Part shown: positions 1 through 64,000 of the stretch, one piece after another
How positions within the stretch are numbered: the first letter of the stretch is position 1
Layout of the letters: each line of letters begins with the position of its first letter
NCBI RefSeq assembly: GCF_000970025.1
Contig: NZ_CP009528.1
Coordinates: 4,141,168 to 4,205,167, forward strand
Length of the DNA: 64,000 nucleotides
Reading direction: 5' to 3'
From: Methanosarcina barkeri MS
GTDB taxonomy: Archaea > Halobacteriota > Methanosarcinia > Methanosarcinales > Methanosarcinaceae
The notes under the pieces: generated by a model
What the model saw: only the letters and a program-made list of their open reading frames with translations
Told to the model about the DNA's origin: nothing
Database searches by the model: none
Made by a program: the position numbers and the translations under genes

Positions 1-980
1 TTGTTAGTCCAGACCATGTTAGGAAGGAAAGGTCCGGCTGCAGGTTCGCCTACATTATAGAGTACATTTTTTACAATGCTATCTCTGTCAATTGCATAAG
101 AGATCGCCTGCCTGACTCTGGTATCGTTTAACTTGTCCTTTGCAAGATTTACGTCTATCTTATAAACTCTGGGTTCCACGTGTTTTTCTACATTAATACC
201 CTCAAGAGCATCAATCCTGTCGGTTTCACTGTATGGTACATCTACTGTAAAATCGATATCTCCGCTTTCTATTGCTATTGCTCTTGTGTTAGGATCTGGC
301 ATACCTTTGATTACCATTCTATCAAGGCCTACTTTTCCTCCCCACCAATTCTTATTCTTAACAACTGTAAGTACATTGGTCTGCTCGTCAAATGACTCAA
401 ACATATATGGACCGGTGCTTATAAGTTTTATCAGGTCCCCGTTTTCATCTACCGAATTCCTGTTTATTATTGCAGTACAGGGATAGTGAAGTACAGCTGG
501 AAGCATCGTATTGAGGTCAGCTGTTTTTATGAGCAGAGTATAGTTATCTTTTACTTCTATAGATTTTATATTCAACATTGATGCAACATTGACATTCCTG
601 CTAATGGCTCTATCCAACGAGAATTTTACATCTTCTGCAGTCATGTTGGTTCCATCATGGAACTTGACATCCTTCCTTAGCTTGAATTCCCATGTATTAT
701 TGTCAAGCTGCTGCCATGATGTTGCAAGACCTGGTGCCAGTGAAAAATCCTCATTTGTTGTCACAAGAGTTTCCACAACCAGAGCTTTTTCACATATTAC
801 CTTCATGTCTTCAGCTGGATCAATAGATTCTATGTCCCACATTTCCCCAATTGTCAGTTCCTTAACGTCACTTTCGTTACTTACATCGGCTTTACCTGAA
901 TCGAGACAACCAGAAATTGCCATTGCGACTACCATAAGCATAGCCATAAGCAAAAATGAGTCTGCTTTCTTTCTGTACAT
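1..980 (-). CDS. ABC transporter substrate-binding protein, family 5 (peptide/nickel type), 3' end outside window
   Basis: Reading leftwards from the ATG at 980, the protein opens with a lipoprotein signal (hydrophobic stretch ending MAISGCLDSG, lipobox Cys about residue 25). It continues with the family-5 solute-binding pattern: LTIGEMWDIESIDPAED, then SWQQLDNNTWEFKLRKDVKFHDGT and MTAEDVKFSLDRA, and later RQAISYAIDRDSIV. It runs off the left edge, so about 325 of a usual 500 or more residues are seen. Such proteins sit outside the membrane and deliver oligopeptides, nickel or metal chelates to a permease. The gene lies 19 bp downstream of a SAM methyltransferase on the same strand, so the two are probably co-transcribed. 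The substrate cannot be told from this part. Confidence 0.9.
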   Translation of the reverse strand, partial: MYRKKADSFLLMAMLMVVAMAISGCLDSGKADVSNESDVKELTIGEMWDIESIDPAEDMKVICEKALVVETLVTTNEDFSLAPGLATSWQQLDNNTWEFKLRKDVKFHDGTNMTAEDVKFSLDRAISRNVNVASMLNIKSIEVKDNYTLLIKTADLNTMLPAVLHYPCTAIINRNSVDENGDLIKLISTGPYMFESFDEQTNVLTVVKNKNWWGGKVGLDRMVIKGMPDPNTRAIAIESGDIDFTVDVPYSETDRIDALEGINVEKHVEPRVYKIDVNLAKDKLNDTRVRQAISYAIDRDSIVKNVLYNVGEPAAGPFLPNMVWTN

Positions 981-999
981 AGTTCTACCTCTTTTAAAA

Positions 1000-1761
1000 T
1001 TATTTTTTACCGTAGAGCATGTAATAATCGTAATTGTACCCGATTCGTTTCCAGAAAGACATGTATTGCTTCTGTATTTTCCTGATGTGAGATATATCAT
1101 AGGCATCGATTTTTGAAAATCCGGCATTCTTAAGATATTGCCTAGACTCTTTCAGTGAAGTGCCGCTGGCATTGGGAAGCGATGCTGTCAGTTCTTTAGA
1201 ATAGTGGCCTTCCCATGGATTTGCTTGTTCAAAAATAAGAATTCCAAGACTGCTTATAAAACGTCTGACTCGAGTGTTTAGAGAACCGTCGTCCCAGATC
1301 CCATCGATAATTATGGCATAACCTCCATCTCTAAGGACTCTGTTCCAGTTCTTTATAGCTGTTTTCGGGTTGGGGAGAGTCCACAGAAGGTGACGAGTTA
1401 TTACCACGTCGAAGTTTTTTTCATCAAAAGGAGGATTTTCGGCATCGCCTTTAAGAAATTTAATGGATAGCCCCTGGGACATGGATTTTAGGCGTCCTTT
1501 TTCCATCATTTTCTCGGAAAGATCAAGACCTGTGACGTTATGTCCCATCTCTGCAAAAAGAATGCTTAGCTCACCTGTTCCACAACCTACATCCAGAACA
1601 TCAAGTTTTCCTTCTGGAATGATCTTTTTGAACATTGTCTTCCAAGCATCAGCTTCCTCAAGACTTTTTACTTTGTGCCCATGCTGTGTGTCATAGGTAG
1701 CTGAAGATTCATCCCATTTGCTTGTAATGAGTTCTTTGATTTGTTTGTTTTCAAGAGTCAT
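1000..1761 (-). CDS. class I SAM-dependent methyltransferase
   Basis: The 253-residue protein has the Rossmann methyltransferase core. Motif I is VLDVGCGTGELSILFAE at about residue 55, followed by the acidic GLDLSEKMMEKGR, GDAENPPFDEKNFDVVITRHLLWTLPNP and VLRDGGYAIIIDG. The C-terminal part is typical of UbiE/COQ5-like small-molecule methyltransferases. It is the first gene of a unit with the substrate-binding protein downstream. In archaea such methyltransferases recur beside nickel/peptide-type importers, which suggests a role with a metal or chelator, but that is inference; the substrate is unknown. The ATG at 1761 is preceded by an AT-rich promoter region. Confidence 0.85.
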   Translation of the reverse strand: MTLENKQIKELITSKWDESSATYDTQHGHKVKSLEEADAWKTMFKKIIPEGKLDVLDVGCGTGELSILFAEMGHNVTGLDLSEKMMEKGRLKSMSQGLSIKFLKGDAENPPFDEKNFDVVITRHLLWTLPNPKTAIKNWNRVLRDGGYAIIIDGIWDDGSLNTRVRRFISSLGILIFEQANPWEGHYSKELTASLPNASGTSLKESRQYLKNAGFSKIDAYDISHIRKIQKQYMSFWKRIGYNYDYYMLYGKK

Positions 1762-1806
1762 GGGGCGTTATAATAATAAAAAAATATAAATAATTCACTT
1801 TATTGA

Positions 1807-1866
1807 TAATGTTTATTAGTAGGATTAGTAATGTTTATTAGTAGGATTAGTAATGTTTATTAGTAG
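1807..1866. repeat. 22-bp tandem repeat, 2.7 copies, in a non-coding stretch
   Basis: The unit taatgtttattagtaggatt(ag) is present at 1807 and 1829 and partly at 1851. It lies in the 1762-2260 gap upstream of the methyltransferase gene. The rest of that gap is AT-rich, and I see no gene in it. Confidence 0.85.
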
Positions 1867-2269
1867 TAATACAAAGAGTCTAGTAGTATAAATTAATAAC
1901 TAATACATTTATTGTGTGACTTCATTATGTGACGGCCTTGAATGAAGTTCTATGAATTATTTAATTAACAATATAAATATATTAGAGATCATTTTGGTAA
2001 TTTATGTTTTATTAACCTCCAAATTTCCTCATAGGCTACATTCAACATTGAGAAGTCTTGTTGCCAGGTTAAAAAAAGTTCATATCAACGTAATAAGCAA
2101 GATTTAAGAAAACAGGGAAGTCAAAATAGAATCCTATAATTGAAGATAAAAACATAAAGATAAGATTTATGAGGATGATTTATTTTAACAAAGAACAAAA
2201 TTTTAACAAATTATATTTTTAGTCTAAAATAATTTCACTTTGAAACTTTTTTCGTTTTTTATTTTCACA

Positions 2270-3180
2270 ACTCAAACAATTTCACTTTTATTCAGAATTT
2301 TACCTCAACCGGTAATCTATTCCGGAATACACTTTGTGATGATTCTAATTGTTCAAGTTTCAAAGCTCCATGAGGTCTCTTGTTACAACCACTGTATGAA
2401 TTCTTCGAAAAATTTGGATCTTTCTCCAAACCTTTCGTATGTATAGAACTATTTCTCTATTTTCCGTTTGTCTGAGGATGTCTTACCATTGTAAATATTG
2501 GTTTAATTCCAGGTTATTCAATGCGCCTTAGGAGTTAAACTTACTATTCCATGAACCATCTTTATTGATCCTGTGAACTCTGAATTCACTCCATGATAAA
2601 TTTCCTTAAAAGACATATGTCCCAGTACTCACTGACAAGTTCATCAATTACTTTAATGGTGTTCTCCATGTTACAATGAACATATTCTCCACCTGCAATT
2701 CATTTTTGATGACTCATCAAGAATGGCACAGACCTGCAAGCCTAATCTGGGGTTTTCATGCCAATCGATGCGTGCAGCAGACATGCTGTGTTCACGTTCG
2801 TATCTGTACCATTTTCACCTCTTATTTCTTTTATCGGTTCACACTGACAAGGTTCATGCTGAGTAGATATTTATGGATTCTGTTATGAGATATCCTGGAT
2901 TATATTTGCCTTCCACGAGAATCTCAAAGTAATATACTCCAAACTTGTAATCTGAATAAGTTTGATCAATCAATTCCTTTTCATCAGAGAATAATGGCTT
3001 CTTTGGTATTCCAAGATAATTGCTAACCTGAAGAAGCTTACCAGCTTCAATGTATTCTTTATAGATCTGCTGAATTCGATGAGCTGAGGTTCAGAGGATC
3101 TCAGCTATCGTATAGGAGGATTCCCCTTTCAACTTTAGAGTAACAATCCAACGGATCTTTTTCCTGTCAAGTTTCACAAA
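2270..3180 (-). pseudogene. degraded integrase-type (IS481-like, DDE) transposase
   Basis: Read on the minus strand, a coherent transposase emerges across several frames. The N-terminal helix-turn-helix stretch includes KKIRWIVTLKLKGESSYTIA. An internal part runs HRIQQIYKEYIEAGKLLQV and LFSDEKELIDQTYSDYKFGV. A DDE-core part includes REHSMSAARIDWHENPR, and the end is HPQTNGK ... ERFGERSKFFEEFIQWYNKRP. Stops and frameshifts break it at several points (for example TGA after TIAEIL), so it cannot be functional. No clear terminal inverted repeats were found. Family assignment is from motif memory, not a search. Confidence 0.7.
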
Positions 3181-3291
3181 AGATAAGGGATTCCAAATAA
3201 CATAGTTAACACGAAATCATTTCGGGATAAAACATGTTTCTGCAATCCTTTTTCTGAGATATGTTCTTTTAGCTATTTTTATCTGAGATTT

Positions 3292-3999
3292 TTAGGAGAA
3301 ATTTATTCCGAGATCTTTAAATCCGTTAAGTTTTGCAAGGTTGATCAGCAATGGTGTAAGCGATTCCATAGTATTTGCCTGCTTAAGAGGGCCTCCATCC
3401 AGGGGTTTCATGCATCCCATATGATCTGTAAGCTTAATGACCAGCTTCTTTGCTTCGGCATCATCACTACATACCAGCGCATGGTATACAGATTTGCACT
3501 TAACAATATCCCTCAATTTTCTTGCCGGGATGTTGTGGAAAGCTGCAACAACTTTTGTAGAAGCCGGGACATTTTTCTGAATTGCAAGAGCGGCTGAACC
3601 TTCCTCTGGAGGTTCATATACAAAAAGGTCTCCTTCCTTTTCCATCGGGACTACAGGAGTAATAAGAATCTTGTCTTCAAGAGCCTCACGAATCTCATGC
3701 AGCAAAGGCAAAACGTGGCCAAAACGAATAGTAAGAATTATTACTTCGGCTGCTTGCGCAGCTTCATGGTTACTGTTTCCTGTGATAGTTATCTTAGAAG
3801 TGTCAAACCCGCAGTTTTCAAGTTCGGAAATGGCTTTTTTTGCGGCTTCATTGGCAGCTTCCTTGGATCTGGATCCTATAATTACTTCGTTCTTTACGCC
3901 TTCAGCCATAAGGTTTTGAAGGGCCAGCCTGAGCACCATACCTTCTCCTATATTGCCAGTTCCTCCTAAGACAGCTATTTTTAACTTTTCAGAACTCAA
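3292..3999 (-). CDS. npdG: F420H2:NADP+ oxidoreductase (NADPH-dependent F420 reductase)
   Basis: This 235-residue protein opens with the nucleotide-binding turn KIAVLGGTGNIGEGMVLRLA and follows with the NADP-phosphate site region IIGSRSKEAANEAA. Later it has ILTIRFGHVLPLLHEI, ITPVVPMEKEGDLF, VVAAFHNIPA and a C-terminal GGPLKQANTMESLTPLLINL that matches the F420-binding end of the family. It moves hydride between F420H2 and NADP+ in the cytoplasm and so supplies NADPH for biosynthesis. Length is normal for the family (about 220-240). It stands alone; the 4000-4302 gap upstream is AT-rich promoter DNA without a recognisable gene. Confidence 0.93.
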   Translation of the reverse strand: MSSEKLKIAVLGGTGNIGEGMVLRLALQNLMAEGVKNEVIIGSRSKEAANEAAKKAISELENCGFDTSKITITGNSNHEAAQAAEVIILTIRFGHVLPLLHEIREALEDKILITPVVPMEKEGDLFVYEPPEEGSAALAIQKNVPASTKVVAAFHNIPARKLRDIVKCKSVYHALVCSDDAEAKKLVIKLTDHMGCMKPLDGGPLKQANTMESLTPLLINLAKLNGFKDLGINFS

Positions 4000-4302
4000 T
4001 TTGAAAAAACCTCCAGTTTGCTATATTTTCTATAAAATATGTTAGAAAGTAATTGCACCTTCTGTCTTTGTTAATTAAATTAAGATCGCTAATTAAATTA
4101 GAATATTATGTATAGCGACTCCAGATTTCTATAATTACTTTCATTAATCTGAATATTTATCTAGGACTATAAAACTAAACTCTTTTATTAATTTCGCTTT
4201 TCTCATTAAATATTTCTTTTAATAATTCAACACTCTAAACACACTATGAACAGACATCACAAAGATTTAGGAATATACATCGTTTATATTTTGCTTGAAT
4301 TT

Positions 4303-4842
4303 TCATTCAAGCAGTAAAACCCCAACACATATAGTTTTTTCAGGTATGCAGAACTCAAGTACAAGTCCTGCCTTTTCCATTGCCTTCTGGAGATTTATTC
4401 CTACAGCCTCAGGTGCAAAACGCCTCAATTCCGGCTTTATGCATTTTTCAAGATTACAGATTTCGCATTCGTTGCATGAGCCAGGCCTCAGAAGATGCGC
4501 AAAAGTAAAGCCTTCCTTGAAAGCTTCATGTTCAAGCTTTAACATTTTATGGAAGGAGTCTTTACGAATGTCTTCCCAGACCTCATGGATATCCGAAACC
4601 TGTGAAGTATCGCGTTCTTCGATAAGTAGAAGCGCACTATTGTATTCTCCTATGATTTTTCTAAACTCATCAACCGATATAACATTAGGTGGACAGCTCA
4701 GTCTCCTTCCATAACCTCTGCAACCGTAAGCACACTTCAGAGCAATCCTGTTTTCAACCGGAATATCTTCTGCATCCACAAGGTAAGCCTTGAGACCCAA
4801 CCCTGAAGCCTTTTCAACAAGATCTTCAAATTTTCCTAACAT
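4303..4842 (-). CDS. DUF2284 predicted metal-binding protein
   Basis: The 179 residues carry two Cys clusters typical of DUF2284. The first is LKCAYGCRGYGRRLSCPPN at about residues 34-52, the second RPGSCNECEICNLEKCIKPE at about 120-139. These Cys sets suggest a metal or iron-sulfur centre. No signal peptide or membrane segment is seen, so it is probably cytoplasmic. The biochemical role of the family is not established. It is a single-gene unit, with 160 bp of tandem repeat about 115 bp upstream of its start. Confidence 0.85.
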   Translation of the reverse strand: MLGKFEDLVEKASGLGLKAYLVDAEDIPVENRIALKCAYGCRGYGRRLSCPPNVISVDEFRKIIGEYNSALLLIEERDTSQVSDIHEVWEDIRKDSFHKMLKLEHEAFKEGFTFAHLLRPGSCNECEICNLEKCIKPELRRFAPEAVGINLQKAMEKAGLVLEFCIPEKTICVGVLLLE

Positions 4843-4956
4843 GATAACCCCTTTAAAAAAACCTTTTTGTTTTTCTGTCTTCTTTCTTCTTAATTTGTTA
4901 TCTTTCCAATTATTTTTTACTTTGAGAAATGAATTGAGATCTTACTATCCATAACG

Positions 4957-5116
4957 TTAACTAGCTCTAAAATTAACTAGCTCTAAAATTAACTAGCTTT
5001 AAAGTTAACTAGCATTAAAGTTAACTAGCCCTAAAATTAACTAGCTCCAAAATTAACTAGCTCTAAAATTAACTAGCTCTAAAATTAACTAGCATTAAAG
5101 TTAACTAGCCCTAAAG
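4957..5116. repeat. 16-bp tandem repeat, exactly 10 units
   Basis: Ten contiguous units of the form ttaactagctctaaaa fill 160 bp with no spacers. Variation is confined to unit positions 10-12 and 16 (ctc, ctt, cat, ccc; a or g). The block lies between the divergent DUF2284 and M24 peptidase genes. The unit carries a constant TTAACTAG core. It might affect either promoter or may simply be a minisatellite. Confidence 0.97.
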
Positions 5117-5278
5117 TTATTTTTTATCTTTTAAGAAATCACTGAGAGAAATATAGTTTTGTTATGAAAAACAAGAATTATTATATTTACTATCTATATT
5201 TGCTCATAAATCCTTGCCATATTCACTACTGAATTGATATCTCTTAATTGATAACAGATAATTAGTAAAGGAATCTAC

Positions 5279-6472
5279 ATGATTAAAAAAGTACCTTTAA
5301 CTGAATTGAAAAAACGGATGAGAAATTTTAGAAAACGGATGGATATCTCAAATCCTCAATGGGAGATAGCTGTTATCTTCAGCAAAATCAATCTTTATTA
5401 TTTTACGGGTACGATGCAAGATGGAATGCTGATTATCCCTAAGCACGGAGAAGAAACTTTCTGGGTACGCCGCAGCTACGAAAGAGCCCTGGATGAATCC
5501 TTATTTCCAAATATAAAACCTATGAACAGTTTCCGTGATGCCACAAAGAGTATAAGTAGGCTTCCGAACACAGTATACCTTGAAACCGAAGTTGTTCCTC
5601 TAGCTTTGTACCAGAGATTTCAAAAATACTTCCCTTTTAAGAATGCCAAATCTGCTGACTCTCAAATTTGCGCTGTCAGAGCAGTAAAAAGCGAATATGA
5701 ACTCTCGATAACAAGAGAAGCTGGTAGAATTCATCAGCATGTGCTGGAAGATCTTGTACCTGAAATGCTGCAGGAAGGAATGAGTGAAGTGGACCTGTCA
5801 ACCGAAATATATTCAGTTATGGTTGAAGAAGGACATCACGGATTATGCCGTTTTGGAATGTTCGATACCGAGATGATCCTGGGAAATGTCTGTTTTGGTG
5901 AAAGTTCAATTTATCCTTCTTACTTTAACGGACCTGGAGGAATCTACGGGATGTGTCCTGCAGTTCCCCTGATTGGAAGCCGTGAGAGAAAGCTGAAAAA
6001 AGGAGATCTGGTATTCATTGATATTGGATGTGGGATTGAAGGTTATAACACGGATAAAACGACCACATACATGTTTGGTTCTTCGCTTCCACAATATGCC
6101 ATAGATGCCCATAATAAATGTGTGGAGATACAGAACGAAGCTGCTTCAATGTTAAAACCAGGTGCTATTCCCTCGGAAATCTACAATACCATAATGAATA
6201 AGCTCGATTCGGAATTTCTTCAGAACTTTATGGGTTTTGGCAACCGCAAAGTTAAATTCATAGGCCATGCGGTTGGATTACTAATCGACGAAACGCCTGT
6301 GATTGCTGAAGGATTTGATGAGCCCCTCCAGGAAGGAATGGTATTTGCTCTCGAACCTAAAAAAGGAATTGAAAATATAGGAATGGTAGGGATTGAAAAT
6401 ACTTTCATAGTAACTGCTAAAGGCGGAGAGTGTATTACAGGAGATAATCCGGGATTGATTCAAGTATTTTAA
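5279..6472 (+). CDS. M24 family metallopeptidase (Xaa-Pro peptidase-like), intact copy
   Basis: The protein has 397 residues: a creatinase-type N-terminal domain (about 1-150) and a pita-bread M24 catalytic domain (about 160-397). The metal ligands of the family are all visible: [10 protein letters not shown] with the first Asp and [13 protein letters not shown] with the second, then [12 protein letters not shown] (His), FALEPKKG (Glu) and VGIENTFIV (Glu). It should be a cytoplasmic di-metal aminopeptidase or prolidase-like hydrolase; the exact substrate is unknown. Broken copies of the same gene lie at 14546-15210 and 20352-20506, so this is the surviving parent-type copy in the window. Confidence 0.9.
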
Positions 6473-6662
6473 TTGCGAATCAAACATCCAGGGAATCAAG
6501 CATCTAGAAGGTTTCTTACTAACAGGTGATTATATTTCCAGATGCCTGAAAACGGCATTTTTTCTTTCCGAAAAATACTTTCCTTAACCTGGAAGCATTT
6601 TTCAATCCATAGGTTAGAAAGTGCCACCCACCAGCTTGCCTGACGGCGCTTGCGGAAGCTTA

Positions 6663-6710
6663 TCCCGAAGAGGCAATAGTCCAACAGTTCGTTGGACAAT
6701 TACCTCGGGA
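6663..6710. other. long imperfect stem-loop between convergent genes
   Basis: TCCCGA at 6663 pairs with TCGGGA at 6705-6710. After a short bulge, GTCCAAC pairs with GTTGGAC around a five-base loop, giving about 18 pairs over 48 nt. It lies in the 6473-6780 gap between the M24 gene and the convergent FilR1-type gene. This gap is locally richer in G+C than other spacers. It may be a bidirectional terminator or a repeat-element remnant. Confidence 0.5.
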
Positions 6711-6780
6711 ACTGGCTAAACAAGGCTGATATGTCCATTTTTCCTGATTTGATCGATAACTGCAAAATCAAATTTCATTT

Positions 6781-7599
6781 TTATGAACTCTGCCTGCCTT
6801 TACAATACCAAAAAAACCTCTCTCCCCATTCAATGGCCTTCGAGTCAGAACTGAATAATCCTGTACTGATGTCGTATTCAACGTTTCCGTTTTTGTACAG
6901 GCTCAGAGAAAGGTGTTTATCCGTAACAATGAGCCCCACTTTGATATCTTGATCCATGACAATTAATTTGAAGTTTTCATAATCTTTCAGTGCTTCTACT
7001 TTTTCCAAGTAAGGTGATTGATTCAATTCTTCTGCAACATGAAGAGAAATTATAAGCTCAACAGGGATTCCTTCTTTCACTCTTTCAAAGATTGAATCAG
7101 CATATCCGCTGGTCACTACGGACGATATGCCATATATATGATCTGCTTCTTTAATTATTTTTAACTGGTTGTTATAGACATTAAGGATCTTCATACCTTT
7201 ATCTTTGAGGACTTCAGACTCGTAAAGACATCCGATTTCTTTTAACAGAGGACCGGGAATTCCTTCAAGGTAATGTCTCAACCAGAAATGCTTAAATTTA
7301 TTAATTGTCCAAAATGTTATAAAAGAGTCAGCTACTTCTAAAGCTACAACTTTTCCTGCTGGCGTCAGGAAATACTCACGTCCTTTCATTTCTATTAGAC
7401 GATCTGCTTCGAGTTTCCTGAGCTTTGGAATTATAACCTGAGAAGTGCTTCCGGTAATTTCACGCAGCTGAGAAAGCTTTCTGCTGCCTTCATTTAATGA
7501 CAGAAGTATCTCTGTTAGAAGTCTTGACCTGTATATTGCCTGAATGCCATCGCTCATCTCTTTATAAATTTCGAAGCTGTTCATTTCCTGTCGCCACAT
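6781..7599 (-). CDS. winged-helix transcriptional regulator with FilR1-type (DUF1724) sensor domain
   Basis: The N-terminal 90 residues form a winged helix (ILLSLNEGSRKLSQLREITG, STSQVIIPKLRKLEADRLIE, GREYFLTPAGKVVALEVADSF). The remaining 170 residues match the methanogen FilR1/DUF1724 domain, with FWLRHYLEGIPGPLLKEIG, IFERVKEGIPVELIISLHV and HLSLSLYKNGNVEYDISTGLFS. In Methanosarcina related regulators (Msr proteins) control methyltransferase genes, but this one has no methanogenesis neighbour, so its target is unknown. ATG codons exist at 7599 and 7584; the second (MNSFEIYKEMSDG) is the more family-like start. It converges on the M24 gene. Confidence 0.88.
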   Translation of the reverse strand: MWRQEMNSFEIYKEMSDGIQAIYRSRLLTEILLSLNEGSRKLSQLREITGSTSQVIIPKLRKLEADRLIEMKGREYFLTPAGKVVALEVADSFITFWTINKFKHFWLRHYLEGIPGPLLKEIGCLYESEVLKDKGMKILNVYNNQLKIIKEADHIYGISSVVTSGYADSIFERVKEGIPVELIISLHVAEELNQSPYLEKVEALKDYENFKLIVMDQDIKVGLIVTDKHLSLSLYKNGNVEYDISTGLFSSDSKAIEWGERFFWYCKGRQSS

Positions 7600-7888
7600 C
7601 TACAGATTTTTTCCCTACTTTCTTATTAAATTGTTTTGACATAATATATCCTTTTCTTTTGTTGAGGCATGTTTGTTGCTACCTTTTTATTAATTTTATA
7701 ACAAAGTGAAGGGGAAGAATATGCAGATTATTTGCTAAAAGTAGATCGAATTTCAAACGTCGATTAAAGCTCTGAAATCTCGTCATTTTCGATGAGAAAG
7801 AGGTGCGACTTAATGAATGTTAATCAGGCTGATGAAATATTCATCGACGTAACAAATGTATAGGAGAAAATTAAGAGAAATTTTTGAA

Positions 7889-7999
7889 TGTGAAGTTCAA
7901 ACAAACCTTCCAGAGCATATTTGAACTTCACATGCCCTGAGGCAAGGAAATGATAGCTTAAGAATATTTAAGGCTTGCTTGATCCTGCCTCCTGGGTAA
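7889..7999 (+). promoter_or_regulatory. structured 5' leader element, copy A
   Basis: A perfect 13-bp stem (TGTGAAGTTCAAA at 7889-7901 with TTTGAACTTCACA at 7920-7932) is followed at once by the mini-hairpin TGCC-CTGA-GGCA (7933-7944). A conserved tail containing GGCTTGCTTGATCCTG comes next. The element ends about 20 nt before the ATG of the exported peptidase-like gene. The same arrangement recurs at 11777, 14056 (truncated) and 22291. Base changes in the stem are compensatory (see findings), which argues that the transcript folds. Confidence 0.7.
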
Positions 8000-8018
8000 A
8001 AATACACGAGGTAAAGGC

Positions 8019-9233
8019 ATGAGAACAAGAAATGACTCAGGAATAGGTATGCTAATTTTAGCAATACTGCTGGTTGGTATGATGTTAGTACCAACTGTTA
8101 ATGCACAGGAAGAAAACAGTCATAGTGTAACTGCAGAGGAAGCCTTTAAGCATGCAAATACGCGCATGATAAGGTTTATAGCAACCGATACAGAAAAATT
8201 TGGAAGCTGGAAAGGGGCATCTATTGATCCCAAACCACTGGAGCTTTATGATATAAATGGTCAAAAATTGTATTATCAATTTTCAGTATATGAAAATAAT
8301 AAAACAATAGGTAAAATCGATGTTGGTGCCAATAAAACACTGGGGCAGCCAATCCAAGTCATCGAATTTAACCCGATACCGTTTAACATGACTGAAGTTA
8401 TGGAAAAGTCAATCGAAACTGCTAAAAGCAATTACCCAACTGGAGAAATCAAATCAACTAAGATGGTTGTATATAGCTATCCCAAAATAGGGGCAATGAC
8501 CGTAGTAAAAGACAAGACTACAGGAGACGAACATCGGATATTTGTGGATGCATATACCCTTGATGTGGTACCAGATGAGCCTACAACTGAAACAAAACTT
8601 GGAGTCTGCTCAATCTATGAACAAAAGTCAAAGAATGAAATAGACGAGAATTTGAAAAAGTGGCAAAAAAGTGATGAGCTTACTAAATCTATAGAACATG
8701 CAGCAACTATTAAGGGAATTAATATTAATATGCCAGTCACTGAAGAAGATATCAAAAAACTTAGTGACGACACAACAATAGTGGGAAGAAGTACAAGTTA
8801 TTATCTCGATACTACTTTATATGGGCAAGAAAATGATCATTACTGTGCTCCAGCATGTGGCCAAATGATTGCTGATTATTATGATGTATTTCATACCCAA
8901 GATTATATATATCAAAAGATGGGCCCAGGTTATACTACTGGCGGGAATGTCATTAATAATAATCAGTTAAATTACTATAAACCATCCAATGGATTAAATA
9001 AACCTAATTCAGCATATGTTACAGTCTTTACGTTTAGTCAAGCGGTTTCTGAAATTAATAATAATAGACCCTTCGTAAGTATAAGAGATAGTCACTCTAG
9101 AGTTTGTAGTGGATACTTAAGTAATTACCCGGAATATTTATTGGCAATCGACGATCCATTACCTGAGGATTATGGTTATTCTTATATGGAAACGTTTGGT
9201 TCAGAAGATTACCGTGTATATGTGAGGAGTTAA
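8019..9233 (+). CDS. exported protein with C-terminal C39-like cysteine peptidase domain
   Basis: The 404-residue protein has a cleavable-looking signal peptide (hydrophobic residues 9-27, VNAQ cleavage region). A middle domain (about 35-190) of unclear family follows. The C-terminal C39-like/papain-like domain has ENDHYCAPACGQMIADYY with candidate nucleophile Cys276, RDSHSRVCSGY with His359, and AIDDP with Asp378 or Asp379. It should act outside the cell, but no substrate is evident. It follows structured leader copy A with the SD-like gaggt 10 nt before the ATG. Its stop codon lies inside a terminator-like hairpin before the UPF0228 gene. It lacks the ABC exporter fusion typical of bacteriocin-processing C39 domains. 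Confidence 0.8.
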   Translation: MRTRNDSGIGMLILAILLVGMMLVPTVNAQEENSHSVTAEEAFKHANTRMIRFIATDTEKFGSWKGASIDPKPLELYDINGQKLYYQFSVYENNKTIGKIDVGANKTLGQPIQVIEFNPIPFNMTEVMEKSIETAKSNYPTGEIKSTKMVVYSYPKIGAMTVVKDKTTGDEHRIFVDAYTLDVVPDEPTTETKLGVCSIYEQKSKNEIDENLKKWQKSDELTKSIEHAATIKGININMPVTEEDIKKLSDDTTIVGRSTSYYLDTTLYGQENDHYCAPACGQMIADYYDVFHTQDYIYQKMGPGYTTGGNVINNNQLNYYKPSNGLNKPNSAYVTVFTFSQAVSEINNNRPFVSIRDSHSRVCSGYLSNYPEYLLAIDDPLPEDYGYSYMETFGSEDYRVYVRS

Positions 9234-9250
9234 AAACTCCTCGTTTTTTT
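9224..9250 (+). terminator. attenuator-like hairpin overlapping the stop codon of the peptidase-like gene
   Basis: GAGGAGTT (9224-9231), loop AAA, AACTCCTC (9235-9242), then a run of seven T at 9244-9250. The second gene of the unit starts only 14 nt later. The same design occurs at 23163-23188. Confidence 0.75.
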
Positions 9251-9263
9251 AGAAGGTGGTAAT

Positions 9264-10280
9264 TTGAGTAAAATCAGTAAAGTAATTGCTGTTTTTAGCA
9301 GTGTTCTAGCTCTTATAATACTCGGGGGGTTGTTTACAAGTGCACCAGTTGACACAAAGGCACCAGTTGATACGAAAATGTCAGTTCAAGAAAAACAAGT
9401 AGCTGGCTTTTTTATTGAATTTGAAGAGGGGACTACTGAGCCTGAAGTTAAAGCCATTCTTGAAAACTGCAACATGACTATAAACACCATAGATTACAAT
9501 TCTGATATTATGCCAAGTAGGTACTACATGATATTAGATAGAGATAAAACAATAAATATAGAGGAATTGGTAGATGATATAAACTTGACTGGCCCTGTAA
9601 GAAAAGGAAGTAATTATATATTAACGGTAACGGAACAAGCTATTCAGGATAAAAATTTCCTCGCAATACTGGAAAAAAACAATCTTCCAATGAAAAAATC
9701 CGTATATTGTTATATTGGTTTAGAAGATGAATCTAAGAATGGTGGTATTCCAGAGAAAGATGCATTCCAAATTGCAAATGAGCTTGAAAGAAATGAAAAG
9801 GTGCTGACCGCATCTCCAGATACGAAGGTATATCATTTATTAATTGAATTTGAAGATGGAACCACCGAGCCTGAAGTTAAAGCCATTCTTGAAAAATACA
9901 ACATGACTATGAACACCATAGAATATAATTCTGACCTTCAGCCAGAAAGGTACTACCTAAAGGTAGACGCAGATAAAAGAATGGGCGTAAGAGATGAATT
10001 GAGAAAAGATGAAAATTGGACTGATCATATATATTTTAACCATGATATCAAAAAAGGAAATAGTTATATAATTACGGTAACTGAACAAGCTATTCAGGAT
10101 GAAAATTTCCTTGCAATACTGGAGAAAGATAATCTTCAAGTGAAAAACTCCGTCCTATGTTGTATTACTCTTGGGGATGGAGCTAAGAATTGGATTTGGG
10201 AGAGCGATGAAAGAAAAATAGAAAACGAGCTTAAAATGAATGAGAAGGTATTGACTGTAGTATTTTCCGGCAGTACCTAA
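9264..10280 (+). CDS. UPF0228 family exported protein with two internal repeats
   Basis: The start is TTG at 9264 with the good SD aggtggt just before it. An N-terminal hydrophobic segment (residues 5-26) serves as signal or anchor. Two copies of a roughly 140-residue UPF0228 module follow, each opening with EFE(E/D)GTTEPEVKAILE and continuing NxMTxNTI(D/E)YNSD, then VTEQAIQD(K/E)NFLAILEK. UPF0228 is a Methanosarcina-centred family without known function. The opening segment resembles the propeptide/inhibitor-I9 pattern (xxFxxGTxExEVxAILE). Together with its place after a secreted cysteine-peptidase-like gene, this makes an inhibitor or immunity role conceivable, as inference only. The following gap (10281-10619) holds no gene. 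Confidence 0.85.
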   Translation: MSKISKVIAVFSSVLALIILGGLFTSAPVDTKAPVDTKMSVQEKQVAGFFIEFEEGTTEPEVKAILENCNMTINTIDYNSDIMPSRYYMILDRDKTINIEELVDDINLTGPVRKGSNYILTVTEQAIQDKNFLAILEKNNLPMKKSVYCYIGLEDESKNGGIPEKDAFQIANELERNEKVLTASPDTKVYHLLIEFEDGTTEPEVKAILEKYNMTMNTIEYNSDLQPERYYLKVDADKRMGVRDELRKDENWTDHIYFNHDIKKGNSYIITVTEQAIQDENFLAILEKDNLQVKNSVLCCITLGDGAKNWIWESDERKIENELKMNEKVLTVVFSGST

Positions 10281-10619
10281 TAAGAGCCTATCCGAAAAAT
10301 GTTATAAACTAATGCTTCTATTCTGATATATAGAAGACACATTTTAATACTACTGGAATAAACCTTTAACAAACGAACATGGTTTTAAAAATTAAAGCCT
10401 CGGTTTTGTGTATTTAAGGTTAAGCGTATATTTTGGCATCAATAGAAATTTATGTGCCTAAAAAACCTGAATTCAAGTTGTAATACTTTATGATCTCAAT
10501 TTTTTAATAGTATATTAGTAGCTGGTTGATATTCTGTCGTTTGAATAATTAAGTCTTGTATAAAGCTAATGTTTAATCGATTAATAGAAAACTGACATTG
10601 AGATAAAGCTGTTCAAGGC

Positions 10620-11348
10620 TCATATTTTGAGCCATTTCAGCAACTCCGACTCCACAGCCGGATTCACAAAATATTTTGTAAACTTGCCTTCTACTTCGGA
10701 GGAAATAATATCATCTTCCCTTAATTTTTTTATATGCCAGTGAGTAGTGCTTTTGTCTAAGTTCAGCTTTTCTGAAATTTCCTGATTTGTAATCTCGGGA
10801 TTTTCCAGAATATTAAGGAGTATTTGTTTTCTTGTACTGCCTTTGAGATGTGAGATTATTGTTTTATCGTTGTTTGTGAAAACATTGGAATTTTGAAAGA
10901 CTCTTGTGAACTTTCCTTCCCTCGTTAAAGTTAACTCCTCTTCGGCTTTGAGTGTTTTGATCTGATATCTTATAGATCCCAGGCTAATTTTCAGGTTTCT
11001 TGAAATTTCGGATGGCGTACACCCAGGCTCATTCAGCACATAATTAATAATTCTCTTTTTGTTGACATTTTTACTTAGGCTCCTTATCTGACCAAGAATT
11101 ATGGGAGCCAGTTTGAAAAAGGAAAAGAAAACAGTCAAATACCCGATTATGTAAGCGATTTTGATTGACAAAGGAAATTCCCAGAATGAGTACGTCACGT
11201 CAGCACCGCTCATGTCAACAGCATCGCCCAATTTTTCAAGTTCTTCATCGGGTGGGCAGGAACCAACGGTATATCCTCCGGTGTCTGCACTGGTTATACC
11301 TACTGCGGCACTCAGAACCAGAATAAAAAGTAACATTACCTTCCACAT
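10620..11348 (-). CDS. membrane-anchored double winged-helix regulator, block copy 1
   Basis: The protein has 242 residues: an N-terminal signal-like segment (1-20), an outside loop of about 40 residues, a membrane helix (about 61-86, AYIIGYLTVFFSFFKLAPIIL), then two cytoplasmic winged helices. These are at about 95-155 (NEPGCTPSEISRNLKISLGS, IRYQIKTLKAEEEL) and about 160-230 (ENPEITNQEISEKLNLDKST, THWHIKKLREDDII). This suits a membrane-bound one-component regulator (COG3398-like) that senses outside and binds DNA inside. Near-identical copies lie at 15231 and 20865. The small exported partner gene next to it is broken in this copy. The promoter region facing right holds the shared ATTTGGTCACAAAT palindrome. 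Confidence 0.88.
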   Translation of the reverse strand: MWKVMLLFILVLSAAVGITSADTGGYTVGSCPPDEELEKLGDAVDMSGADVTYSFWEFPLSIKIAYIIGYLTVFFSFFKLAPIILGQIRSLSKNVNKKRIINYVLNEPGCTPSEISRNLKISLGSIRYQIKTLKAEEELTLTREGKFTRVFQNSNVFTNNDKTIISHLKGSTRKQILLNILENPEITNQEISEKLNLDKSTTHWHIKKLREDDIISSEVEGKFTKYFVNPAVESELLKWLKI

Positions 11349-11384
11349 AGCTGGTCTATAATTTGAGTAATTTCGTTATCAAAT

Positions 11385-11574
11385 TCAGATTGTATAATCT
11401 TCTGTTCCAGTCACCCTGTATCTTTGTCAACGATTCTAATTTCAGTATCAGGTGAAAGTACTACGGCATAGTTGCTTGAGATTTTCGCTTTTCCCACATT
11501 TTCAGCTGCTGTCGCTTTAGTGGCAGATAAAAAAGCAGGATTACCAATATAATAAATAACATCTTTCTTGACAT
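11385..11574 (-). pseudogene. broken small exported protein gene, block copy 1
   Basis: This is homologous to the intact gene at 15996-16457. It keeps the signal-peptide end (LSATKATAAEN) and SPDTEIRIVDKDTG, but about 275 bp coding for the beta-rich domain are deleted, so the sequence jumps to the codons of the C-terminus (YTI). A frameshift near the start also spoils the signal sequence. The breakpoint lies between short similar sequences (cctgta / cctata). Confidence 0.85.
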
Positions 11575-11710
11575 TTTCAACTCCTCTGTTAACACCTATC
11601 AAAAGAGCTTACTTAAATTTTATGGTAAAATTGTCCAATTATCTAGCAAATAACTCTATAAATCTTAAAAAAAATTAAATTTAGATTTAATTTATACTTT
11701 CAGTTGGATG

Positions 11711-11724
11711 ATTTGGTCACAAAT
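11711..11724. promoter_or_regulatory. conserved palindrome ATTTGGTCACAAAT, block 1
   Basis: ATTTG-GTCA-CAAAT is a perfect 5-bp inverted repeat with a 4-bp centre. It sits just upstream of a TATA-like AATTATAAGAG that would drive the rightward gene. Identical copies are at 16594 and 22225 in the same position, so it is a strong candidate binding site for the neighbouring regulators. Confidence 0.65.
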
Positions 11725-11776
11725 GAATTATAAGAGTAAGTTCCTAGAAAAATATGAACATTAGAAATAATGTTTG

Positions 11777-11890
11777 GTGGAGCTCAAATTCTCTCTGGAA
11801 GGTTTATTCGAACTCCGCATTGCCTGGAGGCATGATTAGTGTTAGCTTTGCGGATATTTCAGGCTTGCTTGATCCTGTCTCTGGAGTAAA
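11777..11890 (+). promoter_or_regulatory. structured 5' leader element, copy B
   Basis: GTGGAGCTCAAAT (11777-11789) pairs with ATTCGAACTCCGC (11806-11818), then TGCC-TGGA-GGCA (11821-11832), then the conserved tail CAGGCTTGCTTGATCCTG and GGAGTAAA. It ends 17 nt before the ATG of the Cys-rich protein. Confidence 0.7.
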
Positions 11891-11907
11891 GAAAAGAAGT
11901 GCATAAT

Positions 11908-12351
11908 ATGTGTGAAAAGCAAAAAAGTGAACTCTTAGAGCCAGAAGTTGTTTTATCAGATACACTTATAAATAGTTGCACTAGAGAATATCTAGATGGT
12001 ACTGGAGACATATATATAAAGTTTACTTCCAAATTATACCAACGTTCTAATGGAAGTCGATACATAAATGTATCATGGTTTGTAAGTGGCTGTCAAACAA
12101 CTTCTAAAGAATTTCCATTTCCTGCCCCTTGTGAGATGAAAATAACAATTTGGATAAGTGAACCAATTAATTTGCCTGCAATTGTTCACCAGGTTCCAAA
12201 CTCATGTACAGCTTCTGGGGCAGAGACGATCGATGTACCAGGCAATGGGAATTACAGGACAAACGTGAAATTGGAAGCAAAATGTTACGCATACCTGCCT
12301 GTAAAGACTTTAATCGCAATTAGAGAGGGCTCCTGCAATTGTTTTATTTAA
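11908..12351 (+). CDS. Cys-rich small protein behind leader copy B, function unknown
   Basis: From the ATG at 11908 the product has 147 residues (a GTG at 11899 would add three). It has eight Cys, mostly spread singly (NSCTRE, SGCQTT, APCEMK, NSCTAS, AKCYAY, GSCNCFI), and a beta-rich composition. These look like an extracellular disulfide-stabilised domain. Yet there is no signal peptide, although the other genes behind this leader have one. The signal-encoding 5' part may therefore have been lost or replaced. I do not recognise the family. It is divergent from the broken partner gene and regulator copy 1. The 12352-12594 gap that follows is AT-rich with no gene seen. Confidence 0.55.
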   Translation: MCEKQKSELLEPEVVLSDTLINSCTREYLDGTGDIYIKFTSKLYQRSNGSRYINVSWFVSGCQTTSKEFPFPAPCEMKITIWISEPINLPAIVHQVPNSCTASGAETIDVPGNGNYRTNVKLEAKCYAYLPVKTLIAIREGSCNCFI

Positions 12352-12594
12352 ACTCAATTTTTGAAAGTTGATGTGTTGAAAAGGCAGCGTTGAGAATCTA
12401 TTGTGAATTTACACTCCTTCAGATTGGTATTTGGGATTATCTAAGCTATAATATATCAATTTCAGGTTAAAAGGTTAGATTCAAAACCTGGATGGGTGTA
12501 AATCTAAATTTATACCTATTATTTAAAAATAAGCTGTGTGGGATTTCCTAGAAGATATAATTAATACAAAATGTCTCTAAATTGGGGTAAATAA

Positions 12595-13779
12595 ATGAAG
12601 ATTAGTTTCAAAAGACATTTACTGCCCACCTTGTTCCTGATAATCCTCTCAATTTTTATTTCAGGTTGCGCAGAAGAGTCCAGTGCCGAAGAAGTTTCAT
12701 CTAACACTCAACCCAGTGCTGAAGAAATTGTGTCTAACATGCAGATGGAAATAGACAGTCTCGAAGACTATTCTTTTACTATGTATGTAAGTTCAACTTC
12801 AAGGTGGCAGAACCCAGAAGTGCATGAAATTATATGGAAAAAACCCGATCTAATGAAAACGAGTATTTTAAACCCGAATAAAGATACGAAAGTAATTATG
12901 GCATCTGATGGAGATTTCCAATGGATCTATAATTCTGAATCCAAGACTGTTTTCAAAACGGAGATTTCTGATGATTTTAATGATTTGAAACTCTTCGAAC
13001 CTAATGTTTACGCTGAATTTGTAAATGGGATTATTCTTAATGGGAAGCTACCTTCCCTCCTCAGGGCCGAGAACATCGATGGGAAAAACGTATATGTACT
13101 TGAGCTTACCCCTTCCGAGAAAAACGAATCGCTCCAATGGAAATCAAAAATCTGGGTTGACGGAGAAAACTGGATGCTCATCAGGTGTGAACTATATGAC
13201 AATGAAGGAAATCCTTATATTGAGATAGAAATCCGGGATGTGAAATTGAACACTGGAATTCCAGACTCTGAATTTGAATTTAAAGTTCCAGATGGCGCCC
13301 AGGTAAAAGTACTTGGACTTGAAGACTTCAAAAGTGAACCTCAAAAAATGACACTTGAAGAGGCAAAAGAGCTTATTGATTTTAAAATACTCACTCCTGA
13401 ATATCTCCCGGAAGGATACGAATTTAATTATTCAATGGTCTCTTCCAGTATGGATACACCTTATCTAACTTTTGTACATAGTGGTTTCAGCGTTTTTGCA
13501 GGGCAGCATTACGAAAAAATCACTCTCGTATATACAAAAGGAGATAATGAAATACGTATCATCGAAGACATTTCTGAAAAAGGTTTACCTGAAACTCAGA
13601 ATTTTGTAAGTGAAGGAGAAAATATTCTGGTCAATAACATGAAAGGTATGATCTCTCCAATATTTGGTGGAAATATGAAAGCTCTGACCTGGCAAGATGA
13701 GGAGCTTGAAGTCACTATCATCTCCTCTCTCGATAAGGCAGAACTACTTAATATAACAGAATCTTTTCCTGAAGCTTAA
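12595..13779 (+). CDS. lipoprotein with LolA-like fold and C-terminal DUF4367-like domain
   Basis: The 394 residues start with a lipoprotein signal (FISGCAEES, lipobox Cys about 25). Next comes a domain like outer-membrane-lipoprotein-sorting proteins (about 40-235: IVSNMQMEIDSLEDYSFTMY, PDLMKTSIL, LRAENIDGKNVYVLEL, IWVDGENWMLIRCELYD, GIPDSEFEFKVPDGAQV). A DUF4367-like domain follows (about 250-394: LTPEYLPEGYEFNYSMV, ALTWQDEELEVTIISSL). Archaea lack Lol trafficking, so the role is probably a surface lipid-binding or sensory lipoprotein; this is inference. Start ATG at 12595. A terminator hairpin follows the stop. Confidence 0.8.
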   Translation: MKISFKRHLLPTLFLIILSIFISGCAEESSAEEVSSNTQPSAEEIVSNMQMEIDSLEDYSFTMYVSSTSRWQNPEVHEIIWKKPDLMKTSILNPNKDTKVIMASDGDFQWIYNSESKTVFKTEISDDFNDLKLFEPNVYAEFVNGIILNGKLPSLLRAENIDGKNVYVLELTPSEKNESLQWKSKIWVDGENWMLIRCELYDNEGNPYIEIEIRDVKLNTGIPDSEFEFKVPDGAQVKVLGLEDFKSEPQKMTLEEAKELIDFKILTPEYLPEGYEFNYSMVSSSMDTPYLTFVHSGFSVFAGQHYEKITLVYTKGDNEIRIIEDISEKGLPETQNFVSEGENILVNNMKGMISPIFGGNMKALTWQDEELEVTIISSLDKAELLNITESFPEA

Positions 13780-13807
13780 TGAGCTTTCAAAAAAAATGAA
13801 TAAATGT

Positions 13808-13836
13808 AAGGCTACAAACTTAGCCTTCCAGTTTTT
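13808..13836 (+). terminator. terminator after the LolA-like lipoprotein gene
   Basis: AAGGCTA (13808-13814) pairs with TAGCCTT (13821-13827), followed by ccagttttt. Confidence 0.7.
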
Positions 13837-14055
13837 CTTAAGTTTATTTCCTGAAAACGTATTTTTCTGCCAAGGTATGGATGACTATATTAGCTGCTCA
13901 AATTTCCAACTTATTTTAATGAGAAGTCGAAGTGAAGAACTGTAAATTCAAAGATTTAACAGTTTTTAAAGCGGAAAACAACGCTAACAGCAGGCTATGA
14001 TTGCATATATTCTTTCTGCGCAAAACTTATACTAAGTTAATTAAAAGTAATTTAT

Positions 14056-14140
14056 AGAGCTCGAATTTTTTAGAATGACCATTTGAACTCCACATTGCCC
14101 GGAGGCAGGAACATACTGGTTTTAATGGTACAGGCTGTCT
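14056..14140 (+). promoter_or_regulatory. structured 5' leader element, copy C, truncated by recombination
   Basis: AGAGCTCGAATT at 14056 and ATTTGAACTCCAC at 14081-14093 form the stem, followed by TGCC-CGGA-GGCA (14096-14107). The tail is cut near 14140, where sequence from the glutamate synthase operon begins. No exported-protein gene follows, so this leader is an orphan. Confidence 0.65.
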
Positions 14141-14147
14141 CAAATGC

Positions 14148-14235
14148 AGGCCCCACAGCCTGAGCAAAGGCCTTCATCCCAGACTTTTGACTTAAGGTCA
14201 AGGTAACTTTTGCTGATTGGTTTCTGTTCTGCCAT
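14148..14235 (-). pseudogene. 5' fragment of the FrhB-like gene
   Basis: It reads MAEQKPISKSYLDLKSKVWD, then EGLCSGCGAC, matching the start of the intact gene at 23976-25010. It ends abruptly after about 29 codons where it meets the orphan leader. Confidence 0.9.
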
Positions 14236-14241
14236 TTTTAA

Positions 14242-14545
14242 TCACTCCCAGACGTATTTGCTTGCGAAAGGCCGGCTGCTTGCAGTTCCAATCTGTGTAT
14301 AGTTTGTGTCCAGGAACTCTGCGGGGTCATACCCGAACTGCTCGCAGAAGTTCTTTATAACTGGAGCAATGCATTCAAGATCGCTTTCGGTAAACTTGAA
14401 TTTCTTGGCTCCTACTCCGAGTAAGAAATAGTCAACCTCTCCACGGATAATTATTTCCCCGCCGTGGATTCCGCTTCCGATACCTCTGTCTGTCATGGCT
14501 TTGTCCTTGCCGATACCGAATACGAGCACGAGGCAACCGGCCATG
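14242..14545 (-). pseudogene. 3' fragment of the glutamate synthase GXGXG-domain gene
   Basis: This keeps the last 100 codons of the 25017-25760 gene ([40 protein letters not shown], final SKYVWE). The order and short spacing to the FrhB fragment are as in the parent operon. The 5' end is replaced by M24 peptidase sequence at about 14545, where both parents share aaggaaggaatg-like bases. Reading across it in the other direction creates a spurious open frame. Confidence 0.92.
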
Positions 14546-15210
14546 TATTCTCCAAGGAAGGAATGAGTGAAGTAGACCTGTCAACCGAACTATATTCAGT
14601 TATGGTTGAAGAAGGCCGTCACGGATTGTGCCGTTTTGGGATGTTTGATATTGAGATGGTCATGGGAAATGTCTGTTTTGGTGAAATCTCGAGATATCCA
14701 TCTTACTTTAACGGACCTGGTGGAATGTATGGGATGAGTCCTGCGGTTCCACTGATTGGAAGACGTGACAAAAAACTGAAAAAAGGAGATCTGGTATTCA
14801 TCGATATCGGATGTGGGGTTGAAGGATATAACACGGATAAAACGACCACATACATGTTTGGATCTTCACTTCCACAATATGCCATAGATGCCCATAATAA
14901 ATGTGTGGAAATACAGAACGAAGCTGCTTCAATGTTAAAAACAGGTGCGATTCCCTCGAAAATCTACAACAACATAATGAACAATCTAGATTCGGAGTTT
15001 CTACAGAATTTTATGGGCTTTGGAAAACGTAAAGTAAGATTCCTCGGACACGGAGTCGGACTGCTAATCGATGAGCTGCCTGTAACTGCAGAAGGCTTTG
15101 ACGAACCCCTTCAGGAAGGAATGGTATTCCTCTCAAACCTAAAAAAGGAATAGAAAACATTGGAATGGTAGGAATTGAAAATACATTTATAGTAGCCGAT
15201 AAAGGTGGAG
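14546..15210 (+). pseudogene. M24 metallopeptidase gene fragment, copy 2
   Basis: Sequence from [10 protein letters not shown] to near the end of the M24 catalytic domain is present, closely matching 5779-6420. The first 165 or so codons are missing (junction with the GXGXG fragment). A one-base deletion near 15130 shifts the frame just before the first Glu ligand. The 3' end is cut at about 15210 by regulator block 2. Not functional. Confidence 0.92.
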
Positions 15211-15230
15211 AAAATAAAACTGTTCGAAGT

Positions 15231-15959
15231 TTATATTTTGAGCCATTTCAGCAACTCCGGCTCCACAGATGGGTTCACAAAATATTTTGTAAACTTGCCT
15301 TCTACTTCGGAGGAAATAATATTATCCTCCCTCAATTTTTTTATATGCCAGTGAGTAGTGCTTTTGTCTAAATTCAGCTTTTCTGAGATTTCCTGATTTG
15401 TAATCTCAGGATTTTCCAGAATATTAAGGAGTATTTGTTTTCTTGTACTGCCTTTAAGATGTGAGATTATTGTTTTATCGTTGTTTGTGAAAACATTGGA
15501 ATTTTGAAATACTCTTGTGAACTTTCCTTCCTTCGTTAAAGTTAACTCCTCTTCGGCTTTGAGTGTTTTAATCTGATATCTTATAGATCCCAGACTAATT
15601 TTCAGGTTTCTTGAAATTTCAGACGGCGTACACCCTGGCTTCCTCAGCACATAACAAATAATTTTCTTTTGAGTAACATTTTTACTTAGACTCCTTATAT
15701 GACCAAGAATTATGGGAGCCAGTTTGAATAAGGAAATGAAAGCAGCCAGGTATCCCAAGATATAAGCTACCTTGAATGACAAGGGAAATTCCCAGAAGGT
15801 AAGAGTCCTGTCCGCCCCGCTCATGTCAACGGTATCACCCAATTTTTTGAGCTCCTCTTCGGGTGGACAGGGACCAATGGAATATCCTCCGGTATCTGCA
15901 CTGGTTACACCTACTGCGGCACTCAGAACCAGAATAAAAAGTAACATTACCTTCCACAT
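15231..15959 (-). CDS. membrane-anchored double winged-helix regulator, block copy 2
   Basis: 242 residues with the same layout as copy 1: signal-like 1-20, outside loop, membrane helix about 61-86 (AYILGYLAAFISLFKLAPIIL), winged helix 1 about 95-155 and winged helix 2 about 160-230. Most differences from copy 1 fall in the outside loop (SIGPCPPEEELKKLGDTVDM against TVGSCPPDEELEKLGDAVDM) and membrane helix. Winged helix 2 is nearly invariant, which would keep DNA recognition constant while sensing diverges. It lies 36 bp downstream of the only intact copy of its small exported partner, so this is the one complete block. Confidence 0.9.
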   Translation of the reverse strand: MWKVMLLFILVLSAAVGVTSADTGGYSIGPCPPEEELKKLGDTVDMSGADRTLTFWEFPLSFKVAYILGYLAAFISLFKLAPIILGHIRSLSKNVTQKKIICYVLRKPGCTPSEISRNLKISLGSIRYQIKTLKAEEELTLTKEGKFTRVFQNSNVFTNNDKTIISHLKGSTRKQILLNILENPEITNQEISEKLNLDKSTTHWHIKKLREDNIISSEVEGKFTKYFVNPSVEPELLKWLKI

Positions 15960-15995
15960 AGCTGGTCTATAATTTGAGTGATTTCGTTATCAAAT

Positions 15996-16457
15996 TCAGA
16001 TCGTATAACCTTCTTTTCCGGCCACTCTATACCCGTATACTTGATATTTCCAGGTTCCCGCTTCAATTCCATTTGCATTTTTAATATACAGGCGAGTCCT
16101 ACCGTTAACTGCTCCATCAGCGTTATCATAATAAGAACCTAGCAACGAGCCGCTAGGGGTATATATCCTGAGCCGTAGTGAATCAGTTGAATCTCCCCAG
16201 TTAAGATCCACAACGAGAAGATTTAGACCACTGCTAACTTTTTTCTCATGTAGGTTTATCTCTCCTTGAATAATGGTATCATAAACGGTCAGAATACCTA
16301 TATCTTTGTCAACGATTCCAATTTCAGTACCAGGTGAGGATACTACAGTATAGTCGCTCGGGGTTTCCGCTTTTTTCACATTTTCAGCCGCTGTCGCTGT
16401 AGTGGCAGATAAAAAAAGCAGAGTTATCAATATAATGAATAATATTTTTCTTGACAT
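15996..16457 (-). CDS. small exported beta-rich protein, intact partner of regulator copy 2
   Basis: 153 residues with a clear signal peptide (ILFIILITLLFLSATTATAA). A short linker with SPGTEIGIVDKDIGILTVYD is followed by a beta-rich domain resembling bacterial pre-peptidase C-terminal (PPC) domains: LNLLVVDLNWGDSTDSLRLR, IYTPSGSLLGSYYDNADGAV, then LYIKNANGIEAGTWKYQVYGY. Such domains bind proteins or carbohydrates outside the cell. The gene is first in a two-gene unit with the membrane regulator, which suggests it is an external sensor or ligand for that regulator, though this is inference. The SD ggagag precedes the ATG. Broken copies are at 11385 and 21626. Confidence 0.8.
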   Translation of the reverse strand: MSRKILFIILITLLFLSATTATAAENVKKAETPSDYTVVSSPGTEIGIVDKDIGILTVYDTIIQGEINLHEKKVSSGLNLLVVDLNWGDSTDSLRLRIYTPSGSLLGSYYDNADGAVNGRTRLYIKNANGIEAGTWKYQVYGYRVAGKEGYTI

Positions 16458-16593
16458 TTTTAACTCTCCAGTTAATACGTGTCAAAAGAGTTTACTTAAA
16501 TTTTATGGTAAAATCATCCAATAATCTAGCAAATAGCTCTATAAATTTTAAAAGAAAATTAAATTTATGTTTGAGCATGTTTTCAGTTGGATG

Positions 16594-16607
16594 ATTTGGT
16601 CACAAAT
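16594..16607. promoter_or_regulatory. conserved palindrome ATTTGGTCACAAAT, block 2
   Basis: Identical to 11711 and 22225. It lies just upstream of TTATAAAAG, the probable TATA element for the ABC transporter unit, and about 137 bp upstream of the divergent exported protein gene. Confidence 0.65.
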
Positions 16608-16617
16608 TAGTTATAAA

Positions 16618-16661
16618 AGTACATTTTTAAATTGACCATAGTACATTTTTAAATTGGCCAT
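16618..16661. repeat. 22-bp direct repeat, two copies, in the ABC transporter leader
   Basis: agtacatttttaaattgacc(at) at 16618 is repeated at 16640 with one change (gacc to ggcc). It lies between the TATA-like element and the first gene of the transporter unit and could be a second regulator site. Confidence 0.8.
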
Positions 16662-16707
16662 ATATCTTGCTGGGTTTTTAAACTCAGCATTTTTAGAATG
16701 TGAGAGG

Positions 16708-17085
16708 ATGAAAACCGGGAAGTTATTGTTTATAGGGATACTGATTGGGCTTGTATTATTCGGATTTTTTGAATTTTTAGGGCTTGATCCAACATACGTA
16801 GGAATTATAAGTGCGGTTATTGTAGGGACATTGATTGGTAAAAATATAGGCAAGGGCTCGGGGAAGTATGCTTTTTTTACAATATTTACGTATAATCTGA
16901 TTGACTGGATTTTAGTATTTTTGTTTACCTCCGATGGAAAGCTTGCGTTACAATATGGGGGTATAGCTTTGTCTGCTCTCATCGGCTTTGTGCTCATTAT
17001 GATTTTTTTCTATTCAATAATCGGGTTCTTTGGAGCATTTGTTGCTTCCAGCCTGAAAAGGAATAAACAGGATGAAGGATTATGA
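16708..17085 (+). CDS. small membrane protein, first gene of an ABC-2 transporter unit
   Basis: From ATG 16708 (SD gagagg directly upstream) the product has 125 residues and about four hydrophobic helices (LLFIGILIGLVLFGFFEFLG, IISAVIVGTLIG, FTIFTYNLIDWILVFLF, IALSALIGFVLIMIFFYSII). A basic cytoplasmic tail ends it. It has no recognised domain. The stop overlaps the start of the next gene (ATGA), so translation is coupled. It is probably an accessory membrane subunit of the transporter or a self-protection protein. Confidence 0.8.
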   Translation: MKTGKLLFIGILIGLVLFGFFEFLGLDPTYVGIISAVIVGTLIGKNIGKGSGKYAFFTIFTYNLIDWILVFLFTSDGKLALQYGGIALSALIGFVLIMIFFYSIIGFFGAFVASSLKRNKQDEGL

Positions 17086-17831
17086 ATTTTTATGAAGTAC
17101 AGGTTATTGGGGAAGATGAAACATTTAGGGGTTCAAAAAGTAGATATGTATGGCTTTTTGGTGGAATTTTTATCTTTCTTTGTTTCCTGGCATTGCACTA
17201 TAGTACTTATATATCCTTTTTATTTTCAAATTCAGAAGGTGTCCCATATACTTTAATTTCATATCTGGTGGTGTTGTCTGTCGGACCTTTTATGACTTTG
17301 ATAGCATCTTTTGATATAGTAAGCAGTGAAACTGAAACCGGGTCGGTGAGATATATTATCTCCAAAGTCCACAGATCATCTTTTATCTTAGGAAAGTTTT
17401 TCTTTCTTTTTCTGGTATTTATCATCATTTCCACTGGAATTGCACTTATAAACCTGATATACCAGTATTCTGCAGTTAATTCTTTTCAGTTAGAAAACGT
17501 CGTTTTGTTCTGGATTTCTTCAAGCCTTTATCTTGGGTGCTTCATAAGTATTTTTTTATTCATCTCAACACTGTCCGCAAACAACAAAATTTCATTTACA
17601 ATGTCTGTAGTTTTTCTTGGAATTTTGATATTTTTTATTTCACAGGGAAATGAAAGTTATCTAAAATATATTACTCCTTTTTTTTACGGGATTAAAAATA
17701 TGGAGTTCATGAAAGGCTTCCCGGTTGAAGCTGGATATCTTACGGTTTTTGAAAGCCTGTTTTCAATGTTCCTGTACATACTGGTTTTTTTGTCCATGAG
17801 TTTGGTAGCTATTAAAAGGAGGGATTTCTAA
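17082..17831 (+). CDS. ABC-2 type transporter permease
   Basis: 249 residues with six predicted membrane helices: about 26-46, 60-82 (VVLSVGPFMTLIASFDIVS), 108-128, 140-160, 170-188 and 220-242. The loop SSETETGSVRYIISKVHRSS after helix 2 is the hallmark of ABC-2 permeases such as those in NosY- and bacteriocin self-immunity-type systems. It overlaps the gene before by 4 bp and precedes the ATPase by 5 bp. Confidence 0.88.
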   Translation: MNFYEVQVIGEDETFRGSKSRYVWLFGGIFIFLCFLALHYSTYISFLFSNSEGVPYTLISYLVVLSVGPFMTLIASFDIVSSETETGSVRYIISKVHRSSFILGKFFFLFLVFIIISTGIALINLIYQYSAVNSFQLENVVLFWISSSLYLGCFISIFLFISTLSANNKISFTMSVVFLGILIFFISQGNESYLKYITPFFYGIKNMEFMKGFPVEAGYLTVFESLFSMFLYILVFLSMSLVAIKRRDF

Positions 17832-17836
17832 TTACT

Positions 17837-18763
17837 GTGGCTATTTCTACCAAAAACCTGTCCAAAAAATACGGCTCTCGCTTTGTCCTAGAAAGTCTTT
17901 CCCTGAATGTAGAAAAAGGAAGCATTTATGGCTTTTTGGGCCAGAATGGTGCCGGAAAAACAACTACAATAAAATTACTTTCAGGGCTTTCAATACCTAC
18001 GCAAGGACAAATTTTTGTTGATGGTATGGACATGTCTTCCGAATCAGGAAAAGTTAAACAGGTTCTGGGCCTGGTCCCACAGGATTCGGGCTTTTATGAT
18101 GAACGGACAGCCTTAAGCCATATGATATATTACGGGAGATTAAAAGGCCTGAGTAAAAAAGAAAGCCTGGAACAATCAAGGGTTTTACTGGATCAGGTTG
18201 GGCTTGGAAATGAGATGTTCAAAAAAGTAGGCTATTTTTCCCATGGCATGAAAACGCGGCTGGGAATTGCACAGGCTCTTTTGAATAGCCCAAAAGTACT
18301 GATTCTTGATGAGCCTACTAATGGTCTCGACCCTGTTGGAATCCGGCAAATCCGACAAATTCTTTTTGAATGCAATAACAATGGGATTACGATATTTCTT
18401 TCATCTCATAATCTTCTGGAAATACAGGAGATTTGTACCTATGTCGGAATTCTGGATAAAGGCAAGCTTATCGCCGAAAGTACAATTGAAAAGATCCGCC
18501 ATATTGAGTCAAGTGGAGTAATTACAGTTGGAGTTTACAATCTATCTTCTGAAATAGTTCATTTAATTGAGAGTCTGGAGTTTGTCATAAAAACTGAACT
18601 GAAATCCGAACATACCCTTGAAATTTTCGTAAATTCCAATAAAGATGTCAAGCCGGAAATTAACAGATTAATTGTTGAAAGTGGAGGTCAGGTTTTTAAA
18701 CTTATAGAAAATTCTCTCTCGTTGGAAGATGCGTTCTTTGAAGCTACCGGAATAAAATTTTAA
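17837..18763 (+). CDS. ABC transporter ATP-binding protein (ABC-2 type)
   Basis: 308 residues, start GTG at 17837 with SD aaaggaggg. Walker A is GQNGAGKTTTIKLL, the Q-loop region is LGLVPQDSGFYDE, the signature region is FSHGMKTRLGIAQALL (SHGMK in place of the usual SGGMK), Walker B is VLILDEPTNGLDP and the H-loop is FLSSHNLLEIQ. A C-terminal domain of about 85 residues ends LEDAFFEATGIKF. It powers the two membrane proteins upstream. The unit faces regulator block 2 and is the likely regulated target; lantibiotic-immunity-type exporters have the same make-up. The substrate is unknown. Confidence 0.92.
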   Translation: MAISTKNLSKKYGSRFVLESLSLNVEKGSIYGFLGQNGAGKTTTIKLLSGLSIPTQGQIFVDGMDMSSESGKVKQVLGLVPQDSGFYDERTALSHMIYYGRLKGLSKKESLEQSRVLLDQVGLGNEMFKKVGYFSHGMKTRLGIAQALLNSPKVLILDEPTNGLDPVGIRQIRQILFECNNNGITIFLSSHNLLEIQEICTYVGILDKGKLIAESTIEKIRHIESSGVITVGVYNLSSEIVHLIESLEFVIKTELKSEHTLEIFVNSNKDVKPEINRLIVESGGQVFKLIENSLSLEDAFFEATGIKF

Positions 18764-19028
18764 TTTTGGGTAGACAGTCCATCTTCATTTTTGCTTATAT
18801 ATCTTCAGCCTCTTGATGCTGGTTCAGATAGGATTTCTACAGAGCCGAATGAAGGCTAATTAATATTTGGAATGGGGAATTATGATAAAGAAATAGGGTC
18901 CTTCCAAATCAGTATTAAAACTAAGGGCATACAATGCTTATTTTAGCATGAAAGTACGGAATAAAACTGGCTTCCAATGCTCCTTTTGATTTTCTGCTCC
19001 TTATCAAATTTAGGCCTTCAACAACAAT

Positions 19029-19335
19029 TCACTGATCAGTTTAGCGATGGTTTGAAAAAACATAGTTAGGACAACCTTACTACCCAGGGTAATGACGAGA
19101 TAGATAGGCAAAAAAGGGTGAGGTGAAAAGTACTTTCATTTCTTTGTGCCTGTTATTCGAAGAATATCATGTGCGTTTAGATGATAGGTATGCATTTAGA
19201 GTTTCCCCAATTAAGGTACACTCTAAAAATCAATTTTTTAGAGAAATAATCGTATCCTCTTCAAATTTAATGTATTTTCGACCACATAAAAAATATAATA
19301 GTTGTTCCATTTTCCCTTATCATATTTTGGAGTAA
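19029..19335 (+). repeat. repeated segment with a short GTG frame starting MKSTFISL, copy 1
   Basis: This stretch is similar to 23612-23921: both share ctgat-agtttancga, then taggacaa and finally aaggTGAGGTGAAAAGTACTTTYATTTC. Each opens a short frame at a GTG (19123 here) whose first eight residues are MKSTFISL before the sequences diverge. These are probably remnants of one gene or mobile element. The neighbouring 18764-19028 stretch shows no gene. Confidence 0.45.
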
Positions 19336-19338
19336 AAA

Positions 19339-20270
19339 ATGGAACTTGAAGCTTTAAAACAATCGCTGTCTTCATTGGATATCAATCCTGATGAAATTAA
19401 AGATGAAAGATATTGCCAATTCTTTTCACATTTTGTTTGCTATCATTGAAAAGCAGAATGAAGAGATTGAATTCCTCAAGACAGAGAACCAGAAACTTCG
19501 AGATGAAATCAACTTACTCAAAGGTGAACAAATCAAACCTAAGATTCTTGGTTCTAAAAAGAATGAAGACCTTTCTTCTGAAAAAGAAAGACGAAATAGA
19601 GACCATCTATAGGGAAAAGAACCTAAATCTAAACTGGACAAAGTAGAGGTTCATCGAACTGAAATCTGTAAAGTTGACAGATCTATTTTACCTGACGATG
19701 CGTATCCTAAAGGTTATAGGGATGTAATAGTTCAAGATATATCCATAAACCCTTTGAACACCAACTACAGGATAGAGATATTTTATTCTCCTTCGGAACA
19801 TAAAACGTATTCAGGTGAACTTCCAGGTAGTATAAAGGGTGAATTTGGTCTTGGAATCAAATCTCTGATAATCACTCATAACCATGTTGCTAATGTTTCA
19901 GAGCCCAAAATACATGAGTTTCTAGAAAATATTGGTGTTCATATATCTAAAGCCACTATTTCTCGAATCTTGACAAAAGATATTGATATATTTCATCAGG
20001 AGAAAGCTGATATTTTTCTGGAAGGTCTTAAGGCTACGCCTTATCAGCAGATTGATGATACAGGTGCAAGAGTCAATGGTGTCAATTATTATACTGAGAT
20101 TCTTTGTAATCCTCCCACTTTCCACAGTAAATTTTCGTAAATTCATATTTACCCGCTATCGGTTTTCAATTAAACATGGATTTATTGGACTTTTACACAG
20201 TAAGCAAAAGCCCTATGTAGTGTATTTAGAGACCAGAAAATGATATCAATCAATTTTCACAACTTTCTGC
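19339..20270 (+). pseudogene. degraded IS66-like transposase
   Basis: It starts MELEALKQSLSSLDINPDEI at 19339 and shifts frame near 19390 into a coiled-coil-like part (EKQNEEIEFLKTENQKLRDE). It shifts again to SILPDDAYPKGYRDVIVQDI and then HKTYSGELPGSIKGEFGLGI, HISKATISRILTKDIDIFHQ and YQQIDDTGARVNG, where a catalytic Asp would lie. It then collapses in further shifts. The order coiled coil, zinc-finger-like region, DDE core suits IS66-like transposases. No ends were identified. Confidence 0.7.
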
Positions 20271-20351
20271 AAATAGTCTAAATTAATCATATCTCTTGCA
20301 AAAACGCTATCAGAAAAATTGGTGATTTTCAAAAAAATACTGTGGAATGTG

Positions 20352-20506
20352 GGATGAACCTCTCCAGGAAGGAATGATATTTGCTCTCGAACCCAAAAAG
20401 GAATTGAAAATATAGGAATGGTAGGAATTGAAAATACTTTATAGTAACTTCTAAAGGTGGATAGTTTATTACAGGAGAAAATCCGGGACTTATTCCTGTG
20501 TTTTGA
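20352..20506 (+). pseudogene. M24 metallopeptidase 3' fragment, copy 3
   Basis: Only the last 50 or so codons remain ([15 protein letters not shown], then MVGIENTF and ENPGLIPVF with a stop). Two one-base deletions break the frame. It lies tail-to-tail with regulator copy 3, as copy 2 does with regulator copy 2. Confidence 0.88.
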
Positions 20507-20516
20507 ATAATTATAG

Positions 20517-20797
20517 TCACCATTTTAAATAATGCGACATTTTGTGTGTGAATGTATGTTTCTCCCAAAACTCATCTAGTTCTTCCTTCAATACTTTCAC
20601 ATTCTTGAATGATTTTATTGACGTTAAGTCTTCTCTTGTCATTTTCCAACAATACTCTGTTGGGTTCCTATCTGGAGTAGCTGGAGGGAAAAGCAATATT
20701 TGCAACCAATATTTGTTTTTTTGAAAGAATTCCCTTGCCTTTTTTGATTTATGCCACGGCGCTCTGTCCATTAGAAGAAATATATTTCTTCCTATAA
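20517..20797 (-). pseudogene. IS630-like transposase C-terminal fragment
   Basis: Read leftwards: IGRNIFLLMDRAPWHKSKKA, LLFPPATPDRNPTEYCWKMT, then a helical end. This is the last third of a DDE domain, with the Asp of MDRAPWH and Glu of NPTEYCW visible. The 5' part is missing. It abuts sequence at 20798 that also flanks regulator copy 1, so the insertion entered a duplicated segment. Confidence 0.85.
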
Positions 20798-20864
20798 GTC
20801 TTGTATAAAGCTAATGTTTAATCGATGAATAGAAAACTGACATTGAAATAAAACTGTTCGAAGT

Positions 20865-21590
20865 TTATATTTTGAGCCATTTCAACAACTCCGGCTCCAC
20901 AGACGGGTTCACAAAATATTTTGTAAACTTGCCTTTTACTTCAGAGAAAATGATATCGTCTTCCCTTAATTTTTTTATATGCCAGTGAGTAGTGCTTTTG
21001 TCTAAATTCAGTTTTTCTGAGATTTCCTGATTTGTAATTTCAGGATTTTCCAGAATATTAAGGAGTATTTGTTTTCTTGTACTGCCTTTAAGATGTGATA
21101 TAATTATTTTATCGTTTTTTGTGAAAGTGTTGGAATTTTGAAAGGCTCTTGTGAACTTTCCTTCCCTCGTTAAGATCAATTTATCTTCAGCTTTGAGTGT
21201 TTTGATCTGATATCTTATAGATCCCAGGCTAATTTCCAGGTTTCTTGAAATTTCGGATGGAGTAAACCCAGGCTCATTCAGCACATAATTAATAATTCTC
21301 TTTTTGTTGACATTTTTACTTAGGCTCCTTATCTGACCAAGAATTATGGGAGCCAATTTGAAAAAGGAAAAGAAAACAGTCAAATACCCGATTATGTAAG
21401 CGATTTTGATTGACAAAGGAAATTCCCAGAATGAGTACGTCACGTCAGCACCGCTCATGTCAACAGCATCGCCCAATTTTTCAAGTTCTTCATCGGGTAG
21501 GCAGGGACCAACGGTATATCCTCCGGTGTCTGCACTGGTTATACCTAGGGTACTCAGAACCAGAATAAAAAGTAAGCTCTTTTTCAACAT
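20865..21590 (-). CDS. membrane-anchored double winged-helix regulator, block copy 3
   Basis: 241 residues, same layout as the other two copies; one residue is missing in the signal segment (MLKKSLLFILVLSTLGITSA). The outside loop and membrane helix match copy 1 almost exactly, while the linker and first winged helix show several changes (KLILTREGKFTRAFQN, FTKNDKIIISHLK). The exported partner gene just upstream carries a stop codon. The rightward target is the secreted Gly/Ala-rich protein unit. About 68 bp of 3' flank (taaagctaatgtttaatcga and on) is shared with copy 1. Confidence 0.88.
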   Translation of the reverse strand: MLKKSLLFILVLSTLGITSADTGGYTVGPCLPDEELEKLGDAVDMSGADVTYSFWEFPLSIKIAYIIGYLTVFFSFFKLAPIILGQIRSLSKNVNKKRIINYVLNEPGFTPSEISRNLEISLGSIRYQIKTLKAEDKLILTREGKFTRAFQNSNTFTKNDKIIISHLKGSTRKQILLNILENPEITNQEISEKLNLDKSTTHWHIKKLREDDIIFSEVKGKFTKYFVNPSVEPELLKWLKI

Positions 21591-21625
21591 AGCAGCGCAT
21601 AAATTGAGTAATTATGTTTGAAAAT

Positions 21626-22090
21626 TCAGATTGTATAATCTTCTGTTCCAGTTACCCTGTACCCATATACTTCATACTTCCAAGTTCCCGGTTCAATTCC
21701 ATTTGAATTTTGAATATTCAGGAGAATTCTCCCGTCAATAGCTCCATCAGCGTTATCATAATAAGAACCTAGCACCGAGCCACTAGGAGTATATATTTTA
21801 AGCCGAAGAGAGTCTGTCGAATCTCCCCAATTAAGATCTACAGCCAGAAGGGTAAGACCACTACCTACGTATTTTCCATGAAGATTTGTTTCTCCCTGAC
21901 TGACGGAATCATAAACTGTCATAATACCTATATCTGTGTCAACGATACCAATTTAAGTATCATATGAAGATGCTACGATATAGCTGCTTGAGGTTTTTAC
22001 GTTTTCCACATTTTCAGCTGCTGTTGCTGTAGTGGCAGATAAAAAAAGCAGGGTTGCCAATAATATAATAAATAATATCTTTCTTGACAT
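21626..22090 (-). pseudogene. small exported protein gene with nonsense codon, block copy 3
   Basis: Full-length homologue of 15996-16457 from ATG 22090 to stop 21626. A codon that is GAA (Glu) in copy 2 is TAA here at about 21954-21956, inside DT(E)IGIVDTD. Apart from this stop the frame is open (LTLLAVDLNWGDSTDSLRLK, SYYDNADGAIDGR, GTWKYEVYGYRVTGTEDYTI). The change is a single substitution, so decay is recent, or the codon is read through; Methanosarcina recodes TAG, not TAA. Confidence 0.85.
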
Positions 22091-22224
22091 TTTCAACTCT
22101 CCTGTTAACACTTATTAAAAGAGTTTACTTAAATTTTATGGTAAAATGTCCAATTATTTAGCAAATAACTCTATAAATCTTAAAAAAATTCAAATTTAGA
22201 TATAATTATGCTTTCAGTTGGATG

Positions 22225-22238
22225 ATTTGGTCACAAAT
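22225..22238. promoter_or_regulatory. conserved palindrome ATTTGGTCACAAAT, block 3
   Basis: Third identical copy, again directly followed by AATTATAAGAG as TATA-like element for the rightward unit. About 20 bp of flank on each side is also conserved with block 1. Confidence 0.65.
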
Positions 22239-22290
22239 TAATTATAAGAGTAAGTTCCTAGAAAAATATGGACATTTAAAAAGATGTTCA

Positions 22291-22405
22291 GTGGAGCTCA
22301 AATTCTCTCTGGAAGGTTTATTCGAACTCCACATTGCCCGGAGGCATGAGTTAGTGTTAGCTTTGCAATTATTTAAGGCTTGCTTGATCCTGTCTCTGGA
22401 GTAAA
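22291..22405 (+). promoter_or_regulatory. structured 5' leader element, copy D
   Basis: GTGGAGCTCAAAT (22291-22303) pairs with ATTCGAACTCCAC (22320-22332), then TGCC-CGGA-GGCA (22335-22346) and the tail AAGGCTTGCTTGATCCTG and GGAGTAAA. It ends about 20 nt before the ATG of the secreted Gly/Ala-rich protein. Confidence 0.7.
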
Positions 22406-22424
22406 GAACAGAAGTGATCATATA

Positions 22425-23153
22425 ATGAAGGAAAAGCTTAAGATAAGTGCAATATTTGCAGCAATACTTCTTGTGAGTATTGCTTTTGTTCCAGCTGTAA
22501 GTGCACAGACTGACATTTCTCAAAATAAAGAGTATGCTGATGCAGTAGACATTTCGAACAAAAAATCAATTTCTAATGAAGACCTCAAAAAAGTATCAGA
22601 AAACGTGAATGTATTGAAAAAAACCGATAACGAAAAGATAGTATCTTTCAAGAAACAAGATGGATCAATTGGATACGCTATTTCATGGAAAGATGAAGAG
22701 AATCCTAACAGAGTAAATTTTGCTTTTGTAAATCAGAATGAATTAGTATCCAAAAAGCTCGTATCTGCTTCAAGTCTCAATGATAGTTCGGCAGTTGCAG
22801 CAGCAATTTCTGCGGCTAGGACAAGTTTTTGGCATGGAAGTTATATTGAACAGTATGGTGACACCTTAACAGGGGGAGTGCACATCTACTTCAGCGAAAG
22901 AGATGCAAATTGGGTTGCAGATGTGGGAACAGGTGCAGCTGGAGCAATAGGTGCTATCATAGGTTCATTTTTTACACCTGCTGCTTCAATAATACTTAGT
23001 GCTCTACTCGCTGTAGCAGTGCAAACTGTTTATTGGCAGGAACAGAATTCCGATGGCAGCTTAGATGTAAGAATACCTTACGCAAATATAGCCTCAATGC
23101 TATTAACAGGTACGATTTATGTGAAAATTGGTAGTCATTGGTATTGGATTTAA
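22425..23153 (+). CDS. secreted protein with Gly/Ala-rich membrane-active C-terminal half (candidate archaeocin-like)
   Basis: 242 residues with a signal peptide (about 7-28, ILLVSIAFVPAVSAQ). Then comes a polar N-terminal part (30-130) with many Lys, Asn and Ser. The C-terminal part contains VGTGAAGAIGAIIGSFF and ASIILSALLAVAVQT (about 167-201), a long hydrophobic Gly/Ala stretch. An aromatic end finishes KIGSHWYWI. There are no Cys. This profile (exported, cleavable polar leader, pore-like segment) resembles precursors of membrane-active peptides, and the next gene encodes a tiny two-helix membrane protein, as immunity genes do. No known bacteriocin motif was recognised, so the role is a hypothesis. 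Confidence 0.6.
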   Translation: MKEKLKISAIFAAILLVSIAFVPAVSAQTDISQNKEYADAVDISNKKSISNEDLKKVSENVNVLKKTDNEKIVSFKKQDGSIGYAISWKDEENPNRVNFAFVNQNELVSKKLVSASSLNDSSAVAAAISAARTSFWHGSYIEQYGDTLTGGVHIYFSERDANWVADVGTGAAGAIGAIIGSFFTPAASIILSALLAVAVQTVYWQEQNSDGSLDVRIPYANIASMLLTGTIYVKIGSHWYWI

Positions 23154-23162
23154 TTGAGTGTT

Positions 23163-23188
23163 GGCTGATTAAAAATCAGCCATTTTTT
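23163..23188 (+). terminator. attenuator-like hairpin between the secreted protein and the two-helix membrane protein
   Basis: GGCTGATT (23163-23170), loop AAA, AATCAGCC (23174-23181), then T run 23183-23188. It has the same 8-bp stem and AAA loop as the hairpin at 9224-9250, and like it precedes a second gene with its own SD. Confidence 0.8.
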
Positions 23189-23202
23189 AATTAGGTGATA
23201 AC

Positions 23203-23388
23203 ATGGAAAGACAACGTATATTAGGGATTTTAATTTCAATTTTTATGGTTATTGGCATGATCGTACTTAGTGAAGTTGTGGCTAAAAATGTAATAAATGA
23301 CTATATGTCAATCAAAATCTCACTTATGGTATCTTTTCTTATTGGGGTTCTTTTCTACTGGGCTGTTGTTAAATTGGGAATTAATTAG
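23203..23388 (+). CDS. 61-residue two-helix membrane protein (possible immunity protein)
   Basis: ATG at 23203 with SD aggtgat. It has two hydrophobic helices (about 8-27, LGILISIFMVIGMIVLSEVV, and about 37-57, ISLMVSFLIGVLFYWAVVKL) and short polar ends. No family was recognised. Size, topology and position 50 bp after a secreted, hydrophobic protein gene fit an immunity or accessory membrane protein. Start and stop are well placed and codon use is normal, so it is probably real. Confidence 0.65.
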   Translation: MERQRILGILISIFMVIGMIVLSEVVAKNVINDYMSIKISLMVSFLIGVLFYWAVVKLGIN

Positions 23389-23490
23389 AGAGGACTTGCT
23401 AAATCTCTGTTTTTTACCGGTTGCCATAATAAGCCAATATGGAATCCGTAAAGATTTTGTAACTTATTAACCTGAATTTGACAATATCTA

Positions 23491-23556
23491 CTTAAAATAA
23501 GCGCAATATTTGCGGCAATACTTCTTGTGAGTATTACTTTTGTTCCGGCTGTAAAC
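23491..23556 (+). pseudogene. signal-peptide remnant of a paralogue of the secreted protein
   Basis: It encodes (L)KISAIFAAILLVSITFVPAV without a start codon, closely matching codons 5-25 of the gene at 22425, and then diverges. A further copy of the secreted protein gene therefore once stood here. Confidence 0.8.
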
Positions 23557-23611
23557 ATCTCTTTTGAAAAAACAAATGAACAAAAGATGCCAGAAAAAGT
23601 GATTTGATGGA

Positions 23612-23921
23612 AACTTGCTGATTAGATTAGTTTACCGACTGTTTTGGAAAATCATATAATTAGGACAATTTAAAGCTAGAATGAGAATAAAGTTAATAGC
23701 CAAAAAAAGGTAAGGTGAAAAGTACTTTTATTTCTTTGCGCCTTTCAGTCAATGAATTTAACATTTTCTTTGATGATCCTGAAAACAAAATAATAGACTA
23801 CCCGATAAAAGAAATTCCGTTTCCTAGTTCTGCGCTGGCAGTTACTATACACGTTATAGCATCTATAGCCCTGCCAAAAAAAAGTACGTGGAAAATTACA
23901 GAAGTGCAAAAGTCAAAATAG
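23612..23921 (+). repeat. repeated segment with a short GTG frame starting MKSTFISL, copy 2
   Basis: Similar to 19029-19335. The frame from GTG 23715 encodes 68 residues (MKSTFISLRLSVNEFNIFFD, then KEIPFPSSALAVTIHVIASI). No function was recognised. It may be a fragment rather than a gene. Confidence 0.4.
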
Positions 23922-23975
23922 CAAAAATAGAATGAAAATGAAGCTTTAGGCTTCATCTCTTAAGTTTTCTGTAGT

Positions 23976-25010
23976 TTATTCTGGTTTTCTTTTAAGCTTT
24001 TTCTTAGCAAGTTTTTCAATTATCCCGGTATCGATTTTTCCACCTATACTCAGTTTCTTGTTAGCAACTGCGCTTTCAAGAATATGCTGTCCTACAATAG
24101 TACGGACAACAAGAGTGGTGTAGCCGTCAGGGCTTCCAACTGAGCCGGCTGAAATATCAGCTTTGAGAGCGGTAAAGTCCGTACAGACACTGCAGCCTGG
24201 GCGAGTAGTATCCTCAAGTTCGGTAAGGGGAATTACATACTGCGTACCGTCATCGAGGGTGATTTCGAGCTTGCCCTTAACGTCAATGCGGCAAACCTTC
24301 ATGGGTTCGAGAGCGTACTCGCTTTTTAGCTTGCCTGCAATAAGTTTTTCGTAGTCGAAACTTTCCGTGCAGAAAAGTCCCATGACAAAGCGAATGGATT
24401 TTTTGTATGGGCCCACAAGTTGATTGTCGGTTTCAAGCATTTTGCGAACTGCTTGAACTACGCAGGGGACTCCAACAACTGCAATGTTCCTGTACTTCCT
24501 GTTTACAACCGCTTCCTTAAGGGAATAAACAAGAGGAACCCACCAGTTGTAACGGCTTCCTGCCTGACCGACAAGGGCTTCACTTTTGGTTATTACCATT
24601 GAGTGAGGCTTGAGGGTCCAGGGATCTTCCGTAACCGTAACTACAGCATCTACAAGGCCTATATCCAGGGCGTTTGCAAGAATTGCTGTTACTGCTCCTC
24701 CACTCTGCTTTTTCGGAATATCAAACTCAGCTCTTCCAGCAGTAATTTCAAGGTAATCTCCAAGAAGGCTTGAAGGCTGTTCTTCGAGTCTCGGACAAAC
24801 CTCGTAACAGGCTCCGCAGGGAACATCGTCAACAGCAGCTTTACAGTAGTTATTGCTCTTCGGATGTGTGGAATCCCCGCCTATTTCGAAGTATAGAGCA
24901 TCAGCAGGGCAGACTGCAATGCAGGCCCCGCAGCCTGAGCAAAGGCCTTCGTCCCAGACTTTCGACTTAAGGTCAAGGTAACTTTTGCTAATTGGTTTCT
25001 GTTCTGCCAT
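23976..25010 (-). CDS. FrhB-like F420-type iron-sulfur flavoprotein subunit of the glutamate synthase cluster
   Basis: 344 residues. Two [4Fe-4S] clusters near the N-terminus use CSGCGACIAVCP (about 21-32) and CKAAVDDVPCGACYEVCPR (about 56-74). The F420-hydrogenase/dehydrogenase beta domain follows (KKQSGGAVTAILANALDIGL, GSRYNWWVPL, VGVPCVVQAVRKML, FVMGLFCTESFDYEKL, RPGCSVCTDFTALKADISAG). The family transfers electrons between F420 and iron-sulfur centres via FAD. As last gene of the operon (6 bp after the GXGXG gene), and with no NAD(P)H-binding GltD subunit present, it most likely feeds electrons from F420H2 into glutamate synthesis. Confidence 0.9.
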   Translation of the reverse strand: MAEQKPISKSYLDLKSKVWDEGLCSGCGACIAVCPADALYFEIGGDSTHPKSNNYCKAAVDDVPCGACYEVCPRLEEQPSSLLGDYLEITAGRAEFDIPKKQSGGAVTAILANALDIGLVDAVVTVTEDPWTLKPHSMVITKSEALVGQAGSRYNWWVPLVYSLKEAVVNRKYRNIAVVGVPCVVQAVRKMLETDNQLVGPYKKSIRFVMGLFCTESFDYEKLIAGKLKSEYALEPMKVCRIDVKGKLEITLDDGTQYVIPLTELEDTTRPGCSVCTDFTALKADISAGSVGSPDGYTTLVVRTIVGQHILESAVANKKLSIGGKIDTGIIEKLAKKKLKRKPE

Positions 25011-25016
25011 TTCTGA

Positions 25017-25760
25017 TCACTCCCATACATATTTACTTGCGAAAGGACGGCTGCTTGCAGGTCCGATCCTTGTGTAGTTGGTGTCCAGGAAATCTGCGGG
25101 ATCATATCCGAACTGCTCGCAGAAATTCTTTATAGTCGGGGCAATGCGTTCAAGATCGCTTTCGGTAAACTTGAATTTCTTGGCTCCTACTCCAAGTAAG
25201 AAATCGTCAACCTCTCCGCGGATAATAATTTCTCCGCCGTGGATTCCGCTTCCTATACCCCTGTCTGTCATGGCTTTATCCTCGCCGATACCAAGCACGA
25301 GCACCAGACCACCTGCCATATACTCACCGAGGAAGGAGTGGGCTGTGCCACCTACAACAAGTATAGGTCTGGCTTCCACATCATACTGTTTCATGTGGAT
25401 GCCACCACGGTAGCCAATATTATTCTTTATAAAGACTTTTCCTCCTCGCATGCTGTGGGCAACTGCATCTCCTGCACTTCCGTGAATCACAAGCATTCCT
25501 TTATCCATTGTATTGCCAGGAGCATGTTCGGCATCTCCATGTACGATACAGGTCGGTCCACTCATGAAAATTCCCAGATCTCCTCCGGGAACCCCATTGA
25601 CTATGATGCGAACATTACCTCTTAGTCCATCTCCTATAAAGCGCTGTCCAAGCACGTTGTCTAGTATAATTTCCTCTGCTCCGTCCTTAATCGCAGCCCT
25701 GATTTTCTGGTTTAAAGGGGTGTAGTGCATACCTTTTGCATCAATTTTTACCGTCTTCAT
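25017..25760 (-). CDS. glutamate synthase GXGXG-domain subunit
   Basis: 247 residues forming the beta-helix GXGXG domain that ends bacterial GltB. Repeated glycine turns are visible: [80 protein letters not shown] and [15 protein letters not shown]. In the archaeal enzyme it is a separate structural subunit linking the amidotransferase and synthase parts. It lies 5 bp from the synthase-domain gene. Its 3' end is duplicated at 14242-14545. Confidence 0.93.
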   Translation of the reverse strand: MKTVKIDAKGMHYTPLNQKIRAAIKDGAEEIILDNVLGQRFIGDGLRGNVRIIVNGVPGGDLGIFMSGPTCIVHGDAEHAPGNTMDKGMLVIHGSAGDAVAHSMRGGKVFIKNNIGYRGGIHMKQYDVEARPILVVGGTAHSFLGEYMAGGLVLVLGIGEDKAMTDRGIGSGIHGGEIIIRGEVDDFLLGVGAKKFKFTESDLERIAPTIKNFCEQFGYDPADFLDTNYTRIGPASSRPFASKYVWE

Positions 25761-25765
25761 TTCAA

Positions 25766-27277
25766 TCAGGCTCCAGCTGGCAGTACATCCAGGATTTTAA
25801 GCATTCCTTCATCCAGCATATATCCACGCAGGCGGTCTCTATTGCCGCGCAGGCTTTCTATACTATTGATCCCTGCAGCTCCCATAAGTTCGCTCAGTTC
25901 CATAGTCCAGCCTCTAATAAGGTTTGAAACCTGAACTGCTCCTCTTTCAGGATCAAGCCTGCTCACAAGCTCTGGACGCTGGGTAGCAATACCCCAGGGA
26001 CAAAGGTTTCTATAACAATTGCCACAGACTCTGCAGCCCAGAGCAACAAGAGCAGCAGTCCCGATATTAACAGCATCTGCTCCGAGAGCAATTGACTTTG
26101 CAAGATCTGCACTGCTCCTTATTCCACCACTTGCAATAATTGATATCTCGTTTCTTACGCCCTGTTCCCTGAGTTTCTGATCAACGCTTGCGATTGCAAC
26201 TTCAATCGGAATTCCAACATTGTCCCTGAACACCTTGGGAGCTGCTCCAGTTCCACCACGGAACCCATCGATTACTACCGCATCTGCAGAAGAGCGGGCA
26301 ATACCAGCAGCAATTGGAGCCACATTATGAACGGCTGCAATCTTAACGAAGACCGGTTTCTTCCATTCGGTTGCTTCTTTCAAGCTTCTAATAAGCTGAA
26401 CAAGGTCTTCAATACTGTAAATATCATGGTGAGGAGCTGGGCTAATAGCATCACTGCCAACAGGGATCATACGGGTCCTTGAGACTTCCTCATTTACTTT
26501 TTCTCCAGGCAGGTGTCCACCTATACCCGGTTTTGCTCCCTGACCAATCTTGATCTCAATGGCAGCGCCTCTTTCAAGGTAATCGATATTTACACCGAAA
26601 CGGCCTGAAGCGACCTGGACAATCATGTGGTCCTGGTAAGGGTAGAGGTCTCTGTGCAGCCCTCCCTCTCCTGTTCCCATATAGGTTCCGAGCTCTGTTA
26701 CGGCTTTTGCCATACTGAGTTGGGCATTGAGGCTAATAGCTCCAAAACTCATATGTCCGATCATAATAGGAGTATTAAGTTTAAGATTTGGAGCAAGCTT
26801 TGTTTCGAGCTCTACGTCACCACTTTCGGTCTTTCTGAAGTTGAGTTTGGATGGCTTCTTTCCAATGTAAGTCCTGAGTTCCATTGGTTCTCTCAGGGGA
26901 TCAATGCTCGGGTTTGTAACCTGGCAGGCATCAAGGAGAAGACGGTCATAGATAACTGGCAAATCTCTAGCGTTTCCCATTCCTGAAAGGATAATCTTTC
27001 CACTACGAGCCTGTTTAATGATATCCTCTCTGACTTCTCTTGTCCAGAGCGGATGGCTGCGGTAATCTATAGGTTTCTCTGTAAGCGTGATTGCATCCCT
27101 TGGGCACATGGCAACACAGCGAAGGCAGCCTGTACATTTTCTGGATTCGATCAGGATTTTGTCGCCTTCTCTTCTGTACACGCCATATGAACAGTTTTCA
27201 ATACAGCGCCCGCAGTCCATGCATTGGTCGCGGTCAATACTGACCTTAAATTTTGGGGGCACACTTCCGAGAGTCAT
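25766..27277 (-). CDS. gltB: glutamate synthase FMN/iron-sulfur catalytic subunit
   Basis: 503 residues. Two N-terminal ferredoxin clusters (CMDCGRCIENC and CTGCLRCVAMCPRDAIT) precede the FMN-binding synthase barrel: GHMSFGAISLNAQLSMAKAV, GEGGLHRDLYPYQDH, IGQGAKPGIGGHLPG, GFRGGTGAAPKVFRDNVGIP, then IIASGGIRSSADLAKSIALG. The [3Fe-4S]-type Cys set RVCGNCYRNLCPWGIATQ follows. It condenses ammonia with 2-oxoglutarate and reduces the iminoglutarate to glutamate. The ferredoxin domain replaces the GltD contact and receives electrons from the FrhB-like subunit. Its start overlaps the stop of the amidotransferase gene. Confidence 0.95.
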   Translation of the reverse strand: MTLGSVPPKFKVSIDRDQCMDCGRCIENCSYGVYRREGDKILIESRKCTGCLRCVAMCPRDAITLTEKPIDYRSHPLWTREVREDIIKQARSGKIILSGMGNARDLPVIYDRLLLDACQVTNPSIDPLREPMELRTYIGKKPSKLNFRKTESGDVELETKLAPNLKLNTPIMIGHMSFGAISLNAQLSMAKAVTELGTYMGTGEGGLHRDLYPYQDHMIVQVASGRFGVNIDYLERGAAIEIKIGQGAKPGIGGHLPGEKVNEEVSRTRMIPVGSDAISPAPHHDIYSIEDLVQLIRSLKEATEWKKPVFVKIAAVHNVAPIAAGIARSSADAVVIDGFRGGTGAAPKVFRDNVGIPIEVAIASVDQKLREQGVRNEISIIASGGIRSSADLAKSIALGADAVNIGTAALVALGCRVCGNCYRNLCPWGIATQRPELVSRLDPERGAVQVSNLIRGWTMELSELMGAAGINSIESLRGNRDRLRGYMLDEGMLKILDVLPAGA

Positions 27278-28326
27278 TCAATAAACCTCCCTATAATTGG
27301 TTCTCCTGCCCTGGGAGTGTATACATTCTTAACTTCAGGGTCAAGTACTCTTATTGCAGCTTCTTCGCTGGATATGTAGAGCCGGTTTCCATTCTCACCA
27401 ACTACGAGAGGGCGCAATTTAATTCTGTCAGTAAAACCAACAATGCCATCCTCTGTTCCAACTACGATTGCAAAGGGTCCATTCATAAGGGCAGACCCGT
27501 ATGTAAGGCGAACTGCTTTGTTCAACTCTGCTTCTTTCGCAGGCATCCGGTCAATATCGTCCCAGAAAGGCGGGGCAAGAGCCTTGACAATCATCTCATA
27601 AGAAAGCCCATGCTGTCTTCCAAGCAGGTCAAACAGATAAGCTACAACCTCGGTATCAGTAAACAGGGAGCACTTGTATCCATATCCTTCGACATAACGC
27701 TGGTTTGTGCCATATGAAGTAATTTCTCCGTTATGTACTACTGACCAGTTAAGAAGGTTGAAAGGATGGGCGCCTCCCCACCAGCCTGGAGAGTTTGTAG
27801 GATAACGGTTGTGTCCAAGCCAGATATATCCCTTGTAATCTTGAATTCTGTAAAAGTTTGCCACATCTTCAGGCCAGCCGGAAGCTTTGAAGACTCCCAT
27901 ATTTTTCCCGGAAGAAAAGATTGTAGCTCCTTTTACATTGGAATTTACTTCCATGACTATGTAAGTGACAACATCATTTTCAGAAGCCATTTTCCCTGCC
28001 ATCAGGTCTTCTGAGGGCTTAAAGAAGTATCTCCATGGGATGTGTACTTTCTTTATGCCCGGCTGCGGGGTGGTCGGGATTTCTTCCTGGTGAACAATTT
28101 TTCCCCATTGTTCGAGGAGCTCATCTACCTTCTTTTTTGATTCACCTAGATTGTCAAAGAAAACATGAAGAGCATAGTAGTCTGCATACTCCGGATAAAT
28201 TCCATATGCAGCATAGCCTGCCCCATCTCCACTACCTCTTTCGTTCATGAGGCTGAGGGCGGCTTTTATGCTCGACCCGTCCATTCTGGACTTTGTTCGG
28301 TCTATAAAGCCTATTATTCCACACAT
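27274..28326 (-). CDS. glutamate synthase class II glutamine amidotransferase subunit
   Basis: The start at 28326 is chosen so that MCGIIGFID exposes the N-terminal nucleophile Cys after Met removal; an ATG three codons upstream would bury it. 350 residues with class II motifs WLGHNRYPTNSPGWWGGAHP, NWSVVHNGEITSYGTN, SLFTDTEVVAYLFDLL and GPFAIVVGTEDGIVGF. It hydrolyses glutamine and channels ammonia to the synthase subunit. First gene of the four-gene operon. The 28327-29112 stretch upstream holds its promoter and the glnA terminator; I see no gene there. Confidence 0.94.
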   Translation of the reverse strand: MCGIIGFIDRTKSRMDGSSIKAALSLMNERGSGDGAGYAAYGIYPEYADYYALHVFFDNLGESKKKVDELLEQWGKIVHQEEIPTTPQPGIKKVHIPWRYFFKPSEDLMAGKMASENDVVTYIVMEVNSNVKGATIFSSGKNMGVFKASGWPEDVANFYRIQDYKGYIWLGHNRYPTNSPGWWGGAHPFNLLNWSVVHNGEITSYGTNQRYVEGYGYKCSLFTDTEVVAYLFDLLGRQHGLSYEMIVKALAPPFWDDIDRMPAKEAELNKAVRLTYGSALMNGPFAIVVGTEDGIVGFTDRIKLRPLVVGENGNRLYISSEEAAIRVLDPEVKNVYTPRAGEPIIGRFIE

Positions 28327-29001
28327 TTTGATCACTCTAAAAATGGATAGGAATGAATGTAACGCATATAGGTTAATAATTTTCGGGATTATTTCCGTGG
28401 CTCATTTTTGAGAATTAGTTCAAAAAACTTGCCAGCTGAAAAACTGGATTTAAGGGTAACTTTTTATCAATTTTCATAATTTATGGATATTTAACTAAGT
28501 TTGTTTCATGCAAATTATTTAATTAATGTGAGTATATAGCAACGCTTCCACATATGGTTCTACTTCATTTCATACATCGAGAGGGTCACCACTAAGGGAA
28601 GTAAGTAATTTAGTACCTATTTGACGATATATATATTTTTCTTTTTCCGGTTAAAAGTTCTTGAGGTAATGCTGCAAAGCACAACGGTTTAACCGTTTAA
28701 TTTTTTCGTTTGGATTTTTATTTAAGAACCCTCTGTATTTTTATCATGGAATATTCCTTTTTAACAGACTCCACACTATCGTCTTTAGGACTTCTGTGCC
28801 TTTGCTTGTAGTGCAATTTAAGTTAATTTTTATAAAAAGTTACCTCCTGGGTACGAGGGTTTTTCAGAAGGGAAGCATTTTTATATCAATATTCAGTTCA
28901 GGCTTTAGTTTTGAAAAATATTAGGAAATTTCCCCTGCCCTGACCAGTAAAATCAATAAAAAAATATTTTATTAGTTGTGGAGTTATATTATAAAATGAG
29001 A

Positions 29002-29025
29002 ACACACTTCCCGGAAGGAGTGTGT
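29002..29025 (-). terminator. hairpin after glnA
   Basis: ACACACT (29002-29008) pairs with AGTGTGT (29019-29025). On the minus strand it is followed by an AT-rich run (ctcattttataat), about 90 nt after the glnA stop. Confidence 0.6.
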
Positions 29026-29112
29026 CTCTTCAAACAAACTTTTAATTCCGCCACAATTTTGTCGCAGTAAATTTTTTCAGTATCCACATGGGTTTTAGGA
29101 TTTCTGGTATGC

Positions 29113-30456
29113 TTACAGCATATGTAAATATTTCTCAAGTTCCCATGGGTGAACATTTGCTTTGTATTCATCCCATTCCATCTCTTTAGCACAGAGGTAA
29201 TGACTGAAAACATGTTCTCCTAGAACTTCTTTTACGAATTTGCTGCCTTTCATTTCATCAATTGCCCCTTTAAGGTCTGCAGGTAGGGAGCGAATACCTT
29301 TTTCCTCTCGTTCTTTTTCCGTAAGATGGAAAATGTTCGTGTTAGTTGGCTCTCCGGGATCAATCTTGTTCTTTATACCATCAAGCCCAGCTCTAAGCAT
29401 CAGGGCAAAGGCAAGATACGGATTACACGATGGGTCTGGGCATCTTAGTTCAACTCTTGTCCCATTGCCACGGGTTGCGGGAATGCGGATAAGGGAACTT
29501 CTGTTCTTTGCAGACCAGGTGAGGTAAACCGGTGCTTCATATCCGGGTACAATTCTCTTATAGGAGTTAACAACCGGATTTGTAACAGCTGCGAATTCCT
29601 TGATATGTTTTAACAGACCACCAATATAATACATTGCTTCTTGAGAAAGCTGATCTTCACCCTCTGGATCATAGAATACATTATTGTCTCCCTTGAAGAG
29701 AGATTGATTGGTATGCATGCCTGAGCCATTTACTCCAAAGAGAGGTTTTGGCATAAAGGTAGCATAATATCCTTTATGATATGCAATTGATTTTACCACA
29801 TATTTGAAAGTTATAACATTGTCAGCAGTACTCAGCACATCACCGAATCTAAAGTCAATCTCATGCTGAGAAGGTGCGACTTCGTGATGAGAGGCTTCAA
29901 TCTGGAAGCCCATACTTTCGAGAGTATAGTCAATATCTCTACGTACATCCTGTGCACGGTCGAGGGGAGAGAAATCGAAGTATCCTCCATGATCCGTAAG
30001 TTCTGTGGTCGGATTTCCGTTTGCGTCAAGTTTGAAGAGGAAGAATTCCAGTTCAGGACCTACATTCATCGAGTACCCCATTTTTTTGGCTTCTTCAATT
30101 GCGCTCTTAAGAACATATCTGGGGTCTCCTTCAAACGGTTGACCATTAGGAAGATACACATCTCCAAGGATCCTGGCTACTGCGCCAGTTGTAGGTCTCC
30201 AGGGAAGGATTCTGAAAGTAGACGGGTCAAGCACAAGTTTCATGTCAGATTCTTCAATCTTTGTAAAGCCCTGGATCGAAGACCCGTCAAACATTACACC
30301 GCTTTCGAAGGCTTCTTCTAACTGTTCAACAGGAATTGCCCAGCTTTTGATGATGCCAAGTGTATCCGTAAACTGGGTACGGATAAACTTTACGTCTCTT
30401 TCTTTTACAGCCTCTAATACATCTTCTTTGGTCATACACTTCTTTATTTGCACCAT
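29113..30456 (-). CDS. glnA: glutamine synthetase type I
   Basis: 447 residues. Signatures: VMFDGSSIQGFTKIEESDMK (beta-grasp end), VGPELEFFLFK, then SHHEVAPSQHEIDFRF and FMPKPLFGVNGSGMHTNQSL (ATP/metal region), VNSYKRIVPGYEAPVYLTWS, NRSSLIRIPATRGNGTRVEL. The position of the adenylylated Tyr loop (NLYDLP in beta-type enzymes) reads TNIFHLTEKE with Phe, so it is not regulated by adenylylation. It makes glutamine from glutamate and ammonia and works with the glutamate synthase operon next door as the GS/GOGAT cycle. Confidence 0.97.
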   Translation of the reverse strand: MVQIKKCMTKEDVLEAVKERDVKFIRTQFTDTLGIIKSWAIPVEQLEEAFESGVMFDGSSIQGFTKIEESDMKLVLDPSTFRILPWRPTTGAVARILGDVYLPNGQPFEGDPRYVLKSAIEEAKKMGYSMNVGPELEFFLFKLDANGNPTTELTDHGGYFDFSPLDRAQDVRRDIDYTLESMGFQIEASHHEVAPSQHEIDFRFGDVLSTADNVITFKYVVKSIAYHKGYYATFMPKPLFGVNGSGMHTNQSLFKGDNNVFYDPEGEDQLSQEAMYYIGGLLKHIKEFAAVTNPVVNSYKRIVPGYEAPVYLTWSAKNRSSLIRIPATRGNGTRVELRCPDPSCNPYLAFALMLRAGLDGIKNKIDPGEPTNTNIFHLTEKEREEKGIRSLPADLKGAIDEMKGSKFVKEVLGEHVFSHYLCAKEMEWDEYKANVHPWELEKYLHML

Positions 30457-30484
30457 TTTGATTTCCCATCCTAACTAGGCATTA

Positions 30485-30498
30485 GGTATCCTTTTACC
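30485..30498. promoter_or_regulatory. probable NrpR operator GGTA-N6-TACC at the glnA promoter
   Basis: GGTA at 30485-30488, six bases, TACC at 30495-30498. A TATA stretch lies at 30508-30518 on the upstream side of glnA, which places the palindrome around the expected transcription start, good for repression. GGTA-N6-TACC is the operator form known for NrpR nitrogen repression in Methanosarcina. Confidence 0.85.
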
Positions 30499-30806
30499 TA
30501 TATGATACTATATATATATTTCCCAATCTTGTAGAAAATATGGAACTGTTTAGATATATGGTAAATTGAATTGTCTTTGAGAATATTTGTGTGAGCATCC
30601 CCAGTTCGTTGAATATATTTCGAATCTCATGTATATAAAGCTCATTAAAGCTAATTCTAAAAGGAGTAAATTTCTTAGTGCGAGTTGAGTTTTCTTCCGA
30701 CGGCATGTGTTTACAAAAATGCTATAAAAAGCAGCAGCAAAAACTTAGGGCTTTTTAATCCTAAGATTAATAACGCTTGGGGTATAGAATAATTTCCGGT
30801 ATTGGT

Positions 30807-31289
30807 ATGGTTCAAAAAGTTAATTTCTTCAAGCTTCTTGTCTCTGTATTGCTCTGCCAGTTTGCAGGGGCAATGGGTTCGAGATTTACAGTATCGTCTC
30901 TTGAAAATTGGTATCTTTTGCTGGAAAAGCCCGCTTTTACCCCGTCATCCCAGGCATTCTTTCCGGCCTGGGTCACACTTTATACACTTATGGGAATCTC
31001 ATTATATCTTGTCTGGGAAAAAGGATTGCAAGAACAAAAAGTTAAAAAAGGAATGCTTATTTTCGGAGTTCAGTTAGGTCTTAATGTTCTCTGGTCTTTT
31101 CTCTTTTTTGAGCTAAAGTCTCCTTACTATGCTTTTGTTGAGATTATTTTGCTCTGGCTTACAATCTTTCTGACAATATTGAAATTCAGAGAAATTTCAA
31201 AAATGGCTTCTTATCTACTATTTCCTTATATTCTATGGGTTAGCTTCGCTGCACTGCTTAATTACTATCTATGGGTTCTGAACTCATGA
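30807..31289 (+). CDS. tspO: TspO/MBR family membrane protein
   Basis: The start ATG 30807 gives 160 residues, the usual TspO length; an upstream TTG has no SD. Five membrane helices fit the family. Motifs include WYLLLEKPAFTPSSQAFFPA (the conserved W..L.KP.F.PP.W-like loop), YTLMGISLYLVWE, LNVLWSFLFFELKSPYYAFV and PYILWVSFAALLNYYLWVLN. It binds porphyrins and related ligands; the archaeal role is not established. Divergent from glnA, monocistronic. Confidence 0.92.
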   Translation: MVQKVNFFKLLVSVLLCQFAGAMGSRFTVSSLENWYLLLEKPAFTPSSQAFFPAWVTLYTLMGISLYLVWEKGLQEQKVKKGMLIFGVQLGLNVLWSFLFFELKSPYYAFVEIILLWLTIFLTILKFREISKMASYLLFPYILWVSFAALLNYYLWVLNS

Positions 31290-31381
31290 CTCAAGATTTG
31301 AAACTTATTATTGACTTCCAGAACTATTCAAACTTATTCTCATTAAAAAAAGTATTGTTTAAAACGGGTTTATTTAATTAT

Positions 31382-31494
31382 GACTTACGCAGTTAAACTG
31401 AAAAATCAGCAGCATCAGATCGTTAGCTGTCTAAAACATGGCTTTAATCCACAACCTTTGCCGTAATTGATTTTGTTTATCAAGTGCGTAAGTC
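31382..31494. mobile_element. 113-bp MITE-like element with terminal inverted repeats and 4-bp target duplication
   Basis: GACTTACGCA at 31382-31391 and its complement TGCGTAAGTC at 31485-31494 are perfect ends; the inverted repeats extend imperfectly to about 25 bp (AAAATCA inside both). TTAT flanks both sides (31378-31381 and 31495-31498). There is no coding capacity. A diverged copy lies at 35608-35719. The rest of the 31290-31733 gap is AT-rich without a gene. Confidence 0.85.
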
Positions 31495-31733
31495 TTATTA
31501 ATAATAGTTTATTTAAAATTTGTTACATAAAAATAGTTTATTCAAAACTGGTTGTTTAAAATTAGCCTACTCAAAACTGTTTTTTGTCAATATCGATTTT
31601 ATTCTCCCTGAACCCATGATTTTATAGTGGAATTCTTGAATGAAATTCTTAATCGCTAAAAAAGCTGTAAAGAAAGTATACCTAGAAATCCAGAGTAAAC
31701 TTTCATTTTTCAAATATCATTAACATTATCGTA

Positions 31734-31943
31734 TTACAGAGCTCCACAGCCACAGCTTCTTCCCAGAAGGGTCGATATTCGGTGCTTCAAATGATGAATA
31801 TCGTCTTCGGACATATTCTGAAGCTCTTTTTTATGCTCTTTTTCTATATGATCAAGTATATCGTTTTCAACTTCTTCCAATTCGTTGCCAGCAGCCATAA
31901 AGTTACACTTGAACCCCAGATCGCCGCATTTTATTATTTTCAT
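31734..31943 (-). CDS. DUF1059 small protein
   Basis: Start ATG 31943 (MKIIKCGDLGFKC) has SD gaggag; the frame extends six codons further but without SD. 69 residues with the DUF1059 pattern: KCGDLGFKCNFMAAG, then ENDILDHIEKEHKKE and a helical end. An extra GRSCGCGAL tail with two Cys may bind metal. Function unknown. Confidence 0.85.
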   Translation of the reverse strand: MKIIKCGDLGFKCNFMAAGNELEEVENDILDHIEKEHKKELQNMSEDDIHHLKHRISTLLGRSCGCGAL

Positions 31944-32076
31944 AAAATCTCCTCTATGCAAACAAATCTTAATAGAAACGGTCTTTGTTGAATTAAATAA
32001 AAATATAATAAAGATTAATAGGATATAAAATTAAGTTTTTTAGAATTATTTTACAATAATCTATTCTTTCGTTGCC

Positions 32077-32385
32077 TTACTCAATCGGAACATACCTTGC
32101 ACACATAAAACCCTCTTTGTAAGGGACTTTGATGGTAAGCATTCCATTATCGTTGACTGCAATTGCTTTTTCGGGATCTACGGGCCCATCCAGAAAAAAA
32201 GAACCCAAATACTCTACGGTTTTACTGAACGCTTTTATATAAAAGCTGTTTTCATGCATTAAAATTGTGATATTCTCACTTTTTATATCGGGAAGTTCAA
32301 CTTCCAAAATAAGATGTAGATGTGTATCATCGTGATACATTGCTAGTATTGGAGTTTTCAATATTCTAGGTATTGAACTTTCCAT
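32077..32385 (-). CDS. Hsp20/alpha-crystallin-like protein 1
   Basis: 102 residues with the beta-sandwich pattern of small heat-shock proteins: LHLILEVELPDIKSENITIL, ENSFYIKAFSKTVEYLGSFF, PVDPEKAIAVNDNGMLTIKV. It lacks the C-terminal I-x-I tail and has a short N-terminus. Such short forms (GvpH-like) may work as complexes. It follows a paralogue by 45 bp and is probably co-transcribed. Confidence 0.8.
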   Translation of the reverse strand: MESSIPRILKTPILAMYHDDTHLHLILEVELPDIKSENITILMHENSFYIKAFSKTVEYLGSFFLDGPVDPEKAIAVNDNGMLTIKVPYKEGFMCARYVPIE

Positions 32386-32430
32386 AGTATTCTCTCCCCC
32401 TTAAAGAAGTCTGCCCTCAAATCTCTTCCC

Positions 32431-32730
32431 TTACTCGATTTTAACGTCCACTGCTTTCTCAAAAGGCTGCTGATAAAGTACCTTTACTTTAAGTACACCG
32501 TTTGAATAATTAGCGACCGCTTTTTCCGGGCTTACAGGACAGCAGACTGTGTAACTGTCTGCATACTCAACCCCTTCTTTGGTAGCCTTTACATAAAAGC
32601 CGCCTTCGGTAATTTTAAAAGTAATATTTTTCTTTTCGACTCCCGGAAGAACTACTTCTATTTCCAGATTTTCAAATTCATCGTCAGGATATGCACTGAT
32701 AACAGGTGATAATCGCAAAATATCTACCAT
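32431..32730 (-). CDS. Hsp20/alpha-crystallin-like protein 2
   Basis: 99 residues, paralogue of the gene downstream: ENLEIEVVLPGVEKKNITFK, GGFYVKATKEGVEYADSYTV, PVSPEKAVANYSNGVLKVKV. The SD-like gggg lies close upstream of the ATG. First gene of the pair. The 32731-33316 gap upstream is AT-rich promoter DNA; no gene seen. Confidence 0.82.
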   Translation of the reverse strand: MVDILRLSPVISAYPDDEFENLEIEVVLPGVEKKNITFKITEGGFYVKATKEGVEYADSYTVCCPVSPEKAVANYSNGVLKVKVLYQQPFEKAVDVKIE

Positions 32731-33316
32731 TATTTACCCCCAGAATAACATCGTTGATTAACGTATTTATATGTATCATCCCCCATAAATCTGAAAATAT
32801 GTAAGTTAGAACTATAATTGTTCAGTGTTACTAAACATAAATTCATTGTTATTTTTAATAGAAATTTAACTGCTAGCTTAATTAACTCTTGTTTCGAAGC
32901 AGGTTCCATAATATAAAGATATCTTTTATATATTTTTTTCTATTTATATTTATAGTGTAGTAAATTTACAATGTAGTAAAGACAGAACTATTAAATAGAA
33001 AACAATAGCGGTAGATTACAAGGAGCACGCTTCAATAACTAAGATTTAACCAAGTAATTTATCAGGCACCTTATAAACTTTTAAATAAAAAACAAGAAGC
33101 GTCTCAGAGGTTAGTTTAGAAACTCTATTTCCTATTTATATAAACCATCTGAAACATAACTACTTGTGTAAAACTATCGAGAGATTTATTCAAACTCAAT
33201 AGTTTCAGTAAACTACTTACTAAATTTATACCCATTTAATAGGGGTCGTACGTTGGGATCTAATATAAAATAACAGGAGCGATCCGATACGGTAGAGGGA
33301 AGGGGTTGATTCACGA

Positions 33317-34306
33317 ATGGACAGTAATGTCATAGAAGTAAATAATCTTGAACATTCATACGGCTCTGTAAAAGCTGTTAACAATATCAGTTTTACTGTA
33401 AAACAGGGGGAGATTTTCTCATTCCTTGGTCCAAATGGGGCAGGCAAAAGTACCGTGATTAATATTCTTACGACACTCAGGAAACTCCAGAAAGGCGAAG
33501 CTAGAGTTAACGGGTATGATGTCGCAAAGGAACCAAACTCCGTAAGAAGGTCAATAGGTATTGTTTTCCAGATGCTTTGCCTCGATCATGAAATGACAGT
33601 GTCTGAAAATCTGGAATATCACGGTAGGATCTATTCGATGAAAAAAAAAGAAAGAAATAAACGAATCGAAGAACTTTTAAAGCTGACAGATCTGGAAAGT
33701 AAAAAGGACACCCTGGGGAAAGATTTGAGCGGTGGCATGAAGCGAAGGCTTGAGCTTGCAAGAGGGTTGATGACAAAACCTGCGGTCCTTTTCCTTGATG
33801 AGCCAACGATAGGTTTCGATATCCAGACGAGAATGAGAATGTGGGAATACCTTAGAGAGATTAAGAGAGAGGGTACTACTATATTCCTGACAACACACTA
33901 TATGGAAGAAGCCGATCAGTTGAGCGACAGGATAAGCATAATTGACCAGGGGAGAATAATCGTAACCGGAACCTCTGATGAATTAAAGAATAAACTTGGT
34001 AAAGACCTTATTTACCTGGAAACAAGCGATAATAAGGCTGCTGCAGAGATCTTAAGGTCACTTGAGTCAGTTAAAAGTATAACAGAAGATACGAAATCTT
34101 TGAGAATTATGATCAGGGAGGATGTTACTCATGTGCTTCCTCAAATTATGGAGAAAATTCGGAGAGAGGGGATAGACATTATAATCGTAAATATTAAAAA
34201 ACCTTCAATGGATGATGTTTTTGTTCATTACACAGGACACGGGTTAAGGGAAGGCAATGAAGACGAAAAACAGCAAGAAGTAGAAACGGTGGGGATTTCT
34301 AAATGA
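33317..34306 (+). CDS. ABC transporter ATP-binding protein, DrrA-like
   Basis: 329 residues. Walker A GPNGAGKSTVINIL, Q-loop GIVFQMLCLDHEMTV, signature DLSGGMKRRLELARGLM, Walker B VLFLDEPTIGFD, H-loop FLTTHYMEEADQ. A C-terminal domain carries MDDVFVHYTGHGLRE, the end signature of the daunorubicin-resistance (DrrA) group. It drives export of a hydrophobic compound or polysaccharide together with the permease gene it overlaps by 4 bp. Confidence 0.93.
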   Translation: MDSNVIEVNNLEHSYGSVKAVNNISFTVKQGEIFSFLGPNGAGKSTVINILTTLRKLQKGEARVNGYDVAKEPNSVRRSIGIVFQMLCLDHEMTVSENLEYHGRIYSMKKKERNKRIEELLKLTDLESKKDTLGKDLSGGMKRRLELARGLMTKPAVLFLDEPTIGFDIQTRMRMWEYLREIKREGTTIFLTTHYMEEADQLSDRISIIDQGRIIVTGTSDELKNKLGKDLIYLETSDNKAAAEILRSLESVKSITEDTKSLRIMIREDVTHVLPQIMEKIRREGIDIIIVNIKKPSMDDVFVHYTGHGLREGNEDEKQQEVETVGISK

Positions 34307-35136
34307 GCTTCGAATTTCGTGCCATATACTGGAGGGAGATGCTGAAATACTTCAGATATAAATCAGTACTCATCACTTCAATGATCCAACCTATTATGTG
34401 GCTGGCATTTTTTGGGCTTGCCATGTCAGATAGTTTTGACAAACTAACTTCATTTGTTCCAAATGAACCCGGCGTTCCCGTAGTCAAATATATTACCTAC
34501 ATGGGTGCAGGAATAATTGCAATGGATGTGCTGTTCAGCAGTTTGTTTGGAGGCACTACCCTTATGTTTGACAAAAAATTTAGCCTTTTGAGAGAAACTC
34601 TTGCAAGTCCAGTTCCCAGATCTCATATTATTCTCGGTGTTGGACTTTCCGGTGTGACTAAAGCCCTCTTTCAAACTTTCATAATAATAGGGTTCGGAAA
34701 ACTTGTAGGAATGGAGTTCTTTAAGGGATATACACTTATTGAAACTCTTATCGCAATAGTGGGTATTATGTTACTGGTGTCAATATTTACTCTTGGCTTC
34801 CTATTTCTGTCAGGTTCAATTGCAATTACCGTTGAAAATCCGGAGGGAATGCAGTCTATCCTCACCCTGGTTAGTATGCCCATTTTCTTCGTAAGTAACG
34901 CCCTTTATCCTATTGACGGCTTTCCTACTATCCTCAAGGTTCTATCGATGTTTAACCCGCTGACCCTTCTAGCAGGCGGAATTCGTTATTTTGCTTTGGG
35001 GACCGACTTCTCTGTGATGGGAACTCACTACATATATACACCAGTTGATATAGTCGTGTCTTTCCTGGGCCTCATTTTCTTCGCCCTTGTAATGTTATCT
35101 GCTGCTATGTGGAGGTTTAATAAAGTAGACATATAA
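34303..35136 (+). CDS. ABC-2 type permease, DrrB-like
   Basis: 277 residues with six membrane helices, the amphipathic REMLKYFRYKSVLITSMIQP N-terminus, KFSLLRETLASPVPRSHIIL after helix 2, and the ABC-2 signature area SMPIFFVSNALYPIDGFPTI then LSMFNPLTLLAGGIRYFALG. It pairs with the DrrA-like ATPase by an ATGA overlap. The exported substrate is unknown. Confidence 0.93.
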   Translation: MSFEFRAIYWREMLKYFRYKSVLITSMIQPIMWLAFFGLAMSDSFDKLTSFVPNEPGVPVVKYITYMGAGIIAMDVLFSSLFGGTTLMFDKKFSLLRETLASPVPRSHIILGVGLSGVTKALFQTFIIIGFGKLVGMEFFKGYTLIETLIAIVGIMLLVSIFTLGFLFLSGSIAITVENPEGMQSILTLVSMPIFFVSNALYPIDGFPTILKVLSMFNPLTLLAGGIRYFALGTDFSVMGTHYIYTPVDIVVSFLGLIFFALVMLSAAMWRFNKVDI

Positions 35137-35221
35137 TATTTCCAGTTCGCTTATTGTTTTTTAACTTTTTATCTAATGATACAAAGATTTCATTTAAACA
35201 GGCACGTTTTATATATTCAAA

Positions 35222-35310
35222 AACTTGGATTCCTAATCCAAGTTCCTTGTTTAAAATTACATAATCCAAGTTTTTGATTTAAAAGTAAATAATCCAAGTT
35301 CCCTATTTAA
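35222..35310. repeat. hairpin and repeated AATCCAAGTT motifs after the DrrAB genes
   Basis: AACTTGGATT-cc(t)-AATCCAAGTT (35223-35244) is a near-perfect hairpin 85 bp after the permease stop and may end transcription. TAATCCAAGTT then recurs twice at roughly 30-bp spacing with similar AT-rich spacers (35262 and 35290 areas). Confidence 0.75.
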
Positions 35311-35607
35311 AAAGTAAATTTTAGACATGTAGTTGTATTTTTTAAACAGTTCTGATTTATAGCCCTCGCGTTTTAATGAGGCTCATCCTTTAGTTACGCT
35401 TTAGCAAAATACCATAAAACGCTATATAGTTACGTGAATAACGGTTTTCTATAGAGTGCTTTGAATCTTATTCTTTTTTGGAGAAAATGGTGCAAATACT
35501 GGACAGGCCTAGGAACCTCCCTGAATTCAAGACTTTGTTTTTCCAGTTTCATTCTAATAAAGTCGTCAACTACCGATCTCCTGCAACGATAGACTCGACT
35601 AGTTTAG

Positions 35608-35719
35608 GACTTACGTACTTAAAATACAAAATCAAGTACAATAGGCGTTGTAATTAAGTATGAGTTTTAGACGGTTAAAGGTTTAATGCTATAGATTTCT
35701 CGTTTTAACCACGTAAGTT
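35608..35719. mobile_element. diverged second copy of the MITE-like element
   Basis: GACTTACGTACTT at the left and ACGTAAGTT at 35711-35719 are decayed inverted ends. The interior aligns along its full length with the reverse complement of the 31382 element (acaaaatcaa, gttttagac and ttttaac stretches conserved). The surrounding 35320-36350 DNA is extremely AT-rich with no gene seen. Confidence 0.7.
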
Positions 35720-36359
35720 ATATAGTTATTCATCCCTCCGATTTTTCTATAAATACACGTGACATTAAATTAATCGTATGAATTCATTTTCAAAATTAAA
35801 TATAGAAACAGTTTGAATGCTGCGAATTTCAGAATACCTACAAAGTCAAATAAATATCTCGTTTATATGCCGTATTTAAAATTTAAAGAAAATAACACTT
35901 ATAACAGAATCTGCAAAGACTTTTTATCTAATTAACTTTTTAAAACTAGTAAAATTCACTTTTTAATTAAAAACTCAAAATTTTCTTCATTATAAATATT
36001 TAAACCTAATTCATATTAAAAAAGTAAAATTAGTTCTCCTTAAAAATTTCAATTTTTCTTTGTTTTTTCTTTGTTCTTTATAACTCCTTAATTGATTTTC
36101 AAAATATTTTCTAAGTCTCAGTTCCTCTACCTAAATTACCTCCTTATTGGAATCTCAAGTACAAGAACAGAGCTGAGATGTAAATTACTCGGCTGAACTC
36201 TATGGTTGTTTGACTAATCATTGTAGTATATTTTCTAGAAAAAACCCGAACCCAGTCACTTTTTTAAGAAAAAATAATACAGGTTACATGCATGAGCATA
36301 TAGTATAAACCTGTATTTGATATAGAATGGTAACTGACTAATAAACACTGAGATCTACT

Positions 36360-36422
36360 TCACCGGGAGAATCTTCCAAAGCCACCAAAGCCACCAAAGC
36401 CCTGACCGCTGAGGTACATCAT
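36360..36422 (-). CDS. possible 20-residue Gly/Phe-rich peptide
   Basis: A short frame reads MMYLSGQGFGGFGGFGRFSR with stop at 36360. A weak SD (aaggt) lies about 7 nt upstream of the ATG at 36422. The repeated GFG units are unusual for this AT-rich stretch. It may be the left-most member of the short-peptide cluster, but the frame also continues upstream, so the start is uncertain. Confidence 0.3.
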   Translation of the reverse strand: MMYLSGQGFGGFGGFGRFSR

Positions 36423-37030
36423 CTTAAACCTTATAATCTCTAGAAAAATGGTGATTTTTGTATAACTCAAATAAAGCATTGACATTGTAAGTCCCTCCAC
36501 TTCTCTACTTTCAAAACTGTCTCTTTTCAATCCATCTTCCTTCAATAAAAATTGAGCATCTTCTGCCAATTTAACTCGGTTCACAGATACTTTGGATAAT
36601 ATTTGTTTTCGCCAACCTCCTTAGATATCCAGTTTATATCATACTCCCAAGTTATACTCCCAGGAATTTACTTTTGGAACTACAGGTAAGTATAAACAAT
36701 CTTTAATAGTTCCAGCTAAAAGATTTAGGGATTTAAAGGATATTAAGTTGGATAACTGGATTGTATATGCCTACACTGAGTAATAGTATCAAATTTAGGT
36801 CTATTGGAAAGTAACTGTTCCAATAAAGAACTACCAAGGAGCATCAATATCAAAGTATACTTTAAATTTATATATAATGTAAAGAACTAAAACTTCTTAC
36901 AAATAATAGTCTTTTAGTATTTAGAAACAGAATCTTTTACTGCAATAGTTATACAGGATTTCCAAGCATCTCGTTTCTTTAATTTCCATTTCAATTTTTC
37001 GGAGGTGAATACCCTTTAAAGGGAGCCATG

Positions 37031-37129
37031 ATGTTCAAAAAATATTATACATTTCCTATTTTCGGCTTTTTAAAAACAATTTTAAATTATAGACTGTTTC
37101 CTATCCCATATTTCAAAAAGTATGTTTGA
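37031..37129 (+). CDS. possible 32-residue cationic hydrophobic peptide
   Basis: Opposite strand to the peptide array. From ATG 37031 the peptide reads MFKKYYTFPIFGFLKTILNY and continues through Pro/Phe/Lys-rich residues to KKYV. SD gggag lies 5 nt upstream; an overlapping ATG at 37028 is too close to it. A 12-bp palindrome ccctttaaaggg (37012-37023) covers the SD. Evidence is weak. Confidence 0.25.
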   Translation: MFKKYYTFPIFGFLKTILNYRLFPIPYFKKYV

Positions 37130-37215
37130 AACTACAGACACCTTCAAAAGAGTAAATATTAGCAAAATAAAAAAGAAGTAAAAAAGTGGTAATATTACGT
37201 TTCTTTTGTAAAGAA

Positions 37216-37242
37216 GAAGTTACCTGAAAAGCAGGTAACTTC
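37216..37242 (-). terminator. strong terminator hairpin at the end of the short-peptide array
   Basis: GAAGTTACCTG (37216-37226) and CAGGTAACTTC (37232-37242) form a perfect 11-bp stem with a 5-nt loop. On the minus strand it is followed by ttcttcttt, 35 nt after the stop of the last peptide gene. Confidence 0.85.
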
Positions 37243-37277
37243 ATATGTTATTGTTATCTCTTAATCGTCATTATTGC

Positions 37278-37355
37278 TTAATCGCAGTAGAAGAATTTGA
37301 AGCATTCAGCTACATAGGAATAGCAGACATTTGAATAGAATATGCTGAAGGTCAT
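37278..37355 (-). CDS. short Cys-containing peptide gene, array member 1 (25 residues)
   Basis: The peptide opens MTFSIFYSNVCYSYVAECFK and ends FFYCD. It shares MTFSIFYS, Val-10, Tyr-14, AECFKFFY with members 2 and 3. Cys are at positions 11, 18 and 24. SD GGGAGGGG (37362-37369) lies 6 nt upstream of the ATG. Last gene before the terminator hairpin at 37216. The peptide is hydrophobic and aromatic, with no signal peptide. Conservation of the amino acids, start, SD and stop context across three copies shows it is translated. I recognise no family. Confidence 0.75.
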   Translation of the reverse strand: MTFSIFYSNVCYSYVAECFKFFYCD

Positions 37356-37394
37356 TTTTAACCCCTCCCATCTTTTTATTAAGTTTGTTCGTTC

Positions 37395-37453
37395 CCCGTT
37401 ATACCTGGCTTTCTGCAATTGGGAAATATAAGACCTATGATTATTCCCTGCAG
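37395..37453 (-). promoter_or_regulatory. conserved leader of peptide gene 1
   Basis: On the minus strand: CTGCAGGGAA ... TTCCC ... GCAG (37453 to 37413) folds into a two-part stem, followed by CCAGGTATAACGGGG (to about 37395), then the SD. It is the same in order and spacing as 37600-37661 and 37806-37865. Confidence 0.65.
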
Positions 37454-37476
37454 AAACCGTTTAATTTACAGCTTGA

Positions 37477-37563
37477 TTACCAGCAACAGTCTTCGTAAAA
37501 GAATTTGAAGCACTCAGCCTGATAGGTACTGCAGACCTTTGAATAGAATATGCTGAAAGTCAT
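37477..37563 (-). CDS. short Cys-containing peptide gene, array member 2 (28 residues)
   Basis: The peptide opens MTFSIFYSKVCSTYQAECFK and ends FFYEDCCW. Cys are at 11, 18, 26 and 27. Compared with members 1 and 3 the end is longer by three residues, with a CCW tail replacing CD. SD GGAGGA (37572-37577) lies 8 nt upstream. It stands between leader 1 and leader 2 on the same strand as the other members. Confidence 0.75.
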   Translation of the reverse strand: MTFSIFYSKVCSTYQAECFKFFYEDCCW

Positions 37564-37599
37564 AATACGTTTCCTCCAGTCTTTTCCTGATTGTTTATC

Positions 37600-37661
37600 C
37601 CCCGTTATACCCTGGCTCTCTGCTAGTGGGAAATATAAGACTTTATGGTCTTTCCCCGCAG
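37600..37661 (-). promoter_or_regulatory. conserved leader of peptide gene 2
   Basis: Minus strand: CTGCGGGGAAA (from 37661), inner GACcataaaGTC, TTTCCC, then GCAG (37623-37620), followed by CCAGGGTATAACGGGGG. The stem GGGAAA/TTTCCC is perfect here, and the inner hairpin GAC/GTC is extra. Confidence 0.65.
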
Positions 37662-37691
37662 AGACCATTTAATTCTAATTAGCACTCCTAC

Positions 37692-37769
37692 TTAATCGCA
37701 GTAGAAGAATTTGAAGCATTCAGCCTGATAGGCTTTGCTGACACAAGAATAAAAAATACTGAAAGTCAT
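37692..37769 (-). CDS. short Cys-containing peptide gene, array member 3 (25 residues)
   Basis: The peptide opens MTFSIFYSCVSKAYQAECFK and ends FFYCD. Cys are at 9, 18 and 24; the first Cys has moved by two positions relative to members 1 and 2. SD GGAGG (37780-37784) lies 10 nt upstream. Many differences from member 2 in the shared part are third-base or conservative changes, as expected for a coding sequence under selection. Confidence 0.75.
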   Translation of the reverse strand: MTFSIFYSCVSKAYQAECFKFFYCD

Positions 37770-37805
37770 GATATCATTTCCTCCAATCTGTTCTTGATTG
37801 TTTAT

Positions 37806-37865
37806 CCCCCGTTATACCTCGCCTCCTGCAGCCTGGACATATAATAACCTGGCCATTCCCTGCAG
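37806..37865 (-). promoter_or_regulatory. conserved leader of peptide gene 3
   Basis: Minus strand: CTGCAGGGAATGG (from 37865), then TATGTCC and GCAG (37829-37826), followed by GAGGTATAACGGGGG and AAACAATCA. The outer CTGC/GCAG pairing is kept while inner bases vary. Confidence 0.6.
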
Positions 37866-37899
37866 AGAGACATCTTACAATTCTTTTACATACGTTCAT

Positions 37900-37986
37900 T
37901 TAAAAGAACGAGAAAAAGAATCCAATGTTGTTTGTGAAGTTAAAACACTGGTTAAGGTTGAATCCAAAGATAAGTTCTGGAAACAT
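37900..37986 (-). CDS. short Phe-rich peptide gene, array member 4 (28 residues)
   Basis: The peptide opens MFPELIFGFNLNQCFNFTNN and ends IGFFFSFF. SD GGAGGG (37994-37999) lies 7 nt before the ATG. It is unrelated in sequence to members 1-3 but has the same size, strand, strong SD and position at the head of the array. Nine Phe in 28 residues and one Cys. An AT-rich TATA-like stretch (tatcaaaattg on the minus strand near 38075) may be the array promoter. Confidence 0.55.
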   Translation of the reverse strand: MFPELIFGFNLNQCFNFTNNIGFFFSFF

Positions 37987-38856
37987 GTTTATTCCCTCCG
38001 TAGTTTGTATTTTCGAAATCGATACTTGCATACTGTAGATAGCAATTTTATTTGCAACCGCTGTTCAATTTTGATATAATTTTTGTCTATCAAACCTCCA
38101 AGTCACATGGCTACTGTCAGCCACTTGATAATATTCATATGGTGGATTTCCTCTTATTTCAGGATCTACCGTTTAAAATATTAGCTAACAGTGACTGTAT
38201 ATAGCTATATATATTAAGTTATATAAGCTCAATAGAAAATCATCTTCTTATAAATAATACTTCTTAAATGTTTAGAGTAAAGGTTTCACATACAGACATA
38301 TGTTTTTTTAACTTATATTATGTTCAAAAGTTTAAAATTTATTCCCACTTAGATCTAAATATTTAATTGTATTCACAGGTCCAAAGAAAAAATTCTCTAA
38401 AATGTCTGGTGCAACCATCTTAATTCTGCCATCGTCTTTTTAGAAAATATGTAATATAAAAACAGTATAAATTTATTAGAACAAATACCGGGATAAGATT
38501 ATGAATTTTTTGGGAAAAGCCTCTCCTCTCATGAAATAGTTACAGCTATCTGTTCTCACTGCTTTCATTTTAGAGGATTCTGTTTACAGAAATTTTTGGT
38601 AAAGACCCGCGTTTTATACTGAAAAAATTCGTTAAAAAGTCCAAAACAGCATATAGAGCTTCAATTTTGAAAATATAGTTCGTACTTCTTGCTTTCAAAG
38701 CTAGAAACCAGTAGCCACGTGCCTTTGAATAGTCACTTTAGTCGTAAATTAAGAAAGCATAAGTTAAAATGGACTGTCTTACATAATGAGTAAAAACGTT
38801 GAAATTATTCAATATAATCCATTCATCACATTTCAGTAACTTTGGGGAAGGGGGAT

Positions 38857-39560
38857 ATGAATATTATCAAAAATAGTTTACCTGAGGGTGGATTCTCTAT
38901 TGTCGAGGTTTCCAATGTAAGGAAAAGCTACGTACTTAGGAGTCTGGAAATTTCCGTGCTCTCAGACATCAATCTCAAAACTGAGAGAGGAAAACTTCTG
39001 GCTATAATGAGCCCACCAGGCTCAGGAAAAAGTACTCTTGTGAACCTTATAGATTGCCTTGACAGGCCTGCTGAAGGTCAAGCTCTTGTCAGGAAGCGTG
39101 ACCTCAATAGAATGCCGAATCAAGAGCTTACCCGCCTTAGGGGGCTTGAAATTGATTTTGTGTTTCAGAGTTTTAATCTTGTTCCGCGCCTGACTGCCCT
39201 TGAGAATGTTTTGCTCCCAACTTTTGCTAATTCGAGAATCAATATTGATTCAACAAAGCATGCAACGGAACTTCTCAAAGTTATGGGAATTCATAACCAC
39301 ATGCATCACAGACCAGGAGAACTTTCAGGAAGGCAGTTCCAGAGGTTTTCAATCGTACCGCATATCAATGATCCTGTAATCCTTCTTGCGGACGAGCCGA
39401 CTGGAAACCTTGACTCCAGAATAGGAGCCTAAATCCTTTGTATATTATGGATTTGGATAACGAAGGGAGAACAGTAGTAATCGTCGCACACGACCCTGAA
39501 ATTGCAAAATATGCTAACAGAGTTATCCCAGTAAAAGATGAAATAATTCAATACAATTGA
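38857..39560 (+). pseudogene. decaying MacB-type ABC ATPase gene
   Basis: From ATG 38857 (SD aaggggg) it parallels the intact ATPase at 42359. Walker A is altered (SPPGSGKST for GPSGSGKST) and the signature is altered (LSGRQFQRFSI for LSGGQSQRVAI). A TAA at 39430 cuts the frame just after DEPTGNLDS. The end (EGRTVVIVAHDPEIAKYANR) continues in a shifted frame to 39560. Both active-site changes and the frame break indicate loss of function. The 38087-38841 gap before it is AT-rich. Confidence 0.85.
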
Positions 39561-39572
39561 AGGTGCAAGTAT

Positions 39573-40814
39573 ATGGAAATGATAAAGAAGATTACTGTAG
39601 CAACTCTTTTTTCCTTGCTTTTGATTTTCTTGCTTTTTGCAGTTCCTGCCTCTGCAGCTGTTGGGGGAGCCAATCTGAAAGTTACAATAGTCGAAACAAA
39701 TCCCTATCCTGCAAAAATAGGAGAATACCTGACTTTAACCGTTCAGGTAGAAAACATTGGAGGGGATAAAGCTGACAATGTTGACATCGAGGTTGTACCT
39801 CAATATCCTTTCTCTCTTGATTCAGAGACAAATGCCTTACAGAATGTTGGAGCCCTCAATCCTGGAAGGACTGCTACAAAGGAATTTTACCTTTTTGTAG
39901 ACAAAAATGCGCAGAAAGGAATCCGCTCCATTGACATCAGAACAAAAACAGGTAAAAACAGCCCCTGGAGTGAGAAAAGTTTTGACATACGAATAGGCAC
40001 TGAAACATTTAAGAGCAAAGGTACAGTTGAACTTAAGGAAGTTGCTTCGGAACCAGAAGTTTTCATGCCCGGAGACAGGGGTACTGTCACTGTAACTCTT
40101 ATAAACACTGCAAGCAATCCTACTGTCACCATTGATGGAAGTGACTTCGATACCAATGCCAGAATTCAGGCTGCAGTTTTAAAACCTTTATCTGATGGGA
40201 TAATCGTCCTTGACGCTCCTTATGAAGATATGGGCATTTTAGGGCCTGGAGATAGCATCAAACTGACTTTCAATGTTAAAGTTGCAGAAGACGCTCCAGA
40301 AGGAACTCACAACTTTGAACTTGCAATAGAGGGGAACTCCTTCGATTATAACAGCAGAAAGAATATTCCTCTCAAGGTAGATTCTTCTAACATAAGAGTG
40401 ATTCCTTCAAAAGAACTTCAACTGACAAATGGTGAATCTACAATTGAGTTCGATGTAGCGAACACTCATCCTAATGAGTTTAGCTCGGTTAGTATAAAAC
40501 CTGAAGCTGAAGGAGTCACATTTTACCCTGCTGAGTATTTCATAGGACCAATGAATCAGGACGAACTTTTTACGATTGAATTTAATGCCGTTGCAGACAA
40601 TTCATGGGGCACCAGTAAGGAAGGAGAGATAAACATGAGCCTCACTGCTAACTACAACAACGGAATCAACAGACATGCAAACACTGTAGGAGACCTGAAA
40701 TTTATAAACATTTCAGAGTCCCCTGAGTCTAATTCAACAGCCGTACTGGCAGGTGGACTTATTATAATCTCTGTTCCTGCAGCTCTCTTGTTCTACAGAA
40801 GAAGGAAACAATAA
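39573..40814 (+). CDS. exported COG1361/S-layer-type protein of an ABC export unit, copy 1
   Basis: 413 residues: signal peptide (about 5-27, FLLFAVPASAAVGG), then repeated Ig-like (CARDB/NEW3-type) domains and a C-terminal membrane anchor (about 388-407, AVLAGGLIIISVPAALLFYR) with a RRRKQ inside tail. Domain motifs include VTIVETNPYPAKIGEYLTLT, LNPGRTATKEFYLFVDKNAQ, then FMPGDRGTVTVTLINTASNP and LGPGDSIKLTFNVKVAEDAP. It probably plays the outside adaptor role for the MacB-type permease encoded next, as MacA does in bacteria; this is inference from gene order. About 90% identical to 43276-44529. Confidence 0.85.
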   Translation: MEMIKKITVATLFSLLLIFLLFAVPASAAVGGANLKVTIVETNPYPAKIGEYLTLTVQVENIGGDKADNVDIEVVPQYPFSLDSETNALQNVGALNPGRTATKEFYLFVDKNAQKGIRSIDIRTKTGKNSPWSEKSFDIRIGTETFKSKGTVELKEVASEPEVFMPGDRGTVTVTLINTASNPTVTIDGSDFDTNARIQAAVLKPLSDGIIVLDAPYEDMGILGPGDSIKLTFNVKVAEDAPEGTHNFELAIEGNSFDYNSRKNIPLKVDSSNIRVIPSKELQLTNGESTIEFDVANTHPNEFSSVSIKPEAEGVTFYPAEYFIGPMNQDELFTIEFNAVADNSWGTSKEGEINMSLTANYNNGINRHANTVGDLKFINISESPESNSTAVLAGGLIIISVPAALLFYRRRKQ

Positions 40815-40866
40815 TTAAAGAAATATTAAAGAAAGGTTAGCTGACATCATATTTGTGGGGGAAAAT

Positions 40867-42081
40867 ATGATAAAATTTTCACAGGCAGCTCGTATAGCAG
40901 CTGGAAGTATAGGTAGTGCTAAACTAAGGTCTGCACTTACAACACTGGGAATAGTAATTGGCATAGCTGCAGTAGTTGTTAACGCATCTCTTGGTGCCAG
41001 TTTTAACCAGTTTTTTACTGATGAGATCTCTTCTGTAGGCTCTAATTTTATTATCGCAGCTAGCGAACAGCCAAATCTCTTCTTTGATAACGAGTACAAT
41101 CTAATGAAGAATACTCCGGGAATTTCCGGCGTATCTCCAAGAAAATCGATGAGCGGGGATCTCACATATCTTTCTGAAACTAAAAATGTAAATATTGCAG
41201 GAATTAACAAAGATTTTCAGGAAATCCAGGGACTGCAAATGGAAGAGGGTACTTTCCTGACGGACAAAGATAGCGCTGTGGCTGTTCTTGGATATGATAT
41301 TGCAAATGACAAGTTCAGCAAAAATATTTCCCACAGGAGCACTGTAGAGATCGCTTTTCGACAGGAAAACGGTACCGTTGTAAAGAAAAGTTTTAAGGTA
41401 AAAGGAATATTGAAAAATTCCGAGCCAACTGTTGTGGGTGAGGATAGTGACTACGATTTAACAGTTTTTATTCCCGTTTCTACAATGAATGAGATGATCG
41501 GGGAAAAAGACTATGGAGCCTTCCTTGCGATGGCAGACAGTCCTGAGAAAATTCGTGATATTTCAGATGACGTGGATAGCAGATTCGCGAGGAACTTTGG
41601 AGTCCCGGAAAGAGATATTGATAATGAGGATTTAAAACCCTATTACGTCTTTAATCAGGAGGAAGTTCTTGAGCAAACTGGAAAAATAGGAGATGCTTTG
41701 AGTTCTTTCCTTCTCATTCTTGCCCTAATATCTCTTTTTGTGGGCTCGATAGGAATTATGAATATTATGCTTGTGACCGTAACTGAAAGAACCAGAGAAA
41801 TAGGGATAATGAAATCTGTAGGTTACAGCAATTCCAATATTCTATCTCTGTTCTTGCTGGAATCTGTAATGGTCAGTTCCTTTGGGGGGATCGTAGGTAC
41901 TGTAATAGGTGGTCTGGGAGCTTACGCTCTTGAAATTGCCCTTAAACTTCCTCCTGTTTTCCCCTTAACATTGATTGAAATAGGGATTGCAGTTTCGGTT
42001 CTTGTCGGGATAACTGCTGGTCTTTATCCTGCAAGAAAAGCTGCACGCATGAATCCTGTGGATGCCTTAAGGTATGAATAA
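40867..42081 (+). CDS. MacB/FtsX-type ABC permease
   Basis: Start ATG 40867 with SD ggggga (a GTG at 40855 would add four residues). 404 residues: helix 1 (about 20-40, SALTTLGIVIGIAAVVVNAS), a large outside domain (about 45-270), then three helices with the FtsX signature LILALISLFVGSIGIMNIML, ERTREIGIMKSVGYSNSNIL and AGLYPARKAARMNPVDALRY. These are mechanotransmission permeases that export peptides or lipoprotein-type cargo with a soluble ATPase. It lies 52 bp after the exported adaptor-like gene. Confidence 0.92.
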   Translation: MIKFSQAARIAAGSIGSAKLRSALTTLGIVIGIAAVVVNASLGASFNQFFTDEISSVGSNFIIAASEQPNLFFDNEYNLMKNTPGISGVSPRKSMSGDLTYLSETKNVNIAGINKDFQEIQGLQMEEGTFLTDKDSAVAVLGYDIANDKFSKNISHRSTVEIAFRQENGTVVKKSFKVKGILKNSEPTVVGEDSDYDLTVFIPVSTMNEMIGEKDYGAFLAMADSPEKIRDISDDVDSRFARNFGVPERDIDNEDLKPYYVFNQEEVLEQTGKIGDALSSFLLILALISLFVGSIGIMNIMLVTVTERTREIGIMKSVGYSNSNILSLFLLESVMVSSFGGIVGTVIGGLGAYALEIALKLPPVFPLTLIEIGIAVSVLVGITAGLYPARKAARMNPVDALRYE

Positions 42082-42099
42082 GAATATGTCCCTTGAATA

Positions 42100-42129
42100 G
42101 GGCTACTCTATCTGGAGAATAGCCCTTTT
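42100..42129 (+). terminator. terminator after the MacB-type permease
   Basis: GGGCTA (42100-42105) pairs with TAGCCC (42120-42125), followed by TTTT. It separates the first set from the second ATPase gene, which therefore has its own promoter in 42130-42358. Confidence 0.75.
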
Positions 42130-42358
42130 CTGTTTCAATCCGTTCCTCTTGACCAGCTCGATTGGATATTGATCGGTAAAAATAGTTTCAAAATAACTTC
42201 ATAACAAGTAGCTCTATGGATCCACTCAACGAATTTAGCACACTGGAAAATCACTCTACGGTTAACGCTTAAAACACAAAAATCGGACTAGGCTAAATTG
42301 TATGACACGTAGGAGATTTATTAATTAATTTGAATATTTGAAAAACAGAGGAGTAGAT

Positions 42359-43225
42359 ATGGAAACGAAGATTTTGATTAAAGACGTTTCTGCTCCAGGA
42401 GATTTAATTTTGGAGACAGAAACCGAAAATCTCACACTTGAAGTAGAACTGCCCTCTGGAGAAGGCCTCGTTAATTCAAAAGAAGAATCGTTTAAATGTA
42501 AACTGGGCCGTTCGAGAGATCTACAGAGTGACAAAACACATAGGACAGCGACTCCAATAATTAAAGTTATTGATGTCAAAAAGAGCTATACTCTTGGAGG
42601 TATGGAGGTTCCAATTCTTCATGATATAAACCTTAAAGTGCTAGAGGGAGAATTCCTTGCCATAATGGGACCATCGGGTTCGGGTAAAAGCACACTTATG
42701 AATCTTATCGGTTTTCTTGATAGGCCTACGGAAGGGACAATCATAATTAAAGGTCTGGATATCAATAAACTATCTGACAAGGAAGTTGCCAGGCTCAGAG
42801 GGTTAGAAATCGGTTTTGTTTTTCAGACATTCAACCTGATCCCCAGGCTTACAGCTCTTGAAAACGTTGAGCTTCCAACCTATGCCAACGCAAGGAGTGG
42901 AGTCGATACTCATGAAAGAGCAAAGGAATTACTTAAACTCGTGGGACTGGAAGATCGAATGCACCACAAGCCGGGTGAGCTTTCAGGTGGTCAATCCCAG
43001 AGAGTTGCTATTGCCCGAGCTCTTATCAATGACCCTGCGATCCTCCTTGCAGATGAACCCACTGGAAATCTGGACTCGAAGACAGGCTGTGAAATTCTAA
43101 ATATATTTAGAAGACTCAACGAAGACAGAAGAACAATTGTAATGATTACTCACGATCCGGAAATTGCAGGATATGCAGACAGGATAGTGCTCGTAAAGGA
43201 TGGAATAGTTCAGAATACGGAATAA
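42359..43225 (+). CDS. MacB-type ABC ATPase, intact copy
   Basis: Start ATG 42359 with SD gaggag. 288 residues: an unusual 60-residue N-terminal extension (METKILIKDVSAPGDLILET and on, acidic), then the ATPase domain with Walker [35 protein letters not shown], signature ELSGGQSQRVAIARAL, Walker B ILLADEPTGNLDS and H-loop MITHDPE. It most likely energises the permease at 40867, since the upstream ATPase is broken. The N-terminal extension is not found in typical MacB/LolD ATPases. Confidence 0.92.
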   Translation: METKILIKDVSAPGDLILETETENLTLEVELPSGEGLVNSKEESFKCKLGRSRDLQSDKTHRTATPIIKVIDVKKSYTLGGMEVPILHDINLKVLEGEFLAIMGPSGSGKSTLMNLIGFLDRPTEGTIIIKGLDINKLSDKEVARLRGLEIGFVFQTFNLIPRLTALENVELPTYANARSGVDTHERAKELLKLVGLEDRMHHKPGELSGGQSQRVAIARALINDPAILLADEPTGNLDSKTGCEILNIFRRLNEDRRTIVMITHDPEIAGYADRIVLVKDGIVQNTE

Positions 43226-43275
43226 TCTCGGGTGTTATATTTCAAAACTCAAGCTAATCGGGGTGTGGAATTAGA

Positions 43276-44529
43276 ATGGCAAAAATCAAAAATTCATTTG
43301 TCCCTCTTGTATTATCCTGGCTTTTAGCTTCCTCGTTTTTTGCATCTTCTGCCTCTGCAGCTGTTGGGGGAGCAAATTTGAAAGTTACAATAGTTGAAAC
43401 AAATCCCTATCCTGCAAAAATAGGAGAATATCTGAATCTGACTGTTCAGGTGGAAAACATTGGTGGAGATAAAGCTGACAATGTTGACATCGAAGTTGTA
43501 CCTCAATATCCTTTCTCTCTTGATTCAGAAGCAAATGCCCTAAAGAATGTTGGAGCCCTCAATCCTGGCAGGACTGCTACAAAGGAATTTTACCTTTTTG
43601 TAGACAAAAATGCGCAGAAAGGAATCCGCTCCATTGACATCAGAACAAAAACAGGCAAAAACAGCCCCTGGAGTGAGAAAAGCTTTGACATACGAATAGG
43701 CACTGAAACATTTAACAGCAAAGGTACAGTTGAACTTAAGGAATTTGTCTCGGATCCGGAGGTTTTCATGCCAGGAGACAGGGGTACTGTCACTGTAACT
43801 CTTATAAACACTGCAAGTAATCCTACTGTCACCATTGATGGAAGTGACTTCGATACCAATGCCAGAATTCAGGCTGCAGTTTTAAAACCTTTATCTGATG
43901 GGATAATTGTTCTTGACGCTCCTTATGAAGATATGGGCATTTTAGGGCCTGGAGATAGCATCAAACTGACTTTCAATGTTAAAGTTGCAGAAGATGCCCC
44001 GGAAGGAACTCACAACTTTGAACTTGCAATAGAGGGGAACTCCTTTGATTACAACAGCAGAAAGAATATTCCTCTCAAGGTAGATTCTTCAAACATAAGA
44101 GTGATTCCTTCAAAAGAGCTCCAGATAGTAAATGGTAGATCTACTCTTGAGTTCGATGTAGCCAATACTCACCCTAATGAGTTTAGCTCGGTAAGCATAA
44201 AACCTGAAGCGGAAGGCGTCATATTTTACCCTGCTGAGTATTTTATAGGGCCAATGAATCAAGACGAGCTTTTTACGATTGAATTTAATGCGGTAACAGA
44301 CAATTTATCCGATGCCAGAAGGGACCCCTACGAGCCTATAAATCTAACACTTTCAGCAAATTACGGCAATGGAATAAATAAGCATGAGAATATAGTAAGC
44401 AATATGTATATTCAGTCCATTGAGGCAACTCAGGGCAGTTCGGGCATGCTTGTCCCAGGCTTATTACTTGTTGTCATCGCCGTTGCAGGCATACTAGTTT
44501 ACAGAAAGAAGAAACAGAGCAGAAAATGA
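43276..44529 (+). CDS. exported COG1361/S-layer-type protein, copy 2
   Basis: 417 residues with the same build as copy 1: signal peptide (about 8-29, SSFFASSASAAVGG), Ig-like domains and C-terminal anchor (about 393-412, GMLVPGLLLVVIAVAGILVY) with RKKKQSRK tail. The middle is nearly identical to copy 1, while the signal peptide and the last 90 residues differ. This fits a recent tandem duplication or gene conversion limited to the outside domains. No permease gene follows it. Confidence 0.88.
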   Translation: MAKIKNSFVPLVLSWLLASSFFASSASAAVGGANLKVTIVETNPYPAKIGEYLNLTVQVENIGGDKADNVDIEVVPQYPFSLDSEANALKNVGALNPGRTATKEFYLFVDKNAQKGIRSIDIRTKTGKNSPWSEKSFDIRIGTETFNSKGTVELKEFVSDPEVFMPGDRGTVTVTLINTASNPTVTIDGSDFDTNARIQAAVLKPLSDGIIVLDAPYEDMGILGPGDSIKLTFNVKVAEDAPEGTHNFELAIEGNSFDYNSRKNIPLKVDSSNIRVIPSKELQIVNGRSTLEFDVANTHPNEFSSVSIKPEAEGVIFYPAEYFIGPMNQDELFTIEFNAVTDNLSDARRDPYEPINLTLSANYGNGINKHENIVSNMYIQSIEATQGSSGMLVPGLLLVVIAVAGILVYRKKKQSRK

Positions 44530-44559
44530 ACATTCAGGGAGAACAAAAGCTCCTGGAGA

Positions 44560-44704
44560 TTAATATCAAATTTTTGAAAAAAGTTTTGAAGGTAGTGCAG
44601 CTCAGATAGATATCCTGAAACATACGAAGCAGTTTAAGGCTGCACTCGATCTTTTTGATTATATCCGGGTAAAGTATGCAAACGATTCCCAGTCCTGGTT
44701 TTAG
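44560..44704 (+). pseudogene. possible 3' remnant of a gene
   Basis: An open stretch without start codon reads FEKSFEGSAAQIDILKHTKQ and continues FKAALDLFDYIRVKYANDSQ. Its composition looks coding, but the upstream side is closed by a stop. Origin unknown. Confidence 0.25.
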
Positions 44705-44731
44705 CCAATCTCCGATCAAATTATTTCTTTC

Positions 44732-46060
44732 CTATTTTATCGGAAGAGTAAAGATAAACGTGCTGCCTTTTTCTCCCTTTGATTCCACCCAGATATTCCC
44801 TCCATGAAGATCTACGAAGTTTTTAGCAATATAAAGTCCAAGTCCAGTTCCACCGTATCCCCTGGTTGTGGAAAAATCTGCCTGAATAAAAGGCATAAAC
44901 ATCCTTTCGTGATCCTCTTTTGACAGCCCTATTCCGCTATCCGAAACTTTAATCTCGAGCATCCCTTCTTTTTTGAGGGCGCTTACAGTAACCTTTTTCT
45001 TTTCAGGAGTGAGTTTTATAGCGTTATTCATGAGACTGTACAGGATCTGTCTCAGCTTTGTTCTATCAGCCCGGATGTTCTCAAGAGAGGCATCAACCTT
45101 TACTTCTACACTGACTTTCTTACTTGAGGCAAATGAGATAAGACTCATTCTTACCTCTCCTAGAAGGCTGGCAATATCTACATCTTCATAATTAAGGTTC
45201 TTTTCCCCGGTTTCGAGCATTGATATATCAAGTAGATAATTGATAATTTCCAGAAGGTTCTTCCCGCTTATGAGAATATTACTTACATATTTTGATTGCC
45301 TCGTGTTCAGGGACCCGAAAGCTCCTTCCAGCAGCAAATCGGAGAAACCTATTACCGAGTTAAGGGGGGTCCGAAGTTCATGGTTCATGTTAACCATCAG
45401 CCCATTTTTGGCCCAGTTTGAGGCTTCTAGATCTGTTTTCGCTTTGAGAAAATTATTTTTCAGCTCTATTTTTTCTTCCAGAATTCTCAAACTCTCTAAT
45501 TTCCCTTTTCTTTTAGCAAAAACATTGCTTTCTTCCATTAATTCTAGAAGGACTCTACCTGAAAGTTCTTCAAGAGGAATGGTATAGAGAAGTGTGATAC
45601 TTTTATTCTTTTCCAAAGCCATTGTTTCAATGGCCTTTCCACACGTTTCAAGACAGGGCTTAAGAGAATTTCCAGTGTTTTTAATCTCAAAATTTGTTCT
45701 AAACCCTGAAAATCCTCCAGAAAGGGTATTTCCATATCCTTTTTCGGCGAGTTCTTTTACTGCTGACGCAAGAAGAGTAAGATCTTCCAGGAGTGGATTA
45801 GCCGGCAGAAATTCTAATTGAGAGGAAGTGAGATAATGCTCGACATCCACTCCTGCCTTCATAAGTTCACTTTTTGCCCCTTCAGCAGCCAGTTTATCCG
45901 GGGAAACCCATAAGCAATATTCTCCCCCTTCAAGTCCTTCCTTAAAATAGGTAACAAGTAGTTCTATCAATCCTTCGGCGTCCTCATACACGGCAGAGAT
46001 CTGGTGACTCTGCGGAGCTTTTAAAGAAGGTCCAGAGTCTTCAGCAATATTTTTCCTCAA
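44732..46060 (-). CDS. MEDS-domain sensor histidine kinase
   Basis: 442 residues. The MEDS sensory domain (about 18-185: YEDAEGLIELLVTYFKEGLE, GGEYCLWVSPD, then FSGFRTNFEI and LLYTIPLEELSG) is followed by a coiled linker. HisKA carries MNHELRTPLNSVIGF with phospho-acceptor His227. HATPase has NNAIKLT, VSDSGIGLS and GYGGTGLGLYIAKNFVDLHG. No membrane segment, so it is a cytoplasmic sensor; MEDS domains occur with methylotrophy regulators (DcmR) and may bind a corrinoid-like or small ligand. No response regulator gene lies next to it, which is common in Methanosarcina. Confidence 0.93.
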   Translation of the reverse strand: MRKNIAEDSGPSLKAPQSHQISAVYEDAEGLIELLVTYFKEGLEGGEYCLWVSPDKLAAEGAKSELMKAGVDVEHYLTSSQLEFLPANPLLEDLTLLASAVKELAEKGYGNTLSGGFSGFRTNFEIKNTGNSLKPCLETCGKAIETMALEKNKSITLLYTIPLEELSGRVLLELMEESNVFAKRKGKLESLRILEEKIELKNNFLKAKTDLEASNWAKNGLMVNMNHELRTPLNSVIGFSDLLLEGAFGSLNTRQSKYVSNILISGKNLLEIINYLLDISMLETGEKNLNYEDVDIASLLGEVRMSLISFASSKKVSVEVKVDASLENIRADRTKLRQILYSLMNNAIKLTPEKKKVTVSALKKEGMLEIKVSDSGIGLSKEDHERMFMPFIQADFSTTRGYGGTGLGLYIAKNFVDLHGGNIWVESKGEKGSTFIFTLPIK

Positions 46061-46361
46061 AATATTTCCCCTCCATATTCTAATTGCGTTTCAATGTTAT
46101 GCAACTGGGCTTGAATAGGGTATGAGATAGAGTCTAAAGAGGCAAATTTTAATGTTCAGCAATTTCGGGCAGCTTAAGCGCTTTAAAATCATTTGAAGAA
46201 TTCAGGGCAACACAATCCTCTTTCTAAACTTATGACACTTATACATACTCTTCATTTTTTATATGTATATTGCTAGCATATATAAGAAATATCCGCGTTT
46301 AGACTGTTCTCTTAAAAGCAGCTTACCATATATTCGGGAATTAATATTTACTGAGGTTTCG

Positions 46362-46451
46362 GAAACCGGACAAAACGAAACCGGACAAGATGGAACCACA
46401 CAAAATGGAACCACACAAAATGGAACCGGACAAAATGAAACCGGAAGAAAC
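46362..46451. repeat. 15-bp tandem repeat, six units
   Basis: Units gaaaccggacaaaac, ggaaccacacaaaat and close variants fill 90 bp. The period is a multiple of three, and one frame reads repeated TGQNE/TTQNG pentapeptides from a possible start at 46263, but there is no SD. It lies in the gap 46061-46787, which otherwise holds only AT-rich DNA. Confidence 0.85.
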
Positions 46452-46787
46452 ACGTTTTAACTTTAACGATTCGCAAACGTATTCTGTATTTTACTACTGC
46501 ATCTGAAAATTGAAGCTCAACTTACGTGAAGTTTCAAACAGAGTTATGGCATCAAGGGTATAGACCCCCTACCATACTTCTTGCATTCAAACTTATACAG
46601 GGAATTTATTTATCAGGATAATTATCCCCTAATTGATATATTAATAAAAACCGGAATACTAATTATGTATCCTGAAAATAAATGGAGATAGGATTTTCAA
46701 TATAATTTTTCCGGCAGAATTCGATACTATTAATATCTAAGCCGGTGCTAAAATATTGATCTGCGCAGCTTTGAGGAGGACTAAAAT

Positions 46788-47396
46788 ACGGAGATTGGAG
46801 AGAAAAGGACTATTGGAGCCCGAAATTTTCTTTACCCCATGCCCACTACCCTCGTAGGGGCTCGTGTAAACGAAAAGCCGAATTACCTGACAGTCGCTTT
46901 TTGCGGAGTTGTACAGGCAAGCCCTCCCATGATTGCGGTGACCCTTGGGAAAATGCACCATACAAATGAAGGAATAAGGGAAAACCAGTGCTTCAGTGTA
47001 AATATTCCTTCTCAGAACATGGTGGAAATTACGGACTACTGCGGCATAGTCTCCGGAAAAAGAATAGATAAGTCCGAAATTTTCGAAACCTTCTACGGAA
47101 AACTTGAAAAAGCCCCAATGATCCGGGAATGTCCTGTGAATCTTGAGTGCAGACTTATTGACATTCTGGATCTCGGAGGCGCGAGTGAGGTTTTCATAGG
47201 AGAGATTGTTGAAAGTTATGCAGAAGAAAGATATCTCTGTAATGAAATTCCTGATATCGAGAAGATCAAGCCTATAGTTTTTTCCATGTACGATAATAAT
47301 TACTGGGGAATAGGTGAGCACCTAGGCAAGGCATGGTCTATTGGGAAAAATTTTGCTGAAGGTGGTAACGAAAAAAAAGCTGAAAATGCTAGATGA
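46788..47396 (+). CDS. flavin reductase-like (flavoredoxin) protein with apparent ACG start
   Basis: The FMN-binding split-barrel fold is clear: IGARNFLYPMPTTLVGARVN, KPNYLTVAFCGVVQASPPMI, FSVNIPSQNMVEITDYCGIV, FIGEIVESYAEE, then WGIGEHLGKAWSIG. The first ATG in frame (46839) falls after the conserved IGARNFLYP strand, so it is too late. Upstream in frame a GAGGAGG SD (46774-46780) is followed 7 nt later by ACG (46788) giving (M)EIGEKRTIGARNFLYP. An ancestral ATG seems to have become ACG. It binds FMN and transfers electrons in the cytoplasm. About 203 residues with this start. Confidence 0.8.
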   Translation, partial: TEIGEKRTIGARNFLYPMPTTLVGARVNEKPNYLTVAFCGVVQASPPMIAVTLGKMHHTNEGIRENQCFSVNIPSQNMVEITDYCGIVSGKRIDKSEIFETFYGKLEKAPMIRECPVNLECRLIDILDLGGASEVFIGEIVESYAEERYLCNEIPDIEKIKPIVFSMYDNNYWGIGEHLGKAWSIGKNFAEGGNEKKAENAR

Positions 47397-47627
47397 TACG
47401 CTGTAGTAAAACTCCAGGATGAGCGAAAGGAAAATAAATATTATTGCAGGCGTGACTGGAAGAAAATAAGTAAAAACGCATAACTGTATAATTAGCCAAA
47501 TAAACGTAAAATTGGCCTAATAACTATATAATTAGCCTTTAATTAGAAAGGCTGTTGGAAAGATTCATTTCAGCTCAAAGGTTTTTCAGCTCAGAGGTTC
47601 TTTATTCAATGGGAAGGGGGATTACAC

Positions 47628-48359
47628 ATGAAAATAACAGTATTCAGCGGGAGCCATAAAGGCAGGGAAGGAAACACTCTAATTATGGTAGAGGAATTCC
47701 TGAAAGGAGCAGAAGAAGCCGGGGCAGAAACCGAAAACATTTTTCTGATCGAAAAAAGAATTGGATATTGCAAGGGAAAATTCGAGTGCTGGCTCAAAAC
47801 CCCTGGAAGTTGCACAATCAGGGACGATATGGATGATCTGCTTCCCAGATTTGTGGCTTCAGATATTGCAGTATTCGCATGTCCCGTGTATTTCGATAAT
47901 ATCCCAGCTGTTATGAAAAACTTTATAGATAGACTTACTCCTGTGCTTGTGCCTCATTTTGAAGAAGATGAAATGGGAGAGTACAGGCACGCAAAACGCT
48001 ATGAAAAGCTTCCAAAACTCGCCGTGATATCAAACGCCGGGTTACCGGGCCAGACAAACTTTGAGGTTGAAAGCCTTTTTTTCAAGCGGCTTGCAAGAAC
48101 TTTTCATACTGAACTCGTTGCTGAAATATACAGAGGAGAAGGAGAAATATTTAGGGGCAAAAACAATATCATGCTAAAACCTCTCCTAGGAAAGTATAAA
48201 AAAACCCTCAGATGCGCAGGAAGAGAACTTGTAGAGAACCAGACACTCTCAGAAAAAACCATAAAGGAACTTGAAAAACCAATTGTACCTGAAAGCCTGT
48301 ACATAAAATTCGGGAACGAAGAATGGAACCGGCTGTGCGAGGAAAATAAGGTTGACTGA
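47628..48359 (+). CDS. flavodoxin-fold NAD(P)H-dependent oxidoreductase family protein
   Basis: 243 residues. The FMN phosphate loop is FSGSHKGREGNTLIMVEEFL, followed by CKGKFECWLKTPGSCTIRDD (Cys-containing insertion as in iron-sulfur flavoprotein relatives) and CPVYFDNIPAVMKNFIDRL. Only part of the Cys set of true iron-sulfur flavoproteins is present, so it may carry FMN alone. It reads in the same direction as the flavin reductase 230 bp upstream. SD aaggggg precedes the ATG. Likely a cytoplasmic redox protein. Confidence 0.85.
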   Translation: MKITVFSGSHKGREGNTLIMVEEFLKGAEEAGAETENIFLIEKRIGYCKGKFECWLKTPGSCTIRDDMDDLLPRFVASDIAVFACPVYFDNIPAVMKNFIDRLTPVLVPHFEEDEMGEYRHAKRYEKLPKLAVISNAGLPGQTNFEVESLFFKRLARTFHTELVAEIYRGEGEIFRGKNNIMLKPLLGKYKKTLRCAGRELVENQTLSEKTIKELEKPIVPESLYIKFGNEEWNRLCEENKVD

Positions 48360-48419
48360 ACAGTGCTGCACAAGCATGAAGAAATTGTAGACCTATGGAT
48401 ACTAAAAATGGATTAAAAA

Positions 48420-48442
48420 CAAGCCTTTTTAAAAAAGGCTTG
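48420..48442 (+). terminator. palindromic terminator after the flavodoxin-like gene
   Basis: CAAGCCTTTTT (48420-48430) is followed directly by AAAAAAGGCTTG, a 23-nt near-perfect palindrome. A related cccttttcaaaaaaggcttg stands at about 48511-48530. The 48443-48632 remainder has GGCGTGATCA twice, 60 bp apart, and no gene. Confidence 0.6.
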
Positions 48443-48632
48443 AGCGAAAACCATGAGCCAACATTTGGGTTTGAGAACCTTATCCCCAAACCCTATTGGC
48501 GTGATCACAACCCTTTTCAAAAAAGGCTTGACCGAAAAACCAAGCAACAACGTGGTCGGCGTGATCAACCGGCGCAACGGTTGCTACAAAAATATTCTGG
48601 CTGTTCTTTCTAGCTGTTCTTTCTGGCTGTTA

Positions 48633-50393
48633 TTACTTAGTCTCCAAACCGCCTTCCACAAGGTCTTCCAGGCTGTGTTCCATGTAAGGGGCATTGCTCC
48701 TGTTGATGAGTTCCTGACAGACTTCTGCCGGCTCTCCATCCATTGCAAGAGCTCCGTTATCAATCAATATAGCCCTGTGAGCAACTTCCCTAACAAAATC
48801 CATGTGGTGGCTTACAAGCACGATGGTCGTGCCAAAGCGTTCGTTGATTCTTTTTAAAGAGTTTGTGACATCCCTGAGAGTTACAGGGTCAAGGTCTCCG
48901 AATGGTTCATCAAGCATAAGATACTCGGGAGAAGTTGCAAGGCTTAAGGCAATGAAAGCCCTGACATGTTCGCCCCCGCTGATCTGGTAAGGAGTTTTGT
49001 CAAGAATTTCCATTGGCAGGTCAAGGGCTTCGAATACTGGTCTTGCATAGGTATCAACATCAGTTATTGGGATCGTCGGAAAGAGTTCAAAATAGATTGT
49101 GTCATTCAGATTGAGTTCCCGCAGAGCAGTTTCTTTCTCTTCTTCTGGCATGTCAGGCAGGCGGTATATAGTATCAAGGGTTTCATCCGACAGCCCTATT
49201 TCCCTAGCTTTACTCCTTGCATGTTCAATTGAACCTTGCTTTTTCATGCTTAACCTGAACCGAATTTGTTCCCTTACCGTGGAGTTTACGGACATCGAGA
49301 ATTCCTGGTTCATAATACTCATGATCCTACGGAGTTCCATGCGTTTTTTGCTATACCTGGTAACGTCTACCAAGTCTCTGTTGCATAGATATTCTACGGT
49401 TCCGCTCTTTGGTTTTACAAGCCCTTCCATGAGTTTCATAAGGGTTGTTTTTCCAGCTCCCGAGGATCCGATAAAAGCCAGAATTTCTCCTCTGTAAATA
49501 TCGAGAGAAAAATCTTTGATATTCAGGACTTCTCCCATCCTGATGATGGAATAGCGTTTTGAAATGTCCTTAACTTTAATGCAGACCTCTTTCTTCTCGG
49601 GTTCCGCAAGCTTTTCCTTTGGCTTCATATCCCTGAGGAAATTTTTAAGTACTAGGGAAGGTTCTCCGTTGGCTGCAATTTTCCCGTTTTCAAGGAAGAT
49701 CAACCTGTCAGCAAGATAAGCGTGAATTTCCGGAAGGTGAGAAACTACTATAATTGGGATGTTCAACTTCTTTTTCAGGCTCTTTATTACATCAAGGACT
49801 TCCTGTTTTGTATCCGGCCCGGTCATTGTAACAGGTTCATCTAGGAGAAGGAGTCTCGGCTTTGCGGCAAGCTGTCTTGCCATTACAACTCTCTGTTTTT
49901 CTCCCCCACTCAGGAGATTGGTGGAATGAAGCGCCTTATCCTCCAGGCCCACGAGTTTTAGATACTCCATTGCTTCTTTAAACAGGTCGTCGTAATCATT
50001 ATCTACACTGTGCGGAAGATATTCATTCCGTGGAAGGGATTCATACCCCACTCGAAGGTAGTTCAGCTTTCTTATAACATTTTCAATCGCAGGCCCGTTC
50101 CAGAGCCCGAAGTTTCGCTGTAGGTGTATTGCGCTTACGCTCTTCAGAAATTTATCCCCTTCAATCCCTGAAGCAGGCGTTATAATTTTTCCATCTACTT
50201 CCACAGTTCCCTCCTGAAAGGGCTCAACTCCCCGGAGAATGCGCAACAATGTCGACTTTCCGCTTCCGCTTCGACCTGTTATCCCGAGGATTTCTCCATC
50301 CTCTACCGTGAAGTCGATATGGTCCAGCACTTTTATCTTTTCGGAACGTACCTCATAATCTTTAACCAGGTTGGAAACTCTGAGCATAATCAT
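48633..50393 (-). CDS. atwA: methyl-coenzyme M reductase activation component A2
   Basis: 586 residues with two ABC ATPase modules in one chain. Module 1 has Walker [18 protein letters not shown], signature [17 protein letters not shown] and Walker [16 protein letters not shown]. Module 2 has [16 protein letters not shown], signature [16 protein letters not shown] and [13 protein letters not shown]. There are no membrane parts. The length and the unusual VTMTGPDT after Walker B suit component A2, which uses ATP in reductive activation of methyl-CoM reductase F430. Single-gene unit. Confidence 0.93.
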
Positions 50394-50810
50394 ACCTTTT
50401 AGTGTTAATCGTAAGTTAATGCCTGACCCGAAATCTGTTCTGCAATTCTGTCAATTGCGCGTGATAACTTGCCTTTTTCACTGCAATTTTCGGATGCTTT
50501 TGCGCCAGTATAATTTATACTAAAATAGGAGTCAGATATTACCTTATAACTATTTATTACAATCGGCTGCTATAATTAAACCAGAACAGTCTTAAAAACT
50601 AAATATGGAAACTCAAAACTTTCTGAGACATGCCACACATCAATTTAGAGCTAAAACCGCGCTCTGGAAAAAAGTACTCTGGAAAAAAGTACCCTGAAAA
50701 AAATAAGTAATTTAGAAGAATAGCAGAACTAAATAAATCTTAAATAAGACTTAAATAAGTCCTTTCATACTTAAAAGCAGGCAGCACATCTGGAATTTTA
50801 GTTTCAGAGT

Positions 50811-51554
50811 TCATCTTTTTATGGCTGATACAAGATCAGCCACTTTTGCAGTAACGTCCCTTGCTTCTTCAAGAACGGTGCCGGTAACTATCATATCTGC
50901 ACCTGCCGACACACAGAGTTTTGCAGCCTCTGCGTCTCTAATCCCACCGCCAACAATGAGTTTGTTTTCCCCTAGAACTTTCTTGACAGCTCCTATCATC
51001 TCAGGGTTAATAGGCTTGTCAGCTCCGGACCCGGCTTCAAGGTAGGTATAATGCATGCCGAGGTATTTGCCTGCAAGGGCATATACTGCGGCAAGTTCAG
51101 GTTTCTTTCTGGGGATCAATTTAGCGTCCCCTACCCAACCAACAGTCCCTCCGGGTTCAACTATAAGGTATGCCATGGAAATAGGTTCTATCTGACTCTG
51201 GTATACAAGCGGAGCTCCCAGAACCTGGTTTGTGATCACATACCCTAGATCTCTCGAGTTCAGAAGACTCATGAAAAATACGGCATCTGCATACCTGCTA
51301 AGCCCGGCTGAACTTCCCGGAAAAAGAATGGTTGGAACATCTACCTTTTCTTTTATCTTTATGACGGTCTCATCAAGCAGGGTTCCCGACGCTCCGGTTG
51401 AGCCCCCTATCATGATGGCATCAGTGCCTCCCTTGACTGCTGCAAGGGCGATTTCAGCGGCTCGTTCAGGCGTTTGGGAAGCAGGATCGATAAGGGTAAG
51501 ATGAACTTTTCCTTCCTGATCAATGATTTTCTGAAGGTGTGCTTCCACCTGCAA
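50811..51554 (-). CDS. geranylgeranylglyceryl phosphate synthase
   Basis: 247 residues of the PcrB/GGGPS TIM barrel: HLTLIDPASQTPERAAEIAL, DAIMIGGSTGASGTLLDE, PTILFPGSSAGLSRYADAVF, GTVGWVGDAKLIPRKKPELA, YLEAGSGADKPINPEMI, IVGGGIRDAEAAKLCVSAGA. It joins geranylgeranyl diphosphate to sn-glycerol-1-phosphate, the first archaeal ether-lipid step. It is the second gene of a unit with L40e (6 bp apart). The 50394-50810 region downstream of AtwA's start holds short repeats (ctctggaaaaaagta twice near 50664) and no gene. Confidence 0.95.
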   Translation of the reverse strand: MQVEAHLQKIIDQEGKVHLTLIDPASQTPERAAEIALAAVKGGTDAIMIGGSTGASGTLLDETVIKIKEKVDVPTILFPGSSAGLSRYADAVFFMSLLNSRDLGYVITNQVLGAPLVYQSQIEPISMAYLIVEPGGTVGWVGDAKLIPRKKPELAAVYALAGKYLGMHYTYLEAGSGADKPINPEMIGAVKKVLGENKLIVGGGIRDAEAAKLCVSAGADMIVTGTVLEEARDVTAKVADLVSAIKR

Positions 51555-51560
51555 AAAAGA

Positions 51561-51710
51561 TCATGCTCCCTTGGATTCCTTGGATTTTACCCGAAGAGCA
51601 CTGTAGCCGCATTTTCTGCAGCGAGTTGCTCTTACTGCATTCCTTGCATTGCATCGCATGCAAATTTTTTTATTTAATAATCTTTCTTCTGCTTCTGGAA
51701 AACGACCCAT
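51561..51710 (-). CDS. rpl40e: 50S ribosomal protein L40e
   Basis: 49 residues: [20 protein letters not shown], then [20 protein letters not shown] and a basic end SKESKGA. The zinc ribbon CMRC ... CRKC is complete. The SD ggtga lies 5 nt upstream of the ATG. It is co-transcribed with GGGP synthase. Easily missed because of its size. The 51711-52103 stretch upstream has no convincing gene. Confidence 0.95.
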
Positions 51711-52115
51711 TTTTGTCACCTGCTATTATTTTTCAATATTGATAAGGTATATAGTCCGCTTAATGGATGTTAAGGGATATAATGTTTTTCATCAAAAAAG
51801 CCCGTCTTTTATTGAGTTTGCAAGCTTCCTTTCTTTTACTTTTAGGATAATCATCGTTTTTCTTATCCTGCTAACTCAAAGCTTATTTATTGCTTATGTT
51901 GTTTATTCCCTGCCCTATGGCTTAACCAAGATGAAGCTGTAATTAAGTTGACATTGGATTGTGTCAAAGTTAACATTGAAATTATATAACGATGATAATT
52001 ATTTACAGATAAAATCATTATTTAACGCTAAAACCGTAAGATTCTAAGCCCAATTTCATATTAATTTAATTTGGAAGGTTTATTTAATTTCTTGATCTTA
52101 TAAATGGTGATTTAT

Positions 52116-53462
52116 GTGTTGATTCATCCTATAGACTACCGGTATGGTACAGCAGAAATGAAACATGTGTGGAGCCAGGAAAACAGACTAAACAAGCTCC
52201 TTCAAGTCGAGGCAGCCCTTGCCCGCGCCGAAGCGGATATGGGTTTGATCCCCGCAGATTCGGCTGAGATTATATCTGAAAGTATCTCTTCCGTAAAATC
52301 TGAAAGGGTTGACGAAATTGAAGCAGAGATCCATCATGATATGATGGCTGTGGTCACTGCAATTTCTGAACAGTGCAGAGATGACGCTGGAAAATGGGTA
52401 CATTTCGGAGCCACTTCAAACGATATTCTAGATACGGCAACAGCTCTCCAGATTAAGGATGCAATTGATCTTATGGAGGATAAACTCAAAACTTTTCTCG
52501 GAGTTCTGCTTGACAAGGCCGAAGCCCACAAGAATACGGTCTGCTGCGGAAGAACTCACGGACAAATAGGGGTTCCGACAACATACGGACTGCGCTTTGC
52601 TATATGGGCTTCGGAGATTTCAAGGCATCTGGACCGTCTCCATCAACTCACTCCAAGAGCTACTGTAGGGCAGATGACAGGTGCAGTTGGGACCCAGGCT
52701 GCGTTTGGGAAATCTGGGATACTTATCCAGAAACTTACAATGCAGCACCTTGGAATCGGCGCTGTTGATGTTTCCAATCAGATCATTCAGAGAGATAGGC
52801 ACGCTGAATTTGTAATGTGGATGGCAAATACAGTTACGACTCTGGATAAGATAGGTATAGAAATCAGGACTCTCCAGCGCAGTGAAATTGCCGAGATTGA
52901 GGAAAGTTTTGGAAAAAAGCAGGTAGGCTCATCTACTATGCCCCATAAACGCAATCCTATAAAGTCCGAGCAGATGTGCGGGCTTGCAAGAATTGTAAGG
53001 GCCATGGTGGAGCCCGAACTCCTTAATAATACACTGTGGGATGAAAGGGATCTGACCAACTCTTCTTCCGAGAGAGTAGTTTTCCCTGAAGCCTGTGTGC
53101 TTACGGACCACATCCTCAAAATAGGGATAAATGTAATTGAACATCTGAGATTCTATCCTGAAAATATCCGGAGAAATCTGGAATTGCTAAGGGGCCTTAA
53201 TATGGGAGAGGCTGTGATGATTGAGCTCGCAAAAAGAGGAGTAGGCAGGCAGGAAGCCCATGAGCTCGTGAGGACTGCAGCAATGAAAGCCCACGATACA
53301 GGACAGCATTTCAAAAATGTACTTCTGGAAAATCCTGATATTGCAAGATATTTAACTGCTACAGATATTGAGAATCTCGTAAATCCCGATAAATATATAG
53401 GGACTGCAGTGGAACAGGTTGAAGTACTTGTCGCAAAACTTCGTGAAGCTTATTCTCTCTAA
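52116..53462 (+). CDS. purB: adenylosuccinate lyase
   Basis: Start GTG 52116 gives MLIHPIDYRYGT, the usual archaeal N-terminus, with SD GGTGAT 4 nt upstream; the ATG at 52104 precedes that SD. 448 residues. Fumarase/aspartase superfamily signature GSSTMPHKRNPIKSEQMCGL, RTHGQIGVPTTYGLRFAIWA with the catalytic His, and VHFGATSNDILDTA. It catalyses two steps of purine synthesis (SAICAR to AICAR; adenylosuccinate to AMP). Confidence 0.95.
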   Translation: MLIHPIDYRYGTAEMKHVWSQENRLNKLLQVEAALARAEADMGLIPADSAEIISESISSVKSERVDEIEAEIHHDMMAVVTAISEQCRDDAGKWVHFGATSNDILDTATALQIKDAIDLMEDKLKTFLGVLLDKAEAHKNTVCCGRTHGQIGVPTTYGLRFAIWASEISRHLDRLHQLTPRATVGQMTGAVGTQAAFGKSGILIQKLTMQHLGIGAVDVSNQIIQRDRHAEFVMWMANTVTTLDKIGIEIRTLQRSEIAEIEESFGKKQVGSSTMPHKRNPIKSEQMCGLARIVRAMVEPELLNNTLWDERDLTNSSSERVVFPEACVLTDHILKIGINVIEHLRFYPENIRRNLELLRGLNMGEAVMIELAKRGVGRQEAHELVRTAAMKAHDTGQHFKNVLLENPDIARYLTATDIENLVNPDKYIGTAVEQVEVLVAKLREAYSL

Positions 53463-53535
53463 CTTACTCCTTCTAACCTTTTTTAATTTTTCACATTATT
53501 AAAAGGTTGCAGGATGTTATTTTCTCTAGCCAGCA

Positions 53536-53595
53536 TGATATCTTTTTATTTTCGAAGATATCTTCTTATTTTCGAAGATATCTTCTTATTTCCAA
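53536..53595. repeat. 20-bp tandem repeat, three units, after purB
   Basis: gatatctttttattttcgaa repeated at 53556 and 53576 with small changes. GAAGATATCTTC palindromes form at each unit boundary. It lies between the convergent purB and RamA-type genes and may serve as a terminator for both. Confidence 0.9.
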
Positions 53596-53687
53596 TGATC
53601 TTCTAAAGTATGTATAAGTTGCTTATTGCCCTATATTTTATTTCATTGAGAATTTAGAAGTTGCCTGACCATAGATCCTGAACCATT

Positions 53688-55313
53688 TTATTCCTGTAGC
53701 TTCTGTTTGAAAACCTCGAGATTTTCCCAGTTAAATTTTTCAGGAGGGCAGGCTCGGATACATTTCTGGCAATGGGCGCCTTCACATAGGTCAGTGCTTA
53801 TCATAACTCTATTTTCGTCGTCAATTGATATAGCGCCAGTTGGGCAGACTTTAATACACTTTTTGCACTCGGGGCAATCGACAACCATAGTCATGTAGGT
53901 TCCGACTCTTTCAAGTACATGAAGCCCTTCTTCTCCAAGAACTGGAATATCTCTCTCCACACGTTTATCGATAATGAGATTCTGTATCGGGTCTCCCAGG
54001 CCTGGAAGCTCTTTCTTTTTGAGATATTTCTTGAACATTTTAAAGGGCATACCTTCTTCCCAGTACGCAAGTTCAAGAACATATACGTCCCGGAATTCCG
54101 GAGCAGTCGCAAACATTATGTGTGTGCCTATTATCTGACTTGCAATGTCCTGAAGTTCCCATAATCTCTTTTCCGACAGCAATATTTCACGGGCGACTGC
54201 AAGTGAAGTGTTTCCAAGCTGGGAGACCTTTCCTGTTGCGTACGGAATCAAACCGATTTTCTGGGCTTTTGCTGCATCCATATATGTACCGGCAGCACCT
54301 GCCATATAAGCCGTATCAATGTCTGCCATTTCGATACCTGCGGTCGAACAGAGCGTAATATGCCCTGCACGAATTGCGCCTATAGCTTTTCCGGCTTCCT
54401 TCAGGTCTTTTTCAGAGAAATCCATCCGATTTTGCAGGTGAATAAGCTCATCCGGAGTTTTAATCCTTGGAAGCTCTATAAGGCCACGTTCAATTCCTTT
54501 TTCTATCAGAGCTATGACCCCGGTACCTGTGATTCCTTTAGCCTTGATCTGACCTTCCTCAAGGATTTCCCCGGTTGCCGGATCGATTATATCTCCAGGA
54601 ACCGGTTTCATTTCTTCACTCAGGACGTAGTTCCTTAATCCCCCATTCTCGAATTCAAAATCTGATATGACGTAAGGAGACGCAAGGTTTCCATGTTTTA
54701 TCTGCTGTCCTTCAAGGGCAGGGCCAGCAGCTGCAGATCCCGTATAAATAATATCCTTCACTTTGAGGGCCATTTCTGCATTTGTTCCGTAGTCCGTAGC
54801 AATTGAAATTTCGTCGCTATCGAGCATTCCGGATTTTATTATCAGGGCAAGGGCATCGGCCCCAACTTCATGTTTTATTGCAGGAGGAACTACGATTTCA
54901 CAATCATATTCATCAAGCCCGGGGATTTCACTGCTATGTATGATTCTCGCGCTTCTGTCCTGCTCCTGTATATTATACTTCTTTTTCTTCCGTTCTCCTG
55001 CATAGGCCAGGTCTTCGATGCTTATCCCCTGAAAGATGGATAGCTGAATTGGGTTCCCACATATTGAAAGTCTTTCAAGTTCTTCACTTTTCACATCAAG
55101 AGCCTGGAATAGGCTCTTTACTGCATTTATAGAAAGTCCATGTGCGAGATCCTGACCATAGTGAATTGCGAAATCCATATGATCCATTACGTTTGATCCG
55201 GGAAGAGGATTCCTCAAAGTTATCACTGTTCTTCGGATCTCTTCTGTATCAAGATCGATTTTTTGAGCTCGATACCCACTTGTTCCAAGGTCAATTGCAA
55301 CTCCACATCTCAT
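53688..55313 (-). CDS. ramA: RamA-type corrinoid protein reductive activase
   Basis: Start ATG 55313 (MRCGVAIDLGTSGYRAQKID) gives 541 residues, the length of RamA; eight more codons upstream are open but unlikely. An ASKHA-type DUF4445 domain fills most of the chain (IDLGTSGYRAQ, VGADALALIIKSGML, ATDYGTNAEMALKVKD, TGSAAAGPALEGQQIKHG, AYMAGAAGTYMDAAKA). Two C-terminal [4Fe-4S] clusters follow: CPECKKCIKVCPTGAIS and CEGAHCQKCIRACP. RamA reduces Co(II) corrinoid of methyltransferases with ATP. It stands alone here, so it may be a paralogue that serves another methyltransferase. Confidence 0.88.
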   Translation of the reverse strand: MRCGVAIDLGTSGYRAQKIDLDTEEIRRTVITLRNPLPGSNVMDHMDFAIHYGQDLAHGLSINAVKSLFQALDVKSEELERLSICGNPIQLSIFQGISIEDLAYAGERKKKKYNIQEQDRSARIIHSSEIPGLDEYDCEIVVPPAIKHEVGADALALIIKSGMLDSDEISIATDYGTNAEMALKVKDIIYTGSAAAGPALEGQQIKHGNLASPYVISDFEFENGGLRNYVLSEEMKPVPGDIIDPATGEILEEGQIKAKGITGTGVIALIEKGIERGLIELPRIKTPDELIHLQNRMDFSEKDLKEAGKAIGAIRAGHITLCSTAGIEMADIDTAYMAGAAGTYMDAAKAQKIGLIPYATGKVSQLGNTSLAVAREILLSEKRLWELQDIASQIIGTHIMFATAPEFRDVYVLELAYWEEGMPFKMFKKYLKKKELPGLGDPIQNLIIDKRVERDIPVLGEEGLHVLERVGTYMTMVVDCPECKKCIKVCPTGAISIDDENRVMISTDLCEGAHCQKCIRACPPEKFNWENLEVFKQKLQE

Positions 55314-55669
55314 AGAAATTCCCCAAATTTTCCCCATTTTACCGATATTTTGGTGTGCTATATAGCTGTTTCAGATTTATTTACACATTATTTTGAAAAA
55401 TAACGTATAAATAAATAGGGTGATTTATTTCTTTTTATATATTTTAAGCCACTCTTATTAAGCCTCTTTTTATAAGCTCTTCTTTTAAGCCCTTCTGAAT
55501 ATATCTTAATACTTTTCCAAGCAGCTTAAAAAATAGTCTCACTCAATAGTCTCACCCTTTTTGCTTTTTTCTTTTAAAGACGATTGAACATTCACGCCCC
55601 ATTATGAAAAACAGATATCGGGAGGGATATGACTGGCATATATTTATATATTACAAGTGACTTTGTATA

Positions 55670-55988
55670 GCTGATGAGCTAGTCCGGGTAGCCCGGCGTT
55701 ACCTGTAACCCGAGATCGCCGACACGCGGGGGACGAAGCCAATGGAAGATGCGTCGAAGGGACTCCAGCCTGGAATCTCAACGGAGAAGCCCCGTCCTGC
55801 TTGGATGGTGCAGGTATGCGGGTTTGCTGGAGAGCAGGTCTTCATACCATAACTGCGGAAACCGGTCGAGGCCCGGAAGGGAGCAGACTTACTGTGGGCA
55901 ACTATCGCTTGCGGGGCTGCGGGGTGGAGAAGAGGTCCCAGTCTCCTGGTATCTCCAAGGTTCAACAACCTGAGGTGTGCTCATCGCT
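55670..55988 (+). ncRNA. ffs: SRP (7S) RNA
   Basis: The helix 8 signature GAGGCCCGGAAGGGAGCAG is present, with the two asymmetric loops of the SRP54-binding domain. The 5' gctgatgagc pairs with the 3' gctcatcgct, closing the long archaeal helix 5/helix 1 rod. Locally G+C-rich in an AT-rich region. A TATA box (tatatttatata, about 55638-55651) lies 25-30 bp before the proposed 5' end. Ends are estimated from the terminal pairing. Confidence 0.88.
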
Positions 55989-56123
55989 TAATATATCAGG
56001 TGATTCAGTTTTATAGCATAACTATTATACTTCTTGTAAAATAGTCCCTGTGAAACCCTTCCTCTGGAAAAGATTAAATACATAAAATGCATTTAAGGGG
56101 ACGTGCTTCTTAAAGTCCTTTGT

Positions 56124-56208
56124 GACGAGATAGCCAAGCCCGGTATGGCGCGGGATTGCTAATCCCGTGATGCTTTGCGTCCCGGGGGTTCGAGTCCCCC
56201 TCTCGTCG
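56124..56208 (+). tRNA. tRNA-Ser (anticodon GCT)
   Basis: The acceptor arm GACGAGA (56124-56130) pairs with TCTCGTC (56201-56207), discriminator G. The anticodon stem CGGGA/TCCCG has loop TTGCTAA. The long variable arm (tgatgctttgcgt) is class II, as expected for serine. T arm GGGGGTTCGAGTCCCCC. CCA is not encoded. It reads serine AGC/AGT codons. It follows the SRP RNA by about 135 bp. Confidence 0.96.
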
Positions 56209-56214
56209 TTATTT

Positions 56215-56374
56215 TTTAATTTTTTCTGAGTTTAATTTTTTCTGAGTTTAATTTTTTCTGAGTTTAATTTTTTCTGAGTTTAATTTTTTCTGAGTTTAAT
56301 TTTTTCTGAGTTTAATTTTTTCTGAGTTTAATTTTTTCTGAGTTTAATTTTTTCTGAGTTTAATTTTTTCTGAG
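56215..56374. repeat. 16-bp tandem repeat, exactly 10 units, after tRNA-Ser
   Basis: tttaattttttctgag is repeated ten times without change over 160 bp, starting 7 bp after the tRNA. Each unit holds a T6 run, so the array could terminate or destabilise transcripts. The perfect identity indicates recent expansion. Confidence 0.97.
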
Positions 56375-56548
56375 TCTCGTTTTTGGATGTTATCTAAATT
56401 TTTGGCCCTAACACTGATTTTCAGATCTATTTGGTAAATAAACCTCTGATTCAGGAACAAATTTTAAACTTTCAATGAAATTTTTGAGATAGATTCTGAC
56501 TATTCCTCAACCCATCTTTTTTAAGATCAAAACATAACTCTTAGAAGC

Positions 56549-57166
56549 ATGAAAGAAATCATAGTAAATAGAAGACTTTTTCTTGCAGTAATTATTCTTA
56601 CAATTATTTTTTCTTCCTTTTATATTCTGGACTTCAAGGCGGCAAAGAGCGAGACCAAAGCTAATTCCATGGTAAGTTCCTACTCCACAAGCAACCCTCA
56701 AATTGACTTTCCAGGTAGGATTTGCCTCCATATAGAAGGTAACGACTACTTTTCGAAATCTCTTAGAAAAAACCTTGATACTGAACTGGAAAAAGCAGGC
56801 ATGGAGGTATCAATCACCGACGAAGTAAAGAACAAGTATAATTCTCAAGCCCTCCTGATTAATATCAGTAAACGTGACGGAGTCTATACGCCTGTTTATA
56901 CCTTTTCAAATCTGAATATTTTTTTCTTCTATACCTCAACTGGAGGAGACGTAAAATATTTTGATCAATTTAAAGAAGGATCTGTAACTGTAACCTTCGT
57001 AAACAGTAGCTCTCGGGAAGGAGAAAAGTTAATAAGTGGGAATGTGGAATTGAAGGACTCCACAAAAGGCCTGATCTCACAAAAAGCCTATATAGATTAC
57101 GTAACAGCCCAAGCTGCAAAGGAAATTACCACCAGGCTTGAGCAGAATACTCAAGAACTTCTTTAA
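56549..57166 (+). CDS. membrane-anchored hypothetical protein
   Basis: 205 residues with an uncleaved-looking N-terminal anchor (about 9-28, LFLAVIILTIIFSSFYILDF) and an outside domain. It contains ICLHIEGNDYFSKSLRKNLD, ALLINISKRDGVYTPVYTFS, then FKEGSVTVTFVNSSS and a helical end QAAKEITTRLEQNTQELL. No family was recognised. Composition and frame look genuine. Convergent with ablB. Confidence 0.7.
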   Translation: MKEIIVNRRLFLAVIILTIIFSSFYILDFKAAKSETKANSMVSSYSTSNPQIDFPGRICLHIEGNDYFSKSLRKNLDTELEKAGMEVSITDEVKNKYNSQALLINISKRDGVYTPVYTFSNLNIFFFYTSTGGDVKYFDQFKEGSVTVTFVNSSSREGEKLISGNVELKDSTKGLISQKAYIDYVTAQAAKEITTRLEQNTQELL

Positions 57167-57271
57167 TCAAAATACTCAACACTGTGGAGTTTTGAAAGCA
57201 AAATCAAATAAGTTTTTGGCTGAATGGACTTTTTCTCCTGCCAATTTCCGGTTTCTTTCAGTTTTTTTGCT

Positions 57272-58249
57272 TTAGTTTATTCTTTGTTTTGACCTGTTCT
57301 TTTTAAGCATTTTGCACCAGATGTTCATGTCTTCAAATCCATTTCCAATCTTGCAGTTGTTAACTAGCCTGCCTGTGTAAGCATAGCCAAGAGAAGCAAA
57401 AGCTGCATTTATTCCTAGAGATGAAGCTCTACAGAGAGTATAAGAGCTTCTGAAGCCTCTATTTAAAAGTTCTTTTTCCAGAGCTTTGATGAGCTCTTTT
57501 ATCAATCCCTTTCCCCTCTCGGAAGGAATTGTCAGGCAGTCGGTTATTTCTGCACACTTGTTTGTTGGGTCCATTTCTGCCGAAGCAAGGCTCAAGATTG
57601 TTCCTTGCTTTTCTGCAAGGAAATAGAGAACATTCGAGTCCATGGTTTTTAGAAGATAACTTTTCATGTGCAAAGGAGTGGGATAAAACTTAAACTCCTG
57701 CCTGTAAAGAGTTGCCATTGCTGAGGCATCAGCCTGGACTGCAGGCTTGAGCCTGTACTCTTCCTGAAACCCGATATTCTCTCCTTGTTTTCTTATGTTC
57801 TCATTTTTTTGGGAGCCATCCGGTTTTTTCAGTTTTCTTCTGGATATCATTACTTTTCTGAGACAGCTTTCAATTATCTGGTCTTCTTTCCCTTTATTAG
57901 AAGAAACTCCTCTGGAAGTTTCAGGGTAACTTGAGAAAACATGGCAGTCTTTTCCTGCATAGTACCCCTTGATGTTTCCTTCCTCTACATATCCACAGGT
58001 TTCAAGCTCTTTTATGTTTTCCAGAGGCGTATATACGATTATCTTCCCAATTTTTTCTACTTTAGCAACGATTTTAAGAACTTCTGAAATTTTCTCAAAA
58101 ATTCCGGTAAAATTCATAACTTTTATTCTGTTGTTGTAGTAATCAATTACAAGATCAGCTCTTGATCCTCCAATCTCCAGATTTATCTTTTTCCAGTATC
58201 CCGCCAGTTCTTCTTTAATTTCAAGAATAAAGGGAAGGTTTTTTTCCAT
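57272..58249 (-). CDS. ablB: beta-lysine N6-acetyltransferase
   Basis: 325 residues; the C-terminal half is a GNAT acetyltransferase (LKPAVQADASAMATLYRQEF, CAEITDCLTIPSERGKGLIK with the acetyl-CoA loop, SYTLCRASSLGINAAFASLG, YAYTGRLVNNCKIGNGFEDM). The N-terminal half is an AblB-specific region. It acetylates beta-lysine to N-epsilon-acetyl-beta-lysine, a compatible solute made at high salt. It lies 75 bp downstream of ablA in the same unit. Confidence 0.93.
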   Translation of the reverse strand: MEKNLPFILEIKEELAGYWKKINLEIGGSRADLVIDYYNNRIKVMNFTGIFEKISEVLKIVAKVEKIGKIIVYTPLENIKELETCGYVEEGNIKGYYAGKDCHVFSSYPETSRGVSSNKGKEDQIIESCLRKVMISRRKLKKPDGSQKNENIRKQGENIGFQEEYRLKPAVQADASAMATLYRQEFKFYPTPLHMKSYLLKTMDSNVLYFLAEKQGTILSLASAEMDPTNKCAEITDCLTIPSERGKGLIKELIKALEKELLNRGFRSSYTLCRASSLGINAAFASLGYAYTGRLVNNCKIGNGFEDMNIWCKMLKKNRSKQRIN

Positions 58250-58324
58250 ATTTTTTCCTCCTTACGTTTTTAAAGTTTTTTGACTTGAGGAGATTTTCCT
58301 GGTTTATTTCCTTTACTCTTTTCT

Positions 58325-59584
58325 TTAGAAACGCTTTTTTCTTTCGAGGCTTTCGGGTTCGAGAGCGATTATGTCATTTTCTTCGTCATATAGTTTTGCA
58401 ATGCCTGTGCCACTTTTAAGCCCTGGATGCTTATCGCAGATTGAACAGGCTTGCTGACACTCCCAGGAATAAGCTTCAGGTTCTGGGTACATGCAGATCA
58501 CCCCTTCGTAATTTCTAAGGACGACTCCTGTGTCCGAGCTTGAAATCAGGTAATTAGGACCTACAGGAATTTTTCCTCCTCCTCCAGGGGCATCAACAAC
58601 AAAAGTAGGAACTGCAAGACCCGATGTATGTCCTCTAAGCATCTCAATGATCTCTATTCCCCTCGAAACTGAGGTCCTGAAATGCTCCAGCCCAAAGGAA
58701 AGGTCGCACTGATAGAGATAATAAGGCCTTGTTTTTATCTTAAGGAGTTCGTGGCAAAGTTTTTTAATTACCATCGGGCAGTCATTGACTCCCCTGAGGA
58801 GTACGGACTGATTACCAAGAGGAACTCCGGCTTTTGCTAGCATTCTCATTGCCTTTTTAGCTTCCGGGGTAATCTCTTTTGGGTGATTGAAATGGGTATT
58901 AAGCCAGACTGACGGATATTTTTCAAGAATTTCACATAATTCAGGGGTTATGCGCTGAGGGAGGGTTACAGGAACCCTTGAACCTATCCTTACTATTTCC
59001 ACGTGAGGAATGTCAAAGAGTTCTCCCAGGAGCCAGTCCAGCCTTTCATCGGAAACGAGCAGGGCATCTCCTCCCGAAAGCAGGACATCCCTTATTTCAG
59101 GATGTTCTCTAATATACTCGAGCCCTTCTCTGATTACCTTTTCAGAATAGTCGTACTCTCTGTTGCCGACCCTTCGCTTGCGGGTACAGTGTCTGCAATA
59201 CATCCCACAGCGGTTTGAAATGAGGAAAAGCACCCTATCAGGATATCTATGGGTTATACAGCTCTCTTCAGAAGGGGAATCCTTATCCTCACATAGGGGA
59301 TCTTCGAGTTCCCAGGAAGATTTTTTAAGTTCGGCTGAACTGGGTACAGCCTGCATTCGAATAGGACAGTTAGGATCTGTCGGATCTATAAGAGAAGCAT
59401 AATAAGGAGATATTGCCATAGGAAAAACTTCAAGAGCTTTTTTTATATCTTCTTTCTCGGTCTCTGATAACTGAATCAATTTTTCAAGTTCTTCTACGGT
59501 CTCAATTCTATGCCTGTATTGCCATTTCCAGTCTGAAAATTCTTCTTCAGATGCATTAAAATAGTTCATAATCTTAGATTTCAC
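58325..59584 (-). CDS. ablA: lysine 2,3-aminomutase
   Basis: 419 residues. The radical-SAM Cys motif is [17 protein letters not shown], followed by the PLP-site region [20 protein letters not shown] and [20 protein letters not shown]. The C-terminus holds extra Cys ([10 protein letters not shown]). It converts L-lysine to beta-lysine, the first step of the osmolyte pathway completed by ablB. The 59585-60281 gap upstream is AT-rich; the salt-regulated promoter should be there, but I see no clear operator and no gene. Confidence 0.95.
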
Positions 59585-60281
59585 AATTAAACCTCAGTGA
59601 AAGCTGAAAGAAAAATTATAGGAGAGACTTCCAGAGTACAATAAAATGAACCCTGTTCTAGGAAATTAAATCCCTCTTTTTTCAGCTTATTTAGAGAAAA
59701 TATGTCTTAAATATGCCAATATTCATATTAAACAAATCTTTTAAATACTTTTTTATCTAATCAAGTTTTAAAAATCCTTTTTTTTCGAAAAAAAACTTAA
59801 AAATACCTTTTTATTTGAGGTTTTTTTTGATTTTACACTTTCTAATTGTTTCATTTTCTTTTAAAAATTCATTTTTTTTAGGATTTCCTTATTTCCTTCT
59901 TTTAAAGAGGGCATATATGCATAAATAGACAGAAAAGCAATTGATTCTTTATTAAGCAATTTCAGGAAAGTAACATGGCCTTCAGAGAGGGATAAAGGCT
60001 AGAGTAAATTTTTAACTTTTAAATAGACTTTGTTTTAAGCTATGAAGACTAAAAGCGGTTTTTAAATCCCCATATGCTTATTTTTATCTTATTTATCCAA
60101 ATATACTCCACATAATTCTTTAATTTTCTAAAATATCTCATGTTTTAAAAATGTCTACCATGCTCTTTTATTTGTTAAAATAGCTAATTCATTTCCCCAT
60201 ATTAGTTTTAGTATGTTACTACCTTTTCTCGAGGGCCCAGGTCAATGAAATTTATATTATTTAAAAAATCATTATATATTG

Positions 60282-62273
60282 ATGGCGACGAATCTTTTAA
60301 CCGACCTTCTGATCATCTTCGGACTTTCTATTCCTGTAGTATTTACTTTCTCAAAATTAAAAATAGCTCCACTGATTGGTTTTCTACTTGCAGGTATTCT
60401 TGCTGGACCTTTTGGTTTTGGACTTATTAGAGAGATTGGAAACATAGAATTTTTGGCCGAAATCGGAGTCGTACTCCTGCTTTTTACCATAGGTATTGAG
60501 TTTTCACTGCGCGACCTTTTACAGCTTCGCAGAATTGTAATTTTTGGAGGCGGTTTGCAGCTTTCCATAACTTCAGTTATCGTTGCTCTTATATTCCTCT
60601 GGCTTGGACATTCCAGAGAAGCTTCGATTTTTCTTGGGTTTTTAGTAGCATTAAGCAGCACTGCAATTGTTCTTAAACTCTTACAGGAAAAAGGAGAAAT
60701 TTATAGCCTTCACGGGCGGACTTCCTTAGGAATACTGATTTTTCAGGATATCGCTGCAGTGATAATTATTCTCTTAATTCCAGTCCTCGCAGGCACTCCA
60801 GGGACTGAAAAGTCATTTTTAGAGCTTATCCTGCAGGGCCTTGGGCTCATCGTGTTCACTTTTCTAAGCGCCAGATATGTCGTTCCTTTTATCATGTACC
60901 ATGTGGCAAAGACACGAAATAACGAGCTTTTTCTCCTGAGTGTTATAGTAATAGGGCTTTCTGTCGCCTGGCTGACTTCCATGGTTGGACTATCTCTGGC
61001 ACTGGGAGCTTTTCTTGCTGGCCTTATTATTTCGGAGTCTGAGTATTCGGTTCAGGCTCTTGGGAATATAATTCCATTCAGGGACATGTTCATGAGTATT
61101 TTCTTCATCTCAATAGGGATGCTGCTTGATCTCAACATATTAAGAGAACATCTGCTCCTGATCCTGGCTGCTACCCTGGCTGTGCTGCTTCTGAAGGCTC
61201 TGGCAAACAGTTTGAGCACCTTTCTCATAGGTTTTCCTTTGCATACAATGATTCTGGTTGGATTTTCCCTTTCACAGGTTGGAGAATTTTCCTTTATCCT
61301 TGCAAAAGTAGGTTCTGCAAGTGGATTAATTTCCTCTCTCATGTACCAGGAATTTCTGGATGTTGCAGTACTTTCTATGGTGCTTACCCCTCTTTTTATG
61401 AGTATAGGGTATCGAACCACGACTTTTGCTGACTTTCTGCCTTTTCCCCCAATCTTGAAACAGGGCTGGTACAGTAAATTTAAAGAAAAAGAATCTGAAG
61501 AGAAACTTGAAAACCACGTAATTATAGTAGGATTTGGGATAAACGGTAGAAATGTCGTGACTGCTGCAAAAGCAGCTTCAATTCCCTACATAGTAATTGA
61601 CATGAATCCTGAAGTCGTACGGATAGAGAAGCAGAAGGAAGAGCGTATTTTTTACGGTGATGCTGCTCAGAATGCTGTACTGGAACATGCAGGCATCCAG
61701 ACCGCGAAATCTGTTGTCGTGACCGCAGGTGATCCTCCGAGCGCTAAAAGAATAATTGAAGCTGCCCAAAGGTTAAATCCGGAAATCCACATCATTGCCA
61801 GAACACATTTCCTGAGTGAGCTGGATAAGTTCTATGATTTTGGGGCAGATGAAGTCATTTCTGATGAGTTTGAAAGCTCAATAGAGCTTTTCACAAGGGT
61901 ACTTCACAGATACTTAGTTCCCAGCAGTGAAATCTATTCCCTTACTTCAACATTACGTGCCGACCATTATAAGATGCTTCGAAGTACTGGCATCCCCAGG
62001 AAAAAAATCTGCGATCTGGCTCTTGATTTTGCAGATGTGGAAATCCGGAGTATCAGGGTAGGGAAATTCTCAAAATCAGCAGGAATGACTCTTGGGGAAC
62101 TCAATCTTCGGAAGAACTATGGAGTGTCCGCACTTGCAATCTCACGTAGTCATAAAATCATTCCCGGACCGGAAGCTGAGACTGAAATTCTCGCGGATGA
62201 TATTCTGCTTGTGATCAGCCCACCTGAAAATGTTGAGGAAGTTAGAAAGCTTTTCGAGGACGGTGCGGAATAA
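60282..62273 (+). CDS. Kef-type cation:proton antiporter with RCK domains
   Basis: ATG 60282 follows a TTG in frame; no SD is seen and a TATA-like tttatattatttaaaa lies about 20 bp upstream, so the mRNA may be almost leaderless. 663 residues: about 12 membrane helices (1-385; LIGFLLAGILAGPFGFGLI, IGVVLLLFTIGIEFSLRDLL, FLVALSSTAIVLKLLQEKGE, LGAFLAGLIISESEYSVQAL), a TrkA-N domain (about 412-530, HVIIVGFGINGRNVVTAAKA) and a TrkA-C domain (about 580-660). It exchanges K+ or Na+ for H+ under nucleotide control. Placed upstream of ablAB, it fits osmotic homeostasis. Confidence 0.93.
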   Translation: MATNLLTDLLIIFGLSIPVVFTFSKLKIAPLIGFLLAGILAGPFGFGLIREIGNIEFLAEIGVVLLLFTIGIEFSLRDLLQLRRIVIFGGGLQLSITSVIVALIFLWLGHSREASIFLGFLVALSSTAIVLKLLQEKGEIYSLHGRTSLGILIFQDIAAVIIILLIPVLAGTPGTEKSFLELILQGLGLIVFTFLSARYVVPFIMYHVAKTRNNELFLLSVIVIGLSVAWLTSMVGLSLALGAFLAGLIISESEYSVQALGNIIPFRDMFMSIFFISIGMLLDLNILREHLLLILAATLAVLLLKALANSLSTFLIGFPLHTMILVGFSLSQVGEFSFILAKVGSASGLISSLMYQEFLDVAVLSMVLTPLFMSIGYRTTTFADFLPFPPILKQGWYSKFKEKESEEKLENHVIIVGFGINGRNVVTAAKAASIPYIVIDMNPEVVRIEKQKEERIFYGDAAQNAVLEHAGIQTAKSVVVTAGDPPSAKRIIEAAQRLNPEIHIIARTHFLSELDKFYDFGADEVISDEFESSIELFTRVLHRYLVPSSEIYSLTSTLRADHYKMLRSTGIPRKKICDLALDFADVEIRSIRVGKFSKSAGMTLGELNLRKNYGVSALAISRSHKIIPGPEAETEILADDILLVISPPENVEEVRKLFEDGAE

Positions 62274-62518
62274 AGAGAAGTTCCATTTTGTTATTTATAA
62301 TGAGAGAGTTTATAATGAAAGATTTAACTTAGCTATAATGTTTACATACTTATAGTAACTATATTGTTAATGCTTATATTCTAAAATTTTTGGGGTCAAA
62401 AGTACTTGAATACTCACAAGTGGCAGATTTAGAATTTAGTGTTTATTTTTATATTTATTTAAACATTTTTATTTGCTCGCTTAATTAAGTGCTTATTTAT
62501 CTATCTGGTGGAACTTTC

Positions 62519-63211
62519 ATGATGCGTGATGTTAAAGAAACTTTTCAGGAAGTCGTCCAAGCTATATTTCCTTTAACACTTGTAGTCGTGTTACTGTTGC
62601 TTGTGTTCGTCGGTATAGGCCTGGATGATCTGATCTCCTTTTTGATAGCTACAGTGCTAACTGTAATCGGAATGACCTTTTTTCTAACCGGGGTTAAGCT
62701 GAGTATGCTTCCTATAGGTGAGGCAATAGGAGCTGATTTGCCTAAGCACAGCTCACTGGCTTTTATCGCAGTGATGGTGTTTCTACTCTCGTCCTTTGTA
62801 GCTGTAGCGGAACCTAATGTAAGTGTTTTAATTAGCATGATAAACTCAGCTTTACAAGGGAGTATAGATAACAATTTACTGATAATTTCTATATCCTTTG
62901 GAGTAGGTTTTCTTATGGTTATTTCCGTCCTGAGAATAATCTTTGGATTTCCGATCAAATATCTGTTTGCAGGAAGTTATTCAATCATACTCATGCTGTC
63001 TTTCTTTGTACCTGCTGATTATCTGGCAATTGCCTTTGATTCCGGAAGTGTGACTACAGGAGCAATGATTGTGCCTGTGATTATTGGCCTTGGAGTCGGG
63101 ATAGCTTCAGTATTGCAAGATAGATCTGAACTTGATGGTTTTGGACTTATCGGCCTAGCGACTATAGGTCCCATATTGAGTCTCATGCTACTGGGGGTTC
63201 TGTCTTCATGA
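62519..63211 (+). CDS. DUF1538 membrane protein, first half
   Basis: Start ATG 62519 with SD ggtgga. 230 residues, about seven hydrophobic helices. Family motifs include VKETFQEVVQAIFPLTLVVV, FFLTGVKLSMLPIGEAIGAD, VFLLSSFVAVAEPNVSVLIS, IAFDSGSVTTGAMIVPVIIG and LDGFGLIGLATIGPILSLML. In many bacteria two such domains are fused in one protein; here they are two genes overlapping by 4 bp. Function unknown; a transport role coupled to a P-II-like regulator is likely. Confidence 0.88.
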   Translation: MMRDVKETFQEVVQAIFPLTLVVVLLLLVFVGIGLDDLISFLIATVLTVIGMTFFLTGVKLSMLPIGEAIGADLPKHSSLAFIAVMVFLLSSFVAVAEPNVSVLISMINSALQGSIDNNLLIISISFGVGFLMVISVLRIIFGFPIKYLFAGSYSIILMLSFFVPADYLAIAFDSGSVTTGAMIVPVIIGLGVGIASVLQDRSELDGFGLIGLATIGPILSLMLLGVLSS

Positions 63212-63936
63212 GTTTAGAAATTACGGGATTTTGGCTCGTGTTTTTTGAAGTTATCCAATCAATTGCTCCTCTAATAATTTTCTTCACATCCCTTCAGATA
63301 TTATATTTAAAGCTGCCATTATCACAATTAGTAAGACTTTATATAGGGCTAGCCTTCACTGCATTTGGTATGATCTTATTTCTTCATGGAGTCAATAACG
63401 GATTTCTCCCTGCAGGAACGAAGATAGGGGAGTTCTTTGGCGATTCTAAGAAGAACTTTTTAATTCCTCTAGGTTTTGTTCTTGGTTTACTTGCTGCTTT
63501 TGCGGAACCTTCTGTAAGAGTATTGTGTTATCAGGTTGAGGAATCTTCCAGTGGCTATATAAGATCAAATCTTATGCTCTATATGCTTTCCTTCGCAGTT
63601 GCTATGTTGTCTGCGATTTCAATGGTAAAAATTGTCTATAAGATACCTTTCATATACATAATAGTTCCAGGTTATTTATTTGTCCTTATTCTGTTATGGC
63701 TTTGTGACAAAGATTTTGTGGGTATTGCATTCGACGCAGGAGGAGCTGTAACAGGTCCGATGGCTGTGTCTTTTCTGATGTCAATGGCTGTAGGAGTGGC
63801 TACATCATACGAGGGGACAGATCCTGTCGCAGACGGCTTTGGCCTGATTGCGATGATAGCACTGGCGCCCATCATTTTCGTTATGCTTCTGGGTGTTTAC
63901 ATAAGATTTAACGGAGGTAGAGAGAGTGTGCAATGA
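63208..63936 (+). CDS. DUF1538 membrane protein, second half
   Basis: 242 residues. Parallel motifs to the preceding gene: FFEVIQSIAPLIIFFTSLQI, FLHGVNNGFLPAGTKIGEFF, VLGLLAAFAEPSVRVLCYQV, IAFDAGGAVTGPMAVSFLMS, ADGFGLIAMIALAPIIFVML. The repeated AFAEP and AFDxGxxTxGxM elements in both halves suggest an inverted-repeat transporter fold split over two chains. ATGA overlap upstream; the next gene starts inside its 3' end. Confidence 0.88.
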   Translation: MSLEITGFWLVFFEVIQSIAPLIIFFTSLQILYLKLPLSQLVRLYIGLAFTAFGMILFLHGVNNGFLPAGTKIGEFFGDSKKNFLIPLGFVLGLLAAFAEPSVRVLCYQVEESSSGYIRSNLMLYMLSFAVAMLSAISMVKIVYKIPFIYIIVPGYLFVLILLWLCDKDFVGIAFDAGGAVTGPMAVSFLMSMAVGVATSYEGTDPVADGFGLIAMIALAPIIFVMLLGVYIRFNGGRESVQ

Positions 63937-64000
63937 GAAAGATTTTGTATTAATAGTCACAATTGTAAAAAAAGGCTGGGGCGATGAGGTAATTAAGGCT
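63926..64000 (+). CDS. P-II family-like regulator, start only
   Basis: GTG at 63926, SD ggaggt 7 nt upstream, overlapping the DUF1538 gene by 11 bp. The first 25 residues read (M)CNEKDFVLIVTIVKKGWG followed by DEVIKA, the opening beta strand and helix typical of P-II-like proteins that travel with DUF1538. The rest lies beyond the window. Confidence 0.75.
   Translation, partial: MCNEKDFVLIVTIVKKGWGDEVIKA

Follow-up and report, generated by a model that had tools for sequence, protein, structure and literature searches.

Staphylococcal PSMs are peptides of 20-25 or about 45 amino acids encoded by several related genes (PSM-alpha1-4), and a dedicated ABC transporter, Pmt, is needed for PSM export and for self-protection (PMC5080381). 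Leaderless multi-peptide bacteriocins such as aureocin A70 and its relatives are encoded in clusters of three to four peptides of about 30 amino acids, and their transporter genes have been implicated in secretion and immunity (PMC6131525). A survey of Methanosarcina mazei has described, in its main text, unannotated ORFs of up to 30 amino acids and hundreds of small proteins predicted to be translated from Ribo-seq data, and shows that translation of ORFs this short is common in the genus (PMC11456600). A tandem array of the kind analyzed here is not mentioned in that main text, and its supplementary tables may list single members.

A window of 64,000 nucleotides from the genome of Methanosarcina barkeri MS contains an array of very short peptide genes (A, B and C) next to an ABC transporter cassette. 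As in the PSM/Pmt system, short related peptide genes are combined with an ABC transporter, here by linkage only, and export is deduced from the genes. Unlike PSM/Pmt, the constant partner is a MacB-type transporter with a CARDB protein, the host is an archaeon and the cargo is swapped for unrelated peptides; in addition, searches of A, B and C against Pfam and NCBIfam revealed no sequence relation to PSMs, and an amphipathic alpha-helix is unsupported for A. With the leaderless bacteriocins the peptides share the absence of a leader or signal peptide, the clustering and the linkage to a transporter. However, the known bacteriocins are cationic whereas the net charge of A and B is close to zero or slightly negative, and the array is held by most of the genus instead of occurring sporadically; any activity is putative. 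By analogy, the module would work most like PSM/Pmt or the leaderless bacteriocins while being related to neither. As unannotated short ORFs of the same genus, the genes also resemble the M. mazei small proteins and spRNAs covered in the main text of the survey (PMC11456600).

The peptide genes and their leaders in Methanosarcina barkeri MS

A first-pass annotation of this DNA had described four minus-strand frames of 25-28 codons with Shine-Dalgarno (SD) sequences. These frames, B and A1 to A3, are present at 37278-37986, each behind a near-consensus SD (Table 1). The set is not confined to four genes, since the overlooked gene C, on the same strand about 0.8 kb beyond the 3' hairpin, also belongs to it. 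B forms a family separate from A and has no A-type leader. A pattern common to A and C, Y-S/T-K-I/V-x4-Q/E-x3-F-K-x2-Y, was read by eye from alignments.

Table 1. Features of the peptide locus and the adjacent cassettes (positions in the window).
Feature	Position	Strand	Remarks
Peptide gene C	36360..36485	-	41 aa, MSMLYLSYTKITIFLEIIRFKMMYLSGQGFGGFGGFGRFSR; single-copy in 23/31 genus genomes, position constant
11-bp hairpin with T-rich tail	37216..37242	-	96% of cells paired in 18 aligned loci
Peptide gene A3	37278..37355	-	25 aa
Leader motif before A3	37385..37405	-	GGTATAACGGGGNANRAACAA
Peptide gene A2	37477..37563	-	28 aa; CCW-bearing C-terminal extension
Leader motif before A2	37591..37611	-	GGTATAACGGGGNANRAACAA
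Peptide gene A1	37692..37769	-	25 aa
Leader motif before A1	37798..37818	-	GGTATAACGGGGNANRAACAA
Peptide gene B	37900..37986	-	28 aa, MFPELIFGFNLNQCFNFTNNIGFFFSFF; homologues in 22 genomes
BRE/TATA-like stretch upstream of B	38072..38086	-	putative promoter, from sequence reading only
ATPase1, type-1 cassette	38842..39570	+	decayed: frameshift, stops, LSGRQFQ for LSGGQ
CARDB1	39573..40814	+	hydrophobic helix at N- and C-terminus; several predicted Ig-like domains between
MacB/FtsX-type permease, type-1 cassette	40855..42081	+
ATPase2, adjacent type-2 cassette	42338..43225	+	intact
CARDB2	43276..44529	+

A search for the leader motif GGTATAACGGRRNANRAACAA with at most one mismatch identified 33 sites in 15 of 112 Methanosarcinaceae genomes, all in sense orientation before A genes, and the reversed-pattern control gave 0 sites. 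Other arrays with the same leader, named by the first-pass annotation as evidence that would support it, were found. The motif was absent from viral contigs, and in the contigs of GTDB genomes multiple matches occurred only in Methanosarcina, single matches elsewhere being chance-like. The widely conserved part of the leader is GTATAACGGGG..GAACAA; in many copies a stem of varying sequence is located 5' of it. The leader which the first-pass annotation had assigned to members 1-3 was only partly right: the motif precedes each A gene and the stem is imperfect before A1. The proposed CTGC-GGGAA...TTCCC-GCAG stem exists but is limited to one clade, and its covariation is weak. Stem variants comprise 21 bp in one copy of genome G024 and GCACCGG/CCGGTGC in one copy of G007, and in one leader of G004 the stem (TACTGCTT/AAGCAGTA) is supplied by the last part of the gene before it. 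RNAalifold predicted no pairs on the leader alignment. The stem given by hand showed changes on both sides in 5 of 12 pairs, again a weak covariation, and scored higher than all 500 shuffles but near slid versions of itself on some measures.

The closing hairpin with its T-rich tail was confirmed. An alignment of 18 loci shows it to be conserved, and in two of its pairs both partners have changed; it is probably the 3' end of the B-A transcript. As a BRE/TATA-like stretch is visible only before B, the B-A array is likely to be transcribed as one unit. The stretch 38040-38170 (minus strand) upstream of B contains a conserved TTGGAGG(C/T)TTGATA. In G024 it reads as an ORF of 29 amino acids, which most species do not have. 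This candidate for an extra peptide (MNFTKWLTVAVRFGGLIEEIISRLNSGCK in G024) was rejected because in the majority of species its reading frame is interrupted or has neither start codon nor SD, and the stretch is probably a promoter or 5' UTR.

A1 to A3 are about 80% identical, and the A units are direct repeats with a spacing of about 207 nt, which indicates tandem duplication. At two further loci (L042, 9390-9914, minus strand; L045, 10029-10364, plus strand) adjacent A units of 129-149 nt are nearly identical, and these appear to be recent tandem duplications in which the leader stem was dropped. Tandem repeats with one tiny hydrophobic ORF each are also known from the enterobacterial type I toxins Ldr and Ibs. 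Peptides of this type, restrained by RNA, would fit the tandem units and the structured leader, but no antisense gene was seen and no Rfam family is present in the region; instead of an antisense RNA partner a transporter cassette is linked, which this explanation leaves unaccounted for. We consider it very improbable.

Conservation across the genus and coding character

A profile built from the three A peptides recovered tandem arrays genus-wide. The hand-curated total was 82 A, 29 B and 23 C genes in 23 of 31 Methanosarcina genomes, with G006 entering this count through C only and with the weak A and B matches of G013 (E 0.002-7) assigned by position and SD. Nearly all loci have the gene order B-A(2-8)-C; in G026 three B-A-A units were found. 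G013 (L056, 8508-12729) has the B/A array on the strand opposite to C and about 3.5 kb apart from it, with diverged A peptides. Its type-1 cassette and array are on different contigs, and it represents a rearranged version of the locus.

More than 20 genomes share the genes A, B and C with order and orientation unchanged, at E values down to 1e-21. An SD match of at least 5 nt was found before 112 of 134 A/B/C starts, whereas 5% of ATGs taken at random from the window have one. On account of this recurrence and this enrichment a chance origin of the frames is excluded, as the first-pass annotation had argued. The dN/dS values between genomes (NG86) were about 0.37 for A, 0.29 for C and 0.66 for B, and are descriptive because the pairs are not independent. 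B is the least constrained of the three, and A and C are under purifying selection. Together with frames that are the same across species, the values below 1 for A and C argue for the coding nature of these genes. The conserved leader and 3' hairpin would also be expected if the repeats were non-coding RNA or regulatory DNA with incidental frames. This is hardly credible in view of the conservation at the protein level over more than 20 species, the dN/dS of A and C well below 1, the conserved starts, SDs and stops and the length of exactly 25 amino acids in 70 of 82 A peptides.

The peptides diverge faster than the flanking proteins, the permease included. None of A, B and C matched a profile in Pfam, NCBIfam or PHROGs or had a significant match among PDB sequences, and only marginal matches to C were obtained outside the genus. 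The peptide family made in variant copies proved to be genuine and is unnamed.

Linkage to the type-1 cassette and exchange of the peptides

In all loci with sufficient contig, except G013, the array is divergent from ATPase1-CARDB1-MacB, and this type-1 cassette is usually followed by ATPase2-CARDB2. Gene C is present in 23 of 23 assessable genus genomes with a type-1 cassette (G010, whose contig ends before the array, was left out of this count). Seven genomes without type-1 contain no array peptides; three of these have type-2 only (G003, G025, G027) and four have neither cassette (G001, G005, G011, G018). All sampled array-linked CARDB1 proteins fall into one clade of the CARDB tree with a support of 95/100. 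This strict linkage to a MacB-type transporter is in line with a membrane or export role, as had been suggested before. DrrAB (33317-35136), tried as the partner of the array, was rejected as it is missing beside the array in G015 and G026. A histidine kinase with a MEDS domain (44732-46060, minus strand) adjoins the type-2 cassette and is kept in most loci of the genus; it could act as a sensor for either cassette.

ATPase1 is decayed in the window genome and several close relatives, in all of which the array is nevertheless intact. It is also broken in L038 and L043, carries degenerate motifs in L037, L039 and L040 and is intact in other clades. This decay suggests that in the window genome and these relatives the permease is either energised by ATPase2 or part of a transporter whose role is being lost. 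The peptide-export ATPase models DarD and L_ocin_972 score on ATPase2, below their cut-offs.

Two groups of genomes carry different peptides in the same slot. In G006 (L058, 7861-8381, plus strand) a 32-aa peptide (MFDTLIGIGNFAIQTATGNAFIAQIIGQWTWV and variants) is encoded four times in tandem, each time behind an SD; these genes replace A and B and are followed by two C-like peptides. The CARDB1 of this genome is nearest to that of the mazei-like G008, in which the locus lies at C1:432748-434519. In the genus g21, tandem SD-led copies of a 21-aa peptide (MLDFLIFAFNEFWFSYFQFYI and variants) were found, four intact ones in G064 and at least four in G067. These arrays (L064, 6639-7623; L065, 6431-8205; both minus strand) also carry 20- and 33-aa peptides beside the type-1 cassette, and their leader CCAGGTATAGAAAGAAGAACAAAATC can be aligned by eye to that of Methanosarcina. 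G064 has one further 21-aa copy, broken by a TAG. Profiles of the 32-aa and 21-aa peptides gave only marginal matches elsewhere in the 112 family genomes, and these low-complexity peptides may be very remotely homologous to B. No arrays were seen beside the cassettes of g3, g5, g24, g25 and the other genera sampled.

Within g21, G064 and G067 possess type-1 and the array, and G065 and G066 possess type-2 only and no array. The CARDB1 of g21 falls within the clade of Methanosarcina CARDB1 proteins (100/98) whereas its CARDB2 groups apart, so that slot and cassette appear to have moved together. A transfer of the type-1 module between genera is the simplest reading, although not a certain one, and the g21 branch is long. 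Since the same cassette faces different peptides in G006, G064 and G067, the module is conserved and its cargo changes.

Strict type-1 linkage could also mean that the peptides serve the MacB-type transporter itself, as small subunits in the membrane or as regulators, and are not its cargo. They are very hydrophobic and lack a signal peptide, and Methanosarcina offers precedents with MtrI, a small protein tied to a membrane complex (PMC12774963), and with sORF_05, reported in the main text of the M. mazei survey from a permease operon (PMC11456600). However, two to eight near-identical tandem copies per genome and the wholesale swap for unrelated peptides fit a fixed subunit poorly, and the permease has changed far more slowly than the peptides. 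We therefore regard a subunit or regulator as unlikely.

Peptide properties and proposed function

Metal binding by the peptides, which had been proposed from their cysteines, is not supported because the cysteine positions vary among homologues: in the 25-aa A peptides Cys occurs at position 18 in 22 of 70 and at position 24 in 52 of 70, and it is absent from 15 of 82 A, 11 of 29 B and 19 of 23 C peptides. At this locus the A peptides do contain several cysteines, but three to four each and not two to four. The mean net charge is +0.27 for A, -0.97 for B and +3.35 for C, so that C alone shows the cationic character of leaderless bacteriocins. Aromatic residues make up a fraction of 0.34 in A, 0.30 in B and 0.23 in C. 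All three start at an SD-led ATG and are 25-41 amino acids long, and no leader or signal sequence was evident by inspection.

The helical moment test gave no support for an amphipathic alpha-helix in A (p 0.43) or C (p 0.94). A beta-type alternation was detected in B (180 deg, p 0.0005) and C (160 deg, p 0.019). This alternation, the richness in aromatic residues, the predicted chain of Ig-like domains in CARDB1 and the presence of the array in most of the genus would suit short beta-prone peptides that assemble on the cell surface or matrix with CARDB1 as anchor. Such a structural role is improbable, however, as A shows no alternation, AlphaFold2 modelled C as a helix, albeit at a low pTM (pLDDT 71, pTM 0.37), and the cargo is replaced in some genomes.

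The reading we prefer, at roughly even odds (about 0.5), is that A, B and C are leaderless, aromatic, hydrophobic peptides that act at the membrane or outside the cell and that the type-1 MacB transporter with CARDB1 serves to export or clear them, with array and cassette forming one cargo-switching module. The peptides are very probably translated from separate small genes and, judging from their composition, would act at or outside the membrane through insertion or self-assembly. The divergently encoded MacB-type ABC transporter and the extracellular CARDB1 would then export or clear them. This last step is deduced from three things, the strict linkage, the shared inheritance of array and cassette, and the replacement of the cargo; linkage by itself would not make the peptides substrates. 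Unrelated peptides could replace the cargo in the slot of the conserved type-1 module, and where ATPase1 is decayed, ATPase2 would have to serve. Several points count against this preferred reading: the decay of ATPase1, the lack of support for an amphipathic alpha-helix in A, in which it differs from PSMs, the absence of a cationic character in A and B, and the occurrence of the array in most of the genus, mainly through descent, a distribution that bacteriocins do not usually show.

A wider proposal is more tentative: the type-1 MacB/CARDB1 lineage may carry interchangeable arrays of unrelated leaderless peptides for competition or communication among Methanosarcinaceae, and the whole module may be able to cross genera.

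Taken together, the constant pairing of array and type-1 cassette and the unrelated peptides in the same slot of related genomes point to an undescribed module for peptide export or peptide handling. Hardly any dedicated peptide export is known from methanogenic archaea. Genes as short as A, B and C escape standard annotation, and these three are unmatched in the profile libraries searched; most members of the best-studied methanogen genus, genetically tractable species included, have the array. Should the module prove to export peptides and to exchange its cargo, archaeal peptide systems could be found via the transporter and not via the peptide sequence.
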